Origin: Robertkochia flava
GTDB taxonomy: Bacteria > Bacteroidota > Bacteroidia > Flavobacteriales > Flavobacteriaceae
Length of the DNA stretch: 64,000 bases
Assembly (NCBI RefSeq): GCF_020166515.1
Contig: NZ_JAINZT010000002.1
Span: 806,001-870,000 of the forward strand
Reading direction: 5' to 3'
Made by a program: the position numbers and the translations under genes. This document shows, in pieces, positions 1-64,000 of this stretch (the first letter of the stretch is position 1; every line of letters begins with the position of its first letter). A model generated the notes under the pieces. The model was given only the letters and a program-made list of their open reading frames with translations, did no database searches and was not told the origin of the DNA.

Positions 1-620
1 GCGAGATATACCTTATGTACTCCGAGCTCATTGTCGAAACAAAAATCGCGACCCTGGTAGCCGATGTCGTAAAGCCCTTTGTCAATCCGAAGCCATTTTT
101 GTTTCTGTTTTTCCAGGTCGTGCTCCTCAAACGTTTGGGAATACCTCGGTAATAAGGGGTTATGGCCGAGGATGTACTTGATATCTGAGATCAGGAGTTC
201 CTGGTGTTGTTTTTCGTGGTGTATTCCTATGGTCATCAGGTCAAAGAGTTCCTCGTTGAGATGATCCTCGAGAAACTCAGTGAGCTGCTGGGTGATAAAA
301 TCCCGGTAGCTATAAACTTCCTCTACCGTAGGGCGGGTAAGGTTGCCACGTTTCGTCCGCAAAATATGCTCTCCTGCAGTTTCGTAATAACTGTTAAAAA
401 TGTATTTGTAGCGTTTATCGTAGGGCTCATATCCCGGTTTGTGTTTGGTCAGGATAAATTCTTCAAAAAACCAGGACGTATGCCCCAGGTGCCATTTCGG
501 GGGAGATACATCCACTATGGGCTGCACCACATAATCTTCGATCTTCAAGGGGGCGCAGATCTCATCTGTGGCCTGTCTGGTCTGAAGAAATTCATTGATG
601 ATATTGGTAGTAATGATCAT
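1..620 (-). CDS. egtB: Ergothioneine biosynthesis protein EgtB (partial, 3' end outside window)
   Basis: The minus-strand frame opens at an ATG ending at 620, with an in-frame TAA just upstream, and runs off the left edge. About 206 residues of the N-terminal DinB-like domain are visible. The motif PPKWHLGHTSWFFEEF near residue 40 and the HxxxH motif in IHHEKQHQE supply the three iron-binding histidines expected of EgtB sulfoxide synthases. EgtB joins trimethylhistidine (hercynine) to a thiol in ergothioneine-type synthesis. The C-terminal FGE-sulfatase domain lies outside the window, so substrate specificity (cysteine or gamma-glutamylcysteine) cannot be judged. An EgtD partner, if present, would also be outside. 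Confidence 0.88.
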   Translation of the reverse strand, partial: MIITTNIINEFLQTRQATDEICAPLKIEDYVVQPIVDVSPPKWHLGHTSWFFEEFILTKHKPGYEPYDKRYKYIFNSYYETAGEHILRTKRGNLTRPTVEEVYSYRDFITQQLTEFLEDHLNEELFDLMTIGIHHEKQHQELLISDIKYILGHNPLLPRYSQTFEEHDLEKQKQKWLRIDKGLYDIGYQGRDFCFDNELGVHKVYL

Positions 621-707
621 GATGTTGATGGGTGTTGTTGCTTAAAAATAAGAATAATGCGCTAATATTGAGCGAGGTAGACCTAAATATTTTCCGGGGA
701 ATGGAGC

Positions 708-733
708 ATAAAAAAACCGGGCGCTGCCCGGTT
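708..733 (-). terminator. Intrinsic terminator of the small lipoprotein gene
   Basis: Read on the minus strand, an 8-bp perfect stem (AACCGGGC/GCCCGGTT, loop of 3) is followed by about seven T. It begins seven bases after the stop codon of the small gene at 740-919, so it separates that gene from egtB. Confidence 0.8.
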
Positions 734-739
734 GATGTT

Positions 740-919
740 CTAATTCTTTTTATTCTTATTTTTTTGTTGACCCGGTGCGTAAGCCTTGGCCGACTGTGCC
801 CCGGTAACTTTCTTGACCTGACCCGGGGGTGCCTTGGCGCTTCCGGAAGGTACGATAATGGTTTTGCATCCGCTGGATAACAGCATGACGCCAAACAAGC
901 AGCAAATTAAGGTTCTCAT
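740..919 (-). CDS. Small predicted lipoprotein, 59 aa
   Basis: This short gene starts at an ATG and encodes a signal sequence with a lipobox-like LLSSGC around residues 14-18, so Cys18 is the likely lipidated residue. The mature part is basic and rich in Pro/Gly/Lys, with a PPGQVKKVTG-type repeat that recurs as AKAYAPGQ. Similar short proteins with PPGQ..K and ..A.APGQ are common in flavobacteria, sometimes carrying unreliable oxidase-subunit names; I assign no function. It follows the SnoaL-like gene by 48 bp on the same strand and ends at a good terminator, so the two may be co-transcribed. Confidence 0.7.
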   Translation of the reverse strand: MRTLICCLFGVMLLSSGCKTIIVPSGSAKAPPGQVKKVTGAQSAKAYAPGQQKNKNKKN

Positions 920-967
920 GATTTGGGTTTTTAATGGAGATGAAGATAAGGAATATTTTCTTAATAA

Positions 968-1456
968 TTATTCCATACCTCCTGGAGGGAGTTCGCTTAC
1001 GGGAGCATCCCATATGATTTTCCATTCGTCTCCCTGTTTCTCCCAGAGCACTAGGTAATGCCCGGTATCGGTGAATCCCGGCATGGGTGCTTTCTCATTG
1101 GGTTCGAATGTTAAAGTGTATCTGCCGAGCTCAACGGCCATCTCCCCGCTACGGCGCACATCTAAAGCTTCCAGGTCGAATTTCCACAATCCTATGGCAA
1201 CAGATTGATTCCATTCTTCAATAAAGGCTTCCTTGCCCTTTATAACCTTTGCATTCGGAGGCATCTGGATCAGGTCGTCAGCGAAATAAGTAGCCGCCGA
1301 ATCTATGTTTCCCTCGGCATAGAGCTTTTCTAAAATGTCGTTTGTCCTGTTGATCATATCTTTTAGCGTTTCGTCTGCGATTACCGTATTGGATTCCTGG
1401 CAGTACCCGGCCACAAATAATGACCATGTGAAAATAAGGGTTAGTGTGCGTTTCAT
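968..1456 (-). CDS. Secreted SnoaL/DUF4440-like (NTF2-fold) protein
   Basis: The protein is about 162 aa from the ATG at 1456, chosen because it begins a clear signal peptide (MKRTLTLIFTWSLFVAGYCQ); an upstream extension in the same frame would hide it. The mature part has the pattern of SnoaL-like/ketosteroid-isomerase folds: an N-terminal helix with AEGNIDSAATYFADDLIQMPPN, then GKEAFIEEW, and C-terminal beta strands ending in HYLVLWEKQGDEWKIIWDAP. Members are often secreted and uncharacterised, and small-ligand binding is typical of the fold. It stands alone or with the downstream small lipoprotein, and no substrate can be inferred. Confidence 0.75.
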   Translation of the reverse strand: MKRTLTLIFTWSLFVAGYCQESNTVIADETLKDMINRTNDILEKLYAEGNIDSAATYFADDLIQMPPNAKVIKGKEAFIEEWNQSVAIGLWKFDLEALDVRRSGEMAVELGRYTLTFEPNEKAPMPGFTDTGHYLVLWEKQGDEWKIIWDAPVSELPPGGME

Positions 1457-1572
1457 ATGATATCTGTTTTTTTGGTTGGTCAACCGCTCTAAGTTACACA
1501 AAAACAACGTATTACGCTTATGTGATTTTGTAGGAAAGCCATGGTTAAAGTAGCAGGTTTTTACGAATTTTC

Positions 1573-1602
1573 TTGGTACTCACTTTGGATGAAGTAATTT
1601 TG
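1573..1602 (+). promoter_or_regulatory. Bacteroidetes-type promoter for the TlpA-like gene
   Basis: A -33 TTG at 1573-1575 is followed after 19 bases by TAATTTTG at 1595-1602, a full match to the TAnnTTTG -7 element. The predicted transcript would start about 20 bases before the ATG at 1628. Confidence 0.65.
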
Positions 1603-1627
1603 CTAAACAACCAATAAACAGATCGTT

Positions 1628-2176
1628 ATGGAATCAATTCGTTATTTGATTTGCCTCTTTTTGATGGCAATATTGTTGCCTGCATCGGGTACAGCCCAGG
1701 AAACCGACCTGGGAGTGGCCCCTGCTTTTGAATTAAAGGATGTTCATGGGAATACGGTGCGCCTTGATGCTTATCAGGGCCAGTTCCTGGTGATCCATTT
1801 TGCTGCCACCTGGTGTCCGTTCTGCAATGCTGAAGCACCTTATCTTGAGAAGTTATACCGGGAATATCACGACCGTAAGGTTGGGGTTGTGATCATTGAC
1901 GTAAAAGAATCTTCGGCTTTGGTGAAGGAGAAACTTCAGGAAAGATTCGACCTGAGTTTTCCGGTACTTCTGGATTGCGATGGTAAGGTGGCCTCCGCCT
2001 TTGCTCCCCAGGGGGTGCTTCCGGAACTTTCAAGGGATGAGGTAATGCTGGCCAGCAATTTACTGATAGGTCCGGAGGGGAATATCCTCTTTATGTCGCT
2101 TCTCGATTCTAAAAATTTCGATCCGAAGCTAACCGATCTGCGTGAAACTTTAGACAGGTACCTGGCAGGGAATTGA
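1628..2176 (+). CDS. TlpA-like periplasmic thioredoxin-fold protein
   Basis: This 182-aa secreted protein has a signal peptide over residues 1-23 and a thioredoxin/AhpC-TSA-like fold (APAFELKDVHGNTVRL). The redox motif W62-C63-P-F-C66 lies in FAATWCPFCNAEAP. TlpA/ResA-type proteins exchange disulfides outside the cytoplasm, but the WCPFC centre differs from the usual WCPPC, so its redox potential may differ. The next gene begins 3 bp downstream and encodes a DsbD alpha-like domain, which suggests a functional pair. No transmembrane DsbD/CcdA partner is in view. Confidence 0.85.
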   Translation: MESIRYLICLFLMAILLPASGTAQETDLGVAPAFELKDVHGNTVRLDAYQGQFLVIHFAATWCPFCNAEAPYLEKLYREYHDRKVGVVIIDVKESSALVKEKLQERFDLSFPVLLDCDGKVASAFAPQGVLPELSRDEVMLASNLLIGPEGNILFMSLLDSKNFDPKLTDLRETLDRYLAGN

Positions 2177-2179
2177 GGT

Positions 2180-2617
2180 ATGGGTTTCAGTAGTTTTGTT
2201 TTTTGGATTTTTCTGCTTCATCTGCAGGCAGGATGGGTGGAATACCGGGGCTCGGAAGTAGGGCAGCGCGGGGATGTAATGGATATATGGGTTCATTTTA
2301 CAATTGGGCAAGGGTACCATATTCAAAGTAGTGATCCGGAGGATGATCAGCTCATTCCTACCCGGGTGGATGTGGATTTGCCTGAAGGCTGGGAATTACT
2401 GGATGTGGAGTTTCCTGAAACGGAATCGTTTCGTCTGGAAGGAACCCAGCAGGTTCTTCAGGTCTACAGTAAGGAGCTCACTGTACAGGTTTCGGTCAGG
2501 GTGCCTGAAGATTTTTCCGGCCTGGAAACCTTTGAGGGCATTTTGCATTACCAGGCTTGTGACCACGCAAAGTGTTACTTTCCCAGGGCCCTGGAGTTCT
2601 CCGTAGATCTTTGGTAG
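2180..2617 (+). CDS. Stand-alone DsbD N-terminal (alpha) domain-like protein
   Basis: The protein is 145 aa, with a short hydrophobic signal over residues 1-18 and an immunoglobulin-like beta domain. The segment LHYQACDHAKCYFPRALEF near residues 122-140 carries Cys127 and Cys132, matching the YQxC....C signature of the DsbD alpha domain. In full-length DsbD this domain passes electrons from the membrane domain to periplasmic substrates. Here the membrane and C-terminal thioredoxin domains are missing and the gene directly follows the TlpA-like gene. I infer that it relays electrons between an unlinked CcdA/DsbD-type transporter and the TlpA-like protein. Confidence 0.75.
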   Translation: MGFSSFVFWIFLLHLQAGWVEYRGSEVGQRGDVMDIWVHFTIGQGYHIQSSDPEDDQLIPTRVDVDLPEGWELLDVEFPETESFRLEGTQQVLQVYSKELTVQVSVRVPEDFSGLETFEGILHYQACDHAKCYFPRALEFSVDLW

Positions 2618-2730
2618 GGTGCTCTGAAAGCTTTCTGCAATTTAATAACCTTTTTACCGCAAGGAACTTTTGTCTACCTGTTGTATTCAGGCAGACTACC
2701 AGGCGGGAATATGGGAGGTCGTTGTAATTA

Positions 2731-3555
2731 TTACACGGCAACAGCCGCCTTGATATGCGGATGCGGATCGTAGTTAACCAATGTAAAATCTTCAAACTTG
2801 AAATCGAGAATATCCTTGATCTCCGGATTGATCACCATCTGTGGTAAGGGTCTGGGTTCCCTGCTTAGTTGTAATTGGACCTGCTCCATGTGGTTGTTGT
2901 AGATATGTGCATCTCCGAAGGTGTGAATGAATTCTCCGGCCTCATAACCGCAAACCTGGGCCATCATCATGGTTAGAAGCGCATAGGAGGCTATATTAAA
3001 TGGTACTCCCAGGAAGATATCTGCACTGCGCTGGTATAACTGACATGAAAGTTTACCATTGGCTACGTAGAACTGGAAAAAGGCATGACATGGCGGTAAG
3101 GCTGCTTTTTGGTTGGCCACGTTTTCAGCAAAAGAAACCGAGGTGTCAGGTAAAACGCTGGGGTTCCACGCAGAGACCAGCATACGCCTGCTGTCCGGGT
3201 TGGATTTAAGGGTCTCGATGACCTCTTTGATCTGATCGATCTCTTCAGAGTTCCAGTTGCGCCACTGATGTCCGTAAACCGGCCCAAGATTACCGTTTTC
3301 GTCGGCCCATTCATTCCAGATACGAACCCCGTTGTCCTGAAGGTATTTAATGTTGGTGTCACCTTTGAGAAACCAGAGTAATTCGTGAATGATGGATTTC
3401 AGGTGAAGTTTCTTGGTGGTAACCAGGGGGAATCCTTCTGAGAGATCAAAACGCATTTGATACCCGAATACACTTTTAGTTCCTGTTCCGGTTCGGTCTT
3501 CTTTTTCGGTTCCGTGTTCCAGTACGTGTTTTAGCAGGTCGTGATATTGTTTCAT
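2731..3555 (-). CDS. thyA: Thymidylate synthase ThyA
   Basis: This 274-aa protein makes dTMP from dUMP with methylenetetrahydrofolate. It has the N-terminal ThyA signature ([17 protein letters not shown]), the arginine pair in [14 protein letters not shown] that binds phosphate, and the nucleophile Cys156 in [12 protein letters not shown] short insertion (around residues 137-150) between WNP and the catalytic cysteine makes it slightly longer than the 264-aa E. coli enzyme. It is transcribed toward the TlpA/DsbD pair and stands alone. The ATG at 3555 fits the family N-terminus. Confidence 0.97.
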
Positions 3556-3689
3556 AACATTCGGGTATTATATAGGTTACCGGGAAATTTCCTGTGGATG
3601 CAGCTGCATGGCTTCCGGGGCTCAAGATAGCCATATTGGGTTTGAGCCCGATAAAAACGAGGTTGAATTTATCAAGATTTTATTAACGA

Positions 3690-5363
3690 TTACCCGATGA
3701 TCATTCCGGCTATGGTAGCCGACATCAGGGAGGCCAGGGAACCACCGAGTACGGCCTTCATTCCGAATTCAGACAGGGTTTTTCGCTGCCCGGGTGCCAG
3801 GGAACCGATCCCTCCGATTTGTATCCCTATAGAGGCAAAATTGGCAAAGCCGCAAAGCATGTAAGTCGCCATGATCACCGATTTATTATAGGTGAAACTC
3901 AGCGGTGTGGAAAGGTCTTTCAGGTCGGCAAGCTGGACATAACCTACAAATTCGCTGGCTGCGAGTTTGATGCCAAGGAGCTGCCCCATGAGCATAACAT
4001 CTTCTTTGGCTACCCCTATTGCCCACATCAGGGGCGCGAATATGGTGCCCAGGATACTTTCCAGGGAGAAGTTCTTGTAAGGAGTATTAGTGGCGAGTAC
4101 TTCGTTCAGGGAGGTGAGATCGCCGACCCAGTTCAGGAAGTAATTGATCATGGCAATAAATGCGATAAATACCAGGAGCATGGCGCCAACATTGGCGGCG
4201 AGCCGGAGCCCTTCGGTGGTACCATTGGCAATGGCATCGAGGATATTGCTTCCGATCTTGTCTGAGGAGACCTCGACATTGGTATTGACTTTTTCCTGCT
4301 GGGGGTATAAGATTTTAGAGATCACAATGGCGCCTGGTGCAGCCATAACGGATGCGGCCAGCAGGTGTTTGGCAAATTGGAGCCGTAATTCCGGATCGTC
4401 TCCTCCCAGGAAACCTATATAGGCGGCCAGCACTCCTCCGGCTACGGTAGCCATTCCGCCAACCATGACCAAAAGGATCTCTGAACGGGTCATGCGTTCC
4501 AGGTAAGCCTTGATCATCAGGGGGGCCTCAGTCTGGCCCAGAAAGATATTCCCGGCCACCGAAAGGCTTTCAGCTCCGGATATTCCCAGTACTTTAGAAA
4601 GGAGCATTGCCAGGCCTCTTACAATGAACTGTATCACCCCAAGGTAGAACAGTACCGAGGTCAGGGCAGAGAAAAATATAATGGTTGGGAGAATCTGAAA
4701 TAGGAAAATGAATCCGTAACTGCTCACATCCATCATGCCGCCCAGCAAAAACTCACTTCCGGCCTTGGTGAAATCAAGGATCAGGACGAAGATACCGCCC
4801 ACCCATTCAAAGGCGCTCTGTACAAATGGAATAAGGAGTACCCCCACGGCCAGAACCAGCTGGGAGCCCAATCCGAGCACTACAGTTTTCCAGTTAATAG
4901 CCTTGCGATTGCTGCTGAAAATCCATGCGATAAGGAGCAGAACGACCATACCCAGCATCCCTCTCAGGAAACTGTTCAGGTTGAACCCCTGGTTCGGAAC
5001 CAGGCCCGAAGGCTTTACCATATCTTTAATGGTTTGCGGATTACCCGATCTGAACGTGAACTCCCTGGCTTCCTTTTTCAAGGTAAGGGTAGAGTCGGTA
5101 AGGGATACAATCTTAAACCGGGAGGTGCTGTCCCGGGGGGTGTCAAAAAAGAGGATGAGGTTATTGCGCTGTACGAAATAGTTGCCCTGGTATGAGGATT
5201 CTTCAATACCGGAGATCAGGGTGAAGTCGCCGTCTGTGAATTGCAGCCGGGCCGGAACACCGGAATCGGGCTGGTCTTTAATGATCCAGGACCTCTCAAG
5301 TTCCTGAGCGAACAGGGGAATACTGTTTAATAAAACCAGTAAGGAAACCAGTAGTGTTTTCAA
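3690..5363 (-). CDS. CNT-family nucleoside transporter with N-terminal secreted beta domain
   Basis: The 557-aa product has three parts. Residues 1-20 are a signal peptide ending in FAQ; residues 21-110 are a beta-rich, lipocalin-like extracytoplasmic segment; from about 130 it is a polytopic concentrative nucleoside transporter (NupC type), with GQTEAPLMIKAYL and the family C-terminal core FANFASIGIQIGG. Transporters of this family import nucleosides with H+ or Na+. The extra N-terminal domain is not part of classical NupC and makes the protein about 130 residues longer. Its neighbours (thyA, and a deoxynucleoside kinase 10 kb away) fit nucleotide salvage. Confidence 0.9.
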   Translation of the reverse strand: MKTLLVSLLVLLNSIPLFAQELERSWIIKDQPDSGVPARLQFTDGDFTLISGIEESSYQGNYFVQRNNLILFFDTPRDSTSRFKIVSLTDSTLTLKKEAREFTFRSGNPQTIKDMVKPSGLVPNQGFNLNSFLRGMLGMVVLLLIAWIFSSNRKAINWKTVVLGLGSQLVLAVGVLLIPFVQSAFEWVGGIFVLILDFTKAGSEFLLGGMMDVSSYGFIFLFQILPTIIFFSALTSVLFYLGVIQFIVRGLAMLLSKVLGISGAESLSVAGNIFLGQTEAPLMIKAYLERMTRSEILLVMVGGMATVAGGVLAAYIGFLGGDDPELRLQFAKHLLAASVMAAPGAIVISKILYPQQEKVNTNVEVSSDKIGSNILDAIANGTTEGLRLAANVGAMLLVFIAFIAMINYFLNWVGDLTSLNEVLATNTPYKNFSLESILGTIFAPLMWAIGVAKEDVMLMGQLLGIKLAASEFVGYVQLADLKDLSTPLSFTYNKSVIMATYMLCGFANFASIGIQIGGIGSLAPGQRKTLSEFGMKAVLGGSLASLMSATIAGMIIG

Positions 5364-5422
5364 TGATCTCTTGTTGTTTATCTTTTATTTAATCCGGGGT
5401 ATCTGTTTCAGGGAAGGGGAGG

Positions 5423-6049
5423 TTATTTTTGCTCCCTCCGGGAAATCTCGTCCCGGATCTTGGCAGCCTTTTCGTAATCTTCATTGGCTACGGCACCATC
5501 AAGTAAGGTGTAGAGTTCCTGGAGCGAATAGGTGCGGTAATCTTCACCGGCAGATTTTTGGGATTTTTCTTCACCGCTGAGCACTTCGTCAACAATGATG
5601 CTCTCCTCGTTTTCCTCGTTTTCCTCCTTTGGAGTAAACTTGAGGTAAATACCGGCTTTGTCAAGAATATTCTTATAGGTGAAAATGGGCGCATTAAACC
5701 TTAGCGCCAGGGCGATCGCATCACTGGTCCGGGCATCGATGATCTCTTCGATTTTATCGCGTTCACAAATAATACTGGAATAGAAAACACCGTCTACAAG
5801 TTTGTGAATGATCACCTGCTTTACCACGATATCAAAACGATCTGCAAAGTTCTTGAAGAGGTCGTGGGTCAGGGGTCGCGGAGGCTTGATTTCCTTTTCC
5901 AGGGCGATGGCTATCGATTGAGCTTCGAAGGCTCCTATAACGATGGGGAGTTTTCGTTCACCGTCCACCTCGTTGAGGATGAGGGCATAGGCTCCATTCT
6001 GGGTTTGGCTATAAGAAATTCCTTTTATGTTTAACTTCACTAAGCTCAT
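5423..6049 (-). CDS. Bifunctional nuclease family protein (DUF151) with UVR motif
   Basis: The protein is about 208 aa from the ATG at 6049, chosen over a TTG three codons upstream. The first 130 residues form a DUF151/BFN domain (LPIVIGAFEAQSIAIALE, ARTSDAIALALRFNAPIF). The C-terminal 40 residues (LYTLLDGAVANEDYEKAAKIRDEI) form a UvrB/UvrC-type UVR helix pair. An acidic, Glu-rich linker joins them. DUF151 proteins have reported nuclease activity in plants and conserved but unclear bacterial roles. The UVR motif suggests protein contact with repair or Clp-type factors; this is an inference. Confidence 0.88.
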   Translation of the reverse strand: MSLVKLNIKGISYSQTQNGAYALILNEVDGERKLPIVIGAFEAQSIAIALEKEIKPPRPLTHDLFKNFADRFDIVVKQVIIHKLVDGVFYSSIICERDKIEEIIDARTSDAIALALRFNAPIFTYKNILDKAGIYLKFTPKEENEENEESIIVDEVLSGEEKSQKSAGEDYRTYSLQELYTLLDGAVANEDYEKAAKIRDEISRREQK

Positions 6050-6069
6050 ACAATGCAAATAAAATAAAA

Positions 6070-6109
6070 GGGCTGTCTGATCTCGGACGTATCCGCGTTC
6101 AGACAGCCC
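6070..6109 (-). terminator. Intrinsic terminator downstream of etfA
   Basis: An 11-bp perfect stem (GGGCTGTCTGA/TCAGACAGCCC) encloses an 18-nt loop. On the minus strand it is followed by TTTTATTTT, and it lies 24 bp beyond the etfA stop. Confidence 0.85.
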
Positions 6110-6132
6110 CTTAAGGGCACAATTTAATTAAA

Positions 6133-7101
6133 TTATGCGTTATTCGCTTTAAATGTCTTCAATTTTTCGATAAGTTGTGGAACTACTTCGAAGGCATCCC
6201 CAACAACCCCGTAATCTGCAGCTTTAAAGAAAGGTGCTTCGGGATCATTATTGATTACAACCTTGGTTTTTGAAGCATTGATCCCTGCCAGGTGTTGTAT
6301 GGCTCCGGAGATTCCTACAGCGATATAAAGATTGGATGCAACAGGCTTCCCGGTTTGTCCAACGTGTTCACTGTGAGGTCTCCATCCAAGGTCAGAAACG
6401 GGTTTGGAGCAGGCGGTTGCCGCACCCAGTACCTCGGCCAGTTCTTCAATCATTCCCCAGTTCTCAGGTCCTTTTAGTCCGCGCCCTCCTGAAACTACGG
6501 TCTCGGCATCGGCAATGGTTACCTTTCCGGATACTTTATCCACAGAAACCACTTCGATTGCGAAATCTCCGGCTTCGAGTTCAGGCGCAAAATCCTCAAC
6601 AGTGCCTTCGCCCTGGGCTTCCTTTAAACCAAAGGCATTTTTAGATAACCCGATAAGTTTAACAGCCGTGCTGATCTCGGTAAAGTTGAAAGCCTTGTTG
6701 GTGAACGCGGTGCGTTTTACCTTGAACGGGGAAGTGCTTTCCGGCAGTGCGACCGTGTTGGGGGCATATCCGGCCTCCAGTTTGATAGCCAGCTCGGGAG
6801 CCAGGTATTTCGCGTTGGCACTTGAGCTTACCACTACGACCTCGCTGCCTTCTTTCTTTGCAGCCTGAGCGACCACATCGGCATATGCCTTGGCATTGAA
6901 GTTTTTAAGTTCTTCGGAAGACACCATCAGGGTCTTGTCTACGCCGTACTGGGCGAGCTCTCCTGCATTTTCGGCATTAACGGCTACTGCAGTCAGGGAT
7001 GTCCCCATAGTGTTGGCGATCTCCCTGGCGTAGGAAGCCAGCTCAAATGCAGTCTTTTTGAATTTTCCGTTTTCGGATTCGGTATATATTAAAACAGACA
7101 T
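6133..7101 (-). CDS. etfA: Electron transfer flavoprotein subunit alpha
   Basis: This 322-aa protein pairs with EtfB to carry electrons from acyl-CoA and other dehydrogenases to ETF:quinone oxidoreductase. The C-terminal FAD domain is clear: [48 protein letters not shown] and the final [20 protein letters not shown]. The length is normal for the family. It follows etfB by 38 bp on the same strand, giving the usual etfBA operon, and ends at a strong hairpin terminator. Confidence 0.97.
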
Positions 7102-7139
7102 TGTTCTTTTCTTTTTTGGGTTAAAACTTCAGACTCTGA

Positions 7140-7886
7140 TTAAATGACCTTGGCTTCGTTGTGCAACAGGTCTATTAACTCATCCAGATTGTCTGGTGAT
7201 ACCAGCTTAACTTCGCCTTTCGGTGCAGGCTTTTCAAAAGATACGGCTTTGGTTCTGCTCTCTGCGGCTTCCGGTTCCAGAACGGTCAGTTGCTTTTTTC
7301 GGGCCATCATGATTCCACGCATGTTGGGAATCTTCAGGTCTTTCTCCTCAACCAGTCCTTTTTGTCCACCCACAACAAGTGGTAATTTGGTCTTTACCGT
7401 TTCTTTTCCTCCATCGATCTCCCGGATTGCGGTGGCTTCATTCCCTTCAACCTCCAAAGAAATACAGGTGTTCACGAAGTTGGCATCGATTAGTGAGGCC
7501 AGCATTCCCGGTACCATTCCGCCATTGTAATCGATAGACTCTCTTCCGGCAATGATAAGGTCGTACCCCCCATCTTTGGCTACTTTGGCCAATTGCCTGG
7601 CTACGAAAAATCCGTCGGTGGGATGGGCGTTTACCCGGATGGCTTCATCTGCTCCTATGGCAAGGGCCTTTCTCAGTGTAGGTTCGGTGTCGGCTTCTCC
7701 TACATTAACTACAGTTACTGATGCGCCTTGCTTTTCCTTAAACCACATGGCTCTTGTGAGACCGAATTCGTCATTCGGGTTGATCACAAATTGAACACCG
7801 TTGGTGTCAAAGGTACTATCTCCGTCAGTGAAATTGATCTTGGAGGTAGTGTCCGGCACGTGGCTTATACACACTAAAATCTTCAT
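7140..7886 (-). CDS. etfB: Electron transfer flavoprotein subunit beta
   Basis: This 248-aa protein begins MKILVCISHVPDTTSKINF, as EtfB proteins do, with the nucleotide-binding core ALAIGADEAIRV and LIIAGRESIDYNGGMVPGML. It binds AMP and forms the ETF heterodimer with EtfA. First gene of etfBA, it is divergent from pdhB across 181 bp, so promoters for both directions should sit there. I found a good promoter only for pdhB. Confidence 0.97.
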   Translation of the reverse strand: MKILVCISHVPDTTSKINFTDGDSTFDTNGVQFVINPNDEFGLTRAMWFKEKQGASVTVVNVGEADTEPTLRKALAIGADEAIRVNAHPTDGFFVARQLAKVAKDGGYDLIIAGRESIDYNGGMVPGMLASLIDANFVNTCISLEVEGNEATAIREIDGGKETVKTKLPLVVGGQKGLVEEKDLKIPNMRGIMMARKKQLTVLEPEAAESRTKAVSFEKPAPKGEVKLVSPDNLDELIDLLHNEAKVI

Positions 7887-7986
7887 ATCTTGATCCTAAT
7901 TTTTAGTTTTGATAAATGCGTCGCCAATATACTGATATTTTCTGAAAAATGCTATGCATGCATAATATATTTTTCTTCTCGCCAGA

Positions 7987-8018
7987 TTGAGGAAGTTGAT
8001 AGAGAATTACTATTTTTG
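7987..8018 (+). promoter_or_regulatory. Promoter for pdhB
   Basis: TTG at 7987-7989, a 21-bp spacer and TATTTTTG at 8011-8018 match the Bacteroidetes -33/-7 pattern. The ATG of pdhB is 49 bp after the -7 element. Confidence 0.6.
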
Positions 8019-8067
8019 TTAATCTTTTAAAACAGGCAATACGATTAACTTTTTCAATAAAGAATAG

Positions 8068-9045
8068 ATGAGAACAATTCAGTTTAGAGAAGCTGTATGC
8101 GAGGCCATGAGCGAGGAAATGCGCAAGGACGACACCATATATCTTATGGGGGAGGAAGTGGCAGAATACAATGGCGCTTATAAGGCTTCCAAAGGTATGT
8201 TAGATGAATTTGGTCCTGAGCGTGTTCTGGATACGCCGATTTCCGAGCTTGGATTTGCCGGGATCGGGGTTGGGTCAGCCATGAACGGGAACCGTCCGAT
8301 TATCGAATTCATGACCTTTAACTTCTCGCTGGTGGCCATTGACCAGATCATCAGTAACGCCGCGAAGATGCGTCAGATGTCTGGTGGGCAGTTCAACATT
8401 CCTATTGTATTCAGAGGTCCTACAGCTTCTGCGGGCCAGCTGGCAGCTACCCACTCTCAGGCTTTTGAGAGCTGGTATGCGAATTGTCCGGGGCTTAAGG
8501 TGGTGGTGCCTTCCAATCCATACGATGCTAAAGGACTTTTAAAATCGGCTATTCGGGATGATGACCCGGTTATTTTTATGGAGTCTGAACAGATGTACGG
8601 GGATAAAGGCGAAGTACCGGAAGAGGAATACCTGCTTCCCCTGGGCGTTGCAGATATCAAGCGTGAGGGGAGCGATGTTACCATCGTTTCTTTTGGTAAG
8701 ATCATTAAAGAAGCCTTTAAAGCAGCCGAAGAACTGGAAAAGGAAGGGATAAGTTGTGAGGTCATTGACCTGAGAACCGTTCGTCCTCTGGATCACGAAA
8801 CTATCTTTAATTCGGTTAAAAAGACCAACCGTCTGGTAATTCTGGAAGAAGCCTGGCCATTTGGAAGTGTTTCTTCTGAGATCACCTACCAGGTTCAGGA
8901 AAATATTTTTGATTTCCTGGATGCTCCGGTTCAGCGATTAACCACTGCCGATACTCCTGCACCATACTCTCCGGTACTCCTGGAAAAATGGTTGCCTAAC
9001 GCACAGGACGTAGTTGATGCGGTAAAGAAAGTGCTGTACAAATAA
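8068..9045 (+). CDS. pdhB: Pyruvate dehydrogenase E1 component subunit beta
   Basis: The 325-aa protein is the beta chain of the alpha2beta2 thiamine-diphosphate E1. It shows YLMGEEVAEYNGAYKASKGM, DTPISELGFAGIGVGSAMNG, EFMTFNFSLVAIDQI and RGPTASAGQLAATHSQAFE, all in the expected order. It decarboxylates pyruvate with PdhA and passes acetyl groups to E2. The alpha and E2 genes are not adjacent, so the complex is encoded at separate loci. Branched-chain 2-oxoacid E1 beta is the alternative, but YNGAYK and the ATHSQ segment favour PdhB. Confidence 0.92.
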   Translation: MRTIQFREAVCEAMSEEMRKDDTIYLMGEEVAEYNGAYKASKGMLDEFGPERVLDTPISELGFAGIGVGSAMNGNRPIIEFMTFNFSLVAIDQIISNAAKMRQMSGGQFNIPIVFRGPTASAGQLAATHSQAFESWYANCPGLKVVVPSNPYDAKGLLKSAIRDDDPVIFMESEQMYGDKGEVPEEEYLLPLGVADIKREGSDVTIVSFGKIIKEAFKAAEELEKEGISCEVIDLRTVRPLDHETIFNSVKKTNRLVILEEAWPFGSVSSEITYQVQENIFDFLDAPVQRLTTADTPAPYSPVLLEKWLPNAQDVVDAVKKVLYK

Positions 9046-9067
9046 TATTGAAATTCTTCTAATATAA

Positions 9068-9106
9068 AACTTCACTGCCTTATTTTAGCCAGTGAAGTTT
9101 TTTTAT
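9068..9106 (+). terminator. Terminator after pdhB, 4 bp before the next ATG
   Basis: A 10-bp perfect stem (AACTTCACTG/CAGTGAAGTT, 12-nt loop) is followed by a run of seven T. It ends only about 4 bp before the ATG of the DUF5686 gene, so it might also act as a control point for that gene. Confidence 0.8.
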
Positions 9107-9110
9107 TTCT

Positions 9111-11603
9111 ATGAGATACCTTCTTAGCCTTATCTTTCTTTTGTTCTTTGCTGTTTGCTGGTCCCAGACCAAAGTAAGTGGTAAGGTAGTCGACGAGCAG
9201 GGCAAGGCTATTGCCTATGCCAACGTCCTTTTCCAGGGTACTTTTGAAGGGACTATCACCGATGAGAACGGAACTTTCTACCTGGAAAGTGATGAGACCC
9301 AAAATCTGCTTGAAGTGAGTCTGCTGGGCTATACCACCCAGGAAATACCCCTGGAGAAAAGGGTGAATTACAATATGCGGGTGGTCCTTACCGAAGGGGA
9401 AGTGCTGGAAGAGGTTGTGATCTATGTGGGCAAACAGCCTAAGAAAAATAATCCCGCCGTAGAGATTCTGAAAAAGATCTGGGAAAAAAAACGTGTGAAC
9501 GGCCTGAATAAGTTCGATCAGTATCATTACAGTAAATACGAGAAGATCGAATTTGATCTGAACACCATAGACAGTGCTTTGATGAACAATCAGATATTCA
9601 AAGGGATGGAATTTGTGTTCGATCAGGTAGATACCTCTAATGTTACGGGTAAGACGTACCTTCCCATTTTTATTAATGAATCGGCCAGTGAGGTTTACGG
9701 TGATAATAAGCTCAATACCGACAGGGAGATTGTTAAGGGAAATAAGACTTCCGGGTTCGATGCGAACCAGGCGGTGCTGAGTTTTATCCAGGACCTTTAC
9801 GCTTCCTACGATATCTACAACAACTATATCAAGCTCTTCGATAAGAGCTTTGTAAGTCCGCTTTCTAAAACAGGGGTCGATGTCTATAATTATGTTCTGG
9901 CCGACAGCACCTTCCGCGGGGATAAATGGTGTTATAATATTGTCTATTATCCGCGGCGGTCCAACGAGTTGACCTTTAAGGGTGATTTTTGGGTGAATGA
10001 CACCACCTTTGCCGTAAAGGAGATCAATATGCAGGCCTCCAAAAGCGCTAATGTGAACTGGGTAAAGGATCTCTATATCGAACAGGAGTTCGATGTACTT
10101 AACGATTCTGTTTTTGTGTTGAAGCGCGACTACGTCATGAGTGATTTCAGCATCAGGAAAAAAGAGGAGTCCCGGGGAATCTATGGAAAACGCACCACCA
10201 TTTATGCCGATTACCAGTTCGACAAGGAAAAGCCCAGGAGTTTCTATGACGCCCAGGTAGATCCCTATAACGAAGCAGTATTTAACCGGACTGACGAATT
10301 TTGGGAAACCAATCGCCTGGAGAAGCTCAACGAGGACGAGCAGGGCATCTACACCATGTTGGATACCCTGAGAACCGTGCCTAAATTTAAAATGCTCTAC
10401 AACGCAGGATCTGTTCTGGCTTCCGGTTATTACGAGTTTGACGATCTCAACCTTGATTTTGGTCCCATCTTTTCTGCCTTTGGTTACAATGAGGTCGAAG
10501 GTATCCGGTTAAGGGGGGGAGGCCGTACTTACTTTACCCAGAATGATCAGTGGCGGGTTGAGGGATATATGGCTTATGGATTCAGGGACCGGAAGTTCAA
10601 ATACGGGGTATCTGCCCGTTGGATGCTGGACCGCAAGCACCGCTTTATCATTTCTGCAGGTACCCGACGAGATATCGAGCAGCTTGGGGTAAGTCTTACG
10701 GCAACCAACGATGTGCTTGGACGAAGTTTCGCATCTTCGGCGCTGTTTACTGCCGGATCCAATACCACCCTGACCAATATCCGGTTAACTACGGCCACCA
10801 TACAGTATGATTTTTTTAAGAATTTTACGTTCCAATGGGGTATGGACTACCGACGGATGCGATCGGCCCTGCCTGAACGATTCAGTCTTAGTTACCTCGA
10901 TCCGGATGCCCCCGATGGGGTGAGTGACGAGGTCGACCAGTTTTCCCTCATTACCCAATTACAGTATACACCGGGAAGACGAACGTTGGGGTACGGGGTT
11001 GATCAATATGATGTGAATGACGATTATGCCCGCATTATCTTCAGGTATACCCTGGGGATGAAAGATGTGCTTAACAGTGATTTCGATTTCAAAAAAATGC
11101 AATTCTACTACAGGCAGCCCCTGCAAATTGGTGGGGTGGGAAGAATGACAACCAACCTGGAGGCTGGCAAGATCTTTGGAACTGTTCCGTTAAGCTTGCT
11201 GAGTCCCATCCCGGGAAATCAGACCTATTTCTCCATATTCAATACCTTTCCCAACCTTAACTTTTACGAATTTGTAACCGATACGTATCTGAGTGTTCAG
11301 ATGGAGCATAATTTTAATGGAAGGCTCTTTGCGCGAATTCCCCTGCTTAAGAAATGGAACCTTCGGGAACTTATTGGGTTAAGGGCTGTATGGGGAAGCC
11401 TTTCACAGGAAAATATCGATTTAAATGCGCCAACCGGAACGGTGCTTCAGGCGCCGGAGGACTCCCCCTATTACGAATATTCCTTCGGTGTGGGTAATAT
11501 CTTTAAGGTGTTTCGTATCGACTTCAGTTTCAGGGGGAATTACCTCGATCTTCCCGAGGCCAGACCCTTCGCGGTTACCGGTGCCTTTGAACTTACATTT
11601 TAA
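9111..11603 (+). CDS. DUF5686 outer-membrane protein with carboxypeptidase-like regulatory domain
   Basis: The 830-aa protein starts with a signal peptide (to CWSQ, about residue 19). A carboxypeptidase-regulatory-like beta domain follows (KVSGKVVDEQGKAIAYANV, GTFEGTITDENGTFYLES, residues 20-105). The remainder matches the long DUF5686 family: NPAVEILKKIWEKKRVNGL, ESASEVYG, RRSNELTFKGDFWVNDTTFAVKEI, then beta-barrel-like repeats ending in GAFELTF. The aromatic C-terminus is typical of outer-membrane barrels. The function of DUF5686 proteins is unknown. The start lies only 4 bp after the T-run of the pdhB terminator. Confidence 0.9.
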   Translation: MRYLLSLIFLLFFAVCWSQTKVSGKVVDEQGKAIAYANVLFQGTFEGTITDENGTFYLESDETQNLLEVSLLGYTTQEIPLEKRVNYNMRVVLTEGEVLEEVVIYVGKQPKKNNPAVEILKKIWEKKRVNGLNKFDQYHYSKYEKIEFDLNTIDSALMNNQIFKGMEFVFDQVDTSNVTGKTYLPIFINESASEVYGDNKLNTDREIVKGNKTSGFDANQAVLSFIQDLYASYDIYNNYIKLFDKSFVSPLSKTGVDVYNYVLADSTFRGDKWCYNIVYYPRRSNELTFKGDFWVNDTTFAVKEINMQASKSANVNWVKDLYIEQEFDVLNDSVFVLKRDYVMSDFSIRKKEESRGIYGKRTTIYADYQFDKEKPRSFYDAQVDPYNEAVFNRTDEFWETNRLEKLNEDEQGIYTMLDTLRTVPKFKMLYNAGSVLASGYYEFDDLNLDFGPIFSAFGYNEVEGIRLRGGGRTYFTQNDQWRVEGYMAYGFRDRKFKYGVSARWMLDRKHRFIISAGTRRDIEQLGVSLTATNDVLGRSFASSALFTAGSNTTLTNIRLTTATIQYDFFKNFTFQWGMDYRRMRSALPERFSLSYLDPDAPDGVSDEVDQFSLITQLQYTPGRRTLGYGVDQYDVNDDYARIIFRYTLGMKDVLNSDFDFKKMQFYYRQPLQIGGVGRMTTNLEAGKIFGTVPLSLLSPIPGNQTYFSIFNTFPNLNFYEFVTDTYLSVQMEHNFNGRLFARIPLLKKWNLRELIGLRAVWGSLSQENIDLNAPTGTVLQAPEDSPYYEYSFGVGNIFKVFRIDFSFRGNYLDLPEARPFAVTGAFELTF

Positions 11604-11652
11604 GACTTTGGCTAACTGATAGTTAAGGAAAGTAAATTACCTTTGCAAATGA

Positions 11653-11683
11653 TTGTGAATTAGGCTTTGCTTCCTTATTTTTG
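11653..11683 (+). promoter_or_regulatory. Promoter for ppa
   Basis: TTG at 11653-11655, a 20-bp spacer and TATTTTTG at 11676-11683, followed by the ppa ATG at 11707. Confidence 0.65.
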
Positions 11684-11706
11684 CAGCCTTTTTAAATGCA
11701 GAAACT

Positions 11707-12234
11707 ATGAGTCCAGTTAAAATTAATTCTTTTGACGTTTTGATCGAGATCCCTAAGGGGAGCAGAAATAAATATGAGTATGATTTTGAGTTGAAGAAGA
11801 TCCGCTATGACCGAATGATCTTCTCTTCTATGATGTATCCTGCCGATTACGGATTTATTCCTGAAACGCTGGCCCTTGACGGGGATCCACTGGATGTTTT
11901 AGTGTTGGTAACCGAACCTACCTTCCCCGGATGTGTGATGGAGGTAAAACCCATCGGGGTATTCCATATGGAAGATGAGAAAGGGCCGGATGAAAAGATC
12001 ATCTGTGTGCCTGTTTCAGATCCGGTATGGAACAAGCTCAATAACCTGGATGAGGTAAATCCTCACCTTATTAGCGAGATCGAGCATTTCTTCCAGGTGT
12101 ACAAAGACCTTGAGAAGAAAAAAGTGAATGTTGGCGGATGGGGAGATGTGAACGAAGCCAAGGAGATCATCTCGAAATGTATCCTGCGCTTCCGCGATAG
12201 CGACATTCCGTTCAAGGAGGTTAGTATCAGATAA
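11707..12234 (+). CDS. ppa: Soluble inorganic pyrophosphatase (family I)
   Basis: This 175-aa cytosolic enzyme hydrolyses pyrophosphate to phosphate with Mg2+. It carries EIPKGSRNKYEYD near residue 15, MYPADYGFIPETLALDGDPLDVLVL with the catalytic aspartates, and the DEKIICVPVSDP segment. The length is typical of bacterial family I enzymes. A terminator lies immediately downstream and the membrane pyrophosphatase gene starts 111 bp later, so the two PPi-using enzymes are neighbours but probably separate transcripts. Confidence 0.96.
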   Translation: MSPVKINSFDVLIEIPKGSRNKYEYDFELKKIRYDRMIFSSMMYPADYGFIPETLALDGDPLDVLVLVTEPTFPGCVMEVKPIGVFHMEDEKGPDEKIICVPVSDPVWNKLNNLDEVNPHLISEIEHFFQVYKDLEKKKVNVGGWGDVNEAKEIISKCILRFRDSDIPFKEVSIR

Positions 12235-12260
12235 AACTTACCAATTTTATCATATTAAGA

Positions 12261-12291
12261 AAGCAATAGCCGCAAGGTTATTGCTTTTTTT
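12261..12291 (+). terminator. Intrinsic terminator of ppa
   Basis: The stem AAGCAATA/TATTGCTT is capped by a CCGCAAGG inner helix with a GCAA tetraloop, and is followed by a T-run. Confidence 0.85.
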
Positions 12292-12345
12292 ATTACCTGT
12301 GTTTTACTACATTTAACCGAACTATTTACTAATCAACCTTAAATT

Positions 12346-14697
12346 ATGGAATCTAATATTATCTATGTGCCCATAGCAATGGCTATACTTGGGCTTATTT
12401 TTATGGGGCTGAAGGCCAGCTGGGTCAAACGCCAGGAGGCCGGGAGCGATAGGATGCGCACTATTTCAAAAAATATCAAGGAGGGTGCCCTGGCATTTCT
12501 CAACGCAGAGTATCGCCTGTTGGTAATATTTGTTGTTGTGGCTGCTGCAGCCTTATACGGAATCTCAGTAATTGTTGAAACCACCAGCTGGCTAATCGTG
12601 CCTGCTTTTGTGGTAGGGGCGCTTTTTTCGGCCCTGGCAGGAAATATAGGAATGCGAATTGCCACCGAGGCAAATGCTCGTACCGCAGAAGCGGCTAAAA
12701 CCAGTCTGCCCAAGGCTCTTCAGGTGTCCTTTAGCGGTGGTACCGTAATGGGGCTTGGTGTTGCAGGTCTTGCAGTGCTCGGTCTTAGTTTGTTCTTCAT
12801 GTTCTTTACCGGGTATTTTATGGGTGGCGAAGGATCGTTCTATGAGAATATGACCGTGGTGCTGGAAGCCCTGGCCGGATTCTCCCTGGGCGCAGAATCC
12901 ATTGCCCTTTTTGCCCGTGTGGGAGGTGGAATTTACACCAAGGCTGCCGATGTGGGAGCCGACCTGGTAGGGAAGGTGGAAGCAGGTATTCCTGAAGACG
13001 ACCCGAGAAATCCGGCGACTATTGCCGATAATGTCGGAGATAATGTGGGGGACGTGGCCGGAATGGGAGCCGACCTTTTTGGTTCTTATGTGGCTACTGT
13101 TCTGGCATCGATGGTCCTGGGGAATTATGTGATACGCGATATGAGTGTTTCCGGAGGATTCTCGGATGCCTTTAATAATATGGGGCCAATCATTCTGCCT
13201 TTGGTTATCGCCGGAGTTGGTATCCTGGCTTCTATAATAGGTACTTTCCTGGTGCGTATAGGCAGTAATTCTGCCCGGGAGGCACAGGTGCAAAGAGCTT
13301 TGGATTTTGGTAACTGGACCGCAATTATCATCACCCTGGTGGCCAGTTGGTTCCTGATACGATGGATGCTGCCCATGCAGATGGAGATGAAATTTTTCGG
13401 TGAAGGTTATAAGACCATCCCTTCCCGTCATGTATTTTACTCATCCTTCATCGGACTCACTGTAGGATTCCTTATTTCGTATGTAACATCCTACTATACC
13501 AGTCTGGGTAAGAAGCCAGTGCTGGATATTGTTCAGAACAGTTCTACCGGTGCAGCCACCAACATAATTGCTGGTCTCGCCGTGGGAATGAAATCTACCT
13601 TCTGGTCTGTCCTGTTGTTTGCGGCTGCTATTTATGGGTCTTATGCCCTGGCAGGATTTTATGGGGTAGCCCTGGCCGCCTCGGCTATGATGGCTACCAC
13701 TGCAATGCAGCTGGCCATTGATGCCTTTGGCCCGATTGCGGATAATGCCGGAGGGGTTGCCGAAATGAGTGACCTGCCTTCTGAAGTGCGTGAGCGTACC
13801 GATATACTTGATTCGGTAGGAAATACGACAGCAGCTATTGGAAAAGGGTTCGCGATCGCTTCTGCAGCTCTTACAGCACTGGCTCTGTTTGCGGCCTATG
13901 TAACCTTTACCGGGATCGATGGGATCAACATCTTTAAGGCCGATGTTCTGGCAGCCCTTTTTGTGGGGGGCATGATTCCGGTGGTATTTTCAGCCCTGGC
14001 AATGAAGTCTGTAGGTAAGGCAGCCATGGAAATGGTTCAGGAAGTGCGCAGGCAGTTCCGTGAGATACCCGGAATTCTCGAAGGTACGGCAACTCCGGAG
14101 TACGGAAAGTGTGTGGCCATCTCAACCAAGGCCGCATTGAAGGAAATGTTATTACCCGGACTCCTTACCATCATTACCCCCATTCTTGTAGGACTTGTCT
14201 TCGGAGCAGAACCTCTGGGCGGTTATATGGCCGGGGTGTGTGTTTCGGGAGTGATGTGGGCTATCTTCCAGAACAATGCAGGTGGTGCCTGGGATAATGC
14301 CAAGAAATCATTCGAGGCAGGAGTGGAGATCAATGGCGAAATGACCTATAAGGGGTCTGATGCCCATAAGGCCGCTGTAACCGGCGACACTGTTGGAGAT
14401 CCTTTTAAGGATACCTCAGGACCTTCTATGAATATTCTTATCAAGCTTACCTGTCTTGTGGGATTGGTTATTGCTCCTATCCTGGGAGGCCATGCTGCAG
14501 GGTCTGATACCCTTCATGCCGATGAGGTGAGAAAGGAGATCCGGGTAGAGGTGAAAGCCGAAGAAGGACAAGAGGGGAAAACCACTGCTACGATCAAAAC
14601 CACCAAGGTGATGAATGGCGAAGAGGTAACCGAAGAGAAAACCGTGGAAGGGACTATGGAAGAGATCGAAGAAATGGTTAAAAAAGAGAAGGAATAA
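12346..14697 (+). CDS. hppA: Membrane-bound ion-translocating pyrophosphatase, K+-dependent type
   Basis: The 783-aa polytopic protein couples PPi hydrolysis to ion pumping. Catalytic motifs are present: [18 protein letters not shown] (193-210), [20 protein letters not shown], and [10 protein letters not shown] from residue 492, where Ala in GNTTAA marks the K+-dependent class. Residue 246 in GADLFGSYV is Gly where many Na+/H+ pumps have the gate Glu (LLESFV). Instead Glu184 appears in GFSLGAES, a relocated-glutamate arrangement I recall from Flavobacterium H+-pumping enzymes, so H+ pumping is favoured. The last 55 residues are a hydrophilic Glu/Lys-rich tail not needed for the fold. A strong terminator follows. 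Confidence 0.95.
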
Positions 14698-14713
14698 CAC
14701 CTGATTTATATAT

Positions 14714-14745
14714 AAAAAAGCACCGTGAAAACGGTGCTTTTTTTA
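14714..14745 (+). terminator. Intrinsic terminator of hppA
   Basis: AAAAGCACCGT/ACGGTGCTTTT stem with a GAAA tetraloop and a 7-T tail, starting 17 bp after the hppA stop. Confidence 0.88.
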
Positions 14746-14912
14746 TTGGGTGATATGGTGTGTGATCATATGATGGTGAATAGATGAGATTTTGAATGTG
14801 AGTTCCGGGTTCGTTGCCTCAGTACTGAAAAGCAAGTCAAAAACATCACCGAAGCTGTTTTTTTGAAAGATTTCAGATCGCCCGGCGTCTCGCGTCTCCT
14901 TCTTCTTTTCCA

Positions 14913-15527
14913 TTAAAACAATCCGTGCAACTCGGCGTCGATCTTATTGATCACCTCTCCGAGGTCTTCCTTGCTGTCTACAAAATTATAACGGTCTACG
15001 TCTATTATCAGGAGTTTCCCTTTCTCGTATTGATGAATAAAAGCTTCGTATCGTTCGTTAAGTCTGCTCAGGTAATCGATAGAGATCGTGTTCTCGTATT
15101 CCCGTCCTCTTTTATGGATCTGGTTCACCAGGTTGGGGATGGAACTTCTCAGATATATGAGCAGGTCGGGCGATTGTACCAGGTTTTCCATCATTTCAAA
15201 AAGACTGCTGTAATTCGCAAAATCCCTGTTGGTCATCAGTCCCATCGCATGCAGGTTGGGCGCGAAAATATGGGCGTCCTCGTAAATGGTTCGGTCCTGG
15301 ATGATCTTCTTTCCGCTTTCCCGAATCTGTAATATCTGGCGGAACCTGCTGTTAAGGAAGTATACCTGCAGGTTAAAACTCCAGCGTTCCATCTGGTTGT
15401 AAAAGTCGTCGAGATAGGGATTGTCTACCACATCTTCAAAATGAGGTTCCCAATTATAGTGTTTGGCTAAAAGTTCTGTAAGCGTGGTTTTACCCGCTCC
15501 AATGTTTCCTGCAATGGCAACGTGCAT
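14913..15527 (-). CDS. Deoxynucleoside kinase
   Basis: This 204-aa kinase has the P-loop GNIGAGKTTL at residues 7-16, the FEDVVDNPYLDDFY substrate segment, QDRTIYEDAHIF (DRS/DRT-like motif) and an Arg-rich lid (IHKRGREYEN). These mark the dNK/dCK-dGK family that phosphorylates deoxynucleosides with ATP. The base specificity cannot be read from sequence alone. It is transcribed opposite to hppA and metK as a single gene. The ATG at 15527 begins MHVAIAGNIG as expected. Confidence 0.92.
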   Translation of the reverse strand: MHVAIAGNIGAGKTTLTELLAKHYNWEPHFEDVVDNPYLDDFYNQMERWSFNLQVYFLNSRFRQILQIRESGKKIIQDRTIYEDAHIFAPNLHAMGLMTNRDFANYSSLFEMMENLVQSPDLLIYLRSSIPNLVNQIHKRGREYENTISIDYLSRLNERYEAFIHQYEKGKLLIIDVDRYNFVDSKEDLGEVINKIDAELHGLF

Positions 15528-15850
15528 TTCGTTCAGTTATTAAGATGTTAAGGATAGCTTATAAGGGTAAATATACAAGATATGCTCGTGGATGAAAACA
15601 ATTTTAAAAATGATTTTTTCTGTATGTGAATTCCCTTCCTTTTCATAGCCTTTCCGAATTTTACCGGTACAGGGTTCGGTATGGACTCATGAAATATAGC
15701 TTCTGCTGTGTTCCCTGTATAGGGCAATGCTATCCTTCCGGTTATCCTTATTTTATTCTGTGTTTTCATCACATCTTCAGGCTACCTGGTGATACCGTCA
15801 TGAACTAGCAGGCTTTAGTTGAGAATGTTAAAGCTTCAATTATTTCTTAA
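15528..15850. other. Intergenic stretch without convincing gene
   Basis: This part of the dNK-metK gap has stop-rich frames. Two short open frames (about 60 and 74 codons) overlap on opposite strands, but neither has recognisable motifs or coding-like composition. The minus-strand promoter of the kinase gene should lie at its left end; I saw no perfect TAnnTTTG there. Confidence 0.5.
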
Positions 15851-15855
15851 AAGGT

Positions 15856-15885
15856 TTTGCAAACAAAACTTATTTCCTATTTTTG
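15856..15885 (+). promoter_or_regulatory. Promoter for the metK leader
   Basis: TTTG at 15856-15859, an 18-bp spacer and TATTTTTG at 15878-15885. Transcription would begin near 15892, just before the riboswitch. Confidence 0.75.
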
Positions 15886-15895
15886 TCGACGAATT

Positions 15896-15977
15896 ACTGG
15901 AGGACAGATTTGACTGATTGCAACCTCGCTAAAAAATGCTAAAGCAGTTGTCGCCTTTCCCATAAGAAACGCGACAA
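15896..15977 (+). promoter_or_regulatory. SAM-II riboswitch upstream of metK
   Basis: The leader contains the SAM-II core order: a short P1 (GAGG 15900-15903 with CCTC 15924-15927), a loop with ATTTGACTGATTGCAA, then GCTAAAAAATGCTAAAGC. A pseudoknot P2 can form between ACTG 15913-15916 and CAGT 15945-15948. GATTTGAC, TTGCAACC and GCTAAA are the conserved SAM-II blocks. A separate hairpin (TTGTCGC 15948-15954 with GCGACAA 15971-15977) overlaps the last base of P2, so it could compete with the ligand-bound fold as an expression platform. Repression of SAM synthetase by SAM is the expected outcome. No intrinsic terminator is seen, so control is probably translational. Confidence 0.82.
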
Positions 15978-16039
15978 TCTTCTTTAGACGGCTCTACGTC
16001 AGATCGCACTCCCTATATTAATTATTTTATTTCGAGTTT

Positions 16040-17326
16040 ATGGCATATTTATTCACATCGGAATCGGTGAGTGAAGGACATCCTGATAAGATAGCTGATC
16101 AGATCAGTGATGCGTTGTTGGATAATTTTCTGGCGTTTGATCCGGAAAGTAAGGTGGCTTGTGAAACCCTTGTGACTACCGGACAGGTTGTGCTGGCCGG
16201 AGAAGTGAAGAGCGATACGTATCTCGATGTGCAGTCTATCGCCCGGGAGGTCATCAATACCATTGGCTATACCAAAGGGGCGTATCAGTTTAGTGGCGAC
16301 AGCTGCGGGGTAATTTCTCTTATTCACGAACAATCGCAGGATATCAACCAGGGTGTGGATCGTGCTACCAAGGAAGAACAAGGGGCAGGAGACCAGGGGA
16401 TGATGTTTGGTTACGCTACCCGGGAAACCGGGAATTACATGCCTTTGGCACTTGATATTTCCCATAAGATCCTTCAGGAGTTGTCGGAGTTAAGGAGGGA
16501 GTCTAAAGAGATCACCTACCTGAGGCCTGATGCAAAGGCACAGGTTACCATTGAATACTCCGAGGAGAACGAGCCGCAGCGCATTGATACCATAGTGATC
16601 TCAACCCAGCACGATCCTTTTGATGAAAATGACGAGGTCATGCTCGCACAAATCAAAAAGGACCTTCTTGAGATCCTTATTCCAAGAGTGAAGGCGCAAT
16701 TGCCTGCCTATGTTCAGGAATTATTTAACGAAGAGATCACCTACCATATCAACCCTACCGGGAAATTCGTGATCGGTGGTCCTCATGGAGATACCGGTTT
16801 AACCGGTCGTAAGATCATTGTGGATACCTATGGAGGAAAGGGTGCTCATGGTGGAGGTGCCTTTAGCGGGAAAGACCCGAGTAAGGTAGACCGAAGTGCA
16901 GCCTATGCCGCCCGCCATGTAGCCAAGAATCTTGTTGCCGCCGGAGTGGCCGATGAGGTGTTGGTTCAGGTAAGTTATGCCATTGGTGTGGTAGAGCCAA
17001 CATCGATCTTTGTGAACACATATGGTACTTCCAAGGTGGCATTATCAGACGGAGCCATTGCTCAGCGGGTACGCGAGATCTTTGATATGCGGCCTTTCGC
17101 CATCGAGGAAAGGTTAAAGCTGAGGGAGCCCATTTACCTGGAAACCGCGGCCTATGGCCATATGGGGAAAGAGCCCAGAACGATAACGAAAACCTTCGAA
17201 TCACCCTACAACGGAAAGGTGGTAAAAGAGGTGGAACTCTTTACCTGGGAAAAACTGGATTATGTTGAAAAGGTAAAGGAGGTATTTACCCCTGAATTTA
17301 AAAAACAACCTGCCGGGAAGGTATAA
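16040..17326 (+). CDS. metK: S-adenosylmethionine synthetase
   Basis: The 428-aa enzyme makes SAM from methionine and ATP. It has [20 protein letters not shown] at the N-terminus, the [10 protein letters not shown] loop, and [20 protein letters not shown] near residues 268-287. It is somewhat longer than the 384-aa E. coli MetK, as usual in Bacteroidetes. It opens the methionine/SAM gene region and is preceded by its own promoter and a SAM-II riboswitch. No terminator is visible in the 44 bp to the next riboswitch, so readthrough into the fusion gene is possible. Confidence 0.97.
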
Positions 17327-17365
17327 TTCCACGGCCGGGAACAGAATAGTTCTTTAATTTACTGA

Positions 17366-17534
17366 CTGAAGTTATCAAGAAAGGTGGAGGGATTAGACCC
17401 TGTGATACCTTAGCAACCCTTTTGAATAAAAGAAGGTGCTACATTCTACCTCTGTACAGAGGAAAGATGACCCATTCTACTCTTGTAGTTCCGCTTTTCC
17501 AGTGACTTCAGCATAATACCTCTTTCACAGAGGT
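17366..17534 (+). promoter_or_regulatory. SAM-I (S-box) riboswitch upstream of the metX-thrA fusion
   Basis: The aptamer spans 17371-17471. P1 is GTTATC with GATGAC (17466-17471, one wobble pair). It contains AAGAAAGGTGGAGGGA, TAGACCC, TAGCAACCC, AAGGTGCTACATTCTACC and GAAAGATGA, the S-box blocks in order. P4 is CCTCTG-TA-CAGAGG (17449-17462). Downstream, ACTTCAG (17505-17511) can pair with CTGAAGT (17366-17372) overlapping P1. A second hairpin ACCTCT/AGAGGT (17518-17534) repeats the P4 arms 15 bp before the start codon. These give alternative folds, and no U-tract terminator is present. Confidence 0.9.
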
Positions 17535-17549
17535 CAAATTTGTTTGAAT

Positions 17550-20500
17550 ATGCCGGAATTAAGCGCAGAACTTTTACAACTGCAACTCGTCGATTTTAAA
17601 ACCCTGAACGGTACAGTTCAGGATATCTCCCTGTCTTACCAGGTTTTCGGAAGGCCCTTGCATACCGCACCTGTGGTATTGGTAAATCATGCGCTAACAG
17701 GAAATAGCAATGTCACAGGTCCTGATGGATGGTGGAACGATCTTATTGGTCCGGGGCTCTGCATTGACACGGATCGCTTTACCATACTTTCATTTAATAT
17801 CCCGGGCAACGGCTATGACGGTATTCTTATTGATAATTACAGGGATTTCGTGGCCAGGGACATCGCACGAATATTTCTGGGTGGCCTCGAACAACTTGGA
17901 ATATCTGATCTCTTTGCCCTTATAGGCGGGTCTTTGGGCGGTGGCATCGCCTGGGAAATGGCAGTTTTGTCGCCTGACATTACGCAACATCTTATCCCAG
18001 TTGCTTCCGACTGGAAATCTACAGACTGGCTTATTGCGAACTGCCAGATACAGGAGCGCATCCTGAATAACTCCAATGATCCTGTTCACGATGCCCGTAT
18101 GCATGCCATGCTATGCTACCGTACCCCGGAGTCTTTCAACGAGAGGTTCGGGCGGTCAACCAATGATGAATTACAGGTGTTTAATGTGGAAAGCTGGCTG
18201 CTGCATCACGGGAATAAACTTCAGGAAAGGTTTCAGCTTTCGGCCTATAAGCTGATGAATCAATTGTTAAAGACCATCGATATTACCCGCAACAGGGAGC
18301 CTCATTTCCGGGTGTTGGAAAGCATCAATGCAAATATTCGGATTATCGGGGTGAGCTCAGACCTGTTCTTTACCGCCAGGGAGAACAGAGAAACCTATAA
18401 ACGCCTTGCAGCTTCCAGTGATAAGGTGAGTTACGGGGAGATCAATTCCGTTCATGGGCACGACGCCTTTTTGATCGAAACCGAACAGCTGGCTAACCTT
18501 ATTGGAGAAATATTCAACCCGGAGACTAAAACCAAAAAAATGATCGTACTTAAATTCGGAGGGAAGTCCCTTGCCAATGGGCAGGGCATTGAAAATGTCA
18601 TTAATATTATCGATGCTAAGGTAGCAAACGGAGACCGACTGGCTGTCGTGGTTTCGGCCCGTGGTAAAGCTACCGACCAGCTTGAAAACATGCTGGAGCT
18701 TGCCGCAGCCAAGAAGGCCTACAGGGAAGAATTGGAACGGTTTAAGATCTACCAGCAGGAAGTGTGTCCTGCGGCTTCCCTGCAAGCCCCTTTTGCCAAG
18801 CTCGAGGAATTGCTTGCCGGGGTGAGTCTATTAGGGGATTATAGCGAAAAGGTCAAAGATGAGGTGCTGGCCCAGGGGGAAGTGCTCTCCGGGATCACAG
18901 TCACTGAATTGTTGAAGCAAAAAGGGGTTAATGCCCGGTTTGCTGATACCCGGGAACTGATTAAAACTACGGAGACCTTTGGAAATGCCTTGCCGATAGA
19001 AAAGATATCCCGCCGGAATATCGTCAATCATTTCACCAGTTACAACGGAACCACAGTAAACATCCTGACCGGATTTATAGGGTCCAATGAGAAGAACGAA
19101 ACCACCACCCTTGGACGCAACGGAAGTAATTATACCGCTTCCCTGGTGGCTAATTATCTCGATGCCGGAGAACTTCAGAACTATACCCATGTAGACGGGA
19201 TCTTTACCGCAGACCCGGAATGGGTGCCCGGGGCAACTCCTATAGAGGAGCTTTCCTTTAATGAGGCAAACGAATTGGCAAATTTCGGGGCTACCATTCT
19301 CCACGCCAAAACCATCATTCCGTTGCTGGAGAAGAATATTCCTCTGCGAATCTGTAATACGTTTAATCCGGCAGGAAAAGGTACGCTGATCCGGGCCGAG
19401 TCCGCGTCCGGCCGCCAGGGCATTAAGAGCTTGTCCGTACTCGATAATGTGGCCCTGGTGAACCTCGAAGGAAGGGGGCTGCTCGGGAAATCGGGAGTCG
19501 ACGCGAGGATCTTTCGCGCTCTTGGAAATCAGAATATCAGTGTGAGTATCATTTCCCAGGGCTCTTCAGAGCGGGGCATTGGCCTGGTGGTTGATGCCCG
19601 TCGGGCTACAGATGCAGTGATTGCGCTGGAAAAAGAATTTGAGAACGATTTTTATTCCCGTGATGTAAATCGTATTTCCGTTAATGACGAGGTGGGCGTG
19701 ATCTCTGTAGTAGGTCAGGACCTTTCTAATTTTCATAAACCCTATGCAACCCTGATCCGAAATAAGGTCGAGCCGCTGTTGCTCAATAATACGGTTACAG
19801 GAAAGAATGTGAGTCTTGTACTGCGAAAAAAGGACCTCCACAGGGCGGTAAACGTTATTCACGGGGAGATATTTGGAGTTTCCAGGGCTGTGAATATCGC
19901 AATTTTCGGGCACGGTACGGTTGGGGGTGTGCTTATCGACCAGATCCTCCAGTCTGCCGGAAATATTGAGGATCGTAAAAAACTGAAACTTAATATTTTT
20001 GCGGTGGCGAACTCCAGGAAGGTATTGCTGGACGCCTCTGGAATAGACAGGAACTGGCAATCCGGGCTGGAGGCGTCGCAGGAGCAGAGTTCTGTCGATG
20101 CCGTGATAAGCTATGCAGAAAAGCACCACCTGGGGAATCTCATTGCGGTCGATAATACAGCCAGCCAGGACCTGGTTGGGCAATATGGGACGCTGGTAAG
20201 TGCGGGATTTGACCTGGTCTCCTCCAACAAGATCGCCAATACCATGCCCTATGAGCGATACCGCTCCCTGAGAACCGCATTGGAGCATAATCAGAAGCAA
20301 TACCTTTATGAAACCAATGTAGGAGCAGGACTGCCCCTGATTGATACCATCAGGTTGCTGCACCTTTCCGGAGAAAACATCACCCGGATAAGGGGGGTGT
20401 TTTCCGGAACGCTTAGTTACCTGTTTAATCGTTTCTCGGTGGAAGACCGTAAGTTTAGTGAGATCCTCAGGAGTGCATACGATAATGGGTATACTGAACC

Positions 20501-20966
20501 CGACCCAAGGGAAGACCTCAATGGTAATGATGTTGGGAGAAAACTTCTGATCCTGGCCCGGGAACTCGACCTGAAGAACGAAATGCAGGATGTCAATATT
20601 CAAAACCTGGTTCCGGAATCCCTGCAGGGATTGGCGCTTGAAGATTTTCTGGAACATCTGGAAGATTTCGATGAGCACTTCGAGAACCTGAAAAGAAATC
20701 AGAAGCCCGGGCATGTGTTAAGGTATACCGGCGACCTCCACGGCGACCTTCAGCAGGAGAAAGGGATACTGGATGTGAACCTGGTATCTGTTCCGGAACA
20801 CTCTGCACTCGGGCAGGTAAGAGGTGCTGATTCTATTTTTGAGATCTATACCGATTCCTATGGAGAGCATCCAGTGGTGATCCAGGGTGCCGGTGCTGGA
20901 GCAGCTGTTACCGCCAGGGGCGTCTTCGGAGATATCCTTAAAATAAGCGAACGCAACTATTTATAA
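17550..20966 (+). CDS. Trifunctional fusion: homoserine O-acyltransferase - aspartokinase - homoserine dehydrogenase
   Basis: The 1138-aa protein joins three enzymes. Residues 1-330 are a MetX-like alpha/beta hydrolase with nucleophile Ser128 in GGSLGGG, Asp271 in SSDLFF and His304 in HGHDAFL, so the triad looks intact. Residues 331-770 are aspartokinase (KFGGKSLANG, TTLGRNGSNYTA) with two ACT-like regulatory domains. Residues 778-1138 are homoserine dehydrogenase (GHGTVGG at 787, TNVGAGLPLIDTI, GYTEPDPREDLNGNDVGRK). It would carry out three steps of the pathway: aspartate to aspartyl phosphate, semialdehyde to homoserine, and homoserine to its O-acyl ester. Aspartate-semialdehyde dehydrogenase is not included. 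The ATG at 17550 was chosen over a TTG two codons earlier. It lies under a SAM-I riboswitch. Confidence 0.93.
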   Translation: MPELSAELLQLQLVDFKTLNGTVQDISLSYQVFGRPLHTAPVVLVNHALTGNSNVTGPDGWWNDLIGPGLCIDTDRFTILSFNIPGNGYDGILIDNYRDFVARDIARIFLGGLEQLGISDLFALIGGSLGGGIAWEMAVLSPDITQHLIPVASDWKSTDWLIANCQIQERILNNSNDPVHDARMHAMLCYRTPESFNERFGRSTNDELQVFNVESWLLHHGNKLQERFQLSAYKLMNQLLKTIDITRNREPHFRVLESINANIRIIGVSSDLFFTARENRETYKRLAASSDKVSYGEINSVHGHDAFLIETEQLANLIGEIFNPETKTKKMIVLKFGGKSLANGQGIENVINIIDAKVANGDRLAVVVSARGKATDQLENMLELAAAKKAYREELERFKIYQQEVCPAASLQAPFAKLEELLAGVSLLGDYSEKVKDEVLAQGEVLSGITVTELLKQKGVNARFADTRELIKTTETFGNALPIEKISRRNIVNHFTSYNGTTVNILTGFIGSNEKNETTTLGRNGSNYTASLVANYLDAGELQNYTHVDGIFTADPEWVPGATPIEELSFNEANELANFGATILHAKTIIPLLEKNIPLRICNTFNPAGKGTLIRAESASGRQGIKSLSVLDNVALVNLEGRGLLGKSGVDARIFRALGNQNISVSIISQGSSERGIGLVVDARRATDAVIALEKEFENDFYSRDVNRISVNDEVGVISVVGQDLSNFHKPYATLIRNKVEPLLLNNTVTGKNVSLVLRKKDLHRAVNVIHGEIFGVSRAVNIAIFGHGTVGGVLIDQILQSAGNIEDRKKLKLNIFAVANSRKVLLDASGIDRNWQSGLEASQEQSSVDAVISYAEKHHLGNLIAVDNTASQDLVGQYGTLVSAGFDLVSSNKIANTMPYERYRSLRTALEHNQKQYLYETNVGAGLPLIDTIRLLHLSGENITRIRGVFSGTLSYLFNRFSVEDRKFSEILRSAYDNGYTEPDPREDLNGNDVGRKLLILARELDLKNEMQDVNIQNLVPESLQGLALEDFLEHLEDFDEHFENLKRNQKPGHVLRYTGDLHGDLQQEKGILDVNLVSVPEHSALGQVRGADSIFEIYTDSYGEHPVVIQGAGAGAAVTARGVFGDILKISERNYL

Positions 20967-20989
20967 CATTAACCGGAAAATCAATTGTA

Positions 20990-22162
20990 ATGAATTATAA
21001 GAACGTAGAAACCAACGCCATACGAACCCAACTGGACAGGACGGAATTCCTGGAGCATTCCGTGCCCCTTTATCTCACCTCGAGCTTTGTCTTCGAGGAT
21101 GCAGAAGACATGAGGGCAAGTTTTGCAGAGGAAAAGGATCGTAATATATACAGCCGTTTTACCAATCCGAATACCAGCGAATTCACAGAAAAGATATGTA
21201 AGATGGAAGGAGCCGAAGCGGGTTATGCCTTTGCGACAGGGATGGCTGCGGTATTTTCAACCTTTGCAGCCCTTCTTAACAGCGGGGATCATATTGTTTC
21301 CTGTCGCTCTGTTTTTGGATCTACCCATACCCTGTTTACCAAATACCTGCCCAAATGGAATATCGAAACCACGTATTTCAAGGCAGAAGATGCAGCGGAG
21401 GTGGCCAGCCTTATAAAGCCTAATACCAGGGTGATCTATGCCGAAACTCCTACCAATCCCGGAGTGGATGTACTCGATCTTGAGATCCTGGCAAAAGTTG
21501 CCCGCGATCATGACCTGATCCTGATTATCGATAATTGTTTTGCCACCCCTTATTTGCAGCAGCCCATAAAATTTGGTGCCGATCTGGTGATCCATTCCGC
21601 AACCAAGCTCATTGATGGCCAGGGCCGCGTTCTTGGAGGCATTACGGTAGGCCGTGCAGATCTGATCAGGGAGATCTATCTGTTCGCAAGGAATACAGGG
21701 CCGGCCATGTCTCCCTTCAACGCCTGGGTATTGTCCAAGTCCCTGGAAACCCTGCCTGTCAGGGTAGACCGTCATTGTGAAAATGCCCTTAAGGTGGCAA
21801 CATTTCTGGAAGAGCATCCCAATGTAAATTGGGTGAAACACCCTTTTCTGAAATCGCACCCCCAATATGAGGTGGCTAAAAGGCAAATGAAAGCCGGGGG
21901 AAGCATTGTGGCCTTTGAGGTGAAAGGTGGGGTTGAAGCCGGACGTAAGTTTCTTAACAGTATAGGGATGTGTTCCCTTTCTGCTAACCTGGGAGATACC
22001 CGCACTATTGTAACCCATCCTGCCTCAACAACCCATAGTAAGCTCTCGGAGGAAGACCGGCTGGAAGTGGGGATCACCGACGGACTGGTCCGGATTTCGG
22101 TAGGTTTGGAAGCTGTGGAAGACATCCTGGCTGATCTCGATCAGGCCTTGCGCAATGCCTGA
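20990..22162 (+). CDS. O-acylhomoserine sulfhydrylase / Cys-Met metabolism PLP enzyme
   Basis: The 390-aa PLP enzyme of the Cys/Met family has YSRFTNPNTSEFTEKICKME, FATGMAAVFSTFAALL, ETPTNPGVDVLDL, the PLP lysine in HSATKLIDGQG, and the C-terminal HPASTTHSKLSEEDR and GITDGLVRISVGLE. It starts 23 bp after the fusion gene. It probably uses the O-acylhomoserine made by the MetX domain plus sulfide to form homocysteine (MetZ/MetY type). Cystathionine gamma-synthase is the alternative, which sequence motifs alone do not exclude. Its product feeds metH downstream. Confidence 0.88.
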   Translation: MNYKNVETNAIRTQLDRTEFLEHSVPLYLTSSFVFEDAEDMRASFAEEKDRNIYSRFTNPNTSEFTEKICKMEGAEAGYAFATGMAAVFSTFAALLNSGDHIVSCRSVFGSTHTLFTKYLPKWNIETTYFKAEDAAEVASLIKPNTRVIYAETPTNPGVDVLDLEILAKVARDHDLILIIDNCFATPYLQQPIKFGADLVIHSATKLIDGQGRVLGGITVGRADLIREIYLFARNTGPAMSPFNAWVLSKSLETLPVRVDRHCENALKVATFLEEHPNVNWVKHPFLKSHPQYEVAKRQMKAGGSIVAFEVKGGVEAGRKFLNSIGMCSLSANLGDTRTIVTHPASTTHSKLSEEDRLEVGITDGLVRISVGLEAVEDILADLDQALRNA

Positions 22163-22260
22163 CGGAAGCATTGTGGAGAACCGGGGAAAGGAGGGCAGAT
22201 CCTTTGTTGGCCAACCGGGAAATTGGCGGTCTGGATCCATGGATTTCAGGCGTCAGAGGG

Positions 22261-22291
22261 TTTGCCGGGAATGGAATAGTGGCTATATTTG
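22261..22291 (+). promoter_or_regulatory. Promoter for the metH leader
   Basis: TTTG at 22261-22264, exactly 19 bp, then TATATTTG at 22284-22291: a full consensus match. Transcription would start about 20 bp before the aptamer. Confidence 0.8.
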
Positions 22292-22317
22292 CAGCCTTGT
22301 TCATGACATACTGATAG

Positions 22318-22440
22318 GTTATCAAGAAAGGTGAAGGGACAGGACCCATTGAAGCCTTGGCAACCCTCCGTTTTTTGGGAGAAGGTGCTACATTCTGCCT
22401 GAAAAAAGGAAAGATAACACAGGTTTAACTTCCTTTTTTT
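22318..22440 (+). promoter_or_regulatory. SAM-I (S-box) riboswitch upstream of metH
   Basis: The aptamer has a perfect P1, GTTATC 22318-22323 with GATAAC 22413-22418, and the S-box blocks CAAGAAAGGTGAAGGGA, GGACCCATTGAAGCC, GGCAACCC, AAGGTGCTACATTCTGCC and GGAAAGAT. Immediately after, CTTCC plus seven T (22429-22440) can pair with AAAAAAGGAA.G (22402-22413). This alternative hairpin takes bases from P1 and P4 and ends in a U-run. It looks like a ligand-dependent platform, though its polarity is not obvious from sequence alone. Confidence 0.92.
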
Positions 22441-22511
22441 CCTTTCCCGGTACCATCAGCATTAATTATAGAAAATAACGCGTTGGGTTTTACCCGCACG
22501 ATACAAAGCAT

Positions 22512-23513
22512 ATGAGTGATATAAGAGAAGCGTTGCAGAAGAGGATCCTGGTACTTGACGGTGCCATGGGGACCATGTTGCAGGAATACCGGTTTACAGA
22601 ATCTGATTTCAGGGGAGCGCGGTTTGCGGATATTCCCCAATCGCAAAAAGGCAACAACGACCTGTTGTCGCTTACCCAGCCTGAGGCCATAGCCGCGGTG
22701 CATTCCAAATACCTCGAGGCGGGGGCCGATATTATCGAGACCAATACCTTTTCTTCGACCACCATTGCCATGGCCGATTATGAGCTGGAAGATTACGTCT
22801 ACGAACTGAATTTTGAAAGTGCCCGGATTGCAAGGGAGGTAGCAGATGCATTTACCGCAAGACTACCTGAAAAACCCAGGTTTGTTGCCGGATCCATAGG
22901 GCCGACAAATAAAACGGCGAGCATGTCTCCGGATGTAAATGATCCCGGATTTCGTGCGGTAAGTTTTGATGAGCTCCGTATGGCATACAAGCAACAGGCG
23001 GAAGCCCTGGCTAAAGGAGGGGTGGATGTCTTTCTTGTGGAAACCGTTTTTGATACCCTGAATGCCAAGGCCGCCCTGTACGCAATAGAAGAAGTGAAAG
23101 AGGAACTGGGCGTTGATATCCCGGTGATGGTGAGTGGAACCATAACTGATGCATCCGGACGTACACTCTCCGGTCAGACCGCAGAGGCCTTCCTGATCTC
23201 CATATCACATATCAACCTGCTTAGCGTTGGTTTTAATTGTGCCCTGGGGGCAGATCAGCTTTTGCCCTATGTAAAACGACTTTCTCAGAAGTCCGATTTC
23301 TTTATATCTGCTCATCCCAATGCGGGATTGCCGAATCATTTTGGCGAGTACGACCAGGATCCTGCCGAAATGCAGTCCCTGATTCGGAGATACCTTGAAG
23401 AAAATGTGGTGAATATCATCGGGGGGTGCTGTGGCACCACTCCTGAACATATAAAGGCTATAGCCGATATCGTCGCAGAATATGAACCCAGAAAGAATGC
23501 AGCTGTACTATGA
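22512..23513 (+). CDS. metH: Methionine synthase, homocysteine-binding half
   Basis: The 333-aa protein is the homocysteine S-methyltransferase domain of cobalamin-dependent methionine synthase. It starts with [20 protein letters not shown] and carries the zinc ligands Cys in GFNCALG and the Cys pair in [13 protein letters not shown]. In E. coli this domain is fused to the rest of MetH. Here it is a separate gene whose stop overlaps the next ATG by 4 bp, so translation is probably coupled and the halves assemble. It is controlled by the SAM-I riboswitch directly upstream. Confidence 0.94.
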
Positions 23514-26194
23514 CAACCAATAATTGTGAAAGACACCTTAAGCTTTCAGGGCTGGAACCCCTGGTGGTGACCCCGGAGACGAATTTTGTCAATATCGGCG
23601 AACGTACCAATGTAACAGGTTCCAGGAAGTTTCTTCGCCTGATCAGGGAAGAAAAGTTCGAGGAAGCCCTGGAAGTGGCTCGGGCCCAGGTGGAGGGTGG
23701 GGCCCAGATCATCGATGTGAATATGGATGAGGGAATGATCGATGGGGTGGAGGCCATGACCACCTTTTTAAAACTTATTGCCTCAGAACCTGATATTGCA
23801 AGGGTACCCGAGATGATCGACAGTTCCAAATGGGAGATCATCGAAGCAGGACTGCAGGTGGTGCAGGGGAAAAGCGTGGTGAATTCCATCTCCCTGAAAG
23901 AAGGCGAGGAGGCCTTTAAACTCTATGCAAGAAAGATCAAAAGGTATGGTGCCGCAGTGATCGTGATGGCCTTTGATGAAAATGGCCAGGCCGATACCTA
24001 TGAGCGCAGGATCGAAATTTGTGAGCGCTCTTACAGGATTCTGGTGGATGAGGTGCACTTCCCTCCGGAGGATATCATATTCGATCCTAATATTTTCCCG
24101 GTAGCTACCGGAATGGAAGAACACAGGAGAAATGCCCTTGACTTTTTCCTGGCCACCAAATGGATCCGTAATAACCTTCCCTGTGCCCATGTAAGCGGTG
24201 GGGTGAGTAATGTTTCCTTTTCTTTTCGCGGGAACGATACCGTGAGAGAGGCGATGCATTCGGCCTTTCTTTATCACGGGATTAAGCACGGAATGACCAT
24301 GGGGATCGTGAATCCACAGCTGCTTGAGGTATATGATGAGATCCCGAAAGACCTTCTCGAACACGTTGAGGACGTGTTGCTCGACAGGAGAGATGATGCC
24401 ACTGAAAGGCTGCTTGATTTTGCAGAAAAGGTTAAAGGCAATGGTAAGGTCATGGCGAGATCCAACCAGGAGTGGCGTAACGACGACCTGCAGGAAAGGA
24501 TTACCCATAGCCTGGTAAAGGGTATAGATGAGTTCATAGAAACCGATGTAGAGGAAGCCAGAAACCAGGTAGATCGCCCGATCGAGGTGATTGAACAGCA
24601 CCTGATGAACGGTATGAATGTTGTTGGCGACCTTTTTGGAAGCGGAAAAATGTTTTTGCCCCAGGTGGTGAAATCGGCCAGGGTAATGAAAAAGGCCGTT
24701 GCTTACCTGCTTCCTTTTATAGAGGCTCAAAAGGAAGATAATGCCCGGTCTGCCGGGAAAGTACTTTTAGCTACGGTTAAGGGAGACGTTCACGACATCG
24801 GGAAGAATATCGTAAGTGTGGTGCTGGCCTGTAATAATTATGAAATCGTGGATCTCGGGGTGATGGTGCCACCGGAGAAAATCATAGCCAGGGCTGTGGA
24901 AGAGCAGGCCGATATCATTGGATTGAGCGGGTTGATAACCCCGTCTCTTGATGAAATGGTTTACCTGGCAAAAGAGCTTGAAAAGAAAGCTGTGCATACG
25001 CCTTTACTTATCGGGGGGGCAACCACCTCCAGAGCCCATACCGCAGTGAAGATCGCCCCGGAATATTCCGGGGCGGTGGTACATGTAAATGATGCTTCCC
25101 GGGCCGTTACCGTAGCAGGAAACCTTCTTCATAAGGGTAAAAAAGCCTCGTATATGGAAGGTGTGAAGTCGGAATACGAGAAACTTCGGGAAGGGTATCT
25201 GAGCCGGTCAAAGTCAAAATCGTACCTGACAATAGAGGAGGCAAGAAAGAATAAATTGCAGCTGGACTGGAAAGGGTATCAGCCTGTAGCGCCCGGGTTT
25301 ACCGGGGTAAAGGAGGTTACCGTGACTGTGGAGGAACTGGAACCCTATATAGACTGGACGCCATTCTTCAAAACCTGGGACCTTCACGGGAAATATCCCG
25401 GAATTCTTAAGGATGAGGTGGTAGGTGATCAGGCAAAAGAGCTTTTAAAGGATGCTTCCGAAATGATGGAGCAGATCAAAAAGGAGCAGTGGTTTGACCT
25501 GAGGGGTGTTTTTGGTATTTTCCCGGCTAATACGGTTAATGATGATGATATCCAGTTGTACGACGAAAACGGACAGCCCGGATTGCAGTTTCTCACCCTG
25601 CGGCAGCAACTCAAGAAATCCGGAAAAGTGCCTAACCTGGCGCTTGCCGATTTCATAATGCCTGAAACTACAGGAACCCGAGACTACGTAGGTGCGTTTT
25701 GTGTGACTTCCGGGTTTGGGGTGGATGAAAAGGCCAAAGCCTTTGAAGCAGCGCATGACGATTATAACAGCATCATGGTAAAAGCGCTGGCCGACCGGTT
25801 GGCAGAAGCTTTTGCTGAGTATCTCCACGAACAGGTGAGAAAACACCATTGGGGCTATTCCCGTGACGAGGCTCTGGATAATCAGCAGCTCATCAGGGAG
25901 GCCTATCAGGGCATTCGTCCCGCACCCGGTTATCCCGCTTGTCCCGATCACTTAGAGAAGGCCACCCTGTGGAAACTTCTCGAAGTGGAAGAGCGCATCG
26001 GGGTCACCCTTACCGAAAGTCTGGCTATGTGGCCTGCAGCCTCCGTTTCAGGTTATTATTTCGCCAATCCCGGGAGCAAGTATTTCGGGCTGGGTAAGAT
26101 TCTCGATGACCAGGTGAAGGATTACGCGAAGAGAAGAAATATCTCAACTGAACAGGCAGAGAAGTGGCTGAACCCCAATATCGCAGCCCGTTAA
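23510..26194 (+). CDS. metH: Methionine synthase, folate/cobalamin/reactivation half
   Basis: The 894-aa protein holds the remaining MetH modules in order. The pterin-binding barrel ([17 protein letters not shown], residues 20-300) is followed by the B12 cap and cobalamin-binding domain, with [11 protein letters not shown] supplying the axial His and [14 protein letters not shown]. Last comes the C-terminal SAM-dependent reactivation domain ([19 protein letters not shown]). With the upstream homocysteine half it transfers methyl from methyltetrahydrofolate to homocysteine. All modules appear intact. metF follows after 32 bp in the same direction. Confidence 0.96.
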
Positions 26195-26226
26195 ATACAA
26201 TATAGACAGCATACACCAACATCTTT

Positions 26227-27180
26227 ATGAAAGTTACCGAACATATAGCAGAGGCAAAGGGTAAAACGCTTTTTTCCTTCGAGATTATTCCCCCGAAAAA
26301 GGGAAGCAGTATAGAAGAATTATACAGGAATATAGACCCTTTGATGGAGTTCGATCCGCCATTTATTGATGTTACCACTTCCCGGGAGGAGTATGTTTAC
26401 ATAAATAAGGGTGGGCTGCTGGAGCGCAAGATCACCAGGATGAGACCCGGAACCGTAGGGATCTGTGCGGCTATAAAGCACAAATATGATGTGGATACTA
26501 TTCCGCATGTACTTTGCGGGGGCTTTACCCGGGAAGAAACCGAATACCTCCTGGTGGATTGTCATTACCTGGGAATAGAAAATGTAATGGCGCTCAGGGG
26601 CGATGCCATGAAACATCAGCGCTATTTTGAGAAGACCAGCGGAGGGCATGAATTTGCTTCCGACCTGGTAAAACAAATCCGCGAATTGGGACAGGGAAAA
26701 TACCTTCATGACACGGTTGAAGCGGGTAACCTGGCAGATTTCTGTATCGGGGTAGCCGGTTATCCGGAAAAGCACCTGGAAGCTCCGTCTCTTGATTTTG
26801 ACCTGAAAAAACTCAAACACAAGGTGGATATGGGTGCAGATTATGTGGTTACCCAGATGTTTTTTAGAAATGAAGCTTATTTTGAGTTTGTGGAAAAAGC
26901 AAGGGCCATGGGAATTACGGTGCCCATTATCCCGGGAATTAAACCCATAGCTGTAAAAAAGCATTTGCAACTCCTGCCACAGGTATTTAAGATCGACCTT
27001 CCGGAAGATCTGATCGCTGAGGTAGAAAAATGCAAGGACAATAAAGATGTGCGCCAGGTAGGCGTGGAGTGGTGTATCCAGCAGTCCCGGGAACTCAAAG
27101 AGGCCGGAGTGCCTGTATTGCATTATTATTCCATGGGAAAATCGGATAATATTAAGGCCATAGCCAGGGCGCTCTTTTAA
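26227..27180 (+). CDS. metF: Methylenetetrahydrofolate reductase
   Basis: The 317-aa flavoprotein reduces methylenetetrahydrofolate to the methyl form used by MetH. It begins with the short N-terminal segment FSFEIIPPKKGSSIEELY and has FIDVTTSREEY, NVMALRGDAMKHQRYF, DFCIGVAGYPEKHLEAP and GADYVVTQMFF. Family members are near 300 aa. It is probably co-transcribed with metH under the SAM-I switch, so the methyl donor and the methyl acceptor enzyme respond to the same signal. Confidence 0.96.
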   Translation: MKVTEHIAEAKGKTLFSFEIIPPKKGSSIEELYRNIDPLMEFDPPFIDVTTSREEYVYINKGGLLERKITRMRPGTVGICAAIKHKYDVDTIPHVLCGGFTREETEYLLVDCHYLGIENVMALRGDAMKHQRYFEKTSGGHEFASDLVKQIRELGQGKYLHDTVEAGNLADFCIGVAGYPEKHLEAPSLDFDLKKLKHKVDMGADYVVTQMFFRNEAYFEFVEKARAMGITVPIIPGIKPIAVKKHLQLLPQVFKIDLPEDLIAEVEKCKDNKDVRQVGVEWCIQQSRELKEAGVPVLHYYSMGKSDNIKAIARALF

Positions 27181-27204
27181 ATAATAAGTTTATTTTTGGT
27201 CTGT

Positions 27205-28305
27205 ATGACGCTAGATCAACGGACCTTTAGTCTGCTTTTTATGTTGTGTGTTGCCCTGGCCTTCGGTCAGGGAGAACGTCGCAATTCTTATGTTGATCTG
27301 AGTTACTTTCACGGTCACATTCTGGAACACAACCCGGATATTCTTCATTTGATCACCGGGCATCCAAACGGTTTCATTCTTAGCTGGAATAAAAAAACCG
27401 ATGGTTCCAAAGAATGGCACCAGCTGTATAATTATCCGGATTACGGGGTAAGCCTGACCTATCAGGACCTCAAAAATGAGGCCCTGGGGGAGAACTTTGG
27501 GTTGTATGCGCATTATAACTTCTACTTTCTCAACAGAAAGCTTATGTTCAGGATCGGCCAGGGGCTGGGGCTTACGACCAACCCTTATGATAAGCTGGAG
27601 AACTTCAGGAATAATGCTTACGGGACCCGTCTGCTGAGCAGTACTTATATGATGCTCAATTACAGTCAGAAGCGTATTATTGACCGTTTGGGAGTGAATC
27701 TTGGAATTTCCCTGATCCACTATTCCAACGCCAATGTGAGAGCTCCCAATACGAGTACCAATTCCCTGGTTCTGAATTTTGGGGCCAATTACGATCTTGA
27801 TGAAGATCCGCTGGTAGTTAAGGTGCAGCAACTGGATAAGCGCTTCAGCGAACCCGTTCGGTATAATTTTGTTTTTCGTGCCGGGGTAAATGAAAGTGAT
27901 ATCGTGGGTAGCGGTCAGTTCCCGTTCTACATCGGTTCCTTTTATGCCGATAAACGAATTAACAGGAAAAGTGCACTTCAGCTGGGTGCCGATGTTTTCT
28001 TTTCCGATTTCCTCATCGAGTACAACCGGTACCGTGCAGCCGCGTATCCGGAAGAGAACCGAACCGGATTGGAAGATTACCGTCGGGTAGGCGTATTTGC
28101 GGGACATGAATTGTTTCTTGGAAAGGTTAGCATGCTTAGCCAGTTGGGGTACTATGTTTATGCTCCGGTTTCTTATGATACCGAGGTGTACCTGCGGCTG
28201 GGGATCAAGTATTATCTAAACGATCACTTTTTTGCCGTCGCCACCTTAAAATCACACTGGGCAAAGGCTGAAGCTGTCGAATTCGGAGTGGGTTACAGAT
28301 TGTAA
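27205..28305 (+). CDS. PagL-like lipid A deacylase / acyloxyacyl hydrolase family outer-membrane protein
   Basis: The protein is about 366 aa from the ATG at 27205. A signal peptide (to FGQ) precedes an outer-membrane barrel of alternating aromatic strands. The segment IHYSNANVRAPNTSTNSLVL matches the PagL-type active-site region (HxSN, then an N-rich loop), so a role in trimming lipid A acyl chains is likely but unproven. The protein is larger than Proteobacterial PagL, as in other Bacteroidetes members. A TATTTTTG element sits only 6 bp before the ATG. It is followed by the DUF2807 gene after 5 bp. Confidence 0.72.
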   Translation: MTLDQRTFSLLFMLCVALAFGQGERRNSYVDLSYFHGHILEHNPDILHLITGHPNGFILSWNKKTDGSKEWHQLYNYPDYGVSLTYQDLKNEALGENFGLYAHYNFYFLNRKLMFRIGQGLGLTTNPYDKLENFRNNAYGTRLLSSTYMMLNYSQKRIIDRLGVNLGISLIHYSNANVRAPNTSTNSLVLNFGANYDLDEDPLVVKVQQLDKRFSEPVRYNFVFRAGVNESDIVGSGQFPFYIGSFYADKRINRKSALQLGADVFFSDFLIEYNRYRAAAYPEENRTGLEDYRRVGVFAGHELFLGKVSMLSQLGYYVYAPVSYDTEVYLRLGIKYYLNDHFFAVATLKSHWAKAEAVEFGVGYRL

Positions 28306-28310
28306 AACGA

Positions 28311-29063
28311 ATGAAAAAGGTATTGACATACATTGTAATGTTATTGATAGGAATTCCGATCTCCGGATGTGATTCCGGAGGCGATTGTTTCCGGGGTGCG
28401 GGAGACAGGATCATGGAAGAAATCACGGTGGATTCCTTTAATGAATTATTTGTAAATGAAGATATTGAAGTGGTGGTGACCCAGGGTGCTCAGTATAAAG
28501 TGGTGGTGGAAACAGGAGAGCGTCTGTTCGATGATTTTAAGGCTGAGGTGACCGAAGGAGTGCTTACCCTCACAATGGAAAATACGTGTGAGATCCTTCG
28601 GGCCTATAATGAAACAAAGGTTTGGATAACCGCTCCGGATATTACCCGTATTGTAAGTTCAACCCAGTATGCCATCAGATCGGAGGGAATACTTGATTTT
28701 AACAACCTGAGCCTGTTGTCAGATGGGTTTACCCTGGAAGGTTCGGTGACGAACGGGGAATTCATACTTGAGGTCGAGGTGGACCGGCTGAGTATTCTGG
28801 CCAATGAACTCGCGAATTTCGAGATTTCAGGAAGGGCAAACAGTCTGCACATGAATCTTGCCGATGGGAGCGTCAGGGCGTATATGCCGGAACTCTATGT
28901 GGGGTATGCCAATATCTATCACCGGAGCTCGAACGATGTAACCCTTTTTCCTGTCGACTCTGTTCGGGGAGAACTTTGGGGTACCGGAAACTTGGTTTTG
29001 GTGAATGTTCCCCCGGTAATAGAGGTAAAAGAAAATTACAAGGGGAAGCTTATTCTGGATTAA
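28311..29063 (+). CDS. DUF2807 (head GIN domain) lipoprotein
   Basis: The 250-aa protein has a lipoprotein signal (LLIGIPISGC, Cys20) and a DUF2807 beta-solenoid-like domain: VDSFNELFVNEDIEVVVTQG, ETGERLFDDFKAEVTEGVLT, VWITAPDITRIVSSTQYAI. These auto-adhesin-like domains are common in Bacteroidetes secreted proteins, and their function is unclear. It starts 5 bp after the PagL-like gene, which suggests a two-gene unit at the envelope. Its 3' end overlaps the convergent gldA end by 4 bp, and no terminator separates them. Confidence 0.88.
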   Translation: MKKVLTYIVMLLIGIPISGCDSGGDCFRGAGDRIMEEITVDSFNELFVNEDIEVVVTQGAQYKVVVETGERLFDDFKAEVTEGVLTLTMENTCEILRAYNETKVWITAPDITRIVSSTQYAIRSEGILDFNNLSLLSDGFTLEGSVTNGEFILEVEVDRLSILANELANFEISGRANSLHMNLADGSVRAYMPELYVGYANIYHRSSNDVTLFPVDSVRGELWGTGNLVLVNVPPVIEVKENYKGKLILD

Positions 29064-29956
29064 TCACCGGTGAGTTCCCGGAAAAGGTTTTCCAGGTTCT
29101 TGTTCTTTTGGTTGAGTTGCAGGGTTTTTAACCCGTTATCGTGGGCAAAGTCAAAAACAGCAGGGCGCATATCCTTCTTGGTGGTAAAACGAATCTGGTA
29201 TACAAAGCCAATCAGGTTTTTTACTTCGGCAACATGCGGAATGTTTTGCAGCAGTACTTCTTCGACGCGATAATCAAATTCGACCTCGATGATCTGTTCC
29301 TGGTCTTCTTTCAGGGCTTTCAGTTCCTTGTCGGCAACAATGCTGCCTTTTTTGATCATGATCACCCGGTCGCACATGGCTTCTACTTCCTGCATGATAT
29401 GGGTGGATAGTAAAACCGTTTTCTCCTTTCCTAATTTTTTTATCAAAGCCCTTATCTCCAGTAATTGATTCGGGTCGAGTCCGGTGGTAGGCTCGTCGAG
29501 TATGAGTACTTTGGGGTCGTGTATCAGCGCAGTGGCGAGGCCCACCCGCTGTTTGTAGCCTTTAGAAAGGGCCCCGATCTTCTTATGGGCCTCCGGGGTA
29601 AGCCCGGTCATAGCGATCACCTCATCGATCCTCTTCCTGGAAACCCTGTATAGATTGGCATTGAATTCCAGGTATTCCCGCACGTACATGTCGGGGTAGA
29701 GCGGATTGTTTTCAGCCAGGTATCCTATGCTGCGTTGTACAGCCCTTTTTTCCTTTGCCACATCAAATCCGTTGACCCAGGCCTGTCCGTTATCGGCTTG
29801 CAGATAGGTGGTAAGGATCTTCATAAGGGTTGATTTTCCTGCTCCGTTAGGTCCCAGGAAACCTACTACCTCTCCGGATCTCAGGCTAAAGGAAACATCC
29901 TTCAGGGCCTGCTGCTTTCCGTAATATTTATCTAGATGTTCTGCTTTTATAGACAT
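29060..29956 (-). CDS. gldA: Gliding-motility ABC transporter ATP-binding protein GldA
   Basis: The 298-aa ATPase starts at the ATG at 29956 (MSIKAEHLDKYYGKQQAL). A longer open frame upstream is rejected because it adds about 60 residues absent from the family. It has Walker A GPNGAGKST, the signature LSKGYKQRVGLA and Walker B VLILDEPTTGLD, and a C-terminal domain typical of GldA. In Flavobacterium it works with GldF and GldG, which are not in this window. Together with gldB and gldC 22 kb away it supports a gliding or T9SS-bearing lineage. Confidence 0.9.
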   Translation of the reverse strand: MSIKAEHLDKYYGKQQALKDVSFSLRSGEVVGFLGPNGAGKSTLMKILTTYLQADNGQAWVNGFDVAKEKRAVQRSIGYLAENNPLYPDMYVREYLEFNANLYRVSRKRIDEVIAMTGLTPEAHKKIGALSKGYKQRVGLATALIHDPKVLILDEPTTGLDPNQLLEIRALIKKLGKEKTVLLSTHIMQEVEAMCDRVIMIKKGSIVADKELKALKEDQEQIIEVEFDYRVEEVLLQNIPHVAEVKNLIGFVYQIRFTTKKDMRPAVFDFAHDNGLKTLQLNQKNKNLENLFRELTGD

Positions 29957-30078
29957 GAAGTATCGAGTTGTTTTGCGCGGTGAAAATTCAGGATATATAA
30001 TATTTTCGCCCTTGGGCAGCGAAAAATATAAAAAAGCCCAGTCAAAATAAATTAATGTGCAAAAAATAATGATCAGGG

Positions 30079-30108
30079 TTTGCAGTTTCATATTAATTTT
30101 TACCTTAG
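30079..30108 (+). promoter_or_regulatory. Promoter for the aromatic operon leader
   Basis: TTTG at 30079-30082, an 18-bp spacer and TACCTTAG at 30101-30108 (one mismatch to TAnnTTTG). Transcription would start near 30115, about 15 bp before the leader-peptide ATG. Confidence 0.5.
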
Positions 30109-30129
30109 CAGGGTATAAGTGATACACAT

Positions 30130-30207
30130 ATGAACGCAACTCGCTATATCTGGAACTTCTTTTATTTCTTCTTTTATTTTACAAAGGAAGCAAAGGGGTC
30201 TGTATAG
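30130..30207 (+). CDS. Aromatic-rich leader peptide of the phe/tyr/aro operon, 25 aa
   Basis: An ATG-initiated frame encodes 25 residues that begin MNATRYIWNFFYFFFYFT. Residues 10-17 are eight consecutive Phe/Tyr codons (six Phe, two Tyr), with Tyr6 and Trp8 just before. It is followed by a strong terminator and then pheA, the layout of the phe leader in enteric bacteria. A ribosome stalled on the aromatic run would cover the first arm (30168-30175) of a hairpin that pairs with AAAGGAAG at 30183-30190. The peptide is too short and biased to be a normal protein. I propose it senses charged tRNA-Phe/Tyr. Confidence 0.85.
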   Translation: MNATRYIWNFFYFFFYFTKEAKGSV

Positions 30208-30234
30208 CTTATTGAAAACAATAATATAAGATGT

Positions 30235-30264
30235 AAAGTCCCGGAAATCCGGGACTTTTTTTTT
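30235..30264 (+). terminator. Attenuator terminator before pheA
   Basis: A 10-bp perfect stem (AAAGTCCCGG/CCGGGACTTT, AAAT loop) with nine T at 30256-30264, ending 3 bp before the pheA ATG and 28 bp after the leader-peptide stop. A candidate antiterminator uses GGGGT (30195-30199) with GTCCC (30238-30242), enclosing TTATTG/CAATAA (30209-30224). That pairing is weak and needs folding support. Confidence 0.88.
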
Positions 30265-30267
30265 AGT

Positions 30268-31092
30268 ATGAATACAAAAATCGCCATTCAGGGTATCAAA
30301 GGATCTTTTCACCATCAGGTAGCACTGGAATATTTCGGGGATGCTGAGGTGGAAGAATGTCTCTCTTTTGACGAGGTTATTGACGCTGTGCTCGGGAAAA
30401 GGGCAGACGTGGCTGTCATGGCTATAGAAAATTCCATTGCCGGATCCATCATTCCCAATTATGCCCTGATCGATGCTAATGGGTTCCATATTATCGGAGA
30501 ACATTACTTGAACATCCATCACAACCTGATGGCGCTCGGAGGCCAGCGAATCAGTGATATTCGCGAGGTGTATTCGCATCCGATGGCCCTTCTTCAGTGT
30601 AAGCAGTTTTTCAGGCAGTATCCGCATATCAAACTGGTGGAAGATGCCGATACGGCAGAGGTGGCCCGGCGTATTCATGAAAAGAAATTAAAGGGAGTTG
30701 GCGCTATAGCCGGAAGGGTAGCTGCAACGCTTTATGATTTGGAAATCCTTGCTGAGGAGATCCAGACCATCAAGAATAATGAGACCCGTTTCGTTATTGT
30801 TCAACCTACCAATTCGGTGATCCCTGAAGATCGGATCAACAAGGCTTCCATGAAGTTTGAACTCGATCATAAAAGAGGCAGTCTGGCTACGGTACTGAAC
30901 GTGATGAGCGACTGTAAACTGAACATGACAAAAATTCAATCCCTGCCAAAAATCGAAACGCCCTGGAAATACGCCTTCTTTGTCGATGTGACCTTTGAGT
31001 CGTACCAGCATTTCGAAAAGGCCAAAGCCATTCTGAAGATCATGGCTGAGGAATTCAGGATTCACGGGGAGTATATAAATGCAAAACGATGA
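30268..31092 (+). CDS. pheA: Prephenate dehydratase
   Basis: The 274-aa enzyme turns prephenate into phenylpyruvate. It has the N-terminal IAIQGIKGSFHHQVALEYF, AIENSIAGSI and the catalytic-region NNETRFVIV. A C-terminal ACT domain (KFELDHKRGSLATVLNVMSD) normally binds Phe for feedback. It has no chorismate mutase domain; that activity is fused to the DAHP synthase at the end of this operon. The gene starts 3 bp after the attenuator T-run and overlaps the aminotransferase by 4 bp. Confidence 0.95.
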   Translation: MNTKIAIQGIKGSFHHQVALEYFGDAEVEECLSFDEVIDAVLGKRADVAVMAIENSIAGSIIPNYALIDANGFHIIGEHYLNIHHNLMALGGQRISDIREVYSHPMALLQCKQFFRQYPHIKLVEDADTAEVARRIHEKKLKGVGAIAGRVAATLYDLEILAEEIQTIKNNETRFVIVQPTNSVIPEDRINKASMKFELDHKRGSLATVLNVMSDCKLNMTKIQSLPKIETPWKYAFFVDVTFESYQHFEKAKAILKIMAEEFRIHGEYINAKR

Positions 31093-32255
31093 TTAAACAA
31101 GCCCGCAGATTAAACTCGGTGGAAGAATATTATTTTTCCAGGAAACTTGCAGAAGTAAGGTCGTTGATGGCCCAGGGAAAACCTGTGATCAATATTGGAA
31201 TAGGTAGTCCTGACCTGGCTCCTTCAGATGAGGTGTTGCAAGCGCTTACCTCTGCTGTGTATGACGATAATGCCCACCAGTATCAGAGCTACCAGGGACT
31301 TCCGGAGCTGAGAAAGGCAGCTTCCGGGTTTTACAAGCGGTTTTTCCAGGTAGATCTCGATCCGGACAAGGAAATATTACCCCTCATGGGATCCAAGGAA
31401 GGGATCATGCACGTTTCCATGGCATTTCTGGATCCGGGAGACGAAGTACTGATCCCCAATCCCGGCTACCCGACGTATACCTCAGTAACCAGACTGGTGG
31501 AAGCAGTTCCCGTTTACTATGACCTGAAGGAAGAAAATAACTGGTTGCCGGATCTGGAAGCATTGGAAAAGAAAGACCTGAGTAAGGTTAAGCTGATGTG
31601 GCTAAGCTATCCGCACATGCCTACCGGGGCAAAGGCTGCAAAGGCCGATTTTAAACGCCTTGTGGATTTTGCACGAAAGCATGAGATCCTGCTGGTTAAT
31701 GATAATCCGTACAGTTTTGTGCTTAACCAGGAGCCGATGAGTATCCTCGAGGTAGCAGGAGCAGAAGAGATTGCCCTGGAGTTGAATTCCCTGAGCAAGA
31801 GCTTTAATATGGCCGGTTGGCGGGTAGGTTTTCTGATGGGGAATGCCGGTTTTCTAAGTGCGGTTTTAAAGGTGAAGAGCAATATGGACAGCGGAATGTT
31901 CTACGGAATTCAGAAAGGAGCTGTGAAAGCCCTGGAACTTTCTTCCCAGTGGTATGCCGATCTTAACAGGATCTACAAGAATCGGAGGGAACTGGTGTTT
32001 GAGATCGCCGACAGCCTCGGGTGCACCTACAACCGGGATACCGTTGGAATGTTCGTTTGGGCCAGGATCCCTGAAGGAAGTCAGAATTCAGAGGCCTTTG
32101 CAGACGAAATTCTTTACGGGAAAAATATATTTATTACCCCCGGAACCGTTTTTGGTTCTAATGGAGAAGGGTATGTGAGATTTTCGTTGTGCGTCTCCGA
32201 GCACGCGCTTCAGGAAGCCCTGAGGCGATGCACCAAAAAAAATATGGCCATATGA
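31089..32255 (+). CDS. PLP-dependent aminotransferase (class I), probably for aromatic amino acids
   Basis: The 388-aa fold-type I aminotransferase has INIGIGSPDLAPSDEVL, YQSYQGLPELRKAASGFY, PNPGYPTYTSV, NDNPYSF and the PLP lysine in SLSKSFNMAGWRVGF. It lies between pheA and tyrA with 4-bp overlaps on both sides. Transamination of phenylpyruvate and hydroxyphenylpyruvate to Phe and Tyr is therefore the likely job. Sequence alone does not separate aromatic from prephenate or aspartate preference. Confidence 0.88.
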   Translation: MIKQARRLNSVEEYYFSRKLAEVRSLMAQGKPVINIGIGSPDLAPSDEVLQALTSAVYDDNAHQYQSYQGLPELRKAASGFYKRFFQVDLDPDKEILPLMGSKEGIMHVSMAFLDPGDEVLIPNPGYPTYTSVTRLVEAVPVYYDLKEENNWLPDLEALEKKDLSKVKLMWLSYPHMPTGAKAAKADFKRLVDFARKHEILLVNDNPYSFVLNQEPMSILEVAGAEEIALELNSLSKSFNMAGWRVGFLMGNAGFLSAVLKVKSNMDSGMFYGIQKGAVKALELSSQWYADLNRIYKNRRELVFEIADSLGCTYNRDTVGMFVWARIPEGSQNSEAFADEILYGKNIFITPGTVFGSNGEGYVRFSLCVSEHALQEALRRCTKKNMAI

Positions 32256-33106
32256 AGGTAGTTGTAATGGGCTTGGGATTGATCGGGGGCTCTATCGCCC
32301 TTGATCTGAAACAAACTGGGAAGTTTTCGATCTACGGCCTGGATGCCAGTGAAGCACATCTTAAGAAGGCTCTCGACCTCGGTCTTATTGACCAGGCCGC
32401 TGATGAGCAGGTGCTCAAAAATGCAGACGTCGTAATCCTGGCCATACCGGTAAATGCTGCCCTGACTGTGCTACCCGGTATACTCGATCAGGTATCCGAT
32501 ACCACCCTGGTGATGGATGTGGGATCCACCAAAACGCTGGTTTGTCAACAGCTGGAAACCCATGACAAACGCAGGAATTTCCTTGCTACCCACCCCATTG
32601 CAGGAACAGAATTTTCCGGGCCGTCGGCTGCGATGAAAGGATTGTTCAGGGGGAAGACCAATATCGTATGTGAGGTGGAAAAAACGGCCTTTAAATTACA
32701 GGAGCGGGCCATGGTTATTTTTGAAGAATTGGGAATGAGAATCCGGTATATGGATCCCAAGGCCCACGATAAGCATATCGCCTATGTTTCCCACCTCTCA
32801 CATATAAGTTCTTTTATGCTGGGGAAAACAGTGATACAGGAGGAAAAAAATGAACGGGATATCTTCGATATGGCGGGCAGTGGATTTGAAAGCACGGTTC
32901 GTCTTGCAAAGAGTTCCCCCGATATGTGGACGCCCATATTCAAACACAACCGGGAAAATGTTCTTGCAACCCTGGAGGGGTATATTGAGAATCTCCGGCA
33001 GTTTAAAACGTTTCTGGAACAGGAAAACTATGAGGCGATTTACCACGAAATGGAAAAAACAAACCGAATAAAAGACATACTAAAAGGAATAACCATAAAC
33101 ACTTAA
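32252..33106 (+). CDS. tyrA: Prephenate dehydrogenase
   Basis: The 284-aa enzyme starts at the ATG at 32252, overlapping the aminotransferase stop by 4 bp; an upstream in-frame extension is rejected because the NAD-binding VVVMGLGLIGGSIALDLK should be at the N-terminus. ATHPIAGTEFSGPSAA and the His-containing HDKHIAYVSHLSHI match TyrA. It oxidatively decarboxylates prephenate to hydroxyphenylpyruvate. There is no C-terminal ACT domain. It branches toward Tyr in the same operon that makes Phe. Confidence 0.93.
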   Translation: MKVVVMGLGLIGGSIALDLKQTGKFSIYGLDASEAHLKKALDLGLIDQAADEQVLKNADVVILAIPVNAALTVLPGILDQVSDTTLVMDVGSTKTLVCQQLETHDKRRNFLATHPIAGTEFSGPSAAMKGLFRGKTNIVCEVEKTAFKLQERAMVIFEELGMRIRYMDPKAHDKHIAYVSHLSHISSFMLGKTVIQEEKNERDIFDMAGSGFESTVRLAKSSPDMWTPIFKHNRENVLATLEGYIENLRQFKTFLEQENYEAIYHEMEKTNRIKDILKGITINT

Positions 33107-33119
33107 TAGTACATTAAGC

Positions 33120-34202
33120 ATGAAAAATACACCAGAACTTAGAACCTGGCTTGACGATCTTAAACTGGAGCACCCCGTCGTGATCGCAGGCCCCTGTAGC
33201 GCAGAAACCGAAGATCAGGTATTGAGCATTGCACATCAGTTAAAGGATACGGATGTGAGCTATCTCAGGGCAGGAATATGGAAGCCCAGAACCCGGCCGG
33301 GTAATTTTGAAGGCGTTGGAGCGATAGGGTTAAAATGGCTAAAAAAGGCCAAGGAAGAAACCGGGTTAAAGATCGCGACCGAGGTAGCCAACAGAACCCA
33401 TGTTGAAATGGCCCTGGAGCACGATGTGGATATGCTGTGGATCGGAGCCCGTTCTACCGTAAGTCCGTTTATTGTACAGGAGATCGCGGATGCCCTCGAG
33501 GGAACTGATAAGTTCGTTTTAATTAAGAATCCCGTCAATCCCGATCTTTCGCTCTGGCTTGGCGGTATCGAGAGACTGTATAAGAGCAATATTAAAAACC
33601 TGGGGGTGATTCATCGCGGATTCTCCTCCTATGAAAAAACAAAATACAGGAATATCCCCGAATGGCAGATCGCTATTGAACTGCAAAACAGGTTCCCCGA
33701 TCTTCCTCTGATCTGTGATCCTTCCCATATTACCGGGAAGCGGGATATGATCTTCGACGTTTCTCAAACGGCACTTGATCTGAATTATGACGGACTTATG
33801 ATCGAGACGCATATGGATCCTGATAATGCATGGAGTGATGCCGCACAGCAGGTAACTCCCGAATCCCTGGTGCAGATCATGAAAGATCTCAAGATCAGAA
33901 AGGAGACCGACCCGGAAGGAGAGTATACCACCAAGCTCGGGAACCTCAGGGCACAGATCGATGTGATCGATAATACCCTTATCGACTTAATGGGGAAACG
34001 GATGAAGGTGGCCGATGAGATCGGACAACTTAAAAAAGACAGAAACGTGGCTGTTCTGCAAACCAAAAGGTGGAACGAGATCCTCGGCAAGATGATCCTT
34101 GAAGGAGAGCATCACGGACTCAGCGAAGAATTCGTACTGCGCATCTTTAAGGCGATTCACCAGGAGTCCATTAACCACCAGGAGAAGATCCTGAAGAAAT
34201 AA
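33120..34202 (+). CDS. Bifunctional DAHP synthase - chorismate mutase
   Basis: The 360-aa protein has a type I-beta DAHP synthase barrel at residues 1-265 (VIAGPCSAETEDQVL, AGIWKPRTRPGNFEG, CDPSHITGKRDM, IETHMDPDNAWSDAAQQ). A C-terminal AroQ chorismate mutase follows (LRAQIDVIDNTLIDLMGKRM). The domain order is the reverse of the Bacillus enzyme, as known in Bacteroidetes. It catalyses both the first shikimate-pathway step and the chorismate-to-prephenate step, supplying pheA and tyrA upstream. The mutase domain may also sense prephenate or chorismate for feedback. A strong terminator ends the operon. Confidence 0.94.
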   Translation: MKNTPELRTWLDDLKLEHPVVIAGPCSAETEDQVLSIAHQLKDTDVSYLRAGIWKPRTRPGNFEGVGAIGLKWLKKAKEETGLKIATEVANRTHVEMALEHDVDMLWIGARSTVSPFIVQEIADALEGTDKFVLIKNPVNPDLSLWLGGIERLYKSNIKNLGVIHRGFSSYEKTKYRNIPEWQIAIELQNRFPDLPLICDPSHITGKRDMIFDVSQTALDLNYDGLMIETHMDPDNAWSDAAQQVTPESLVQIMKDLKIRKETDPEGEYTTKLGNLRAQIDVIDNTLIDLMGKRMKVADEIGQLKKDRNVAVLQTKRWNEILGKMILEGEHHGLSEEFVLRIFKAIHQESINHQEKILKK

Positions 34203-34210
34203 CAAGAATT

Positions 34211-34238
34211 AAAAAAAGCGGCTCAGGCCGCTTTTTTT
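34211..34238 (+). terminator. Terminator of the aromatic operon
   Basis: AAAAAGCGGC/GCCGCTTTTT stem, TCAG loop, T-rich tail, 8 bp after the last stop. Confidence 0.9.
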
Positions 34239-34239
34239 A

Positions 34240-34768
34240 TGCTTTTTTAAAGCGGATTCTGCTATTAAAATACCCGATGCAGCCTCCATATCAGTAATTA
34301 CTTTTCATTTCGTTATTTAAGGAAGGGAGATTTTAAAGAGGGCAATGAGCTTGCTGTATACTGAAAAAACCACAGGATCATAGGTTATGAATCTCCTTAA
34401 TCGGACGGTAGCGAAGTGGTAATTGATGCGAAGCCTGGTCTTCTCGAAGTTTATCCCCTGATCTCTTCCTTTGCCTGCAGGTTTCACCCTTTATTGGTTG
34501 AAGTCCGGGAGCGGGAATATTCCTCCTGCCTTCTATCTCTGTTGGCAGAACCAGGCCTTGTCTTTATGGTTCAGCCGGTGACCTGAACAGTGTGCAGATA
34601 ATTCGCAGGTATCTCTAACTTTGTGATTCATCGCCCCAGGCAGTGATCCATGGGGAAGATACAAGAATGCGCTTTTTTATATTTTTAAGGGATTAATGGG
34701 TTACTAGATTAAATGTAAGTAATTTTACCAGCGAATGTTTAGTAAGAAGTAAAGGTAATTCTCGGAAT
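34240..34768. other. Gap without recognisable gene
   Basis: About 530 bp between the operon terminator and rsgA. All six frames are broken by stops and I recognise no protein motif, tRNA or riboswitch. The rsgA promoter should lie at the right end, but I saw no full TAnnTTTG match near it. It could hold a decayed gene or a small RNA; nothing seen decides this. Confidence 0.4.
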
Positions 34769-35719
34769 ATGACAGGAACCGTTTATAAATCTACCGGAAG
34801 CTGGTACAGTGTAAAGACCGCTGAAGGCGATTTTTATGACTGTCGCATCAAGGGGAAGTTTCGGATGAAGGGGATCAAGAGTACCAATCCGCTCGCCGTG
34901 GGAGACCGGGTTTCCTTTGATCTGGAAACCGTAGGCGATGAAACCTATGGTATCATTACCGAGATCCTGGATCGCAGGAACTACGTGGTCAGAAAATCGG
35001 TCAATCTTTCCAAGCGTACACATATCATTGCCGCGAATGTGGACCTGGCCTTTCTTATAGTTACCTTAAACAACCCGAAGACCTACACTGATTTTATAGA
35101 CAGGTTTTTGGTCACTGCAGAAGCTTATGGTATTACCCCTGTACTTTTGTTCAATAAAATGGATACCTATATAATCGATGAGGTAGCAGAAGTGAAATAC
35201 CTGAGTTCGATCTATGAAAAAATCGGGTACCGGTGTATGGAGATCTCTGCTAAGGAAGGTCTTGGGGTGGAAGCGCTGAAAACGCTGATGGAAGAACAAA
35301 CAAGTATGTTTTCCGGTCATTCAGGAGTTGGAAAATCGACCCTGATTAATGCACTGCAGCCGGGACTTGACCTGCGTACCGCAGAAATTTCAGAACAGCA
35401 TAAACAAGGACAGCACACCACGACCTTTGCCGAAATGTTTGACCTGGATTTTAACGCCCGGATCATTGATACCCCCGGAATCAGGGGATTTGGAATAGTA
35501 GATATGGAAAAGGATGAGGTGGGCGATTATTTTCCGGAGTTCTTTGCGCTTAAAGGCGGGTGTAAATTTAATAATTGTCTTCACATTGATGAGCCTAAAT
35601 GTGCAGTTAAGGATGCCCTTGAAGAAGGAGAAGTAGCCTGGAGTCGTTACAAGAGTTATCTCCAGATCCTGGAAGGGGATGAAGAATCCTATCGCACCGA
35701 TATCTACGCTGAAGATTAA
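34769..35719 (+). CDS. rsgA: Ribosome small-subunit-dependent GTPase RsgA
   Basis: The 316-aa GTPase is circularly permuted. The OB-fold N-domain (1-70) is followed by the G4 motif NKMD (129-132), then Walker A GHSGVGKST (183-191) and G3 DTPG. A C-terminal zinc motif lies in GGCKFNNCLHIDEPKC. RsgA checks maturation of the 30S subunit. dtd begins 20 bp downstream, a pairing of translation-quality genes that may form an operon. The ATG at 34769 gives the standard N-terminus. Confidence 0.95.
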   Translation: MTGTVYKSTGSWYSVKTAEGDFYDCRIKGKFRMKGIKSTNPLAVGDRVSFDLETVGDETYGIITEILDRRNYVVRKSVNLSKRTHIIAANVDLAFLIVTLNNPKTYTDFIDRFLVTAEAYGITPVLLFNKMDTYIIDEVAEVKYLSSIYEKIGYRCMEISAKEGLGVEALKTLMEEQTSMFSGHSGVGKSTLINALQPGLDLRTAEISEQHKQGQHTTTFAEMFDLDFNARIIDTPGIRGFGIVDMEKDEVGDYFPEFFALKGGCKFNNCLHIDEPKCAVKDALEEGEVAWSRYKSYLQILEGDEESYRTDIYAED

Positions 35720-35739
35720 AAAAGACACCAGATCAAATC

Positions 35740-36192
35740 ATGAGAGTACTGATTCAACGTGTTAAAAAGGCCGGTGTGATTGCCAATGGAGAACCCACCG
35801 TGAACATCGGGCATGGACTGTTGGTATTGCTCGGTGTGGAGGACGCTGATACTAAAGAGGACATAATCTGGCTATGTCGAAAGATCAGCGGACTCAGGAT
35901 ATTTAACGATACCAATGGGGTAATGAACCTTTCTGTAAAAGATGTGGAAGGGGAGGTTATTGTGGTAAGTCAGTTTACCCTGCATGCTTCTACCAAAAAA
36001 GGGAACAGGCCTTCCTACATCAGAGCAGCCGGACCTGAAAAGGCTATTCCGCTCTACGAGGAGTTCGTGAAACAACTGCAGTACGATTTGGGAAAGGCGG
36101 CAGGTACCGGGGTCTTCGGGGCGCATATGGAGGTTTCCCTGGTTAACGACGGCCCGGTAACGATTATGATAGATAGTAAGAATCGGGAATAA
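35740..36192 (+). CDS. dtd: D-aminoacyl-tRNA deacylase
   Basis: The 150-aa protein begins MRVLIQRVKKAGVIANGEPT and has the DTD motifs SQFTLHASTKKGNRPSY and the C-terminal NDGPVTIMIDS, the Gly-cisPro-like region that gives chiral proofreading. It hydrolyses D-aminoacyl-tRNAs and Gly-tRNA-Ala. It follows rsgA closely and shares its direction. Confidence 0.95.
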   Translation: MRVLIQRVKKAGVIANGEPTVNIGHGLLVLLGVEDADTKEDIIWLCRKISGLRIFNDTNGVMNLSVKDVEGEVIVVSQFTLHASTKKGNRPSYIRAAGPEKAIPLYEEFVKQLQYDLGKAAGTGVFGAHMEVSLVNDGPVTIMIDSKNRE

Positions 36193-36261
36193 TTTTTAAA
36201 GAATAATCCTACCTTTATATAGAAAATTTTTTATTTTGCAGGCCCATCATCATCTGCAACA

Positions 36262-38193
36262 ATGGTTAGATTCTATTTGTCTTTTATTCTGAGTTTGGTT
36301 GTATTATCTGCTGCAACCGCTCAGGATTACCGTACTTCCCTTATTCCTGATAGTTTAAAATACAATGCAAATGCCGTAGTGCGCAATTACAAGGCTTCTT
36401 ATGAGGTTGAGGCCCGGGATAAGCTCAAGGCCGGGATCAGGTGGGCAATTACCGTCTTCGATAAAGATGGGCTGGGCTACTTAAATGCTTTCGCCTACTA
36501 CAATGATGCCATCCGTATTAAGAGTATGGAAGCCATTGTCTATGACAGGAACGGCGAGGAGATCGATAAGTTTCGCAAAAAGGATTTTAAGGATGTGAGT
36601 GCAGTCAGCGGTGGCACCATGTACTCAGACAGCCGTGTGCTGTATCTGGATTATACTCCGGTAACCTATCCTTTTACCATGGAATTTTCTTTTGAGAGTA
36701 CCACCTCTAATACCAGTTATCTGCCTCGTTTTTATTTCCTTTCGGGTTATGGGATCAGCACGGAGTTTGCCTCCTATGAACTTCACTACACCCCGGAAAT
36801 GGAAGCGCCAAGGGTACTGGAGAGCAATGTGCAGGGGTTGGACATAAAAAAGGAAGTGCAACCCGGGCGACTTTATTATGAGGCCAGGGGGTTAACCTCT
36901 GTTAAGCGGGAAGATTATGCTCCTCAGTTTAGCGAGGTGGTTCCAAATATAGAGGTAGCCATGAATCAGTTTCACCTGGAGGGCAGGGAAGGTTACGCCG
37001 CCAATTGGGAACAGCTTGGCAGTTGGATGTACAAGGAAATTCTTGCGGGCAGACAGGAATTAAGCGGTCAATCCATTGAAGAGGTCAGGGCGCTTACCGA
37101 GGGCATTGATGATATTTATGAAAAAAGCAAGATCGTTTATAACTACGTCCAGGAGCAAACCAGGTATATCAGTGTGCAGGTAGGCATTGGAGGTATCCAG
37201 CCTATAGCAGCCATAGAGGTCGACGATGTAAAATACGGAGACTGTAAGGGACTTACCAACTATACCATTGCACTTTTAAATGCTGTAGGCGTGGAGGCTT
37301 ATTATGTTCATGTGGAGTCGGGTAATGCCATGCAGAGCTTTTCAGAGGATTTTGCGAGTCTTGCTGCCGGAGACCATGTTATTCTCGCCATCCCCTATAA
37401 GGAGGGATATATCTGGAGTGACTGTACTTCTAAAATTCATCCTTTTGGATTTATAGGCGATTTTACCGATAACAGAAATGTATTGGTAATTACTCCGGCG
37501 GGAGGAAGGCTGGAGCGAACCGTGGCCTATCTCGATAGTGATAACCGACTGGACACAAAAGCTGAGTGTTACCTGTATGACAACGGCGCTCTGGAAGCTT
37601 CCCTTGAGCTCACCGCCGAGGGTATCGAGTATGATCATTATTTCCCCAAGTGGGAAATGATAAGAGATGAAAGTGATATGAAAGAGTGGTATGCCAACTT
37701 CTGGCCCTATCTCAACGGGTTCCGACTGGACAGCTACTCGCATCAAAATGACAGGGATGCCGTCGTGCTGACTGAAAACCTTGAGGTTGAGGTAGGCAGT
37801 TATATGTCAAAGGCCGGTGAGCAGTTGTTACTGAGTTTAAATGTCTTTAACAGGAAGGTGGAACTGCCGGATCGTTACAGAAACCGGAAGCTGCCTTTCC
37901 AGGTTAACAGAGGTAAACTGCATACGGATGAATATACCTTTCATCTCCCTGAGGGGTATCGCCCCGAAAGCATACCTGACAGCGTTAGTCTGAAGACCGA
38001 ATTCGGGGATTATGCCATTTCCTGCAAGGCCAATGAAGATGGCACCCTTACTTATAAAAGGTCTTTTTTACTAAAAAATGGGTCCTATCCGAAAGAAAAA
38101 TACGGGGAATTCCGGAACTTTCTTAAAAAGGTCCGTTCCTCAGATCAGGCAAAGATCCTGCTGGTTCCCAATGGAGAACTAGCTCAAAATTAA
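36262..38193 (+). CDS. Secreted DUF3857 protein with intact transglutaminase-like triad
   Basis: The 643-aa protein has a signal peptide (to TAQ, residue 21), a DUF3857 beta domain (about 60-200), and a transglutaminase-like core. Cys328 in GDCKGLTNY, His372 in DHVILAIPY and Asp387 in WSDCTSK form a complete papain-like triad. A C-terminal beta domain follows. Its substrate is unknown; such proteins act outside the cytoplasm in Bacteroidetes. The next gene is a paralogue with the triad broken, which suggests a working pair or a recent split of roles. Confidence 0.85.
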   Translation: MVRFYLSFILSLVVLSAATAQDYRTSLIPDSLKYNANAVVRNYKASYEVEARDKLKAGIRWAITVFDKDGLGYLNAFAYYNDAIRIKSMEAIVYDRNGEEIDKFRKKDFKDVSAVSGGTMYSDSRVLYLDYTPVTYPFTMEFSFESTTSNTSYLPRFYFLSGYGISTEFASYELHYTPEMEAPRVLESNVQGLDIKKEVQPGRLYYEARGLTSVKREDYAPQFSEVVPNIEVAMNQFHLEGREGYAANWEQLGSWMYKEILAGRQELSGQSIEEVRALTEGIDDIYEKSKIVYNYVQEQTRYISVQVGIGGIQPIAAIEVDDVKYGDCKGLTNYTIALLNAVGVEAYYVHVESGNAMQSFSEDFASLAAGDHVILAIPYKEGYIWSDCTSKIHPFGFIGDFTDNRNVLVITPAGGRLERTVAYLDSDNRLDTKAECYLYDNGALEASLELTAEGIEYDHYFPKWEMIRDESDMKEWYANFWPYLNGFRLDSYSHQNDRDAVVLTENLEVEVGSYMSKAGEQLLLSLNVFNRKVELPDRYRNRKLPFQVNRGKLHTDEYTFHLPEGYRPESIPDSVSLKTEFGDYAISCKANEDGTLTYKRSFLLKNGSYPKEKYGEFRNFLKKVRSSDQAKILLVPNGELAQN

Positions 38194-38237
38194 ATTTCCC
38201 GAGAATTAATCATATCCACCATAAACTTTACCTAACC

Positions 38238-40181
38238 ATGAAACTACTATCTACCTGCACCATCCTGCTTGCGGTTTTAGCCGTGGCAACAGGGAATGCC
38301 CAGAACTTCAAGTTCAGAAAGGTTTCTGAAGCTGAACTTCTGGAAAAGGAACACCCTATTGAAAAGGAGGCAGAAGCAGCCTACCTCTACGATTACAGAA
38401 ACTCCTACTACACGGTAACCGGGGGGGAAATATCCCTGACTACCGAGATCCAGAAACGGGTCAAGATCTACTCTGATGAAGGATTCCCCTATGCTGAATT
38501 TTCCATATATCTGTACGATGGGAACAACGGAGCTGAGGTGCTTTCAGGACTGCGGGCCTATACCTACAACCTGGAAGACGGGAGTGTAGAGGAAAATAAG
38601 CTGGATAAGGATGATATTTTTGAAGAGGAGATCAATGAGTACAGGCGTAAAATTACCTTTACCATGCCTAAGGTAAAGGAAGGTTCTGTGCTTGAGATCA
38701 AGTATAAGGTACACTCCTCTTATTTCTTCAATATTGATCCATTCAGGTTTCAGTATGGTATTCCGGTGAATAAACTGGAAGCCAGCTTCAGTGCTCCCGA
38801 TTACTTTACCTTTAATACCCGGAATAAGGGGTACTATTTTATCAATGCGGAAACCTCCCGGAAAAATAACCCTTCCACCGAAACCACCGATGTTCTTTAT
38901 ACCTTTAACCGGAATAATATCCCTTCCTTAAAGGAGGAGGCCTATGTGGATAATATTGATAACTACAGGTCGGGAGTAAATTTTGAGCTTTCCAATATCA
39001 ATATCCCCGGATCGTATTACAAGAGTTTCACCCAGACCTGGGAGGACGTGACCAAAAATATCTACGACAGCGGTCTGGAGACCGAACTGCGCAAGGATGG
39101 GTATTTCAAGGATGAACTCGATCCGCTGCTGCAGAAAGCGCCCGGAGCCTTAGAAAGGATCGGAGTGGTCTTTGAATTCGTTAAATCTAAAGTGAACTGG
39201 AATGATCGGTACGGGTATCTATGCAGTAATGGAGTGCGCAAGGCTTACAAGGAGGGAACAGGTAATGTAGCCGATATCAATATCATGCTTACCGGGATGT
39301 TGCGATATGCCGGTTTGAAGGCCAACCCGGTTCTGGTAAGTACCAAATCGCACGGGATACCGATCTTCCCGACCTCAGACGGATTTAATTATGTCGTGGT
39401 TGCTGTGGAAATGGAGAACAAGGTGGTCTTGCTTGATGCGACCTCCAAACTGTCGGTTCCGAACATACTTCCATATCGGGTGCTGAACTGGAACGGAAGA
39501 CTGATCCGGGAAGATGGAAGTTCGGTTTCTATCGACCTGAGTCCTTCACAAAAAGCACAAAGTGTAGTGAGTCTAAGTGTGGAGCTTCATGAGGATGGCA
39601 GCGCCGATGGCAAAATAAGAAGACATTATACCAACCACAGGGCTTATGGTTTCAGAAATGAATACGTTAATGTGGCCGAAGAAGAATACCTGGAAGATCT
39701 GGAGAATGAACTTTCAGGTATAGAGATCGGAAATTACGCAGTGGAAAATCTGAAGAATCCTTATAAGCCCGTCGTAGAAAATTATGATTTCCATAAAGAC
39801 GTGGCTGTAGAGCAGATCTCCGGAAAGATCTTTTTGTCGCCCATGATGTTCTTTTCCACATCAGAGAATCCCTTTACTTCAGAAACCAGAACCTATCCTA
39901 TCGATTTTGTCTTTCCTAAATCCTTTACATATAACATCAGCTATATCATTCCTGAAGGGTATCAGGTGGAATCTCTTCCGGAAAGTGCTAAATTTGTGCT
40001 TCCGGATAACCTCGGAAGCTTCATGTATCATATCGTAAACCAGGGTAATATGCTGCAGCTAAGGGTGATCTCCGAGATCAATATGGACCTTGTGCCGTCA
40101 GAATACTACGATTATATTAGAGGGTTCTACGGAGAGGTTATTAAAAAAGAATCAGAAAAGGTAGTACTATCAAAAGTGTGA
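38238..40181 (+). CDS. DUF3857 protein with degenerate transglutaminase core
   Basis: The 647-aa secreted protein has a signal peptide ending near GNAQ and the same DUF3857-plus-core layout as its upstream neighbour. At the catalytic positions it has Ala345 (GNVADINIML, where Cys is expected) and Asn384 (FNYVVVAVE, where His is expected); only Asp400 (LLDATSK) remains. It is therefore probably not an enzyme and may bind or scaffold. It starts 44 bp after the first paralogue and is followed within 4 bp by the MazG-like gene. Confidence 0.85.
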   Translation: MKLLSTCTILLAVLAVATGNAQNFKFRKVSEAELLEKEHPIEKEAEAAYLYDYRNSYYTVTGGEISLTTEIQKRVKIYSDEGFPYAEFSIYLYDGNNGAEVLSGLRAYTYNLEDGSVEENKLDKDDIFEEEINEYRRKITFTMPKVKEGSVLEIKYKVHSSYFFNIDPFRFQYGIPVNKLEASFSAPDYFTFNTRNKGYYFINAETSRKNNPSTETTDVLYTFNRNNIPSLKEEAYVDNIDNYRSGVNFELSNINIPGSYYKSFTQTWEDVTKNIYDSGLETELRKDGYFKDELDPLLQKAPGALERIGVVFEFVKSKVNWNDRYGYLCSNGVRKAYKEGTGNVADINIMLTGMLRYAGLKANPVLVSTKSHGIPIFPTSDGFNYVVVAVEMENKVVLLDATSKLSVPNILPYRVLNWNGRLIREDGSSVSIDLSPSQKAQSVVSLSVELHEDGSADGKIRRHYTNHRAYGFRNEYVNVAEEEYLEDLENELSGIEIGNYAVENLKNPYKPVVENYDFHKDVAVEQISGKIFLSPMMFFSTSENPFTSETRTYPIDFVFPKSFTYNISYIIPEGYQVESLPESAKFVLPDNLGSFMYHIVNQGNMLQLRVISEINMDLVPSEYYDYIRGFYGEVIKKESEKVVLSKV

Positions 40182-40185
40182 TTAT

Positions 40186-40512
40186 ATGGATATTAAGGAT
40201 GCCCAGCTGGCGGTTGATGAATGGATCAAAGAACACGGGGTTCGTTACTTTAATGAACTTACCAATATGGCCCAGCTTACCGAGGAAGTAGGAGAAGTAG
40301 CCCGGATCATCGCCAGGCGATACGGGGAGCAAAGTGAAAAGGAGAGCGATAAGGATAAGGACCTTGGGGAAGAATTGGCCGATGTGGTTTTTGTAGTACT
40401 TTGTCTGGCCAACCAAACGGGCATCGATCTTCAGGAGGCTTTTGACCGTAAGATGGATAAGAAAACCAGGCGGGATCATCAAAGGCATCACAACAATGAA
40501 AAACTTAAATAA
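40186..40512 (+). CDS. MazG-like nucleotide pyrophosphohydrolase
   Basis: The 108-aa all-helical protein has the MazG/iMazG metal-binding pattern: LTEEVGEVARIIARRYGE (ExxE) and DLGEELADVVFVVLCLAN (ExxD). It belongs to the family that hydrolyses non-canonical or excess NTPs to NMP and PPi. It begins 4 bp after the DUF3857 gene, so it is probably translated from the same message, and it ends at a strong hairpin. PPi made here could feed the pyrophosphatases, but no link is implied. Confidence 0.88.
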   Translation: MDIKDAQLAVDEWIKEHGVRYFNELTNMAQLTEEVGEVARIIARRYGEQSEKESDKDKDLGEELADVVFVVLCLANQTGIDLQEAFDRKMDKKTRRDHQRHHNNEKLK

Positions 40513-40522
40513 ATTGCATTGA

Positions 40523-40550
40523 GATTCCCGCTTCGGCGGGAATCTTTTTT
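40523..40550 (+). terminator. Terminator with GATTCCCGC arms
   Basis: A 9-bp perfect stem (GATTCCCGC/GCGGGAATC) with a TTCG tetraloop and six T. The same arms occur at 48261-48283 before dnaG. Confidence 0.88.
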
Positions 40551-40584
40551 ATTTTTATCCACCTGTACCAAAAAGCAATAAAAA

Positions 40585-41811
40585 TTGAAGTTAAGGCTAA
40601 CATTCCCCAAAGAATCGATCCATGGAACGATCCGAGTAACAGGTTCCAAAAGTGAAAGCAACAGACTGCTGCTTTTACAGGCATTATACAAGAACCTGGA
40701 GTTGAATAATTTGTCCAATTCTGATGATAGCCGGGTCATGCGTGAGGGGCTTCGGTCTGCCGGTGGTACCGTTGATATCCATCATGCGGGAACCGCGATG
40801 CGATTCTTAACCGCCTACTTTGCTGCTAAGGAAGGTGCAGAGGTGTTACTTACAGGGTCTCAGCGAATGACCGAGCGACCCATATCGATCCTGGTCGATG
40901 CCCTAAAGTCTTTGGGAGCCGATATTACCTATGCCGGGCAACCGGGTTATCCTCCATTACGTATCAGGGGAAAGCGCCTTGGAAAGTCTGTGGTATCCAT
41001 GGCAGCCAATGTGAGTAGCCAGTATATTTCGGCCCTGCTTCTCATCGCTCCGGGTTTACCACAAGGCCTGGAACTCCATCTTGAGGGGAAAATCACCTCC
41101 GTACCCTACATACGGATGACCCTTGCTCTTTTGGAAGAGATCGGTGCCGAAACCAGTTTTAAAGATGGGGTCATCAGGGTTGCACCGCTACCGGCCTGTG
41201 CTGAAAAAGTTCTGACTGTGGAATCAGACTGGAGTTCAGCGTCCTATTTTTACAGTATCGCTGCCATCTGCCGGGAAGCTTCCCTCGGTATAGAAAGTTA
41301 CAAATCCGACAGTTTACAGGGCGATAGCGTGCTTCAGGAGATCTATAAGGAATTTGGGGTGAAATCTGCCTTTTCTGATCACCAGCTGATGCTCGAAAAG
41401 GAGGATGCAATGCAGGTCCCGGAACGCATTACCCTTGACCTTGCAGATGCACCTGATATTGCACAAACCATCGCGGTGAGCTGTTTTGCTAAAGGAATGG
41501 GGTGTCATCTTACCGGGTTGCATACCCTTAAGATCAAGGAAACGGACCGTCTTGAAGCCTTAAAACAAGAACTCAGTAAACTGGGGGCTAACATCAGCGT
41601 TACCGATAACGAACTTATCCTGGAGCCCGGCGGGACCATTGTCCCTGAGGTTGCTGTAGATACGTATAACGATCATCGTATGGCCATGGCTTTTGCTCCC
41701 CTGGCTATTAAGGTTCCTGTAATTATAAATGATGCGGGAGTGGTTTCCAAATCCTATCCTGATTTCTGGAACGATCTGAAAGCCCTCGGATTCCGGATCG
41801 AGGAGGTCTGA
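40585..41811 (+). CDS. aroA: 3-phosphoshikimate 1-carboxyvinyltransferase (EPSP synthase)
   Basis: The 408-aa enzyme joins PEP to shikimate-3-phosphate. It contains GTIRVTGSKSESNRLLLL, GTAMRFLTAYFA, GSQRMTERPI and DTYNDHRMAMAFAPLA. The start must be TTG at 40585: an in-frame TAA lies directly upstream (40579-40581) and the next ATG would remove the substrate-binding N-terminus. The non-canonical start may lower expression. It sits alone behind a terminator hairpin, apart from the aromatic operon 6 kb away. Confidence 0.94.
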   Translation: MKLRLTFPKESIHGTIRVTGSKSESNRLLLLQALYKNLELNNLSNSDDSRVMREGLRSAGGTVDIHHAGTAMRFLTAYFAAKEGAEVLLTGSQRMTERPISILVDALKSLGADITYAGQPGYPPLRIRGKRLGKSVVSMAANVSSQYISALLLIAPGLPQGLELHLEGKITSVPYIRMTLALLEEIGAETSFKDGVIRVAPLPACAEKVLTVESDWSSASYFYSIAAICREASLGIESYKSDSLQGDSVLQEIYKEFGVKSAFSDHQLMLEKEDAMQVPERITLDLADAPDIAQTIAVSCFAKGMGCHLTGLHTLKIKETDRLEALKQELSKLGANISVTDNELILEPGGTIVPEVAVDTYNDHRMAMAFAPLAIKVPVIINDAGVVSKSYPDFWNDLKALGFRIEEV

Positions 41812-41908
41812 CAGAGCAGATGTTCCGGCCCGGGAATCTTAGGGGAAGCGAAAAGGGAAGAAGTTTAATTTCTCTAATGTCTTGTGCGGGAAATAATTAT
41901 TGATTTCC

Positions 41909-41940
41909 TTGACAACCCCTGTTCTGATATCGTATATTTG
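41909..41940 (+). promoter_or_regulatory. Promoter for queA leader
   Basis: TTG at 41909-41911, 21-bp spacer, TATATTTG at 41933-41940 (full -7 match). It implies a transcript leader of about 120 nt. Confidence 0.7.
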
Positions 41941-41944
41941 TGCC

Positions 41945-42059
41945 CGCCCGCGCGATAGCTGTAAGAAAAACAGTATAACGTATAATTTTCCTGATACAGT
42001 CCTTGTACCCCTGTGTCGCCGGGGCTCTTGTTATAAGCATGGGAAGGACAGGTGCTGTA
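41945..42059 (+). promoter_or_regulatory. Structured 5' leader of queA, class unknown
   Basis: The leader can form CTGT-AAGAAAA-ACAG near its start, then a larger helix. TACAGTCCTT (41995-42004) pairs with AAGGA (42044-42048) and CTGTA (42055-42059), with a bulged CAGGTG. Inside it, CCCC (42008-42011) faces GGGG (42021-42024). It ends 8 bp before the start codon. I do not recognise a preQ1, SAM or other known riboswitch consensus in it. Confidence 0.4.
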
Positions 42060-42067
42060 AATAAAAA

Positions 42068-43123
42068 ATGTCTATGAAGTTATCACATTTTAATTTTGAT
42101 CTCCCCAAAGAACTGCTGGCCGAATACCCCTCTGAAAACCGGGATGAAGCCCGGCTGATGGTCATTCATCGCAAGGATGGAAAGATCGAGCACAAGATGT
42201 TTAAAGACCTTATCGATTATTTTGACGAAGGCGATGTTATGGTGTTGAATAATACCAAAGTATTTCCGGCGCGATTGTTTGGTAATAAAGAAAAAACCGG
42301 GGCCCGTATTGAGGTGTTTCTGCTTCGTGAGCTCAATGTAGAGCAACGACTTTGGGATGTTCTGGTGGATCCTGCCAGAAAGATCCGTATCGGAAACAAA
42401 CTGTACTTCGGAGAGGATGAAAGCCTGGTTGCAGAGGTGATCGATAATACCACCTCCAGAGGAAGAACCCTGAGATTTCTCTACGACGGATCCTATGAGG
42501 AGTTCAGAAAGAAACTTAATGAACTCGGAGAGACTCCCCTGCCTAAATATATTAAGCGGGAGGTAGAGCCCGAAGACGAAGAGCGCTACCAGACCATATA
42601 TGCCAAAGAAGAGGGGGCGGTTGCCGCTCCAACTGCCGGACTGCATTTCTCCAAGCATTTGCTAAAAAGACTGGAGATCAAAGGGATCGATTTTGCGGAA
42701 TTAACGCTGCACGTAGGTCTCGGAACCTTTAACCCTGTAGAGGTGGAGGATCTTTCCAAGCACAAAATGGATAGTGAAGAACTCTTTATTGCGGATAAAG
42801 CCGCTGATGTAGTGAACAAGGCCAAGAAGAACAAACGAAAAGTCTGTGCGATCGGAACTACGGTTATGCGCGGACTGGAAAGCTCGGTTTCTTCAGAACA
42901 TACCCTGAATCCTTATGAGGGATGGACCAATAAGTTTATCTTTCCTCCATATGAGTTCAGTATTGCCGATTGTATGGTGACTAATTTCCATACGCCAAAA
43001 TCAACCTTGTTGATGATGGTTTCGGCCTTTGCCGGCCATGACCTCATCATGAAGGCCTATAAGGAAGCGGTGAAGGAAAAATATAAATTCTACTCTTACG
43101 GAGATGCCATGCTTATCCTGTAA
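42068..43123 (+). CDS. queA: tRNA preQ1(34) S-adenosylmethionine ribosyltransferase-isomerase
   Basis: The 351-aa enzyme transfers the ribosyl moiety of SAM to preQ1 in tRNA, giving epoxyqueuosine. It shows [62 protein letters not shown] and [19 protein letters not shown]. The frame allows starts at 42068 or two codons later. No other queuosine gene is adjacent. A long structured leader precedes it and a strong terminator follows. Confidence 0.95.
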
Positions 43124-43145
43124 GATAAAGTAATAGATTCTGTAG

Positions 43146-43177
43146 AAAAGCCCCGGTAAGATGCCGGGGCTTTTTTT
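43146..43177 (+). terminator. Terminator of queA
   Basis: AAAAGCCCCGG/CCGGGGCTTTT stem with a TAAGATG loop and seven T. Confidence 0.9.
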
Positions 43178-43215
43178 ATCCGGATGACACCCCGGAATCA
43201 GGGAATTACCCCGGT

Positions 43216-43246
43216 TTTAAATACGCATTTAAATCACCTATCTTTG
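43216..43246 (+). promoter_or_regulatory. Promoter for rlmN, near-leaderless
   Basis: TTTA at 43216-43219, 19-bp spacer, TATCTTTG at 43239-43246. The ATG at 43254 is only 7 bp after the -7 element, so the message may have almost no 5' leader. Confidence 0.6.
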
Positions 43247-43253
43247 CAGCATT

Positions 43254-44297
43254 ATGCAGACTACTAAAAAAGATATCAGGGCATTGACCCGCGAACAGTT
43301 AAGGGATTTTTTCATCTCCAGGGGAGATAAGGCTTTCCGCGGCAATCAGGTGTATGAATGGTTGTGGATCAAGTCTGCCCATTCTTTTGAAGAAATGACG
43401 AATCTGTCGCTGGAAACACGGGAAATGCTGGAAGCTAATTTTGTGATCAACCATATCCGTGTAGACCAGATGCAGCGCAGTAGTGATGGCACCATAAAGA
43501 ATGCGGTGCGCCTGCATGACGGGCTGGTAGTAGAATCTGTACTGATACCCACGCCCACCCGAACCACCGCTTGTGTTTCCAGTCAGGTGGGGTGTAGCCT
43601 CGATTGTAAGTTCTGTGCAACTGCCAGGCTTAAGCGCATGCGCAACCTGAATCCGGATGAGATCTATGACCAGGTGGTTGCAATTGATAATGAAAGCAGG
43701 CTATACTTTGACCGCCCCCTTAGCAATATCGTTTTCATGGGGATGGGAGAGCCACTGATGAATTATAACAATGTCTTGAAGGCCATTGAAAAGATCACCT
43801 CCAAGGAAGGTCTTGGCATGTCGCCCCGACGTATTACAGTTTCTACTTCCGGAGTGCCCAAAATGATCCGGAAACTGGCAGATGACCAGGTCAAGTTTAA
43901 GCTGGCAGTGTCCCTGCACTCTGCAATTGACGAGGTGAGAACCGCTATCATGCCTTTTAACGAACACTTTCCCCTTCAGGAACTACGCGATGCCCTCCAG
44001 CATTGGTACGATAAGACAAAAAGCAGGATCACCTATGAATATGTGGTCTGGAAAGGGATTAATGACAGGCCTGAAGATGTGAAAGCACTGGTTCAGTTTT
44101 GTCGTTTTGCTCCTTCCAAGGTGAATCTCATCGAATATAACCCCATAGGAGATGAACATTTCAAACAGGCAGATTTCAGTGCCATTGAAATGTACAAAAA
44201 GACGCTCGAAAGCAATGGCATTACGGTAACGGTAAGACGCAGCCGCGGAAAAGATATCGACGCTGCCTGCGGCCAGCTGGCCAACAAGCAGGCTTAG
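43254..44297 (+). CDS. rlmN: Dual-specificity 23S rRNA/tRNA adenine-C2 methyltransferase RlmN
   Basis: The 347-aa radical-SAM enzyme methylates C2 of A2503 in 23S rRNA and A37 in some tRNAs. The cluster motif is Cys114-x3-Cys118-x2-Cys121 in VGCSLDCKFCATA, and the methyl-carrying cysteine is near the end in AACGQLANKQA. NIVFMGMGEPLMNY and RRITVSTSGVPKMI are also present. Length and domain order are normal. It forms a single gene after queA. Confidence 0.95.
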   Translation: MQTTKKDIRALTREQLRDFFISRGDKAFRGNQVYEWLWIKSAHSFEEMTNLSLETREMLEANFVINHIRVDQMQRSSDGTIKNAVRLHDGLVVESVLIPTPTRTTACVSSQVGCSLDCKFCATARLKRMRNLNPDEIYDQVVAIDNESRLYFDRPLSNIVFMGMGEPLMNYNNVLKAIEKITSKEGLGMSPRRITVSTSGVPKMIRKLADDQVKFKLAVSLHSAIDEVRTAIMPFNEHFPLQELRDALQHWYDKTKSRITYEYVVWKGINDRPEDVKALVQFCRFAPSKVNLIEYNPIGDEHFKQADFSAIEMYKKTLESNGITVTVRRSRGKDIDAACGQLANKQA

Positions 44298-44734
44298 CCT
44301 TGTTTATCCAGGAATTCCCCCAATCGTATTATTTGCCTTATTCGGAGTTGTTTCCGGGTGCTTGTACTGTTTTCCCTTCTTATTTTCCTGATTTTTCTTA
44401 AGTCTTTAGCATCACTTATGGAACAATTAAATACGTAGGAGGTTCTGTCTTTCCCGGACTGTCCGGGTGTGCTATCCTGTATTTTATCAATCCTGTTTTT
44501 GATGCCAGGCTTTAAGGGGGGGGACTCGGCTTTTACGATCTTCAGTTTCTAACGATTTTAAAAGCCAGGCCTGCCCAGGGGTTCTTCTCTCGTAAGGTCT
44601 TTGTTCTGTGGAGTGCGAAGAGTGGGGTATGGAAGGGAGATTCGCTGCAGGAGTTGGGATAACAGGGATGAAAGCTATTTTATAAGATGCATATAATCTG
44701 TATGAATTAATTATTCAATAATTGCGCATTAGCT
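44298..44734. other. Gap without recognisable gene
   Basis: This stretch has no frame with both a start and recognisable motif. Short open frames of about 50 codons exist on both strands but lack starts. I see no hairpin terminator after rlmN. The right end holds the promoter of the polyprenyl synthase gene. Confidence 0.4.
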
Positions 44735-44742
44735 TATATTTG
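44735..44742 (+). promoter_or_regulatory. -7 element of the polyprenyl synthase promoter
   Basis: TATATTTG, a full -7 match, lies 8 bp before the ATG at 44751. No clear -33 was found at the usual distance. If used, the transcript would be nearly leaderless. Confidence 0.45.
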
Positions 44743-44750
44743 AAGTCTGA

Positions 44751-45728
44751 ATGAAGGTAGTAGAGCAAATAAAGCAGCCCATCCATGAAGAAATGGAACT
44801 CTTTGAAAAGAAGTTCTATGATTCAATGTCTTCGAGGGTAGCTCTGCTGAACCGAATCTCGCATTACATCGTTAACCGTAAGGGGAAGCAAATGCGCCCA
44901 ATGTTCGTCTTTCTGGTAGCCAAGATGGTCTCCGGAGGGCGGGTTAATGAACGTACCTATCGCGGGGCATCTGTTATAGAACTGATACACACGGCTACCC
45001 TTGTCCATGATGATGTGGTGGACGACAGTAATCGCCGAAGAGGCTTTTTCTCGATCAATGCGCTCTGGAAAAACAAGATCGCTGTCCTGGTTGGAGACTA
45101 CCTGTTGTCCAAGGGCTTGTTACTTTCCATAGATTACGGAGATTTTGATCTGTTAAAGATTATATCCGTTGCGGTACGGGAGATGAGTGAAGGTGAGCTC
45201 CTGCAGATCGAGAAAGCGAGAAGACTGGATATAACCGAAGAGGTGTACTATGAGATCATCAGGCAGAAAACGGCGACGCTGATTGCTGCGTGCTGTTCTT
45301 TGGGAGCGTGTTCTGTGGCCGAAGACCAGGTTGAGGTGGAGAAGATGCGGAAGTTTGGAGAGCTGATAGGAATGGCTTTTCAGATCAAAGATGATCTCTT
45401 TGATTATACGGATGGACCGATAGGGAAGCCCACAGGGATCGATATTAAGGAGCAAAAGATGACCCTGCCCCTGATCTATGCCCTGAACCAGGCGGCACCC
45501 GATAAAAGGCGATGGATCATTAATTCCGTTAAGAACCACAATAAGAACAAACGCAGGGTTAATGAACTGATCTCCTACGTAAAAACTTCAGGCGGTCTTG
45601 ATTATGCAGAACAAAAAATGATAGGCTTTCAAAAAGAGGCACTCGATATTTTGCATACTTATCCTACATCTCCTTTTCGGGAAGCGCTGGAGCTGATGGT
45701 CAATTATGTGATCGAGCGCAAAAAGTAA
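44751..45728 (+). CDS. Polyprenyl diphosphate synthase (trans-isoprenyl)
   Basis: The 325-aa enzyme has the first aspartate-rich motif in LIHTATLVHDDVVDDS and the second in FQIKDDLFDYTD, with GKQMRPMFVFLVAKM upstream. It elongates allylic diphosphates, probably to the heptaprenyl/octaprenyl length used for quinone side chains. The residues just before the first motif are small to medium (Ala, Leu), which fits a medium to long chain, but product length is not certain. It stands alone before the sigma-factor cassette. Confidence 0.92.
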   Translation: MKVVEQIKQPIHEEMELFEKKFYDSMSSRVALLNRISHYIVNRKGKQMRPMFVFLVAKMVSGGRVNERTYRGASVIELIHTATLVHDDVVDDSNRRRGFFSINALWKNKIAVLVGDYLLSKGLLLSIDYGDFDLLKIISVAVREMSEGELLQIEKARRLDITEEVYYEIIRQKTATLIAACCSLGACSVAEDQVEVEKMRKFGELIGMAFQIKDDLFDYTDGPIGKPTGIDIKEQKMTLPLIYALNQAAPDKRRWIINSVKNHNKNKRRVNELISYVKTSGGLDYAEQKMIGFQKEALDILHTYPTSPFREALELMVNYVIERKK

Positions 45729-45858
45729 AGGTTAAATTGCCTGAACAGCTGTAACAATTTCACTTCTTTTCCTTCTATTAATAAAGGAGCATGAAAAAAA
45801 ATCATGTTCCCGGGCAACCATTTTCCTTTCATTCCCGTCTATATAAATAGAAGACCAA

Positions 45859-46446
45859 ATGAAACCGCTTTTGAAAGTCATCAACCTGCATCACGATCCG
45901 GCGCAACTTATACGTAAGGCGACAGGAGGTAACCGAGAGGCTCAGAATGAGATCTACAGGCGTTATGCTCCTAAGATGCTCAGTGTTTGCCGAAGTTACG
46001 TAAGCGATCTTCAGTATGCTGAAGATGTCATGGTGACGGGATTTTTCAAAGTCTTTAAAAGCCTTTCCTCTTACCGTAACGAGGGTAGTTTTGAAGGGTG
46101 GATCCGAAGGATCATGGTAAGACAGTGTATAGATCATTTGCGAAAAAGCAGGCCGGAGCAATTTGTGGATCTTACCACATGCGAACCACTTCCACGGATG
46201 CAGGAACTGGAGGTTCCGGGGTATTTCGAAACAGAGCTCTTACAGATGCTGATCGATCAAATGCCGGAAGGGTATCGTACGGTTTTCCTGATGTATGCAG
46301 TAGAGGGTTATTCCCACCAGGAGATCGCAGAAGCCCTTGGTATTTCTGTAAGTACATCAAAGACACAGTTATTTAAGGCCCGGAAACAATTACAAGGTAA
46401 ACTGGCCGAATTAAAACCAGAAATATATGAGGTCGGAAGAATTTGA
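45859..46446 (+). CDS. ECF-type RNA polymerase sigma factor
   Basis: The 195-aa protein has sigma region 2 (NREAQNEIYRRYAPKML, YAEDVMVTGFFKVFKSL, EGSFEGWIRRIMVRQCIDHL) and region 4 (QMPEGYRTVFLMYAVEGYSHQEIAEALGISVSTSKTQL split over a helix-turn-helix near 130-175). It has no extra domains. Its last 20 bp overlap the next gene, which encodes a membrane protein that probably acts as its anti-sigma factor. No self-type promoter was recognised upstream. Confidence 0.92.
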   Translation: MKPLLKVINLHHDPAQLIRKATGGNREAQNEIYRRYAPKMLSVCRSYVSDLQYAEDVMVTGFFKVFKSLSSYRNEGSFEGWIRRIMVRQCIDHLRKSRPEQFVDLTTCEPLPRMQELEVPGYFETELLQMLIDQMPEGYRTVFLMYAVEGYSHQEIAEALGISVSTSKTQLFKARKQLQGKLAELKPEIYEVGRI

Positions 46447-47125
46447 TAATCGCGTAAAAAACCTATTGGAGCAACGGGAAATTACTCCGTCGCCATCGGC
46501 CTGGGAAAAGCTCGAAGGTAAGCTGGACAAGCCTGCTCAGCCTCCGTTGATTTCAGGGAGGTACCTGCGGTTTATTGCCGCGGCAACGGTAGCGGGATTT
46601 TTACTGCTTTCCGGTGCCATGCTGTTCCGTTCCACCCCTGTGCATAAGGTGGTGGTTGTTGAGAAAGCTCCGGCTGAGGAAACCCCGCAACCACATAAAA
46701 AATCCCTTCCGTTGGAAACCCCGCAGCGTAATCCTGTTGATCAGGGGGTTCGTATTGCCGATAACGCGGCGCCCGGATCTACCCTGGTTACAACCGAGGA
46801 GAACCCCGGGAGTCATACTCAAAACAGGATAGATGGAGTTACTGTAGTAAACACTCTGAAGTCTGATCAGAGGTTGCGGTGGATACCACCTGTAAGGAAG
46901 GCTGATCATGCCGGTGGGGTGACCGAGAAGGAGGTTGATGCACTTTTGGCTCAAGCCCGGGCTGATCTCAGGCAGGAAGACGCCCCCATGTCTGTTACCG
47001 TTAGTGCAGCTGCTCTGCTGGAGGATGTGGAAGAAGAGCTGGATCAGAATTTTAAGGACAGGGCGCTGGAAGCCTTAAAGAAAGGTCTTGTAAGATTACG
47101 CTCGGCTGTTGCCGATGGAAACTAA
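46427..47125 (+). CDS. Membrane protein, probable anti-sigma factor
   Basis: The 232-aa protein has about 47 cytoplasmic residues with a short N-terminal helix (EEFDNRVKNLLEQREI, then PSPSAWEKLEGKL), one membrane span near 48-67 and a charged periplasmic part. No family motif is recognised. The start overlaps the sigma gene, the topology fits the N-in anti-sigma pattern of Bacteroidetes, and a secreted protein follows after 31 bp. Anti-sigma function is inferred from this context only. Confidence 0.65.
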   Translation: MRSEEFDNRVKNLLEQREITPSPSAWEKLEGKLDKPAQPPLISGRYLRFIAAATVAGFLLLSGAMLFRSTPVHKVVVVEKAPAEETPQPHKKSLPLETPQRNPVDQGVRIADNAAPGSTLVTTEENPGSHTQNRIDGVTVVNTLKSDQRLRWIPPVRKADHAGGVTEKEVDALLAQARADLRQEDAPMSVTVSAAALLEDVEEELDQNFKDRALEALKKGLVRLRSAVADGN

Positions 47126-47156
47126 TAGTTCATTCATTAATCAATAACCCAAAATC

Positions 47157-48233
47157 ATGTTTAGAATTAAAGTGTTTACCGCAATTGCGGTCCTGTTGAG
47201 TATTGTTCAGCCCCTGGAAGCCCAGGAAGCTGAGGTGGAAATAACTCCGGCCATAAAGGCGCGACTCGAGCGTCTGGAAGAGGCCAGGGAGCGAATGATA
47301 GAAGAAGAGCGGTCTCTGCTTAAGGAAAAGGTGGCCGAAATCGATCAAATGGTTGAAGATGGCCAGCTGACTCCGGAAGAAGCCAAGGTAAAGAAGGAGG
47401 AGGCTGCCCGCAATACGGCCCGCAATATTGAGAACAGAACAGCTATCCTCGACAATAAGATTGCCCTGGTGAAACGGGGAGAATTCGTAGGGACCTCCGA
47501 TGGGTTTTTAAAGATAGATATCAGGGAAGAGGAAGACTGGCTGCAAATTGTGGGATTTGATGAGTGTTTTCCCTGCTCCGGACCAAAGCGATATGACAGA
47601 AGAACAACGAGTGATCTGGTACTGGCCGCAGGATTTAACAATGTGATCCCTGAAGGCGGCTCCCTTGATGATAGTCCTTATCGCATAGGGGGGAGTAAAT
47701 TCTTCGAGATAGGCTGGCAGTTTAAAACCCGGGTATTCCGGGAAAGTAACTGGTTAAGGTTGGTCTATGGACTTAACTTCCAATTCAACGGATTTAAACC
47801 CGAGGATGATAACTACTTTGTACGGGATGGCGACCTGACCGTCCTGGAGCCTTTTCCGGGGAATCTCGATAAGTCCAAACTGCGTATGGATAATATCGTA
47901 ATACCTGTCTATTTTGAAATGGGCCCTTCAAAGCGCATCGACAGAGATGATTATTTCCGGTACAGTACCCGAAGAAAGTTCAGGGTTGGTTTAGGAGGGT
48001 ATTTCGGACTGAATTACAGTACCCGGCAGAAATTGAAATACAAGATCGATGGGGATCGCTCCAAAGATAAACTCAAGAACAACTACAACACCAGTAACAC
48101 CATCTACGGATTAGCGGGGTACGTAGGATTTGGAGATCTTACCCTTTATACCCGCTATGAGCTCAATACCCTGTTCAAGGATCCGAATCCGGATCAGCAT
48201 AACATCGCTTTCGGACTGCGTCTGGAGCTTTAA
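47157..48233 (+). CDS. Outer-membrane-type protein with N-terminal coiled coil, function unknown
   Basis: The 358-aa protein has a signal peptide (to EAQ, about residue 22) and a highly charged helical region at about 28-100 with heptad-like Glu/Lys/Arg/Leu patterns. The rest is beta-rich with alternating aromatics (GWQFKTRVFRESNWLRLVYG, KFRVGLGGYFGLNYSTRQ) and ends in NIAFGLRLEL, typical of an outer-membrane barrel. It is the third gene of the sigma/anti-sigma cassette, so it may be the signal source or main target. No family name is recognised. Confidence 0.7.
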   Translation: MFRIKVFTAIAVLLSIVQPLEAQEAEVEITPAIKARLERLEEARERMIEEERSLLKEKVAEIDQMVEDGQLTPEEAKVKKEEAARNTARNIENRTAILDNKIALVKRGEFVGTSDGFLKIDIREEEDWLQIVGFDECFPCSGPKRYDRRTTSDLVLAAGFNNVIPEGGSLDDSPYRIGGSKFFEIGWQFKTRVFRESNWLRLVYGLNFQFNGFKPEDDNYFVRDGDLTVLEPFPGNLDKSKLRMDNIVIPVYFEMGPSKRIDRDDYFRYSTRRKFRVGLGGYFGLNYSTRQKLKYKIDGDRSKDKLKNNYNTSNTIYGLAGYVGFGDLTLYTRYELNTLFKDPNPDQHNIAFGLRLEL

Positions 48234-48253
48234 ACAAACTGCTTAGAATTGCT

Positions 48254-48261
48254 TATTTTTG
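48254..48261 (+). promoter_or_regulatory. -7 element of a dnaG promoter
   Basis: TATTTTTG directly precedes the GATTCCCGC hairpin. Transcription would start inside the hairpin. No clear -33 was found. Confidence 0.35.
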
Positions 48262-48290
48262 ATTCCCGCTTTTGGCGGGAATCCTTATTT
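48261..48290 (+). terminator. Hairpin with GATTCCCGC arms before dnaG
   Basis: GATTCCCGC/GCGGGAATC stem (5-nt loop) followed by CCTTATTTTT. It lies 27 bp after the outer-membrane gene and 20 bp before the dnaG TTG, and shares both arms with the hairpin before aroA. Confidence 0.6.
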
Positions 48291-48309
48291 TTAACCAAAG
48301 TCTTATCCA

Positions 48310-50268
48310 TTGATCGCAAAAGAAACCATAGATAAAGTATTTGACGCTGCCCGGGTGGAAGAGGTGATCGGCGATTTTGTTCAGCTGAAAAAATCAGGTT
48401 CCAATTTTAAGGGGCTGAGTCCGTTTACAGACGAACGTACCCCGAGCTTTATGGTTTCTCCGGTAAAACAGATCTGGAAGGATTTTAGTAGTGGGAAAGG
48501 GGGGAATGCTGTGGCATTCCTCATGGAACACGAGCATTTTTCCTATCCTGAGGCCATTAAATACCTGGCTAAGAAATACGGGATCGAGATTGAAGAAACT
48601 GAGCAGAACGATGAGCAGAAAGAAAAGGCCAGTGAAAGAGAAAGTATGTTCCTGGTCTCTGAATTTGCCCGGGAGTATTTTGAGGAAACCCTTTATCATA
48701 CTTCCTCGGGAAAAGCGATCGGCCTGAGCTATTTTAAAGAGCGTGGATTTAAGGATGAGATCATTAAAAAGTTTCATCTTGGTTACTGTCTTGACGAATG
48801 GGATGCCTTTACCAAGGCAGCTCTGGATAAAGGGTACCAGCTTGAGTTTCTTGAAAAAACCGGTCTTACCATTATAAAGGGAGAGCAGAAGAGGTTCGAC
48901 CGCTTTAAAGGCAGGGTCATGTTCCCAATCCATTCCATGAGCGGACGTGTTCTTGGTTTTGGAGGGAGAATCCTGAATAATGATAAAAAGGCTGCAAAGT
49001 ACCTGAATTCTCCGGAGAGTGATATCTACCATAAGAGTAAAGTGCTTTACGGATTGTACCAGGCCAAACAGGCAATTGCCAAACTGGATAATTGCTATCT
49101 GGTGGAAGGGTATACAGATGTGATCCAGTTCCATCAAAGCGGGATCACCAACGTGGTCGCCTCGAGTGGAACTGCCTTAACGTCCGAGCAGATCCGCCTG
49201 ATCAACAGACTTACCAGGAATATTACGGTGCTGTTCGATGGGGATGCAGCCGGATTAAGGGCCTCGATGCGGGGTATTGACCTTATCCTGGAGCAGGGTA
49301 TGAATGTAAAAGTGGTGACCTTCCCCCAGGGAGAAGATCCCGATAGCTTTGCTACAAAAAATTCCCCGGAAGAATTGCAATACTTCCTGGATACCAACGC
49401 CAAGGATTTTATTCAGTTCAAGGCTTCTGTCCTTGTAGATCAGGCACAGGGTGATCCGGTAAAAAAGGCGGATACGATCCGGGATATTGTTCATAGTATC
49501 AATAAGATCCCGGACAATATTCAGCGTACGGTTTACATACAGGAATGTGCCCGTATCATGGACATCTCAGAAGAGGTGCTTTTCAACAGCCTGGCACAAT
49601 TAGGGAAAAAGGAGATCGCAGAAGCCGGTAAGGCACAGAAGAAGAGTCAAAAGGCCTTTGAAGTGGTACGGTCGGAGCAACAGGTGGAAAAAGTCGATGC
49701 TCAGCAATTCCTGGAACGCAAGATCATAGAGCTGTTGTTACTCTACGGCCTGGAAGAAGGTGAATTTCAGGATATGGTACTTAAGGAGGATGATAAGGGA
49801 GAACTGGTCATGGAGCCGGAAGTTCATGGAGCCCGGGTTTTTGAAAAGATCTACCTGGATCTCCAGCAGGATGAAGTGGAGCTTTCGAACCCGGTTTTCA
49901 GACAGGTATATGTAAGACTGATTGAGGAAATGCACACCAATGAACATTTTACCGTTGACGGTTTCCTCAACCAGGTGGAAGCTGAGGTGGCCTCCGAACT
50001 GTCATCCATCCTGATGGATGACGAAAGATATGCCTTGCACAACTGGGATAAGAACAACATATTTGTGAAGGAGAAAAAGGCAGGGATGGCTCAGCTGGTC
50101 AGTGAAACGATACTTTCTTTAAGATGCCACCTGATCGATAAGCGGGTAGATCAATTGCAGGGAGAGATCCTTAAAATAGAAGATGGCAGCCATGAACTAC
50201 TGGAAGAGATCATGAACTACCATCATTTGAAAAGATTGTTGTCTAATAAATTAAACCGCGTACTTTAA
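48310..50268 (+). CDS. dnaG: DNA primase with zinc-ligand-free N-terminal domain
   Basis: The 652-aa primase makes RNA primers for replication. The start is TTG at 48310: an in-frame TAA lies upstream (48292-48294) and the family N-terminus begins here. The zinc-ribbon region reads FKGLSPFTDERTPSF then IWKDFSSGKGGN. Ser37, Thr40, Asp58 and Ser61 sit where primases have Cys, His, Cys, Cys, so zinc binding is lost. The TOPRIM core is intact (VEGYTDVIQFHQSG, LFDGDAAG). The C-terminal helicase-binding region is present. It overlaps the convergent regulator gene by 4 bp. Confidence 0.94.
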   Translation: MIAKETIDKVFDAARVEEVIGDFVQLKKSGSNFKGLSPFTDERTPSFMVSPVKQIWKDFSSGKGGNAVAFLMEHEHFSYPEAIKYLAKKYGIEIEETEQNDEQKEKASERESMFLVSEFAREYFEETLYHTSSGKAIGLSYFKERGFKDEIIKKFHLGYCLDEWDAFTKAALDKGYQLEFLEKTGLTIIKGEQKRFDRFKGRVMFPIHSMSGRVLGFGGRILNNDKKAAKYLNSPESDIYHKSKVLYGLYQAKQAIAKLDNCYLVEGYTDVIQFHQSGITNVVASSGTALTSEQIRLINRLTRNITVLFDGDAAGLRASMRGIDLILEQGMNVKVVTFPQGEDPDSFATKNSPEELQYFLDTNAKDFIQFKASVLVDQAQGDPVKKADTIRDIVHSINKIPDNIQRTVYIQECARIMDISEEVLFNSLAQLGKKEIAEAGKAQKKSQKAFEVVRSEQQVEKVDAQQFLERKIIELLLLYGLEEGEFQDMVLKEDDKGELVMEPEVHGARVFEKIYLDLQQDEVELSNPVFRQVYVRLIEEMHTNEHFTVDGFLNQVEAEVASELSSILMDDERYALHNWDKNNIFVKEKKAGMAQLVSETILSLRCHLIDKRVDQLQGEILKIEDGSHELLEEIMNYHHLKRLLSNKLNRVL

Positions 50269-50894
50269 TACAGTTCGAGGGCTTTGGCCTGCTGCAGCAT
50301 GTCTACCATGTTATCTACATTGAGCTTTCGCATTAAACGTGCCTTATAGGTACTCACTGTTTTTTCATTTAGCCCGAGCTCTTCCGCCACGTGTTTATTC
50401 CGTTTTCCTGAAGCCAGAAGTTTGAGTACTTCCACCTCCCGGGTAGAGAGTTTTCTGAAAAATCTTCTCGGTTTATTTGTGCTCTCATCAAAAGCCAGTC
50501 GCTGGGCGAGTTCGTTGGTGATGAACATACCCCCTTCCGCCACTTTCTTAATGGCATTTTTGAGGGTGTCCATCGTTGCGGTTTTAGAAACATATCCTGA
50601 AGCACCAGCCCTTAGGGTGGACAGTGCGTATACATCTTCTGCCTGGGCACTGAAAATCAACACCTTTACATCGCTGTAATCTTTCTTCATTTTCCTGAGT
50701 GCGGTGATTCCGTTTACTTCAGGAATATCCATCTCCAGTAAAACCAGGTCCGGTTTTTCCTTGGAAAGGGCATCAAACAATTCTGAGGTTGTGCTGACAC
50801 TTGCGATAACATTAAAGTCATCGGAGCTACCCAAGGCAGCATTCAACCCTTCTCTTACAACGGGGTGATTATCGGCCACTAATACTTTGATCAT
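50265..50894 (-). CDS. NarL/FixJ-type response regulator with Glu at the phospho-acceptor site
   Basis: The 209-aa protein has a receiver domain (1-120) and a LuxR-type HTH (about 148-205, LSTREVEVLKLLASGKRNK, EKTVSTYKARLMRKL). In the receiver the acidic residue at the phosphorylation position is Glu54 (LVLLEMDIP) instead of Asp, four residues before the conserved Pro. Asp8 and the conserved Lys104 remain. Glu often mimics phosphoaspartate, so the protein may be constitutively active or regulated without a kinase. No histidine kinase is nearby. Confidence 0.9.
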   Translation of the reverse strand: MIKVLVADNHPVVREGLNAALGSSDDFNVIASVSTTSELFDALSKEKPDLVLLEMDIPEVNGITALRKMKKDYSDVKVLIFSAQAEDVYALSTLRAGASGYVSKTATMDTLKNAIKKVAEGGMFITNELAQRLAFDESTNKPRRFFRKLSTREVEVLKLLASGKRNKHVAEELGLNEKTVSTYKARLMRKLNVDNMVDMLQQAKALELY

Positions 50895-51044
50895 AATGCA
50901 GTTTTTTTAATTATAAAGACAGCCAAAGCATTGCCAGCTCAATTCTAAGATCTTGGAAGGAAAATTGGGGATGAAACTTATGTAAAAATAACTAAAAAAA
51001 ATACTTCTGCAAAATAGTTGAAAAAACTTTCTTTTATTTTGTAA

Positions 51045-51833
51045 TTATTTCAGGCTCAGAGGGATGTTACACACCGGAATTGGAACCATTTTATGTTTAT
51101 TTGCTCGATTTAAACGGGTGTAAATCTCAAAAACTTCCTTCTTACGGCCTTGAAAATCCCCGGGAGTTTTTCCGAGGGCGTCCTGTTCCATAGCCCATTC
51201 CAGTTCCGGGTATGAGGCCCCGATCTGGTCTTCGTCGGTACGATCGTCTCCCCAGAGTCCGTCGGTGGGAGCGGCCTCCATGATCGCTTTATTGATACCC
51301 ATATATTCCCCCAGGGCATACACCTCGGTTTTAACAAGGTCTGCGATAGGACTGAGATCTACTCCGCCATCCCCGTATTTGGTGAAAAATCCGACCCCAA
51401 AATCCTCAACCTTGTTCCCTGTTCCGGCCACCAGGAGTTTCTCCAGGGCGGCAAAATAATATAGGGAGGTCATTCTGAGCCTGGCACGGGTATTGGCGAG
51501 AGACATAAAGCGCTCTTCCTCGTTGGCTACCGGGGGTAAGGCAGCGATAAGGGCATCGAATACCGGGGTGAGGTTGACCTGGGTCATCCGTACATTAGGA
51601 TAGTTTTCTCTGAGCCACTCAATATGGTTCAGCGCCCGGCTTACCTGGGTAGGTGCCTGGTGAATAGGCATTTCAAGGCAAAGCACATCCAGTCCGGTTT
51701 CGGCACATAGAGTAGAGGTTACGGCAGAGTCTATTCCCCCGGAAACTCCGATAACAAATCCATTCATACCCGATTGGGTGGCGTAATCCTTTAACCATTG
51801 TACGATATGGTCTTTTACTGCTGCAGTATTCAT
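51045..51833 (-). CDS. nadE: NAD+ synthase (ammonia-dependent type)
   Basis: The 262-aa enzyme amidates deamido-NAD+ using ATP. It has the P-loop GVSGGIDSAVTSTLCAE, NTRARLRMTSLYYFA, GTGNKVEDFGVGFFTKYGDGG and DELW-like DGLWGDDRTDEDQIG. There is no glutaminase domain, so ammonia is presumably used directly. It is transcribed away from gldB and toward the response regulator gene, with 150 bp between. Confidence 0.95.
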   Translation of the reverse strand: MNTAAVKDHIVQWLKDYATQSGMNGFVIGVSGGIDSAVTSTLCAETGLDVLCLEMPIHQAPTQVSRALNHIEWLRENYPNVRMTQVNLTPVFDALIAALPPVANEEERFMSLANTRARLRMTSLYYFAALEKLLVAGTGNKVEDFGVGFFTKYGDGGVDLSPIADLVKTEVYALGEYMGINKAIMEAAPTDGLWGDDRTDEDQIGASYPELEWAMEQDALGKTPGDFQGRKKEVFEIYTRLNRANKHKMVPIPVCNIPLSLK

Positions 51834-51972
51834 ATGATCTTTTAAATTTTAAGGCTCCCGAAAACGGGTAACAAGATTTCCTTTTATATTTTTGGTTTCG
51901 AATAATCTTACACAAAAATAAATCATTCTCTTGTCTTTATACAGGCGGGAGCGTCAGAGAACTAAAAAAGGT

Positions 51973-52929
51973 ATGAAGAAGATACTGCTATTGTGTTTTG
52001 TTTTAAGTCTGTTATCGTGTTCCAATGCCGATAAGCGGGAAAAGGAAATAGCCGCCCTGGAGGTAGACCTTCGGGTAAAGCGTTTCGATCTTGCTTTTGC
52101 TTCGGCCGATCGAAAGGACCTGCCGGTATTAAAGGCGAAATTCCCTTACCTCTTTCCGGCGCAATTTGCTGACAGTGTCTGGTACCATCGAATGGAAGAC
52201 AGTTTGCAGCAGGAACTCTTTGCGGAAGTAAGGGGGAAATTCTCCGGGTTTGATTCACAGACCAAATCCCTGGCAGATCTTTTCAGGCACCTGAAATATT
52301 ATTTCCCCGGGGTAAGCACGCCACAGGTCATTACAGTGACCTCGGACGTCGATTACAGAAACAGGGTTATCTATGCCGATTCCCTGCTTCTTATCGGACT
52401 GGATAATTACCTGGGGGAAGATCACAGATTCTATGAGGGCATTCAGCAATACATTAAAAAGGATTTCGTTCCGGAACGTATCGTTGTTGATGCCTCTGAA
52501 GAGGTGTCAAGGCGATTGGTGCCCATGCCTCGTAATCGCACCTTTATCGCTAAGATGTTGTACTATGGTAAACTCCGGTATATAATGCATCAGCTCTTGC
52601 CTGAGCAGCCCGAAGAGGCTATAATGGCCTATACCGAAGCTGAATATGCATGGGTCCGGGCTAACGAGAGCGAGATCTGGAGGTACTTTGTAGATCGGGA
52701 CCTGCTGTTCTCCACAGACGCTAAACTGGAGCAGCGATTCCTGGCCCCGGCACCCTTTTCCAAGTTCTACCTTGAACTGGATAACGAATCCCCGGGCAGG
52801 GTAGGGCAGTATATCGGGTGGCGCATCATTGAGGCGTATATGGAAAATAATGAAGTATCTTTGCAGCAAATGCTGGAAAAACCAGCGGAAGAGATATTTA
52901 ATGATTCCCGATTTAAACCTTTGAAATAA
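51973..52929 (+). CDS. gldB: Gliding-motility lipoprotein GldB
   Basis: The protein is 318 aa from the ATG at 51973, chosen because the lipoprotein signal begins there (MKKILLLCFVLSLLSC, Cys16). The body matches GldB, including RFDLAFASADRKDLPVLKAKFP, DNYLGEDHRFYEGIQQY and GRVGQYIGWRIIEAYMENN. GldB is a conserved envelope lipoprotein required for gliding in Flavobacterium. Its stop shares a base with the gldC start, so the two are translationally coupled. Confidence 0.92.
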   Translation: MKKILLLCFVLSLLSCSNADKREKEIAALEVDLRVKRFDLAFASADRKDLPVLKAKFPYLFPAQFADSVWYHRMEDSLQQELFAEVRGKFSGFDSQTKSLADLFRHLKYYFPGVSTPQVITVTSDVDYRNRVIYADSLLLIGLDNYLGEDHRFYEGIQQYIKKDFVPERIVVDASEEVSRRLVPMPRNRTFIAKMLYYGKLRYIMHQLLPEQPEEAIMAYTEAEYAWVRANESEIWRYFVDRDLLFSTDAKLEQRFLAPAPFSKFYLELDNESPGRVGQYIGWRIIEAYMENNEVSLQQMLEKPAEEIFNDSRFKPLK

Positions 52930-53264
52930 TGGCTGTAAAACATAGTTCGGATATTAGTATTACCGTAGGACTCGATGAAAATAAGGTGCCTGAAAAACTG
53001 CAGTGGAGCGCAGAAGATGGCGGTGTGAACAAGGCAGAGGCCAAAGCGATGCTGCTTTCGATCTGGGACAGTGCGCAGCAGGAGACGCTTAAGATCGACC
53101 TGTGGACCAAAGATATGCCCGTTGATGAAATGAAAACGTTTTTCCACCAGACCCTCGTATCCATGGCAAATACCTTCGAAAGGGCTACCCAGGATGAAAA
53201 GATGTCGGCTACCATGAGGGATTTCTGTGATTATTTTGCAGAGAAACTGGAGCTGAAGGAGTAA
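52929..53264 (+). CDS. gldC: Gliding-motility protein GldC
   Basis: The 111-aa acidic cytoplasmic protein matches GldC: ISITVGLDENKVPEKLQWSA, KAMLLSIWDSAQQETLKIDL, MTRDFCDYFA-type ending. It follows gldB with a one-base stop/start overlap and is followed the same way by a small unknown gene. In Flavobacterium gldC helps but is not strictly needed for gliding; its biochemistry is unknown. Confidence 0.92.
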   Translation: MAVKHSSDISITVGLDENKVPEKLQWSAEDGGVNKAEAKAMLLSIWDSAQQETLKIDLWTKDMPVDEMKTFFHQTLVSMANTFERATQDEKMSATMRDFCDYFAEKLELKE

Positions 53265-53641
53265 TGGAAAAACCCCGGGTTTGTTTTGTTTATAACGCCC
53301 AAAATGGATGGTTCCGGGGCGTGTCTGACACCCTTCATAAACTGTGGTCCCCTCAAACCTACTCCTGTGATCTTTGCAGGATTACCCATGGGCTCACCGG
53401 AATGCGGAAAGAGATAAGGTCGTTTTCAGAACAGGCAGCCATCCGGGTGCAATTTTATCACCTTAATGAACTGACTCCGGAGATGGAAGTTTTCGTAAGG
53501 CAAGCAGGAGGAGCTCCGGTGGTGATGTTGTATGAGAAGCGTATCTGGAAACCGGTTTTTACGACTGGAGACCTGAAGAAGATGTCAGGGCCAACGGAGT
53601 TCATTACCAGTCTCCGGCAGGAGCTTAATTCCTTGACCTAG
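53264..53641 (+). CDS. Conserved small protein of unknown function after gldC
   Basis: The 125-aa soluble protein has no signal or membrane span. Recognisable blocks are VCFVYNAQNGWFRGVSDTLH near the start, the Cys-containing SCDLCRITHGLTGMR, and a C-terminal APVVMLYEKRIW. The C-x2-C motif could bind metal or be redox-active. It shares one base with the gldC stop and so belongs to the gldBC message, but a role in gliding is only inferred. Its 3' end overlaps engB by 4 bp. Confidence 0.75.
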   Translation: MEKPRVCFVYNAQNGWFRGVSDTLHKLWSPQTYSCDLCRITHGLTGMRKEIRSFSEQAAIRVQFYHLNELTPEMEVFVRQAGGAPVVMLYEKRIWKPVFTTGDLKKMSGPTEFITSLRQELNSLT

Positions 53642-54246
53642 CGCCCCTTGATCTCCTGGTTTATAGCGTCGATATACCCGAGTAATTCTTCCCGGCCCAT
53701 TCCGGAAGTCGAAGAGGTGATAAAGTGGTTTGGAGCTTCTTCCCAGGCCCCGTGTTCCAGTGCTTTCAGGTAAGCTTCTGCATTTCTCTCAAGAGCTTTG
53801 GGCTTAAGCTTGTCGGCCTTGGTAAAAACGATGGAGAAGGGGATCTGGTGCTCTCCCAGCCACTGCATGAACTCCAGGTCGATCTTCTGGGGCTCATGAC
53901 GCACATCTATGAGGACAAAGGCGGAAACGAGCTGTTGCCTTTTAGCAAAATAATCGGTGATAAACTTCTGGAAGGTCTTTTTGAGGCTCTTGGAGACTTT
54001 GGCATAGCCATACCCCGGCAGATCCACTAAGAACCAATTGTCATTGATTATGAAATGGTTGATCAGTTGTGTTTTTCCCGGTTTTCCGGAAGTCTTCGCC
54101 AGGTGCTTTCTTTCAGTAAGCATATTGATCAGAGACGATTTTCCTACATTGGAACGCCCTATAAATGCATATTCAGGAATGGGGTCCTTCGGACATTTCC
54201 CGACATCGGTATTGCTTACTACAAAGGAAGCTGATTTGATCTTCAT
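53638..54246 (-). CDS. engB: Ribosome biogenesis GTP-binding protein EngB/YsxC
   Basis: The 202-aa GTPase has G1 GRSNVGKSSL, G3 DLPGYG, G4 TKAD and G5-like ITSSTSGMG. It assists 50S subunit assembly. The gene lies 4 bp after the alpha/beta hydrolase gene on the minus strand, so they form a unit; its 3' end overlaps the convergent small gene. Confidence 0.95.
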   Translation of the reverse strand: MKIKSASFVVSNTDVGKCPKDPIPEYAFIGRSNVGKSSLINMLTERKHLAKTSGKPGKTQLINHFIINDNWFLVDLPGYGYAKVSKSLKKTFQKFITDYFAKRQQLVSAFVLIDVRHEPQKIDLEFMQWLGEHQIPFSIVFTKADKLKPKALERNAEAYLKALEHGAWEEAPNHFITSSTSGMGREELLGYIDAINQEIKGR

Positions 54247-54250
54247 GATC

Positions 54251-55015
54251 TTAAATGTTTCTGTCGCTTAACCACGCTCCGAGAATACGGTTAAACTCTT
54301 CGGGGTGCTCCATCATCGGGGCGTGACCACACTTGTCGATCCAGAATAAATCTGAATCCGGTAAAAGTCGGTGAAATTCCTCTGCTACATTAGGAGGGGT
54401 TACGCTGTCATTCCTGCCCCAGATAATGCATGTAGGGGTGGTCATGTGCGGAAGGTCTTTTGACATATTGTGACGAATCGCACTCTTGGCAATGGCAAGG
54501 GTTTTTACCAATTTGCCCCTGTCGTTTACCGTGGCGTATACCTCGTCTACGATCTCCTTTGTGGCAACCTTTGGGTCGTAAAATACGTCCTCACTTTTCT
54601 TTTTAATGAATTCGTAATCGCCCCTTTTCGGATAGCCGTCTCCCATGGCGCTTTCGTAAAGGCCTGAACTTCCGGTGATCACCATGGCCTTTACCTTTTG
54701 CGGGTAAAGTTTGGTATGCAGTAATCCAATATGACCTCCCAGGGAATTGCCTAAAAGGATCACCTGGTCAAAGTTTTTATATTCAATGAATTCTTCGAGA
54801 AAATTAGCGAAGCTTTTAACGGTTGTTTTTAAAAGCGACATACCGTAGATGGGGAGTTCCGGGATAAGCACTTTGTAGCCTCTTTTGGAGAAATAGTCGG
54901 TAACACCGTTGAAATTACTCAGGCCTCCCATCAATCCGTGCAGTACGATCAATGGCGTCCCTTCTCCAACTTCTAAATAGGTGTACTTACCTTCCTTCTT
55001 TAATTCGTGTACCAT
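54251..55015 (-). CDS. Alpha/beta-fold hydrolase
   Basis: The 254-aa cytosolic hydrolase has the oxyanion segment VLHGLMGG, the nucleophile elbow GNSLGGH with Ser, Asp in WGRNDSVTPP and His in CGHAPMMEHPE, so the catalytic triad is complete. The family is broad and no substrate can be named. It is adjacent to engB with 4 bp between, on the same strand. A TATATTTG element (minus strand, 55042-55049) upstream could be its -7 box. Confidence 0.88.
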   Translation of the reverse strand: MVHELKKEGKYTYLEVGEGTPLIVLHGLMGGLSNFNGVTDYFSKRGYKVLIPELPIYGMSLLKTTVKSFANFLEEFIEYKNFDQVILLGNSLGGHIGLLHTKLYPQKVKAMVITGSSGLYESAMGDGYPKRGDYEFIKKKSEDVFYDPKVATKEIVDEVYATVNDRGKLVKTLAIAKSAIRHNMSKDLPHMTTPTCIIWGRNDSVTPPNVAEEFHRLLPDSDLFWIDKCGHAPMMEHPEEFNRILGAWLSDRNI

Positions 55016-55041
55016 TAATGGTTAGTTACATTTCTTCGAAA

Positions 55042-55049
55042 CAAATATA
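55042..55049 (-). promoter_or_regulatory. -7 element for the hydrolase-engB unit
   Basis: TATATTTG read on the minus strand, 26 bp before the hydrolase ATG. The -33 is not clear. Confidence 0.45.
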
Positions 55050-55120
55050 GCGATTTCACCAATAATTCAGGCTTTTTCCACAGGAAGTGCAAAATACCTT
55101 CAAATTTTTGAAAATCCCTC

Positions 55121-55145
55121 AAAAAGGGCGCTTATAGCCCTTTTC
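55121..55145 (+). terminator. Hairpin with T-run inside a divergent promoter region
   Basis: AAAAGGGC/GCCCTTTT with a 7-nt loop, T-rich on both strands. It lies between two divergent genes, where no transcript should end, so it may insulate them or mark a short leader. Confidence 0.5.
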
Positions 55146-55217
55146 TGACACTTTTTCACACTGCTGAAACCCAGGCCGTTGCTGCACTTAAACGGGATTC
55201 CCTCACAATTTATCAAC

Positions 55218-55254
55218 AAAGTGGTAAAAAGTGCTCATTTGTGGTAAAAAGTGG
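55218..55254 (+). promoter_or_regulatory. Four MraZ-type operator boxes
   Basis: The heptamers AAAGTGG, AAAGTGC, TTTGTGG and AAAGTGG are each separated by 3 bp (TAA, TCA, TAA), so GTG recurs at 55221, 55231, 55241 and 55251 with exact 10-bp (one helical turn) spacing. Published MraZ targets are GTG-centred direct repeats with this period. They end 13 bp before the -7 element and cover the -33 region, consistent with autoregulation of the dcw operon. Confidence 0.85.
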
Positions 55255-55266
55255 TAAATATTTCTA

Positions 55267-55274
55267 TATATTTG
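55267..55274 (+). promoter_or_regulatory. -7 element of the mraZ/dcw promoter
   Basis: TATATTTG, full match, 28 bp before the GTG start. The -33 region coincides with the last MraZ box. Confidence 0.65.
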
Positions 55275-55302
55275 AAATGTAACATAAAATCCCGACCTCT
55301 AC

Positions 55303-55770
55303 GTGTTTGAGTTTACAGAAGAATATGAGTGTAAGGCAGATAGCAAAGGGCGCATCATGGTGCCGTCTACTTTGCGGGCCAAGCTTGCGTCTGTATTGCA
55401 CGAAGGATTGGTGATTAAACGCTCTATTTTCCAGTCTTGTCTGGAGATCTATACCGTTGAAGAGTGGAAAAAGGAGGCTGCAAAAGTAGGGAAGCTCAAT
55501 CGCTTTGTAAAGAAGAATAACGATTTCATACGGCAGTTCACTGCCGGGGTTCGTCTGATCCAGATTGATGGAAATGGTCGGTTATCCATCCCTAAGAACC
55601 TGATGGAGTTTGCCGGGATTTCCAAGGAAGTGGTGTTAAGTGAGACCATTGGCCGGATAGAGCTTTGGGATAAAGAACGTTACTATAACGTTCTGGAGGC
55701 GGGGGCGGAAGATTTTTCTGAACTGGCTGAAGAAGTAATGGGTAATCTAAGTCTTGAAGATGATGAGTGA
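55303..55770 (+). CDS. mraZ: Transcriptional regulator MraZ
   Basis: The 155-aa protein has two SpoVT/AbrB-like DxxxR repeats: YECKADSKGRIMVPSTLRAK near residue 8 and IQIDGNGRLSIPKNLMEFAG near 86. MraZ binds repeats upstream of its own gene and represses the division and cell-wall cluster. The start is GTG at 55303, since an in-frame TAA lies at 55285-55287 and no ATG is available. It is the first gene of the dcw cluster and overlaps rsmH by 8 bp. Confidence 0.95.
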   Translation: MFEFTEEYECKADSKGRIMVPSTLRAKLASVLHEGLVIKRSIFQSCLEIYTVEEWKKEAAKVGKLNRFVKKNNDFIRQFTAGVRLIQIDGNGRLSIPKNLMEFAGISKEVVLSETIGRIELWDKERYYNVLEAGAEDFSELAEEVMGNLSLEDDE

Positions 55771-56662
55771 GTATCATAATCCTGTTTTGCTGAAGGAAAC
55801 CGTAGATGGCCTGGGTATTAAGCCTGATGGGGTCTATGTGGATGTGACCTTCGGTGGAGGTGGGCATTCCAGGGAGATCATGAGCAGGCTTGGTGAAAAG
55901 GGACGTTTGTTTGCCTTTGATCAGGATGAGGATGCCTTGCGTAATGTTATAGACGAAGAGCGCTTCACGCTAATCAATGAGAATTTCAGGTTCATTAAAA
56001 GATTTCTCCGGTTTCAGGGAGTAAAGCAGGTAGATGGAGTTCTGGGTGATTTCGGAGTTTCATCGCATCAGTTCGATGTGGCCGAGCGGGGTTTTTCTAC
56101 CCGTTTCGATGCCGGACTGGATATGCGGATGAGTAAGCGTAGTGAGCTTTCTGCCTACGAGGTGGTTAACGACTATAGTGAAGAGGAGTTAAGACGCGTT
56201 TTGCGTATGTATGGAGAGGTTAAGAATGCCGGGGCAGTAGCCCGGGCGATCGTTGCTCATAGGGAGAAGGGTGATATAAAAACCACAGATGCTCTTAAGC
56301 TGGCCTTGGGTAGGTTGTTACCTAAGCACAAAGAGCAAAAGATACTGGCTCCGATCTATCAGGCGATAAGGATCGAAGTGAATCAGGAGATTGAGGTGCT
56401 CAAGGAGTTTCTCCTTCAGATGCCTGAGCTTATAAAAGTGGGAGGGCGGCTGAGTTTGATCAGTTATCATTCTCTTGAAGATCGCCTGGTGAAGAATTTT
56501 ATCCGAAGCGGAAAGTTCGAGGGAGAGCCTGAAAAGGACTTTTATGGTAATGTTCAGGTTCCTTTTAAAAAGGTTGGTGGGCTTATTAAGCCAACAGAAG
56601 ACGAGATAGCGCAAAATAACAGGGCCAGAAGTGCCCGGTTGAGAATAGCAGAACGAATATAA
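55763..56662 (+). CDS. rsmH: 16S rRNA (cytosine1402-N4)-methyltransferase RsmH
   Basis: The protein is 299 aa from the ATG at 55763; starts one or three codons earlier are possible. It has EYHNPVLLKETVDGL, the SAM site VDVTFGGGGHSREI, GVSSHQFDVAERGFSTRFD and YHSLEDRLVKNFI. It methylates C1402 of 16S rRNA. It overlaps mraZ by 8 bp and is followed by ftsL after 3 bp, the standard dcw order. Confidence 0.95.
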   Translation: MSEYHNPVLLKETVDGLGIKPDGVYVDVTFGGGGHSREIMSRLGEKGRLFAFDQDEDALRNVIDEERFTLINENFRFIKRFLRFQGVKQVDGVLGDFGVSSHQFDVAERGFSTRFDAGLDMRMSKRSELSAYEVVNDYSEEELRRVLRMYGEVKNAGAVARAIVAHREKGDIKTTDALKLALGRLLPKHKEQKILAPIYQAIRIEVNQEIEVLKEFLLQMPELIKVGGRLSLISYHSLEDRLVKNFIRSGKFEGEPEKDFYGNVQVPFKKVGGLIKPTEDEIAQNNRARSARLRIAERI

Positions 56663-56665
56663 GGT

Positions 56666-56983
56666 ATGAGACAGCGACTGTTGGATGTTTTGAGGGGAAG
56701 CTTTCTTACCAGTGACGATGCAGCAGGGAACTGGAGGTTCATTCTTTTTGCTTCGCTTCTGGCGGTAATTATGATAAGCAGTGCGCATCGTGCCGATAAG
56801 AAGGTGCATCAGCTGGCCGGCCTCAATGAAGAGGTGCTGGAGTTGCGAAGTGAGTTTGTGGATGTGCGCACCAGGCTGCAGCAGCGAAAGCTGGAATCGA
56901 GTGTAAAACAAAGGGTTGAAAAATACGGCTTGGCGCCTTCAAAGACGCCGCCGAAAAAAATAAAGGTAGCAAGTCAGGAATAA
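56666..56983 (+). CDS. ftsL: Division protein FtsL-like
   Basis: The 105-aa bitopic protein has about 22 cytoplasmic residues, one membrane span (WRFILFASLLAVIMISSAH, about 23-41) and a periplasmic coiled-coil (VHQLAGLNEEVLELRSEFV). The family is poorly conserved, so the call rests on topology and on its place between rsmH and the transpeptidase gene. FtsL works with FtsB and FtsQ in the divisome. Confidence 0.85.
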   Translation: MRQRLLDVLRGSFLTSDDAAGNWRFILFASLLAVIMISSAHRADKKVHQLAGLNEEVLELRSEFVDVRTRLQQRKLESSVKQRVEKYGLAPSKTPPKKIKVASQE

Positions 56984-56985
56984 AC

Positions 56986-58992
56986 ATGGCGATAACAGAA
57001 AAAAACATATCTAACCGATTGTACTTCATGGCGGGTTGTATGTTTCTCTTTGCTATTGCCGTGATGGTGAAGTTAGTAACCATCCAGGTGGTAGAGGGGG
57101 AGCATTACAAGGCGCTGGCGGAAGACAGGACGGTAAAGAACTTTGTCATAGAGCCCAATCGCGGAAATCTTTATTCTGACGATGGCAGCTTACTGGCTAC
57201 TTCTGTGACCCGTTACGATATTCGCTTTGATGCTTTAACGCCATCCCAGGAGGTTTTTGAGGGCAATGTTAAGGCATTGTCTGATTCTCTGTCCCGAGTG
57301 TTTAATAAGACGTCTTCCTATTATCAGAACCTGATGCGAAAAGCCAGGGCTTCTAAAAACCGGTATTTGTTAATTGCCAGAGATCTCGGTTATACCGATT
57401 ATCTCAGGGTTCGAAATTTCCCGATGTTTCGTCTGGGTCCTTATAAAGGAGGCCTCATCGTGGAGCAGGAAACGCAGCGGGAGCACCCTCTGGGGTCTAT
57501 AGCTCAGCGCAGTGTGGGGTATGAGCGCTTTAACGCTGAGTCCGGGAGGTATTTCGGGGTAGGCCTGGAGCGGGCCTTCGGCGAATACCTTAGAGGTAAG
57601 CAGGGGAAACGGCTGAAGCAGAAGATCGCTAAGGGCCAATGGAAACCCATTACCGATTACAATGAGGTGGAGCCGCAGGATGGCTATGATGTGGTTTCAA
57701 CGATAGACATTAACATCCAGGATGTGGCGCATCACGCCCTTCTTTCTCAATTGGAAAAATACAATGCCGATCACGGATGCGTGGTGGTTATGGAGGTGGA
57801 GACCGGAGAGGTTAAAGCCATTTCTAACCTGGGCAGAACAAGTAAAGGAACATATTACGAACGCCTCAATTATGCTATTGGAGAATCACACGAGCCGGGG
57901 TCTACCTTTAAGCTTATGTCTATGATGGCTGCCCTCGAAGACAAAGCGGTAGACACCAGCACTGTGATCGATACAGAAAAAGGGGTGTTGCGTTTTTATG
58001 GAAAACTGGTGCGGGATTCACATCACGGGGGTTATGGAAAGATCAGTGCCTCTGAGGTGTTCGAGGTTTCTTCCAATACCGGAGTGGTGAAGATCGTGGA
58101 TGAATTCTATGGCGATCGGCCGGAAAAGTTTGTGAACCGTATATATAATACAGGCTTGGATAAGCCTCTGGGTTTGCCAATAGCCGGTGAAGGGAAGCCT
58201 ATAATTCCACATCCAAATGATAAAAGCCGGTGGAGCGGGATCGCATTGCAGTGGATGGCCTATGGGTATGGGGTGGAGTTAACCCCTTTACAGATCCTGG
58301 CCTTTTATAATGCAGTGGCGAATGACGGCGAAATGGTAAAGCCGAGACTTATAAAGGAAGTGCGTCAATGGGATCAGCCGGTGATCGGCTTTGAAAAGGA
58401 AGTGCTTAATCCTTCGATATGCTCTGAAGAAACGGTAAAAAAACTGCAACAGATGTTGAAGAATGTAGTGGAGAAGGAACACGGAACCGGACATAAGCTT
58501 TACAGTCCGGATTTTTCCATGGCAGGAAAAACCGGTACGGCTCAGAAGAATTACAGTGATAAAAGTAAGAGGCAATATATTTCTTCCTTTGTCGGGTATT
58601 TTCCTGCTGATCAGCCGAAATATTCCTGTATCGTGGTGATCCATGAGCCCGATAAAAATGTCGGGTATTACGGGGCGGATGTTTCCGGACCTGTTTTTAA
58701 AAGCATTGCCCAAAAGATCTATACCAATTCTCCTCTTATTGATACGGTAGATGAATTGCAAAAGAAGAATGACCCTGCATACAATAATTACGAGGCCTAT
58801 TATGCAAAGGTGCAGAAGCATTACCAGCAGGTGCCTGATGTAAAGGGCATGAGTGGAATGGATGCGGTTTCACTTTTGGAGAATATCGGTCTTAAAGTGC
58901 AGGTGGAAGGTAATGGGAAGGTAGTTTCTCAATTGCCAAAGGGCGGAACGCAGATTAAAGAAAACAAAACGGTGGTATTGAAGCTTTCATGA
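56986..58992 (+). CDS. ftsI: Division transpeptidase FtsI (PBP3) with PASTA domain
   Basis: The 668-aa class B penicillin-binding protein has an N-terminal membrane anchor, a dimerisation domain, and a transpeptidase domain with the SxxK serine in HEPGSTFKLM, SSN in VSSNTG and KTG in MAGKTGTAQ. The last 60 residues are one PASTA domain (VPDVKGMSGMDAVSLLENIG), common in Bacteroidetes and Firmicutes enzymes but absent from E. coli FtsI. It overlaps murE by 4 bp. Confidence 0.95.
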   Translation: MAITEKNISNRLYFMAGCMFLFAIAVMVKLVTIQVVEGEHYKALAEDRTVKNFVIEPNRGNLYSDDGSLLATSVTRYDIRFDALTPSQEVFEGNVKALSDSLSRVFNKTSSYYQNLMRKARASKNRYLLIARDLGYTDYLRVRNFPMFRLGPYKGGLIVEQETQREHPLGSIAQRSVGYERFNAESGRYFGVGLERAFGEYLRGKQGKRLKQKIAKGQWKPITDYNEVEPQDGYDVVSTIDINIQDVAHHALLSQLEKYNADHGCVVVMEVETGEVKAISNLGRTSKGTYYERLNYAIGESHEPGSTFKLMSMMAALEDKAVDTSTVIDTEKGVLRFYGKLVRDSHHGGYGKISASEVFEVSSNTGVVKIVDEFYGDRPEKFVNRIYNTGLDKPLGLPIAGEGKPIIPHPNDKSRWSGIALQWMAYGYGVELTPLQILAFYNAVANDGEMVKPRLIKEVRQWDQPVIGFEKEVLNPSICSEETVKKLQQMLKNVVEKEHGTGHKLYSPDFSMAGKTGTAQKNYSDKSKRQYISSFVGYFPADQPKYSCIVVIHEPDKNVGYYGADVSGPVFKSIAQKIYTNSPLIDTVDELQKKNDPAYNNYEAYYAKVQKHYQQVPDVKGMSGMDAVSLLENIGLKVQVEGNGKVVSQLPKGGTQIKENKTVVLKLS

Positions 58993-60452
58993 AGAACCTG
59001 AAAGACATATTATATAAGGTGAATATTGAAGCGGTGTACGGGAAAACCGATACGCCGGTGAATGATGTGCATTTTGATTCGCGCAAGGTGTCTCTCGATG
59101 ATGTGTTTGTTGCTGTGAGAGGTACCGTTACCGACGGGCATCAGTATATGGGCAGGGCCACCGACCAGGGGGCCATTGCGGTGATATGCGAGGAGATGCC
59201 TGAAGTAGTGGTTAACGGAGTTACCTATGTGCTCGTATCTGACTCCAAGAAGGCTTTGGCGGTGATGGCTTCCAATTTCTACCACAATCCTTCAGGTAAC
59301 CTGAAATTGGTTGGTGTTACAGGAACCAATGGGAAGACCACCGTGACCTCGCTTTTGTACCAGCTTTTTACAAAGGCGGGATATAAGGTCGGATTACTTT
59401 CCACCGTAAGGGTTATGGTTGGAGAAAAGGAGTATCCGGCTACCCATACCACCCCCGATTCCATGAGCATTAATCGCTACCTGAGTATGATGAATGACGA
59501 AGGAGTGGAGTTTTGTTTTATGGAGGTGAGTTCACATGGAATTCACCAGGAGCGCACAACGGGTCTTGTGTTTGCCGGAGGAGTGTTTACCAACCTGAGT
59601 CATGATCATCTGGATTACCATAAGACCTTTGCGGAGTACCGGGATGTTAAAAAGCGATTTTTTGACGAATTGCCTTCAAAGGCTTTTGCGCTTACCAATT
59701 CCGATGATAAAAACGGTATGGTGATGTTGCAGAATACTAAGGCCAGGAAATATACCTATGCGGTAAGATCGTATGCCGATTTCAGGGCGCAGATCCTTGA
59801 AAATCAGTTGAGCGGCTTGCTGCTTAAAGTGGAAGAGCACGAAGTTTGGAGTCGGCTAATAGGAAGTTTTAACGCGTATAATCTCCTGGCTGTATATGCT
59901 TCAGGATGTTTGCTTGGACTGGATAAAATGGAAGTGCTGCGGTTGCTTAGCGAACTGGAAAGTGTTGGTGGGCGTTTTCAGTATTTCATTTCCTCCGGGG
60001 AGGTAACGGCGATTGTGGATTACGCGCATACCCCGGATGCTCTTGAAAATGTCCTTGGAACCATCAGTGCCATTCGCACAGGTAACGAGACCCTGATCAC
60101 AGTTGTGGGATGTGGGGGAGACCGGGACAAGACCAAACGGCCGGTGATGGCAGATATCGCCTCCCGCCTGAGCAACAAGGCCATTTTTACTTCCGATAAT
60201 CCACGGTCTGAAGACCCTCAGTCGATTATAGATGATATGGAGAAGGGGGTGCAGCCTCAGCACTTTAGCAAAACCCTTTCTGTGATCGACAGAAAGCAGG
60301 CTATAAAAACTGCCTGTACCATGGCGGGGAAGGGCGATATTATTCTCATTGCCGGGAAGGGGCATGAGACCTATCAGGAGGTAAAAGGAGTGCGAAGTGA
60401 CTTTGACGACCTCAAGGTGGTTAAGGAATTGTTGAAACAACTAAATAAATAA
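58989..60452 (+). CDS. murE: UDP-MurNAc-tripeptide ligase MurE (meso-diaminopimelate-adding)
   Basis: The 487-aa Mur ligase has the P-loop [34 protein letters not shown] and the amino-acid selectivity motif DNPR ([11 protein letters not shown]), which marks meso-diaminopimelate as substrate rather than lysine. The wall is therefore A1-gamma-like. It overlaps ftsI by 4 bp and is followed by mraY after 38 bp. Confidence 0.96.
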
Positions 60453-60490
60453 ACCAGTTTCCGGACCAGGTCCGGGCTGTACAGGAATAT

Positions 60491-61738
60491 ATGTTATACT
60501 ATTTGTTCGACTTTCTGGAAAGAGAATATCAGTTGCCGGGGGCGGGACTCTTTGAGTTTATCTCCTTCAGGGCTGCTGCCTCTATCATTCTTTCGCTGCT
60601 TATCTCAACCATATACGGTAAAAAGATCATCAATTACCTCAGGCGTAAACAGATCGGAGAAAGCGTTCGCGAACTCGGACTGGAAGGGCAGTCTCAAAAG
60701 GCGGGAACCCCGACCATGGGTGGGGTGATTATTATCCTGGCTACGCTGATTCCGGTTTTATTATTCGCCAAGCTGGACAATATATATATCGAACTGCTCA
60801 TTGCTACCACGGTGTGGATGGGAGTGATCGGTTTTGTGGATGACTATATCAAAACCTTTAAAAAGGATAAGGAAGGATTAAAGGGCCGGTTCAAGGTGAT
60901 CGGGCAGATAGGGATAGGAATTATTGTGGGGGTAACCCTGTATATGCATCCGGAGGTTACAATTAAAGAGGAGGTAACCGAGGTGAAAAAAGATAAAATA
61001 GAGAACGTTCAAACCTCTTTAGACGAGGTCACCAATAAGGAATATACGGCAGAGGAGAAGTCTACCAAAACCACTATTCCCTTTGTAAAAAATAATGAGT
61101 TTGATTATGCAGAGCTTATTTCCTGGGTGGGAGACAATTACAGGGATTATGCCTGGTTGTTGTTTATTCCTATCGTAATCTTCATCATCACCGCAGTGTC
61201 TAATGGAGCCAACCTTACGGATGGTATCGATGGGCTTGCTGCCGGAAGTTCGGCAATAATAGCACTAACCCTGGGGATTTTCGCCTGGGTTTCGGGGAAC
61301 ATCATCTTTTCCGAATATCTCAATATAATGTATATCCCGAGAGTGGGAGAGATCACCATTTTCATCTCAGCCTTTGTAGGGGCTCTGGTAGGGTTTCTTT
61401 GGTATAACACCTTCCCTGCACAAGTGTTTATGGGAGATACCGGTAGTCTCACGATCGGTGGAGTTATTGCAGTGATCGCCATAGCGGTACGAAAGGAACT
61501 GCTGATTCCATTGCTTTGCGGAATTTTTCTGGCAGAAAACCTTTCTGTGGTTATGCAGGTATCCTGGTTTAAGTATACGAAGAAGAAATTTGGTGAGGGC
61601 AGGCGCATCTTTCTGATGTCGCCCCTGCATCATCATTACCAGAAGAAGGGATATCACGAGAGTAAGATCGTGACCCGGTTCTGGATCGTGGGGATCATCC
61701 TTGCGGTGTTGTCAATAGTGACCTTAAAAGTGCGCTAG
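60491..61738 (+). CDS. mraY: Phospho-MurNAc-pentapeptide transferase MraY
   Basis: The 415-aa polytopic enzyme makes lipid I. It has the aspartate pair in [24 protein letters not shown] and the His-rich [12 protein letters not shown]. Compared with the usual 360 residues it has an insert of about 50 hydrophilic residues (about 155-210, rich in Lys/Glu/Thr) after the fourth span, expected in an extramembrane loop. It is followed by murD after 2 bp. Confidence 0.95.
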
Positions 61739-61740
61739 GA

Positions 61741-63075
61741 ATGAAAAGGCTAACGGTCTTGGGAGGAGGAGAGAGTGGTGCAGGAACGGCGGTTCTGGCC
61801 AAAAAGGAAGGCTTCGAGGTCTTTGTGTCAGACAAAGGGCCTATCAGGCAAAAGTATAAGGACGTTCTTATTCATAACGATATAAAATGGGAAGAGAAAG
61901 GGCATACTGAGGAGGTGATCCTCAATGCAGACCTGGTGATGAAGAGCCCGGGAATTCCGGATACAGCACCCCTGGTGGTGAAATTGCGTGAAAAAGGCAT
62001 TCCGGTTATTTCCGAAATCGAATTTGCTTCGGCTTATACCAGTGCAGTGATCGTGGGAATTACCGGGAGTAACGGGAAAACCACAACCACCATGCTAACC
62101 GGTCATGTGCTAAAGGAGGCTGGTCTTGATGTTGGGGTAGCCGGTAATATAGGAGATAGTTTCGCAGCCATGGTAGCCGATCGTGACCCGGAATATTTCG
62201 TGCTTGAGATCAGCAGCTTTCAGTTAGATGGCATACTGGAGTTCAGGCCTCGTATTGCGGTGATCACCAATATTACCCCGGACCACCTGGATCGTTATGG
62301 ATACAAATTTGAAAATTATATCGCCTCGAAATTCAGGATCGCCATGAATCAGACTCCGGAGGATTATCTGATCTATGACGCCGATGATGAGGTGATCACC
62401 GGATGGCTTGAAAAGCACCCGGTTCGATCCCGTTTAATTCCGTTTTCCCTGGAAAGGGAATTGGAAGAAGGGGTATACGTGAAAGACAAAGAAATAGTAA
62501 TTAACATAAATAATCAGCAATTAACCATGTCAACAGAGACCTTAACCTTAGAGGGAAAACACAACCAGAAGAATGCTATGGCGGCTTCTGCGGTAGCCCA
62601 GCTTTTAAAGATCAGAAATTCGACCATCAGAGACAGTATGCAGAATTTCCAGGGTGTTGAACACCGCCTGGAAAAGGTACTGAAGATCCAGGATGTATGG
62701 TTTATTAATGATTCCAAGGCTACCAATGTGAATGCCACCTACTATGCGCTGGAAAGTGTAAAGACTCCGGCTGTATGGATCGTTGGCGGGGTGGACAAGG
62801 GTAACGACTATCTTTCGCTGATGCCTATGGTCCGTGAAAAGGTAAAGGCCATTGTATGTCTTGGTGTAGACAATGCCAAGCTTTTGAATACCTTCAGTAA
62901 CGTGGTTGATGTGGTGGTCGAGACCACTTCCATGAATGAGGCGGTGCAAATTGCTCACAAAATGGCCGATAAGGGCGATACCGTTTTATTGTCGCCTGCA
63001 TGTGCTTCCTTCGATCTCTTCGAGAGCTATGAAGATCGTGGGCACAAGTTCAAGGAAGCTGTTCGTGCCTTGTAA
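61741..63075 (+). CDS. murD: UDP-MurNAc-L-alanine:D-glutamate ligase MurD
   Basis: The 444-aa ligase begins VLGGGESGAGTAVLAKKEGF and has the P-loop GITGSNGKTTTTML, EISSFQLDGI, ITPDHLDRYGY and NDSKATNVNATYYAL. It adds D-Glu to UDP-MurNAc-L-Ala. It follows mraY by 2 bp and precedes ftsW by 46 bp, all in dcw order. Confidence 0.96.
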   Translation: MKRLTVLGGGESGAGTAVLAKKEGFEVFVSDKGPIRQKYKDVLIHNDIKWEEKGHTEEVILNADLVMKSPGIPDTAPLVVKLREKGIPVISEIEFASAYTSAVIVGITGSNGKTTTTMLTGHVLKEAGLDVGVAGNIGDSFAAMVADRDPEYFVLEISSFQLDGILEFRPRIAVITNITPDHLDRYGYKFENYIASKFRIAMNQTPEDYLIYDADDEVITGWLEKHPVRSRLIPFSLERELEEGVYVKDKEIVININNQQLTMSTETLTLEGKHNQKNAMAASAVAQLLKIRNSTIRDSMQNFQGVEHRLEKVLKIQDVWFINDSKATNVNATYYALESVKTPAVWIVGGVDKGNDYLSLMPMVREKVKAIVCLGVDNAKLLNTFSNVVDVVVETTSMNEAVQIAHKMADKGDTVLLSPACASFDLFESYEDRGHKFKEAVRAL

Positions 63076-63121
63076 TTGATGATTTAAAAAGAATACCTAA
63101 ACCCTAATATACCTGCGAAAA

Positions 63122-64000
63122 GTGCAGCATATTTTTAATAACATAAAAGGAGATAAAACGATTTGGGCGGTCGTGGCTTTGCTGGCCTTGTTTTCGTTCT
63201 TACCGGTGTACAGTGCCAGTACCAATCTGGTTTATGTGGTGGGTAACGGAACGACGCTGGGGCATCTGGGCAAGCATGCCTTCCTTTTATTTGTTGGGTT
63301 TGGGATTATTTACGCCATACACAAGATTCCCTACCGTTATTTTAAAGGACTCTCCATCCTGGCTATGCCTGTGGTGATCCTATTGCTGATTTTTACCCTC
63401 GCCCAGGGAACAACTATTGGTGGGGCCAATGCCAGTCGATGGATACAGGTTCCCTTCGTTGGGATCTCTTTTCAAACATCCACCCTGGCGGCTATTGTGC
63501 TGTTACTCAACGTGGCACGGTACCTGGCAAAGATCAAGGATGAAAAACCGACTTTTAAAGCGTCAATTCTTCCGCTTTGGATACCGGTTTTTTCAGTTTT
63601 AGCTTTAATTTTGCCAGCCAATTTTTCGACAACTGCCATCCTGTTTCTTATGGTTATGGTGGTGTGCTTTTTAGGGGGATATCCCACCAAATACCTGTTG
63701 GGTATCCTCGGAGCCGGACTTGTGGTACTCACCATGTTCGTGCTCACCGCTAAAGCGTTTCCGGGATTGTTCCCAAACAGGGTGGATACCTGGATGAGTC
63801 GTATCGAAAATTTTGCCGGTGACGATGATCCCTCCGGGGATTATCAGATCGAAAAGGCAAAGATCGCTATAGCCCGGGGAGGGGTTATAGGTATGGGTGC
63901 CGGGAAGAGTGTAATGAAGAATTTCCTGCCCCAAAGTTCATCAGATTTTATTTATGCTATCATCGTAGAAGAATATGGCCTTGCCGGAGGATTGACCCTG
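63122..64000 (+). CDS. ftsW: Lipid II polymerase FtsW (partial, runs off window)
   Basis: A frame beginning at GTG 63122 (an in-frame TAA lies at 63098-63100, and no ATG is available) stays open to the last base, giving 293 residues. It is a polytopic SEDS protein: LPVYSASTNLVYVVG after the first span, GGANASRWIQVPFVGISFQ, and AKIAIARGGVIGMGAGKSV followed by FLPQSSSDFIYAIIVEEYG, the SEDS signature. FtsW polymerises septal glycan with FtsI. The last spans are outside the window. Confidence 0.93.
   Translation, partial: MQHIFNNIKGDKTIWAVVALLALFSFLPVYSASTNLVYVVGNGTTLGHLGKHAFLLFVGFGIIYAIHKIPYRYFKGLSILAMPVVILLLIFTLAQGTTIGGANASRWIQVPFVGISFQTSTLAAIVLLLNVARYLAKIKDEKPTFKASILPLWIPVFSVLALILPANFSTTAILFLMVMVVCFLGGYPTKYLLGILGAGLVVLTMFVLTAKAFPGLFPNRVDTWMSRIENFAGDDDPSGDYQIEKAKIAIARGGVIGMGAGKSVMKNFLPQSSSDFIYAIIVEEYGLAGGLTL

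Follow-up and report, generated by a model that had tools for sequence, protein, structure and literature searches.

The question raised by this locus is whether the short, aromatic-rich open reading frame (ORF) that precedes pheA in Robertkochia flava is the leader peptide of a transcription attenuator, and how far such a control extends among related bacteria. As detailed below, the leader sequences point to a classical ribosome-mediated transcription attenuator, a reading to which we give a probability of about 0.9. In the window (the whole stretch of 64,000 nucleotides analysed), the ORF is followed by four genes of aromatic amino-acid biosynthesis that overlap or lie 13 nt apart (Table 1). 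A single transcript is thus probable, and pheA, the aminotransferase gene, tyrA and the DAHP synthase-chorismate mutase gene are probably co-transcribed. The divergent neighbour of the leader, on the opposite strand, is an ABC transporter ATPase according to Pfam. Among named proteins, those closest to the window's pheA product are 83-84% identical to it.

Table 1. Coordinates within the window of the pheA leader features and of the genes that follow them
Feature	Positions	Strand	Remarks
Candidate promoter element TTTG, presumably at -33	30079-30082	+	TTG-type element before the -7-like motif
Candidate -7 box TACCTTAG	30101-30108	+	RNA would then start near 30113
Leader peptide ORF MNATRYIWNFFYFFFYFTKEAKGSV	30130-30207	+	25 codons, of which 10-17 form the Phe/Tyr run; conserved
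Eight Phe/Tyr control codons, doubling as region 1 (5' arm of the predicted protector hairpin)	30157-30180	+	
Purine stretch AAAGGAAG, partner of the Phe codons in the predicted protector hairpin 1:2	30183-30190	+	MFE fold
Region 2, candidate antiterminator 5' arm, includes the leader stop codon	30195-30212	+	Duplex with region 3; matched changes in relatives
Region 3, candidate antiterminator 3' arm, overlaps the terminator 5' arm	30227-30243	+	
Intrinsic terminator, 10-bp stem and T tract	30235-30264	+	9/9 consensus pairs with two-sided changes
pheA, prephenate dehydratase	30268-31092	+	PF00800, E 3e-57
Class I/II aminotransferase	31089-32255	+	PF00155
tyrA, prephenate dehydrogenase	32252-33106	+	PF02153 and PF20463; NF006307 above its cut-off
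DAHP synthase-chorismate mutase fusion	33120-34202	+	PF00793 and PF01817

The leader peptide and its distribution

The original prediction described a frame of 25 codons with eight Phe/Tyr codons at positions 10 to 17, in addition to Tyr6 and Trp8, and this is what the sequence contains. It had also proposed comparing the region upstream of pheA between relatives, where the aromatic codons, the terminator and covarying alternative pairs were all found. For this comparison, the leader score was defined as the maximum number of Phe, Tyr and Trp per ten codons in a short ORF starting with ATG or GTG at most 450 nt from pheA. The window's leader scores 9, and of 81 loci (80 from named genome contigs, plus that of the window) 79 have a leader scoring at least 6 before pheA. 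The two exceptions are a contig that starts 150 nt upstream of pheA (L017) and a locus with its leader at -646 (L019). Among 68 further loci, counted after the removal of 7 duplicates, 54 score at least 5 and 51 at least 6; L148, counted among the 14 misses, repeats the L019 leader. The Gelidibacter leader-terminator unit lies 285 nt (L012) or 646 nt (L019, L148) upstream of pheA.

The distribution extends to other orders of the class, in which a leader scoring at least 5 precedes pheA in 20 of 29 loci (18 score at least 6; 14 family labels) and is absent from nine. The leader is also absent from three loci of the same order (L082, L084 and L085) and from one of the same family (L099). In other classes of the phylum, none of 29 loci scores above 4, these being the best 29 of 172 matching genomes and not a random sample. 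When about 1.7 to 2.2 kb upstream of 12 leaderless operons were scanned, no leader was detected beyond one doubtful match with 5 aromatics in the L082 region.

This recurrence bears on the possibility that the terminator upstream of pheA is constitutive, with partial read-through, and that the aromatic ORF is a chance product of T-rich DNA. In its favor, the region is rich in AT and the control codons in T; among 745 dinucleotide shuffles (149 loci, five each), 92 score at least 5 and 22 at least 6, a score of 7 being reached once and 8 never. Yet, the frequency of 79 in 81 for scores of at least 6 contrasts with 4 among 536 other genes of these loci, a control from which pheA with alternative starts was left out and in which 24 genes score at least 5 and none scores 8. 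Moreover, aromatic codons reach 7.7 per ten in frame 0, which was picked for its density, and 2.0 and 2.8 in the two alternative frames. Considering also that the antiterminator arms co-vary between lineages and that other amino-acid operons have leaders of their own amino acid (see below), the chance explanation keeps only a very small probability.

The leaders analysed hereafter come from 133 loci that represent 131 distinct sequences and 122 distinct peptides, a few species having been drawn twice; the choice of ORF is uncertain in one of them (L135). On average they contain 5.2 Phe, 3.4 Tyr and 0.6 Trp, with at least two Tyr in 131 leaders and at least one Trp in 82. The leader ORF is enriched in codons for the product of the operon, as expected of an attenuator, and the charging of Phe- and Tyr-tRNA would be the signal that is read. 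Certain leader peptides stall ribosomes by means of the peptide itself, and an arrest specific to the nascent peptide, of the TnaC or Erm type, could replace the scarcity of charged tRNA as the cause of stalling. Nevertheless, the order of Phe, Tyr and Trp differs between lineages, and in four loci (L038, L055, L070 and L080) the ORF is shorter than in close relatives while the downstream RNA is still similar, which makes such an arrest extremely improbable here.

The presence of the leader is associated with the content of the operon. A match to DAHP synthase-chorismate mutase, scored by tblastn and possibly due to either domain, was found downstream in all 111 assessable leader loci (92/92 plus 19/20 with enough sequence, the twentieth contig stopping early) and in 3 of 13 leaderless loci (2/12 plus L155), kinship being ignored in this comparison. 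As for tyrosine, the idea that the Tyr codons track tyrA was suggested by four operons without a tyrA match, with a mean of 1.75 Tyr against 3.49 in 88 operons, and was dropped given that eight further operons of this kind from other families had 2 to 6 Tyr. Tyr codons are thus still present in the leaders of 12 operons without a tyrA match.

Terminator, candidate antiterminator and predicted protector hairpin

An intrinsic terminator separates the leader ORF from the first gene, as in a classical attenuator. Its stem (30235-30258) has 10 bp closed by a 4-nt loop, and nine T, three of them inside the stem, finish 3 nt upstream of the pheA ATG (30268). The original prediction had the terminator in this place and of this size, but gave 28 nt between the leader stop codon and the stem, a distance that is in fact 27 nt. 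All 133 leaders are followed by a terminator-like hairpin and its T-rich tail, although the scan is permissive, keeps the best candidate and requires the T-rich tail. Among 266 mononucleotide shuffles, 32 contained any terminator-like hairpin and none scored as high as 95% of the real hairpins do. All nine consensus pairs of the terminator change on both sides across 55 non-redundant loci.

The hairpin could alternatively act on translation by masking the start of pheA, and it does end within 19 nt of that start in about half of the loci. However, it ends at least 47 nt upstream of pheA in about 30% of them, and the T-rich tail behind every one of the 133 chosen hairpins, even if required by the scan, is not matched by the shuffles. 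Translational control in place of transcription termination thus seems very unlikely.

A weak antiterminator had also been suspected in the window, formed by GGGGT (30195-30199) and GTCCC (30238-30242) around TTATTG (30209-30214) and CAATAA (30219-30224). All four motifs are present, and the suspicion is borne out by matched changes of the two arms in relatives. The arms agree lineage by lineage: 14 GTCTCG arms pair with GAGAC (11) or GAGGC (3); 17 GTCCCG arms face GGG, in the form of GGGAC in 10 and of GGGGT in the window; ATCCTG pairs with AGGAT, and GCCTTG with AAGGC. The core in the window is weaker than in many relatives, with 5 of 6 pairs of which two are G-U.

RNAalifold did not recover a consensus antiterminator, apparently owing to the MAFFT alignment, in which region 2 is misplaced in several distant loci; from the truncated alignment it returned no structure. 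For this reason, the pairing of each region 2 with its own region 3 was compared to its pairing with foreign arms. At least five of six Watson-Crick pairs are formed with the own arm in 46 of 55 non-redundant loci, against 28% for foreign arms; when G-U is allowed, all six pairs are formed in 26 of 55, against 18% for foreign and 7% for shuffled arms. The looser count of at least five pairs with G-U allowed (54 of 55, against 75% for foreign arms) says little. These six-pair tests were devised after the results of a plain cross test, mostly between close relatives, in which the difference was modest (17.1 for own, 14.6 for foreign and 12.3 for shuffled arms), and of the duplex energies between regions 2 and 3, which average -13.8 for own, -10.0 for foreign and -6.6 for shuffled arms. 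Own arms rank within the best tenth of duplex energies in 60 of 133 loci. The candidate antiterminator would exclude the terminator and would lie under a ribosome at the stop codon, both being characteristic of attenuators.

The remaining element of a classical attenuator, the protector hairpin, is predicted in the window too. As had been noticed, a hairpin can form over the aromatic codons, CTTCTTTT (30168-30175) being complementary to AAAGGAAG (30183-30190) with one G-U. In the 133 loci, when no ribosome is present, the aromatic codons form a mean of 17.2 pairs with the following 30 nt, against 10.3 once these 30 nt are shuffled, and the own pairing exceeds the shuffled one (one shuffle each) in 120. 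The fold of the leader RNA lies 4.1 SD below those of its dinucleotide shuffles.

Ribosome position and initiation of the leader

The geometry of the leader is consistent with a switch operated by the ribosome. The end of the aromatic run precedes region 2 by a median of 12 nt (7 to 15 once the five extremes on each side are trimmed), and the end of the stop codon falls at a median of 19 nt past the start of region 2 (-2 to 29). From this spacing, region 2 should be accessible while a ribosome is stalled in the run and hidden once the ribosome has arrived at the stop codon. Folding was modelled with a masked ribosome footprint of 13 nt beyond the A-site start, which is an assumed value; in 125 of 133 loci, the antiterminator probability exceeds 0.5 for a ribosome in the run and drops below 0.3 for one at the stop codon, the values for the window being 0.60 and 0.09. 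However, the masking itself produces part of the effect at the stop codon, spacers that have been shuffled still give antiterminator-like pairing above 0.5 in 53 of 133 loci, and equilibrium favors the terminator despite a stalled ribosome (its probability exceeds 0.5 in 116 to 124 of 133 loci, depending on the stall position). Consequently, the model indicates only that a ribosome-dependent switch between antiterminator and terminator is possible and, because the terminator is favored at equilibrium despite the stall, this switch must be kinetic.

The following mechanism may then be proposed for the classical attenuator that we favor. With ample charged Phe- and Tyr-tRNA, the ribosome would reach the stop codon and mask region 2, so that region 3 would pair with region 4 and transcription would terminate immediately upstream of pheA. 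If either tRNA became scarce, the ribosome would stall on the run of Phe and Tyr codons, some 12 nt ahead of region 2, and regions 2 and 3 would pair before region 4 was synthesised; this antiterminator would allow read-through into pheA and the aminotransferase, tyrA and DAHP synthase-chorismate mutase genes. If the leader were not translated, the Phe codons would pair around region 2 and termination would be favored.

A promoter-like motif begins 29 nt upstream of the leader ORF in the window. Of the 133 leaders, 112 have the motif TAnnTT[TA]G no more than 60 nt ahead of their start (9% in shuffles). When 80 nt are scanned, 113 leaders have a -7-like motif, and in 88 of these a TTG-type element stands 15 to 23 nt before it, mostly 17 to 18 (16% in shuffles). 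The sigma-A box of Flavobacterium psychrophilum is reported as TAnnTTTG at -12 to -5 (PMC9723704), a position that would place the RNA 5' end about 17 nt upstream of the leader ATG in the window. A Shine-Dalgarno-like sequence precedes the leader in only 1 of 133 cases, and the mRNAs of this bacterial class have been described as devoid of classical Shine-Dalgarno sites (PMC7366714, PMC9723704).

Companion leaders, known systems and significance

Leaders corresponding to other amino acids precede other operons, including in the same genome. Upstream of hisG, in relatives and in R. flava itself, at least three His per ten codons were found in 15 of 15 loci and HHH in 13, against 12 and 1 of the 536 control genes; the hisG leader of R. 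flava (L191) is MHHHHSHPRTQAR and has no Rfam match at cut-off. Upstream of trpE, WW was found in all 15 loci evaluated (one further locus was too short) and WWW in 13, against 9 and 0 of the control genes, and the R. flava leader (L209), MFRNKAHNWWWNSLRQTS, matches Bacteroid-trp with 50.7 bits for a cut-off of 49. Five weaker trpE-domain matches had no Trp-rich leader, but their starts are poorly placed and they were not used as a control. The thrA leader of R. flava (L258) has a Thr/Ile score of 10 per ten codons, when 1 of 536 control genes reaches at least 7; of nine thrA loci, six score at least 7, two score 5 to 6 and one has no leader. Short ORFs rich in Ile, Val and Leu before ilvD-like genes of several genomes (L267, L269 and L274) could be ilv leaders but are not retained as such, as 105 of the 536 controls also pass. 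The own-amino-acid leaders for His, Trp and Thr make the pheA leader one of a set within this genome.

Other RNA regulators occur in the window. One SAM-II and two SAM-I riboswitches, that is two classes in a single cluster, lie within 7 kb on the forward strand (15894-15952, 17369-17473 and 22316-22420). The genes behind them include a fusion of 1140 aa (17544-20966) that matches homoserine dehydrogenase, a gene at 16040 that we take to be SAM synthetase-like, and genes from 22512 on that are presumably methionine synthase-like. Before pheA, no match to a curated T-box or riboswitch family was found in the window.

Among the known systems, the enteric pheL shares with the leader studied here a Phe-rich leader peptide and a terminator just upstream of pheA. 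The two differ in several respects: the leaders of the window's type have many Tyr and often Trp codons, whereas enteric pheL is, to our knowledge, without Tyr; the operon adds an aminotransferase, tyrA and DAHP synthase-chorismate mutase; and a Shine-Dalgarno-like site is nearly always missing. The corresponding Rfam model (RF01859, Phe_leader) gives a full-length covariance match to the window's leader of 39.2 bits (E 2.5e-5 when 301 bases are searched), below its cut-off of 55 bits. Bacteroid-trp (RF01692; Weinberg 2010, PMC2864571) is likewise a leader-type cis-regulator of Bacteroidetes, but it has Trp codons and precedes trpE, and at its cut-off it matches neither the pheA leader of the window nor those of 11 relatives.

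The original prediction knew of no description of this control in flavobacteria, but it had not gone undescribed there. A 2021 study of F. psychrophilum (PMC9723704) mentions clues of leader-peptide attenuation before amino-acid operons and names structured 5' elements of pheA and hisG that are conserved in other genera and lack Rfam matches; this pheA element belongs to the same gene and bacterial family as the window's leader. As far as its main text goes, that study gives for pheA no peptide, antiterminator or range beyond Flavobacteriaceae, details that its supplement may contain. A map of Bacteroides thetaiotaomicron mentions leader-peptide-like sORFs, pheA being absent from its main text, and the attenuator survey of Lopatovskaya (2010), cited by Korolev (2016), may already list pheA of Bacteroidetes. 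Given the F. psychrophilum element, Bacteroid-trp and the sub-threshold Phe_leader match, the pheA leader is well supported and partly described before, and its mechanism is ordinary and not new in kind.

What is added here is the class-wide reach of the leader, its detailed anatomy, the mixed Phe/Tyr code and the association with an operon-encoded DAHP synthase. A broader reading would be that of one ancient attenuator common to Bacteroidia, with a leader start devoid of a Shine-Dalgarno site, that reads Phe-, Tyr- and often Trp-tRNA as a sensor of total aromatics and controls the entry into the shikimate pathway through DAHP synthase-chorismate mutase; we put it forward tentatively, at slightly less than even odds. 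The link between the leader and an operon-borne DAHP synthase-chorismate mutase suggests what sets the flux into aromatic amino acids in these bacteria, and the leader offers a detailed example of Yanofsky-type attenuation, amenable to testing, throughout a bacterial class whose mRNAs lack classical Shine-Dalgarno sites.
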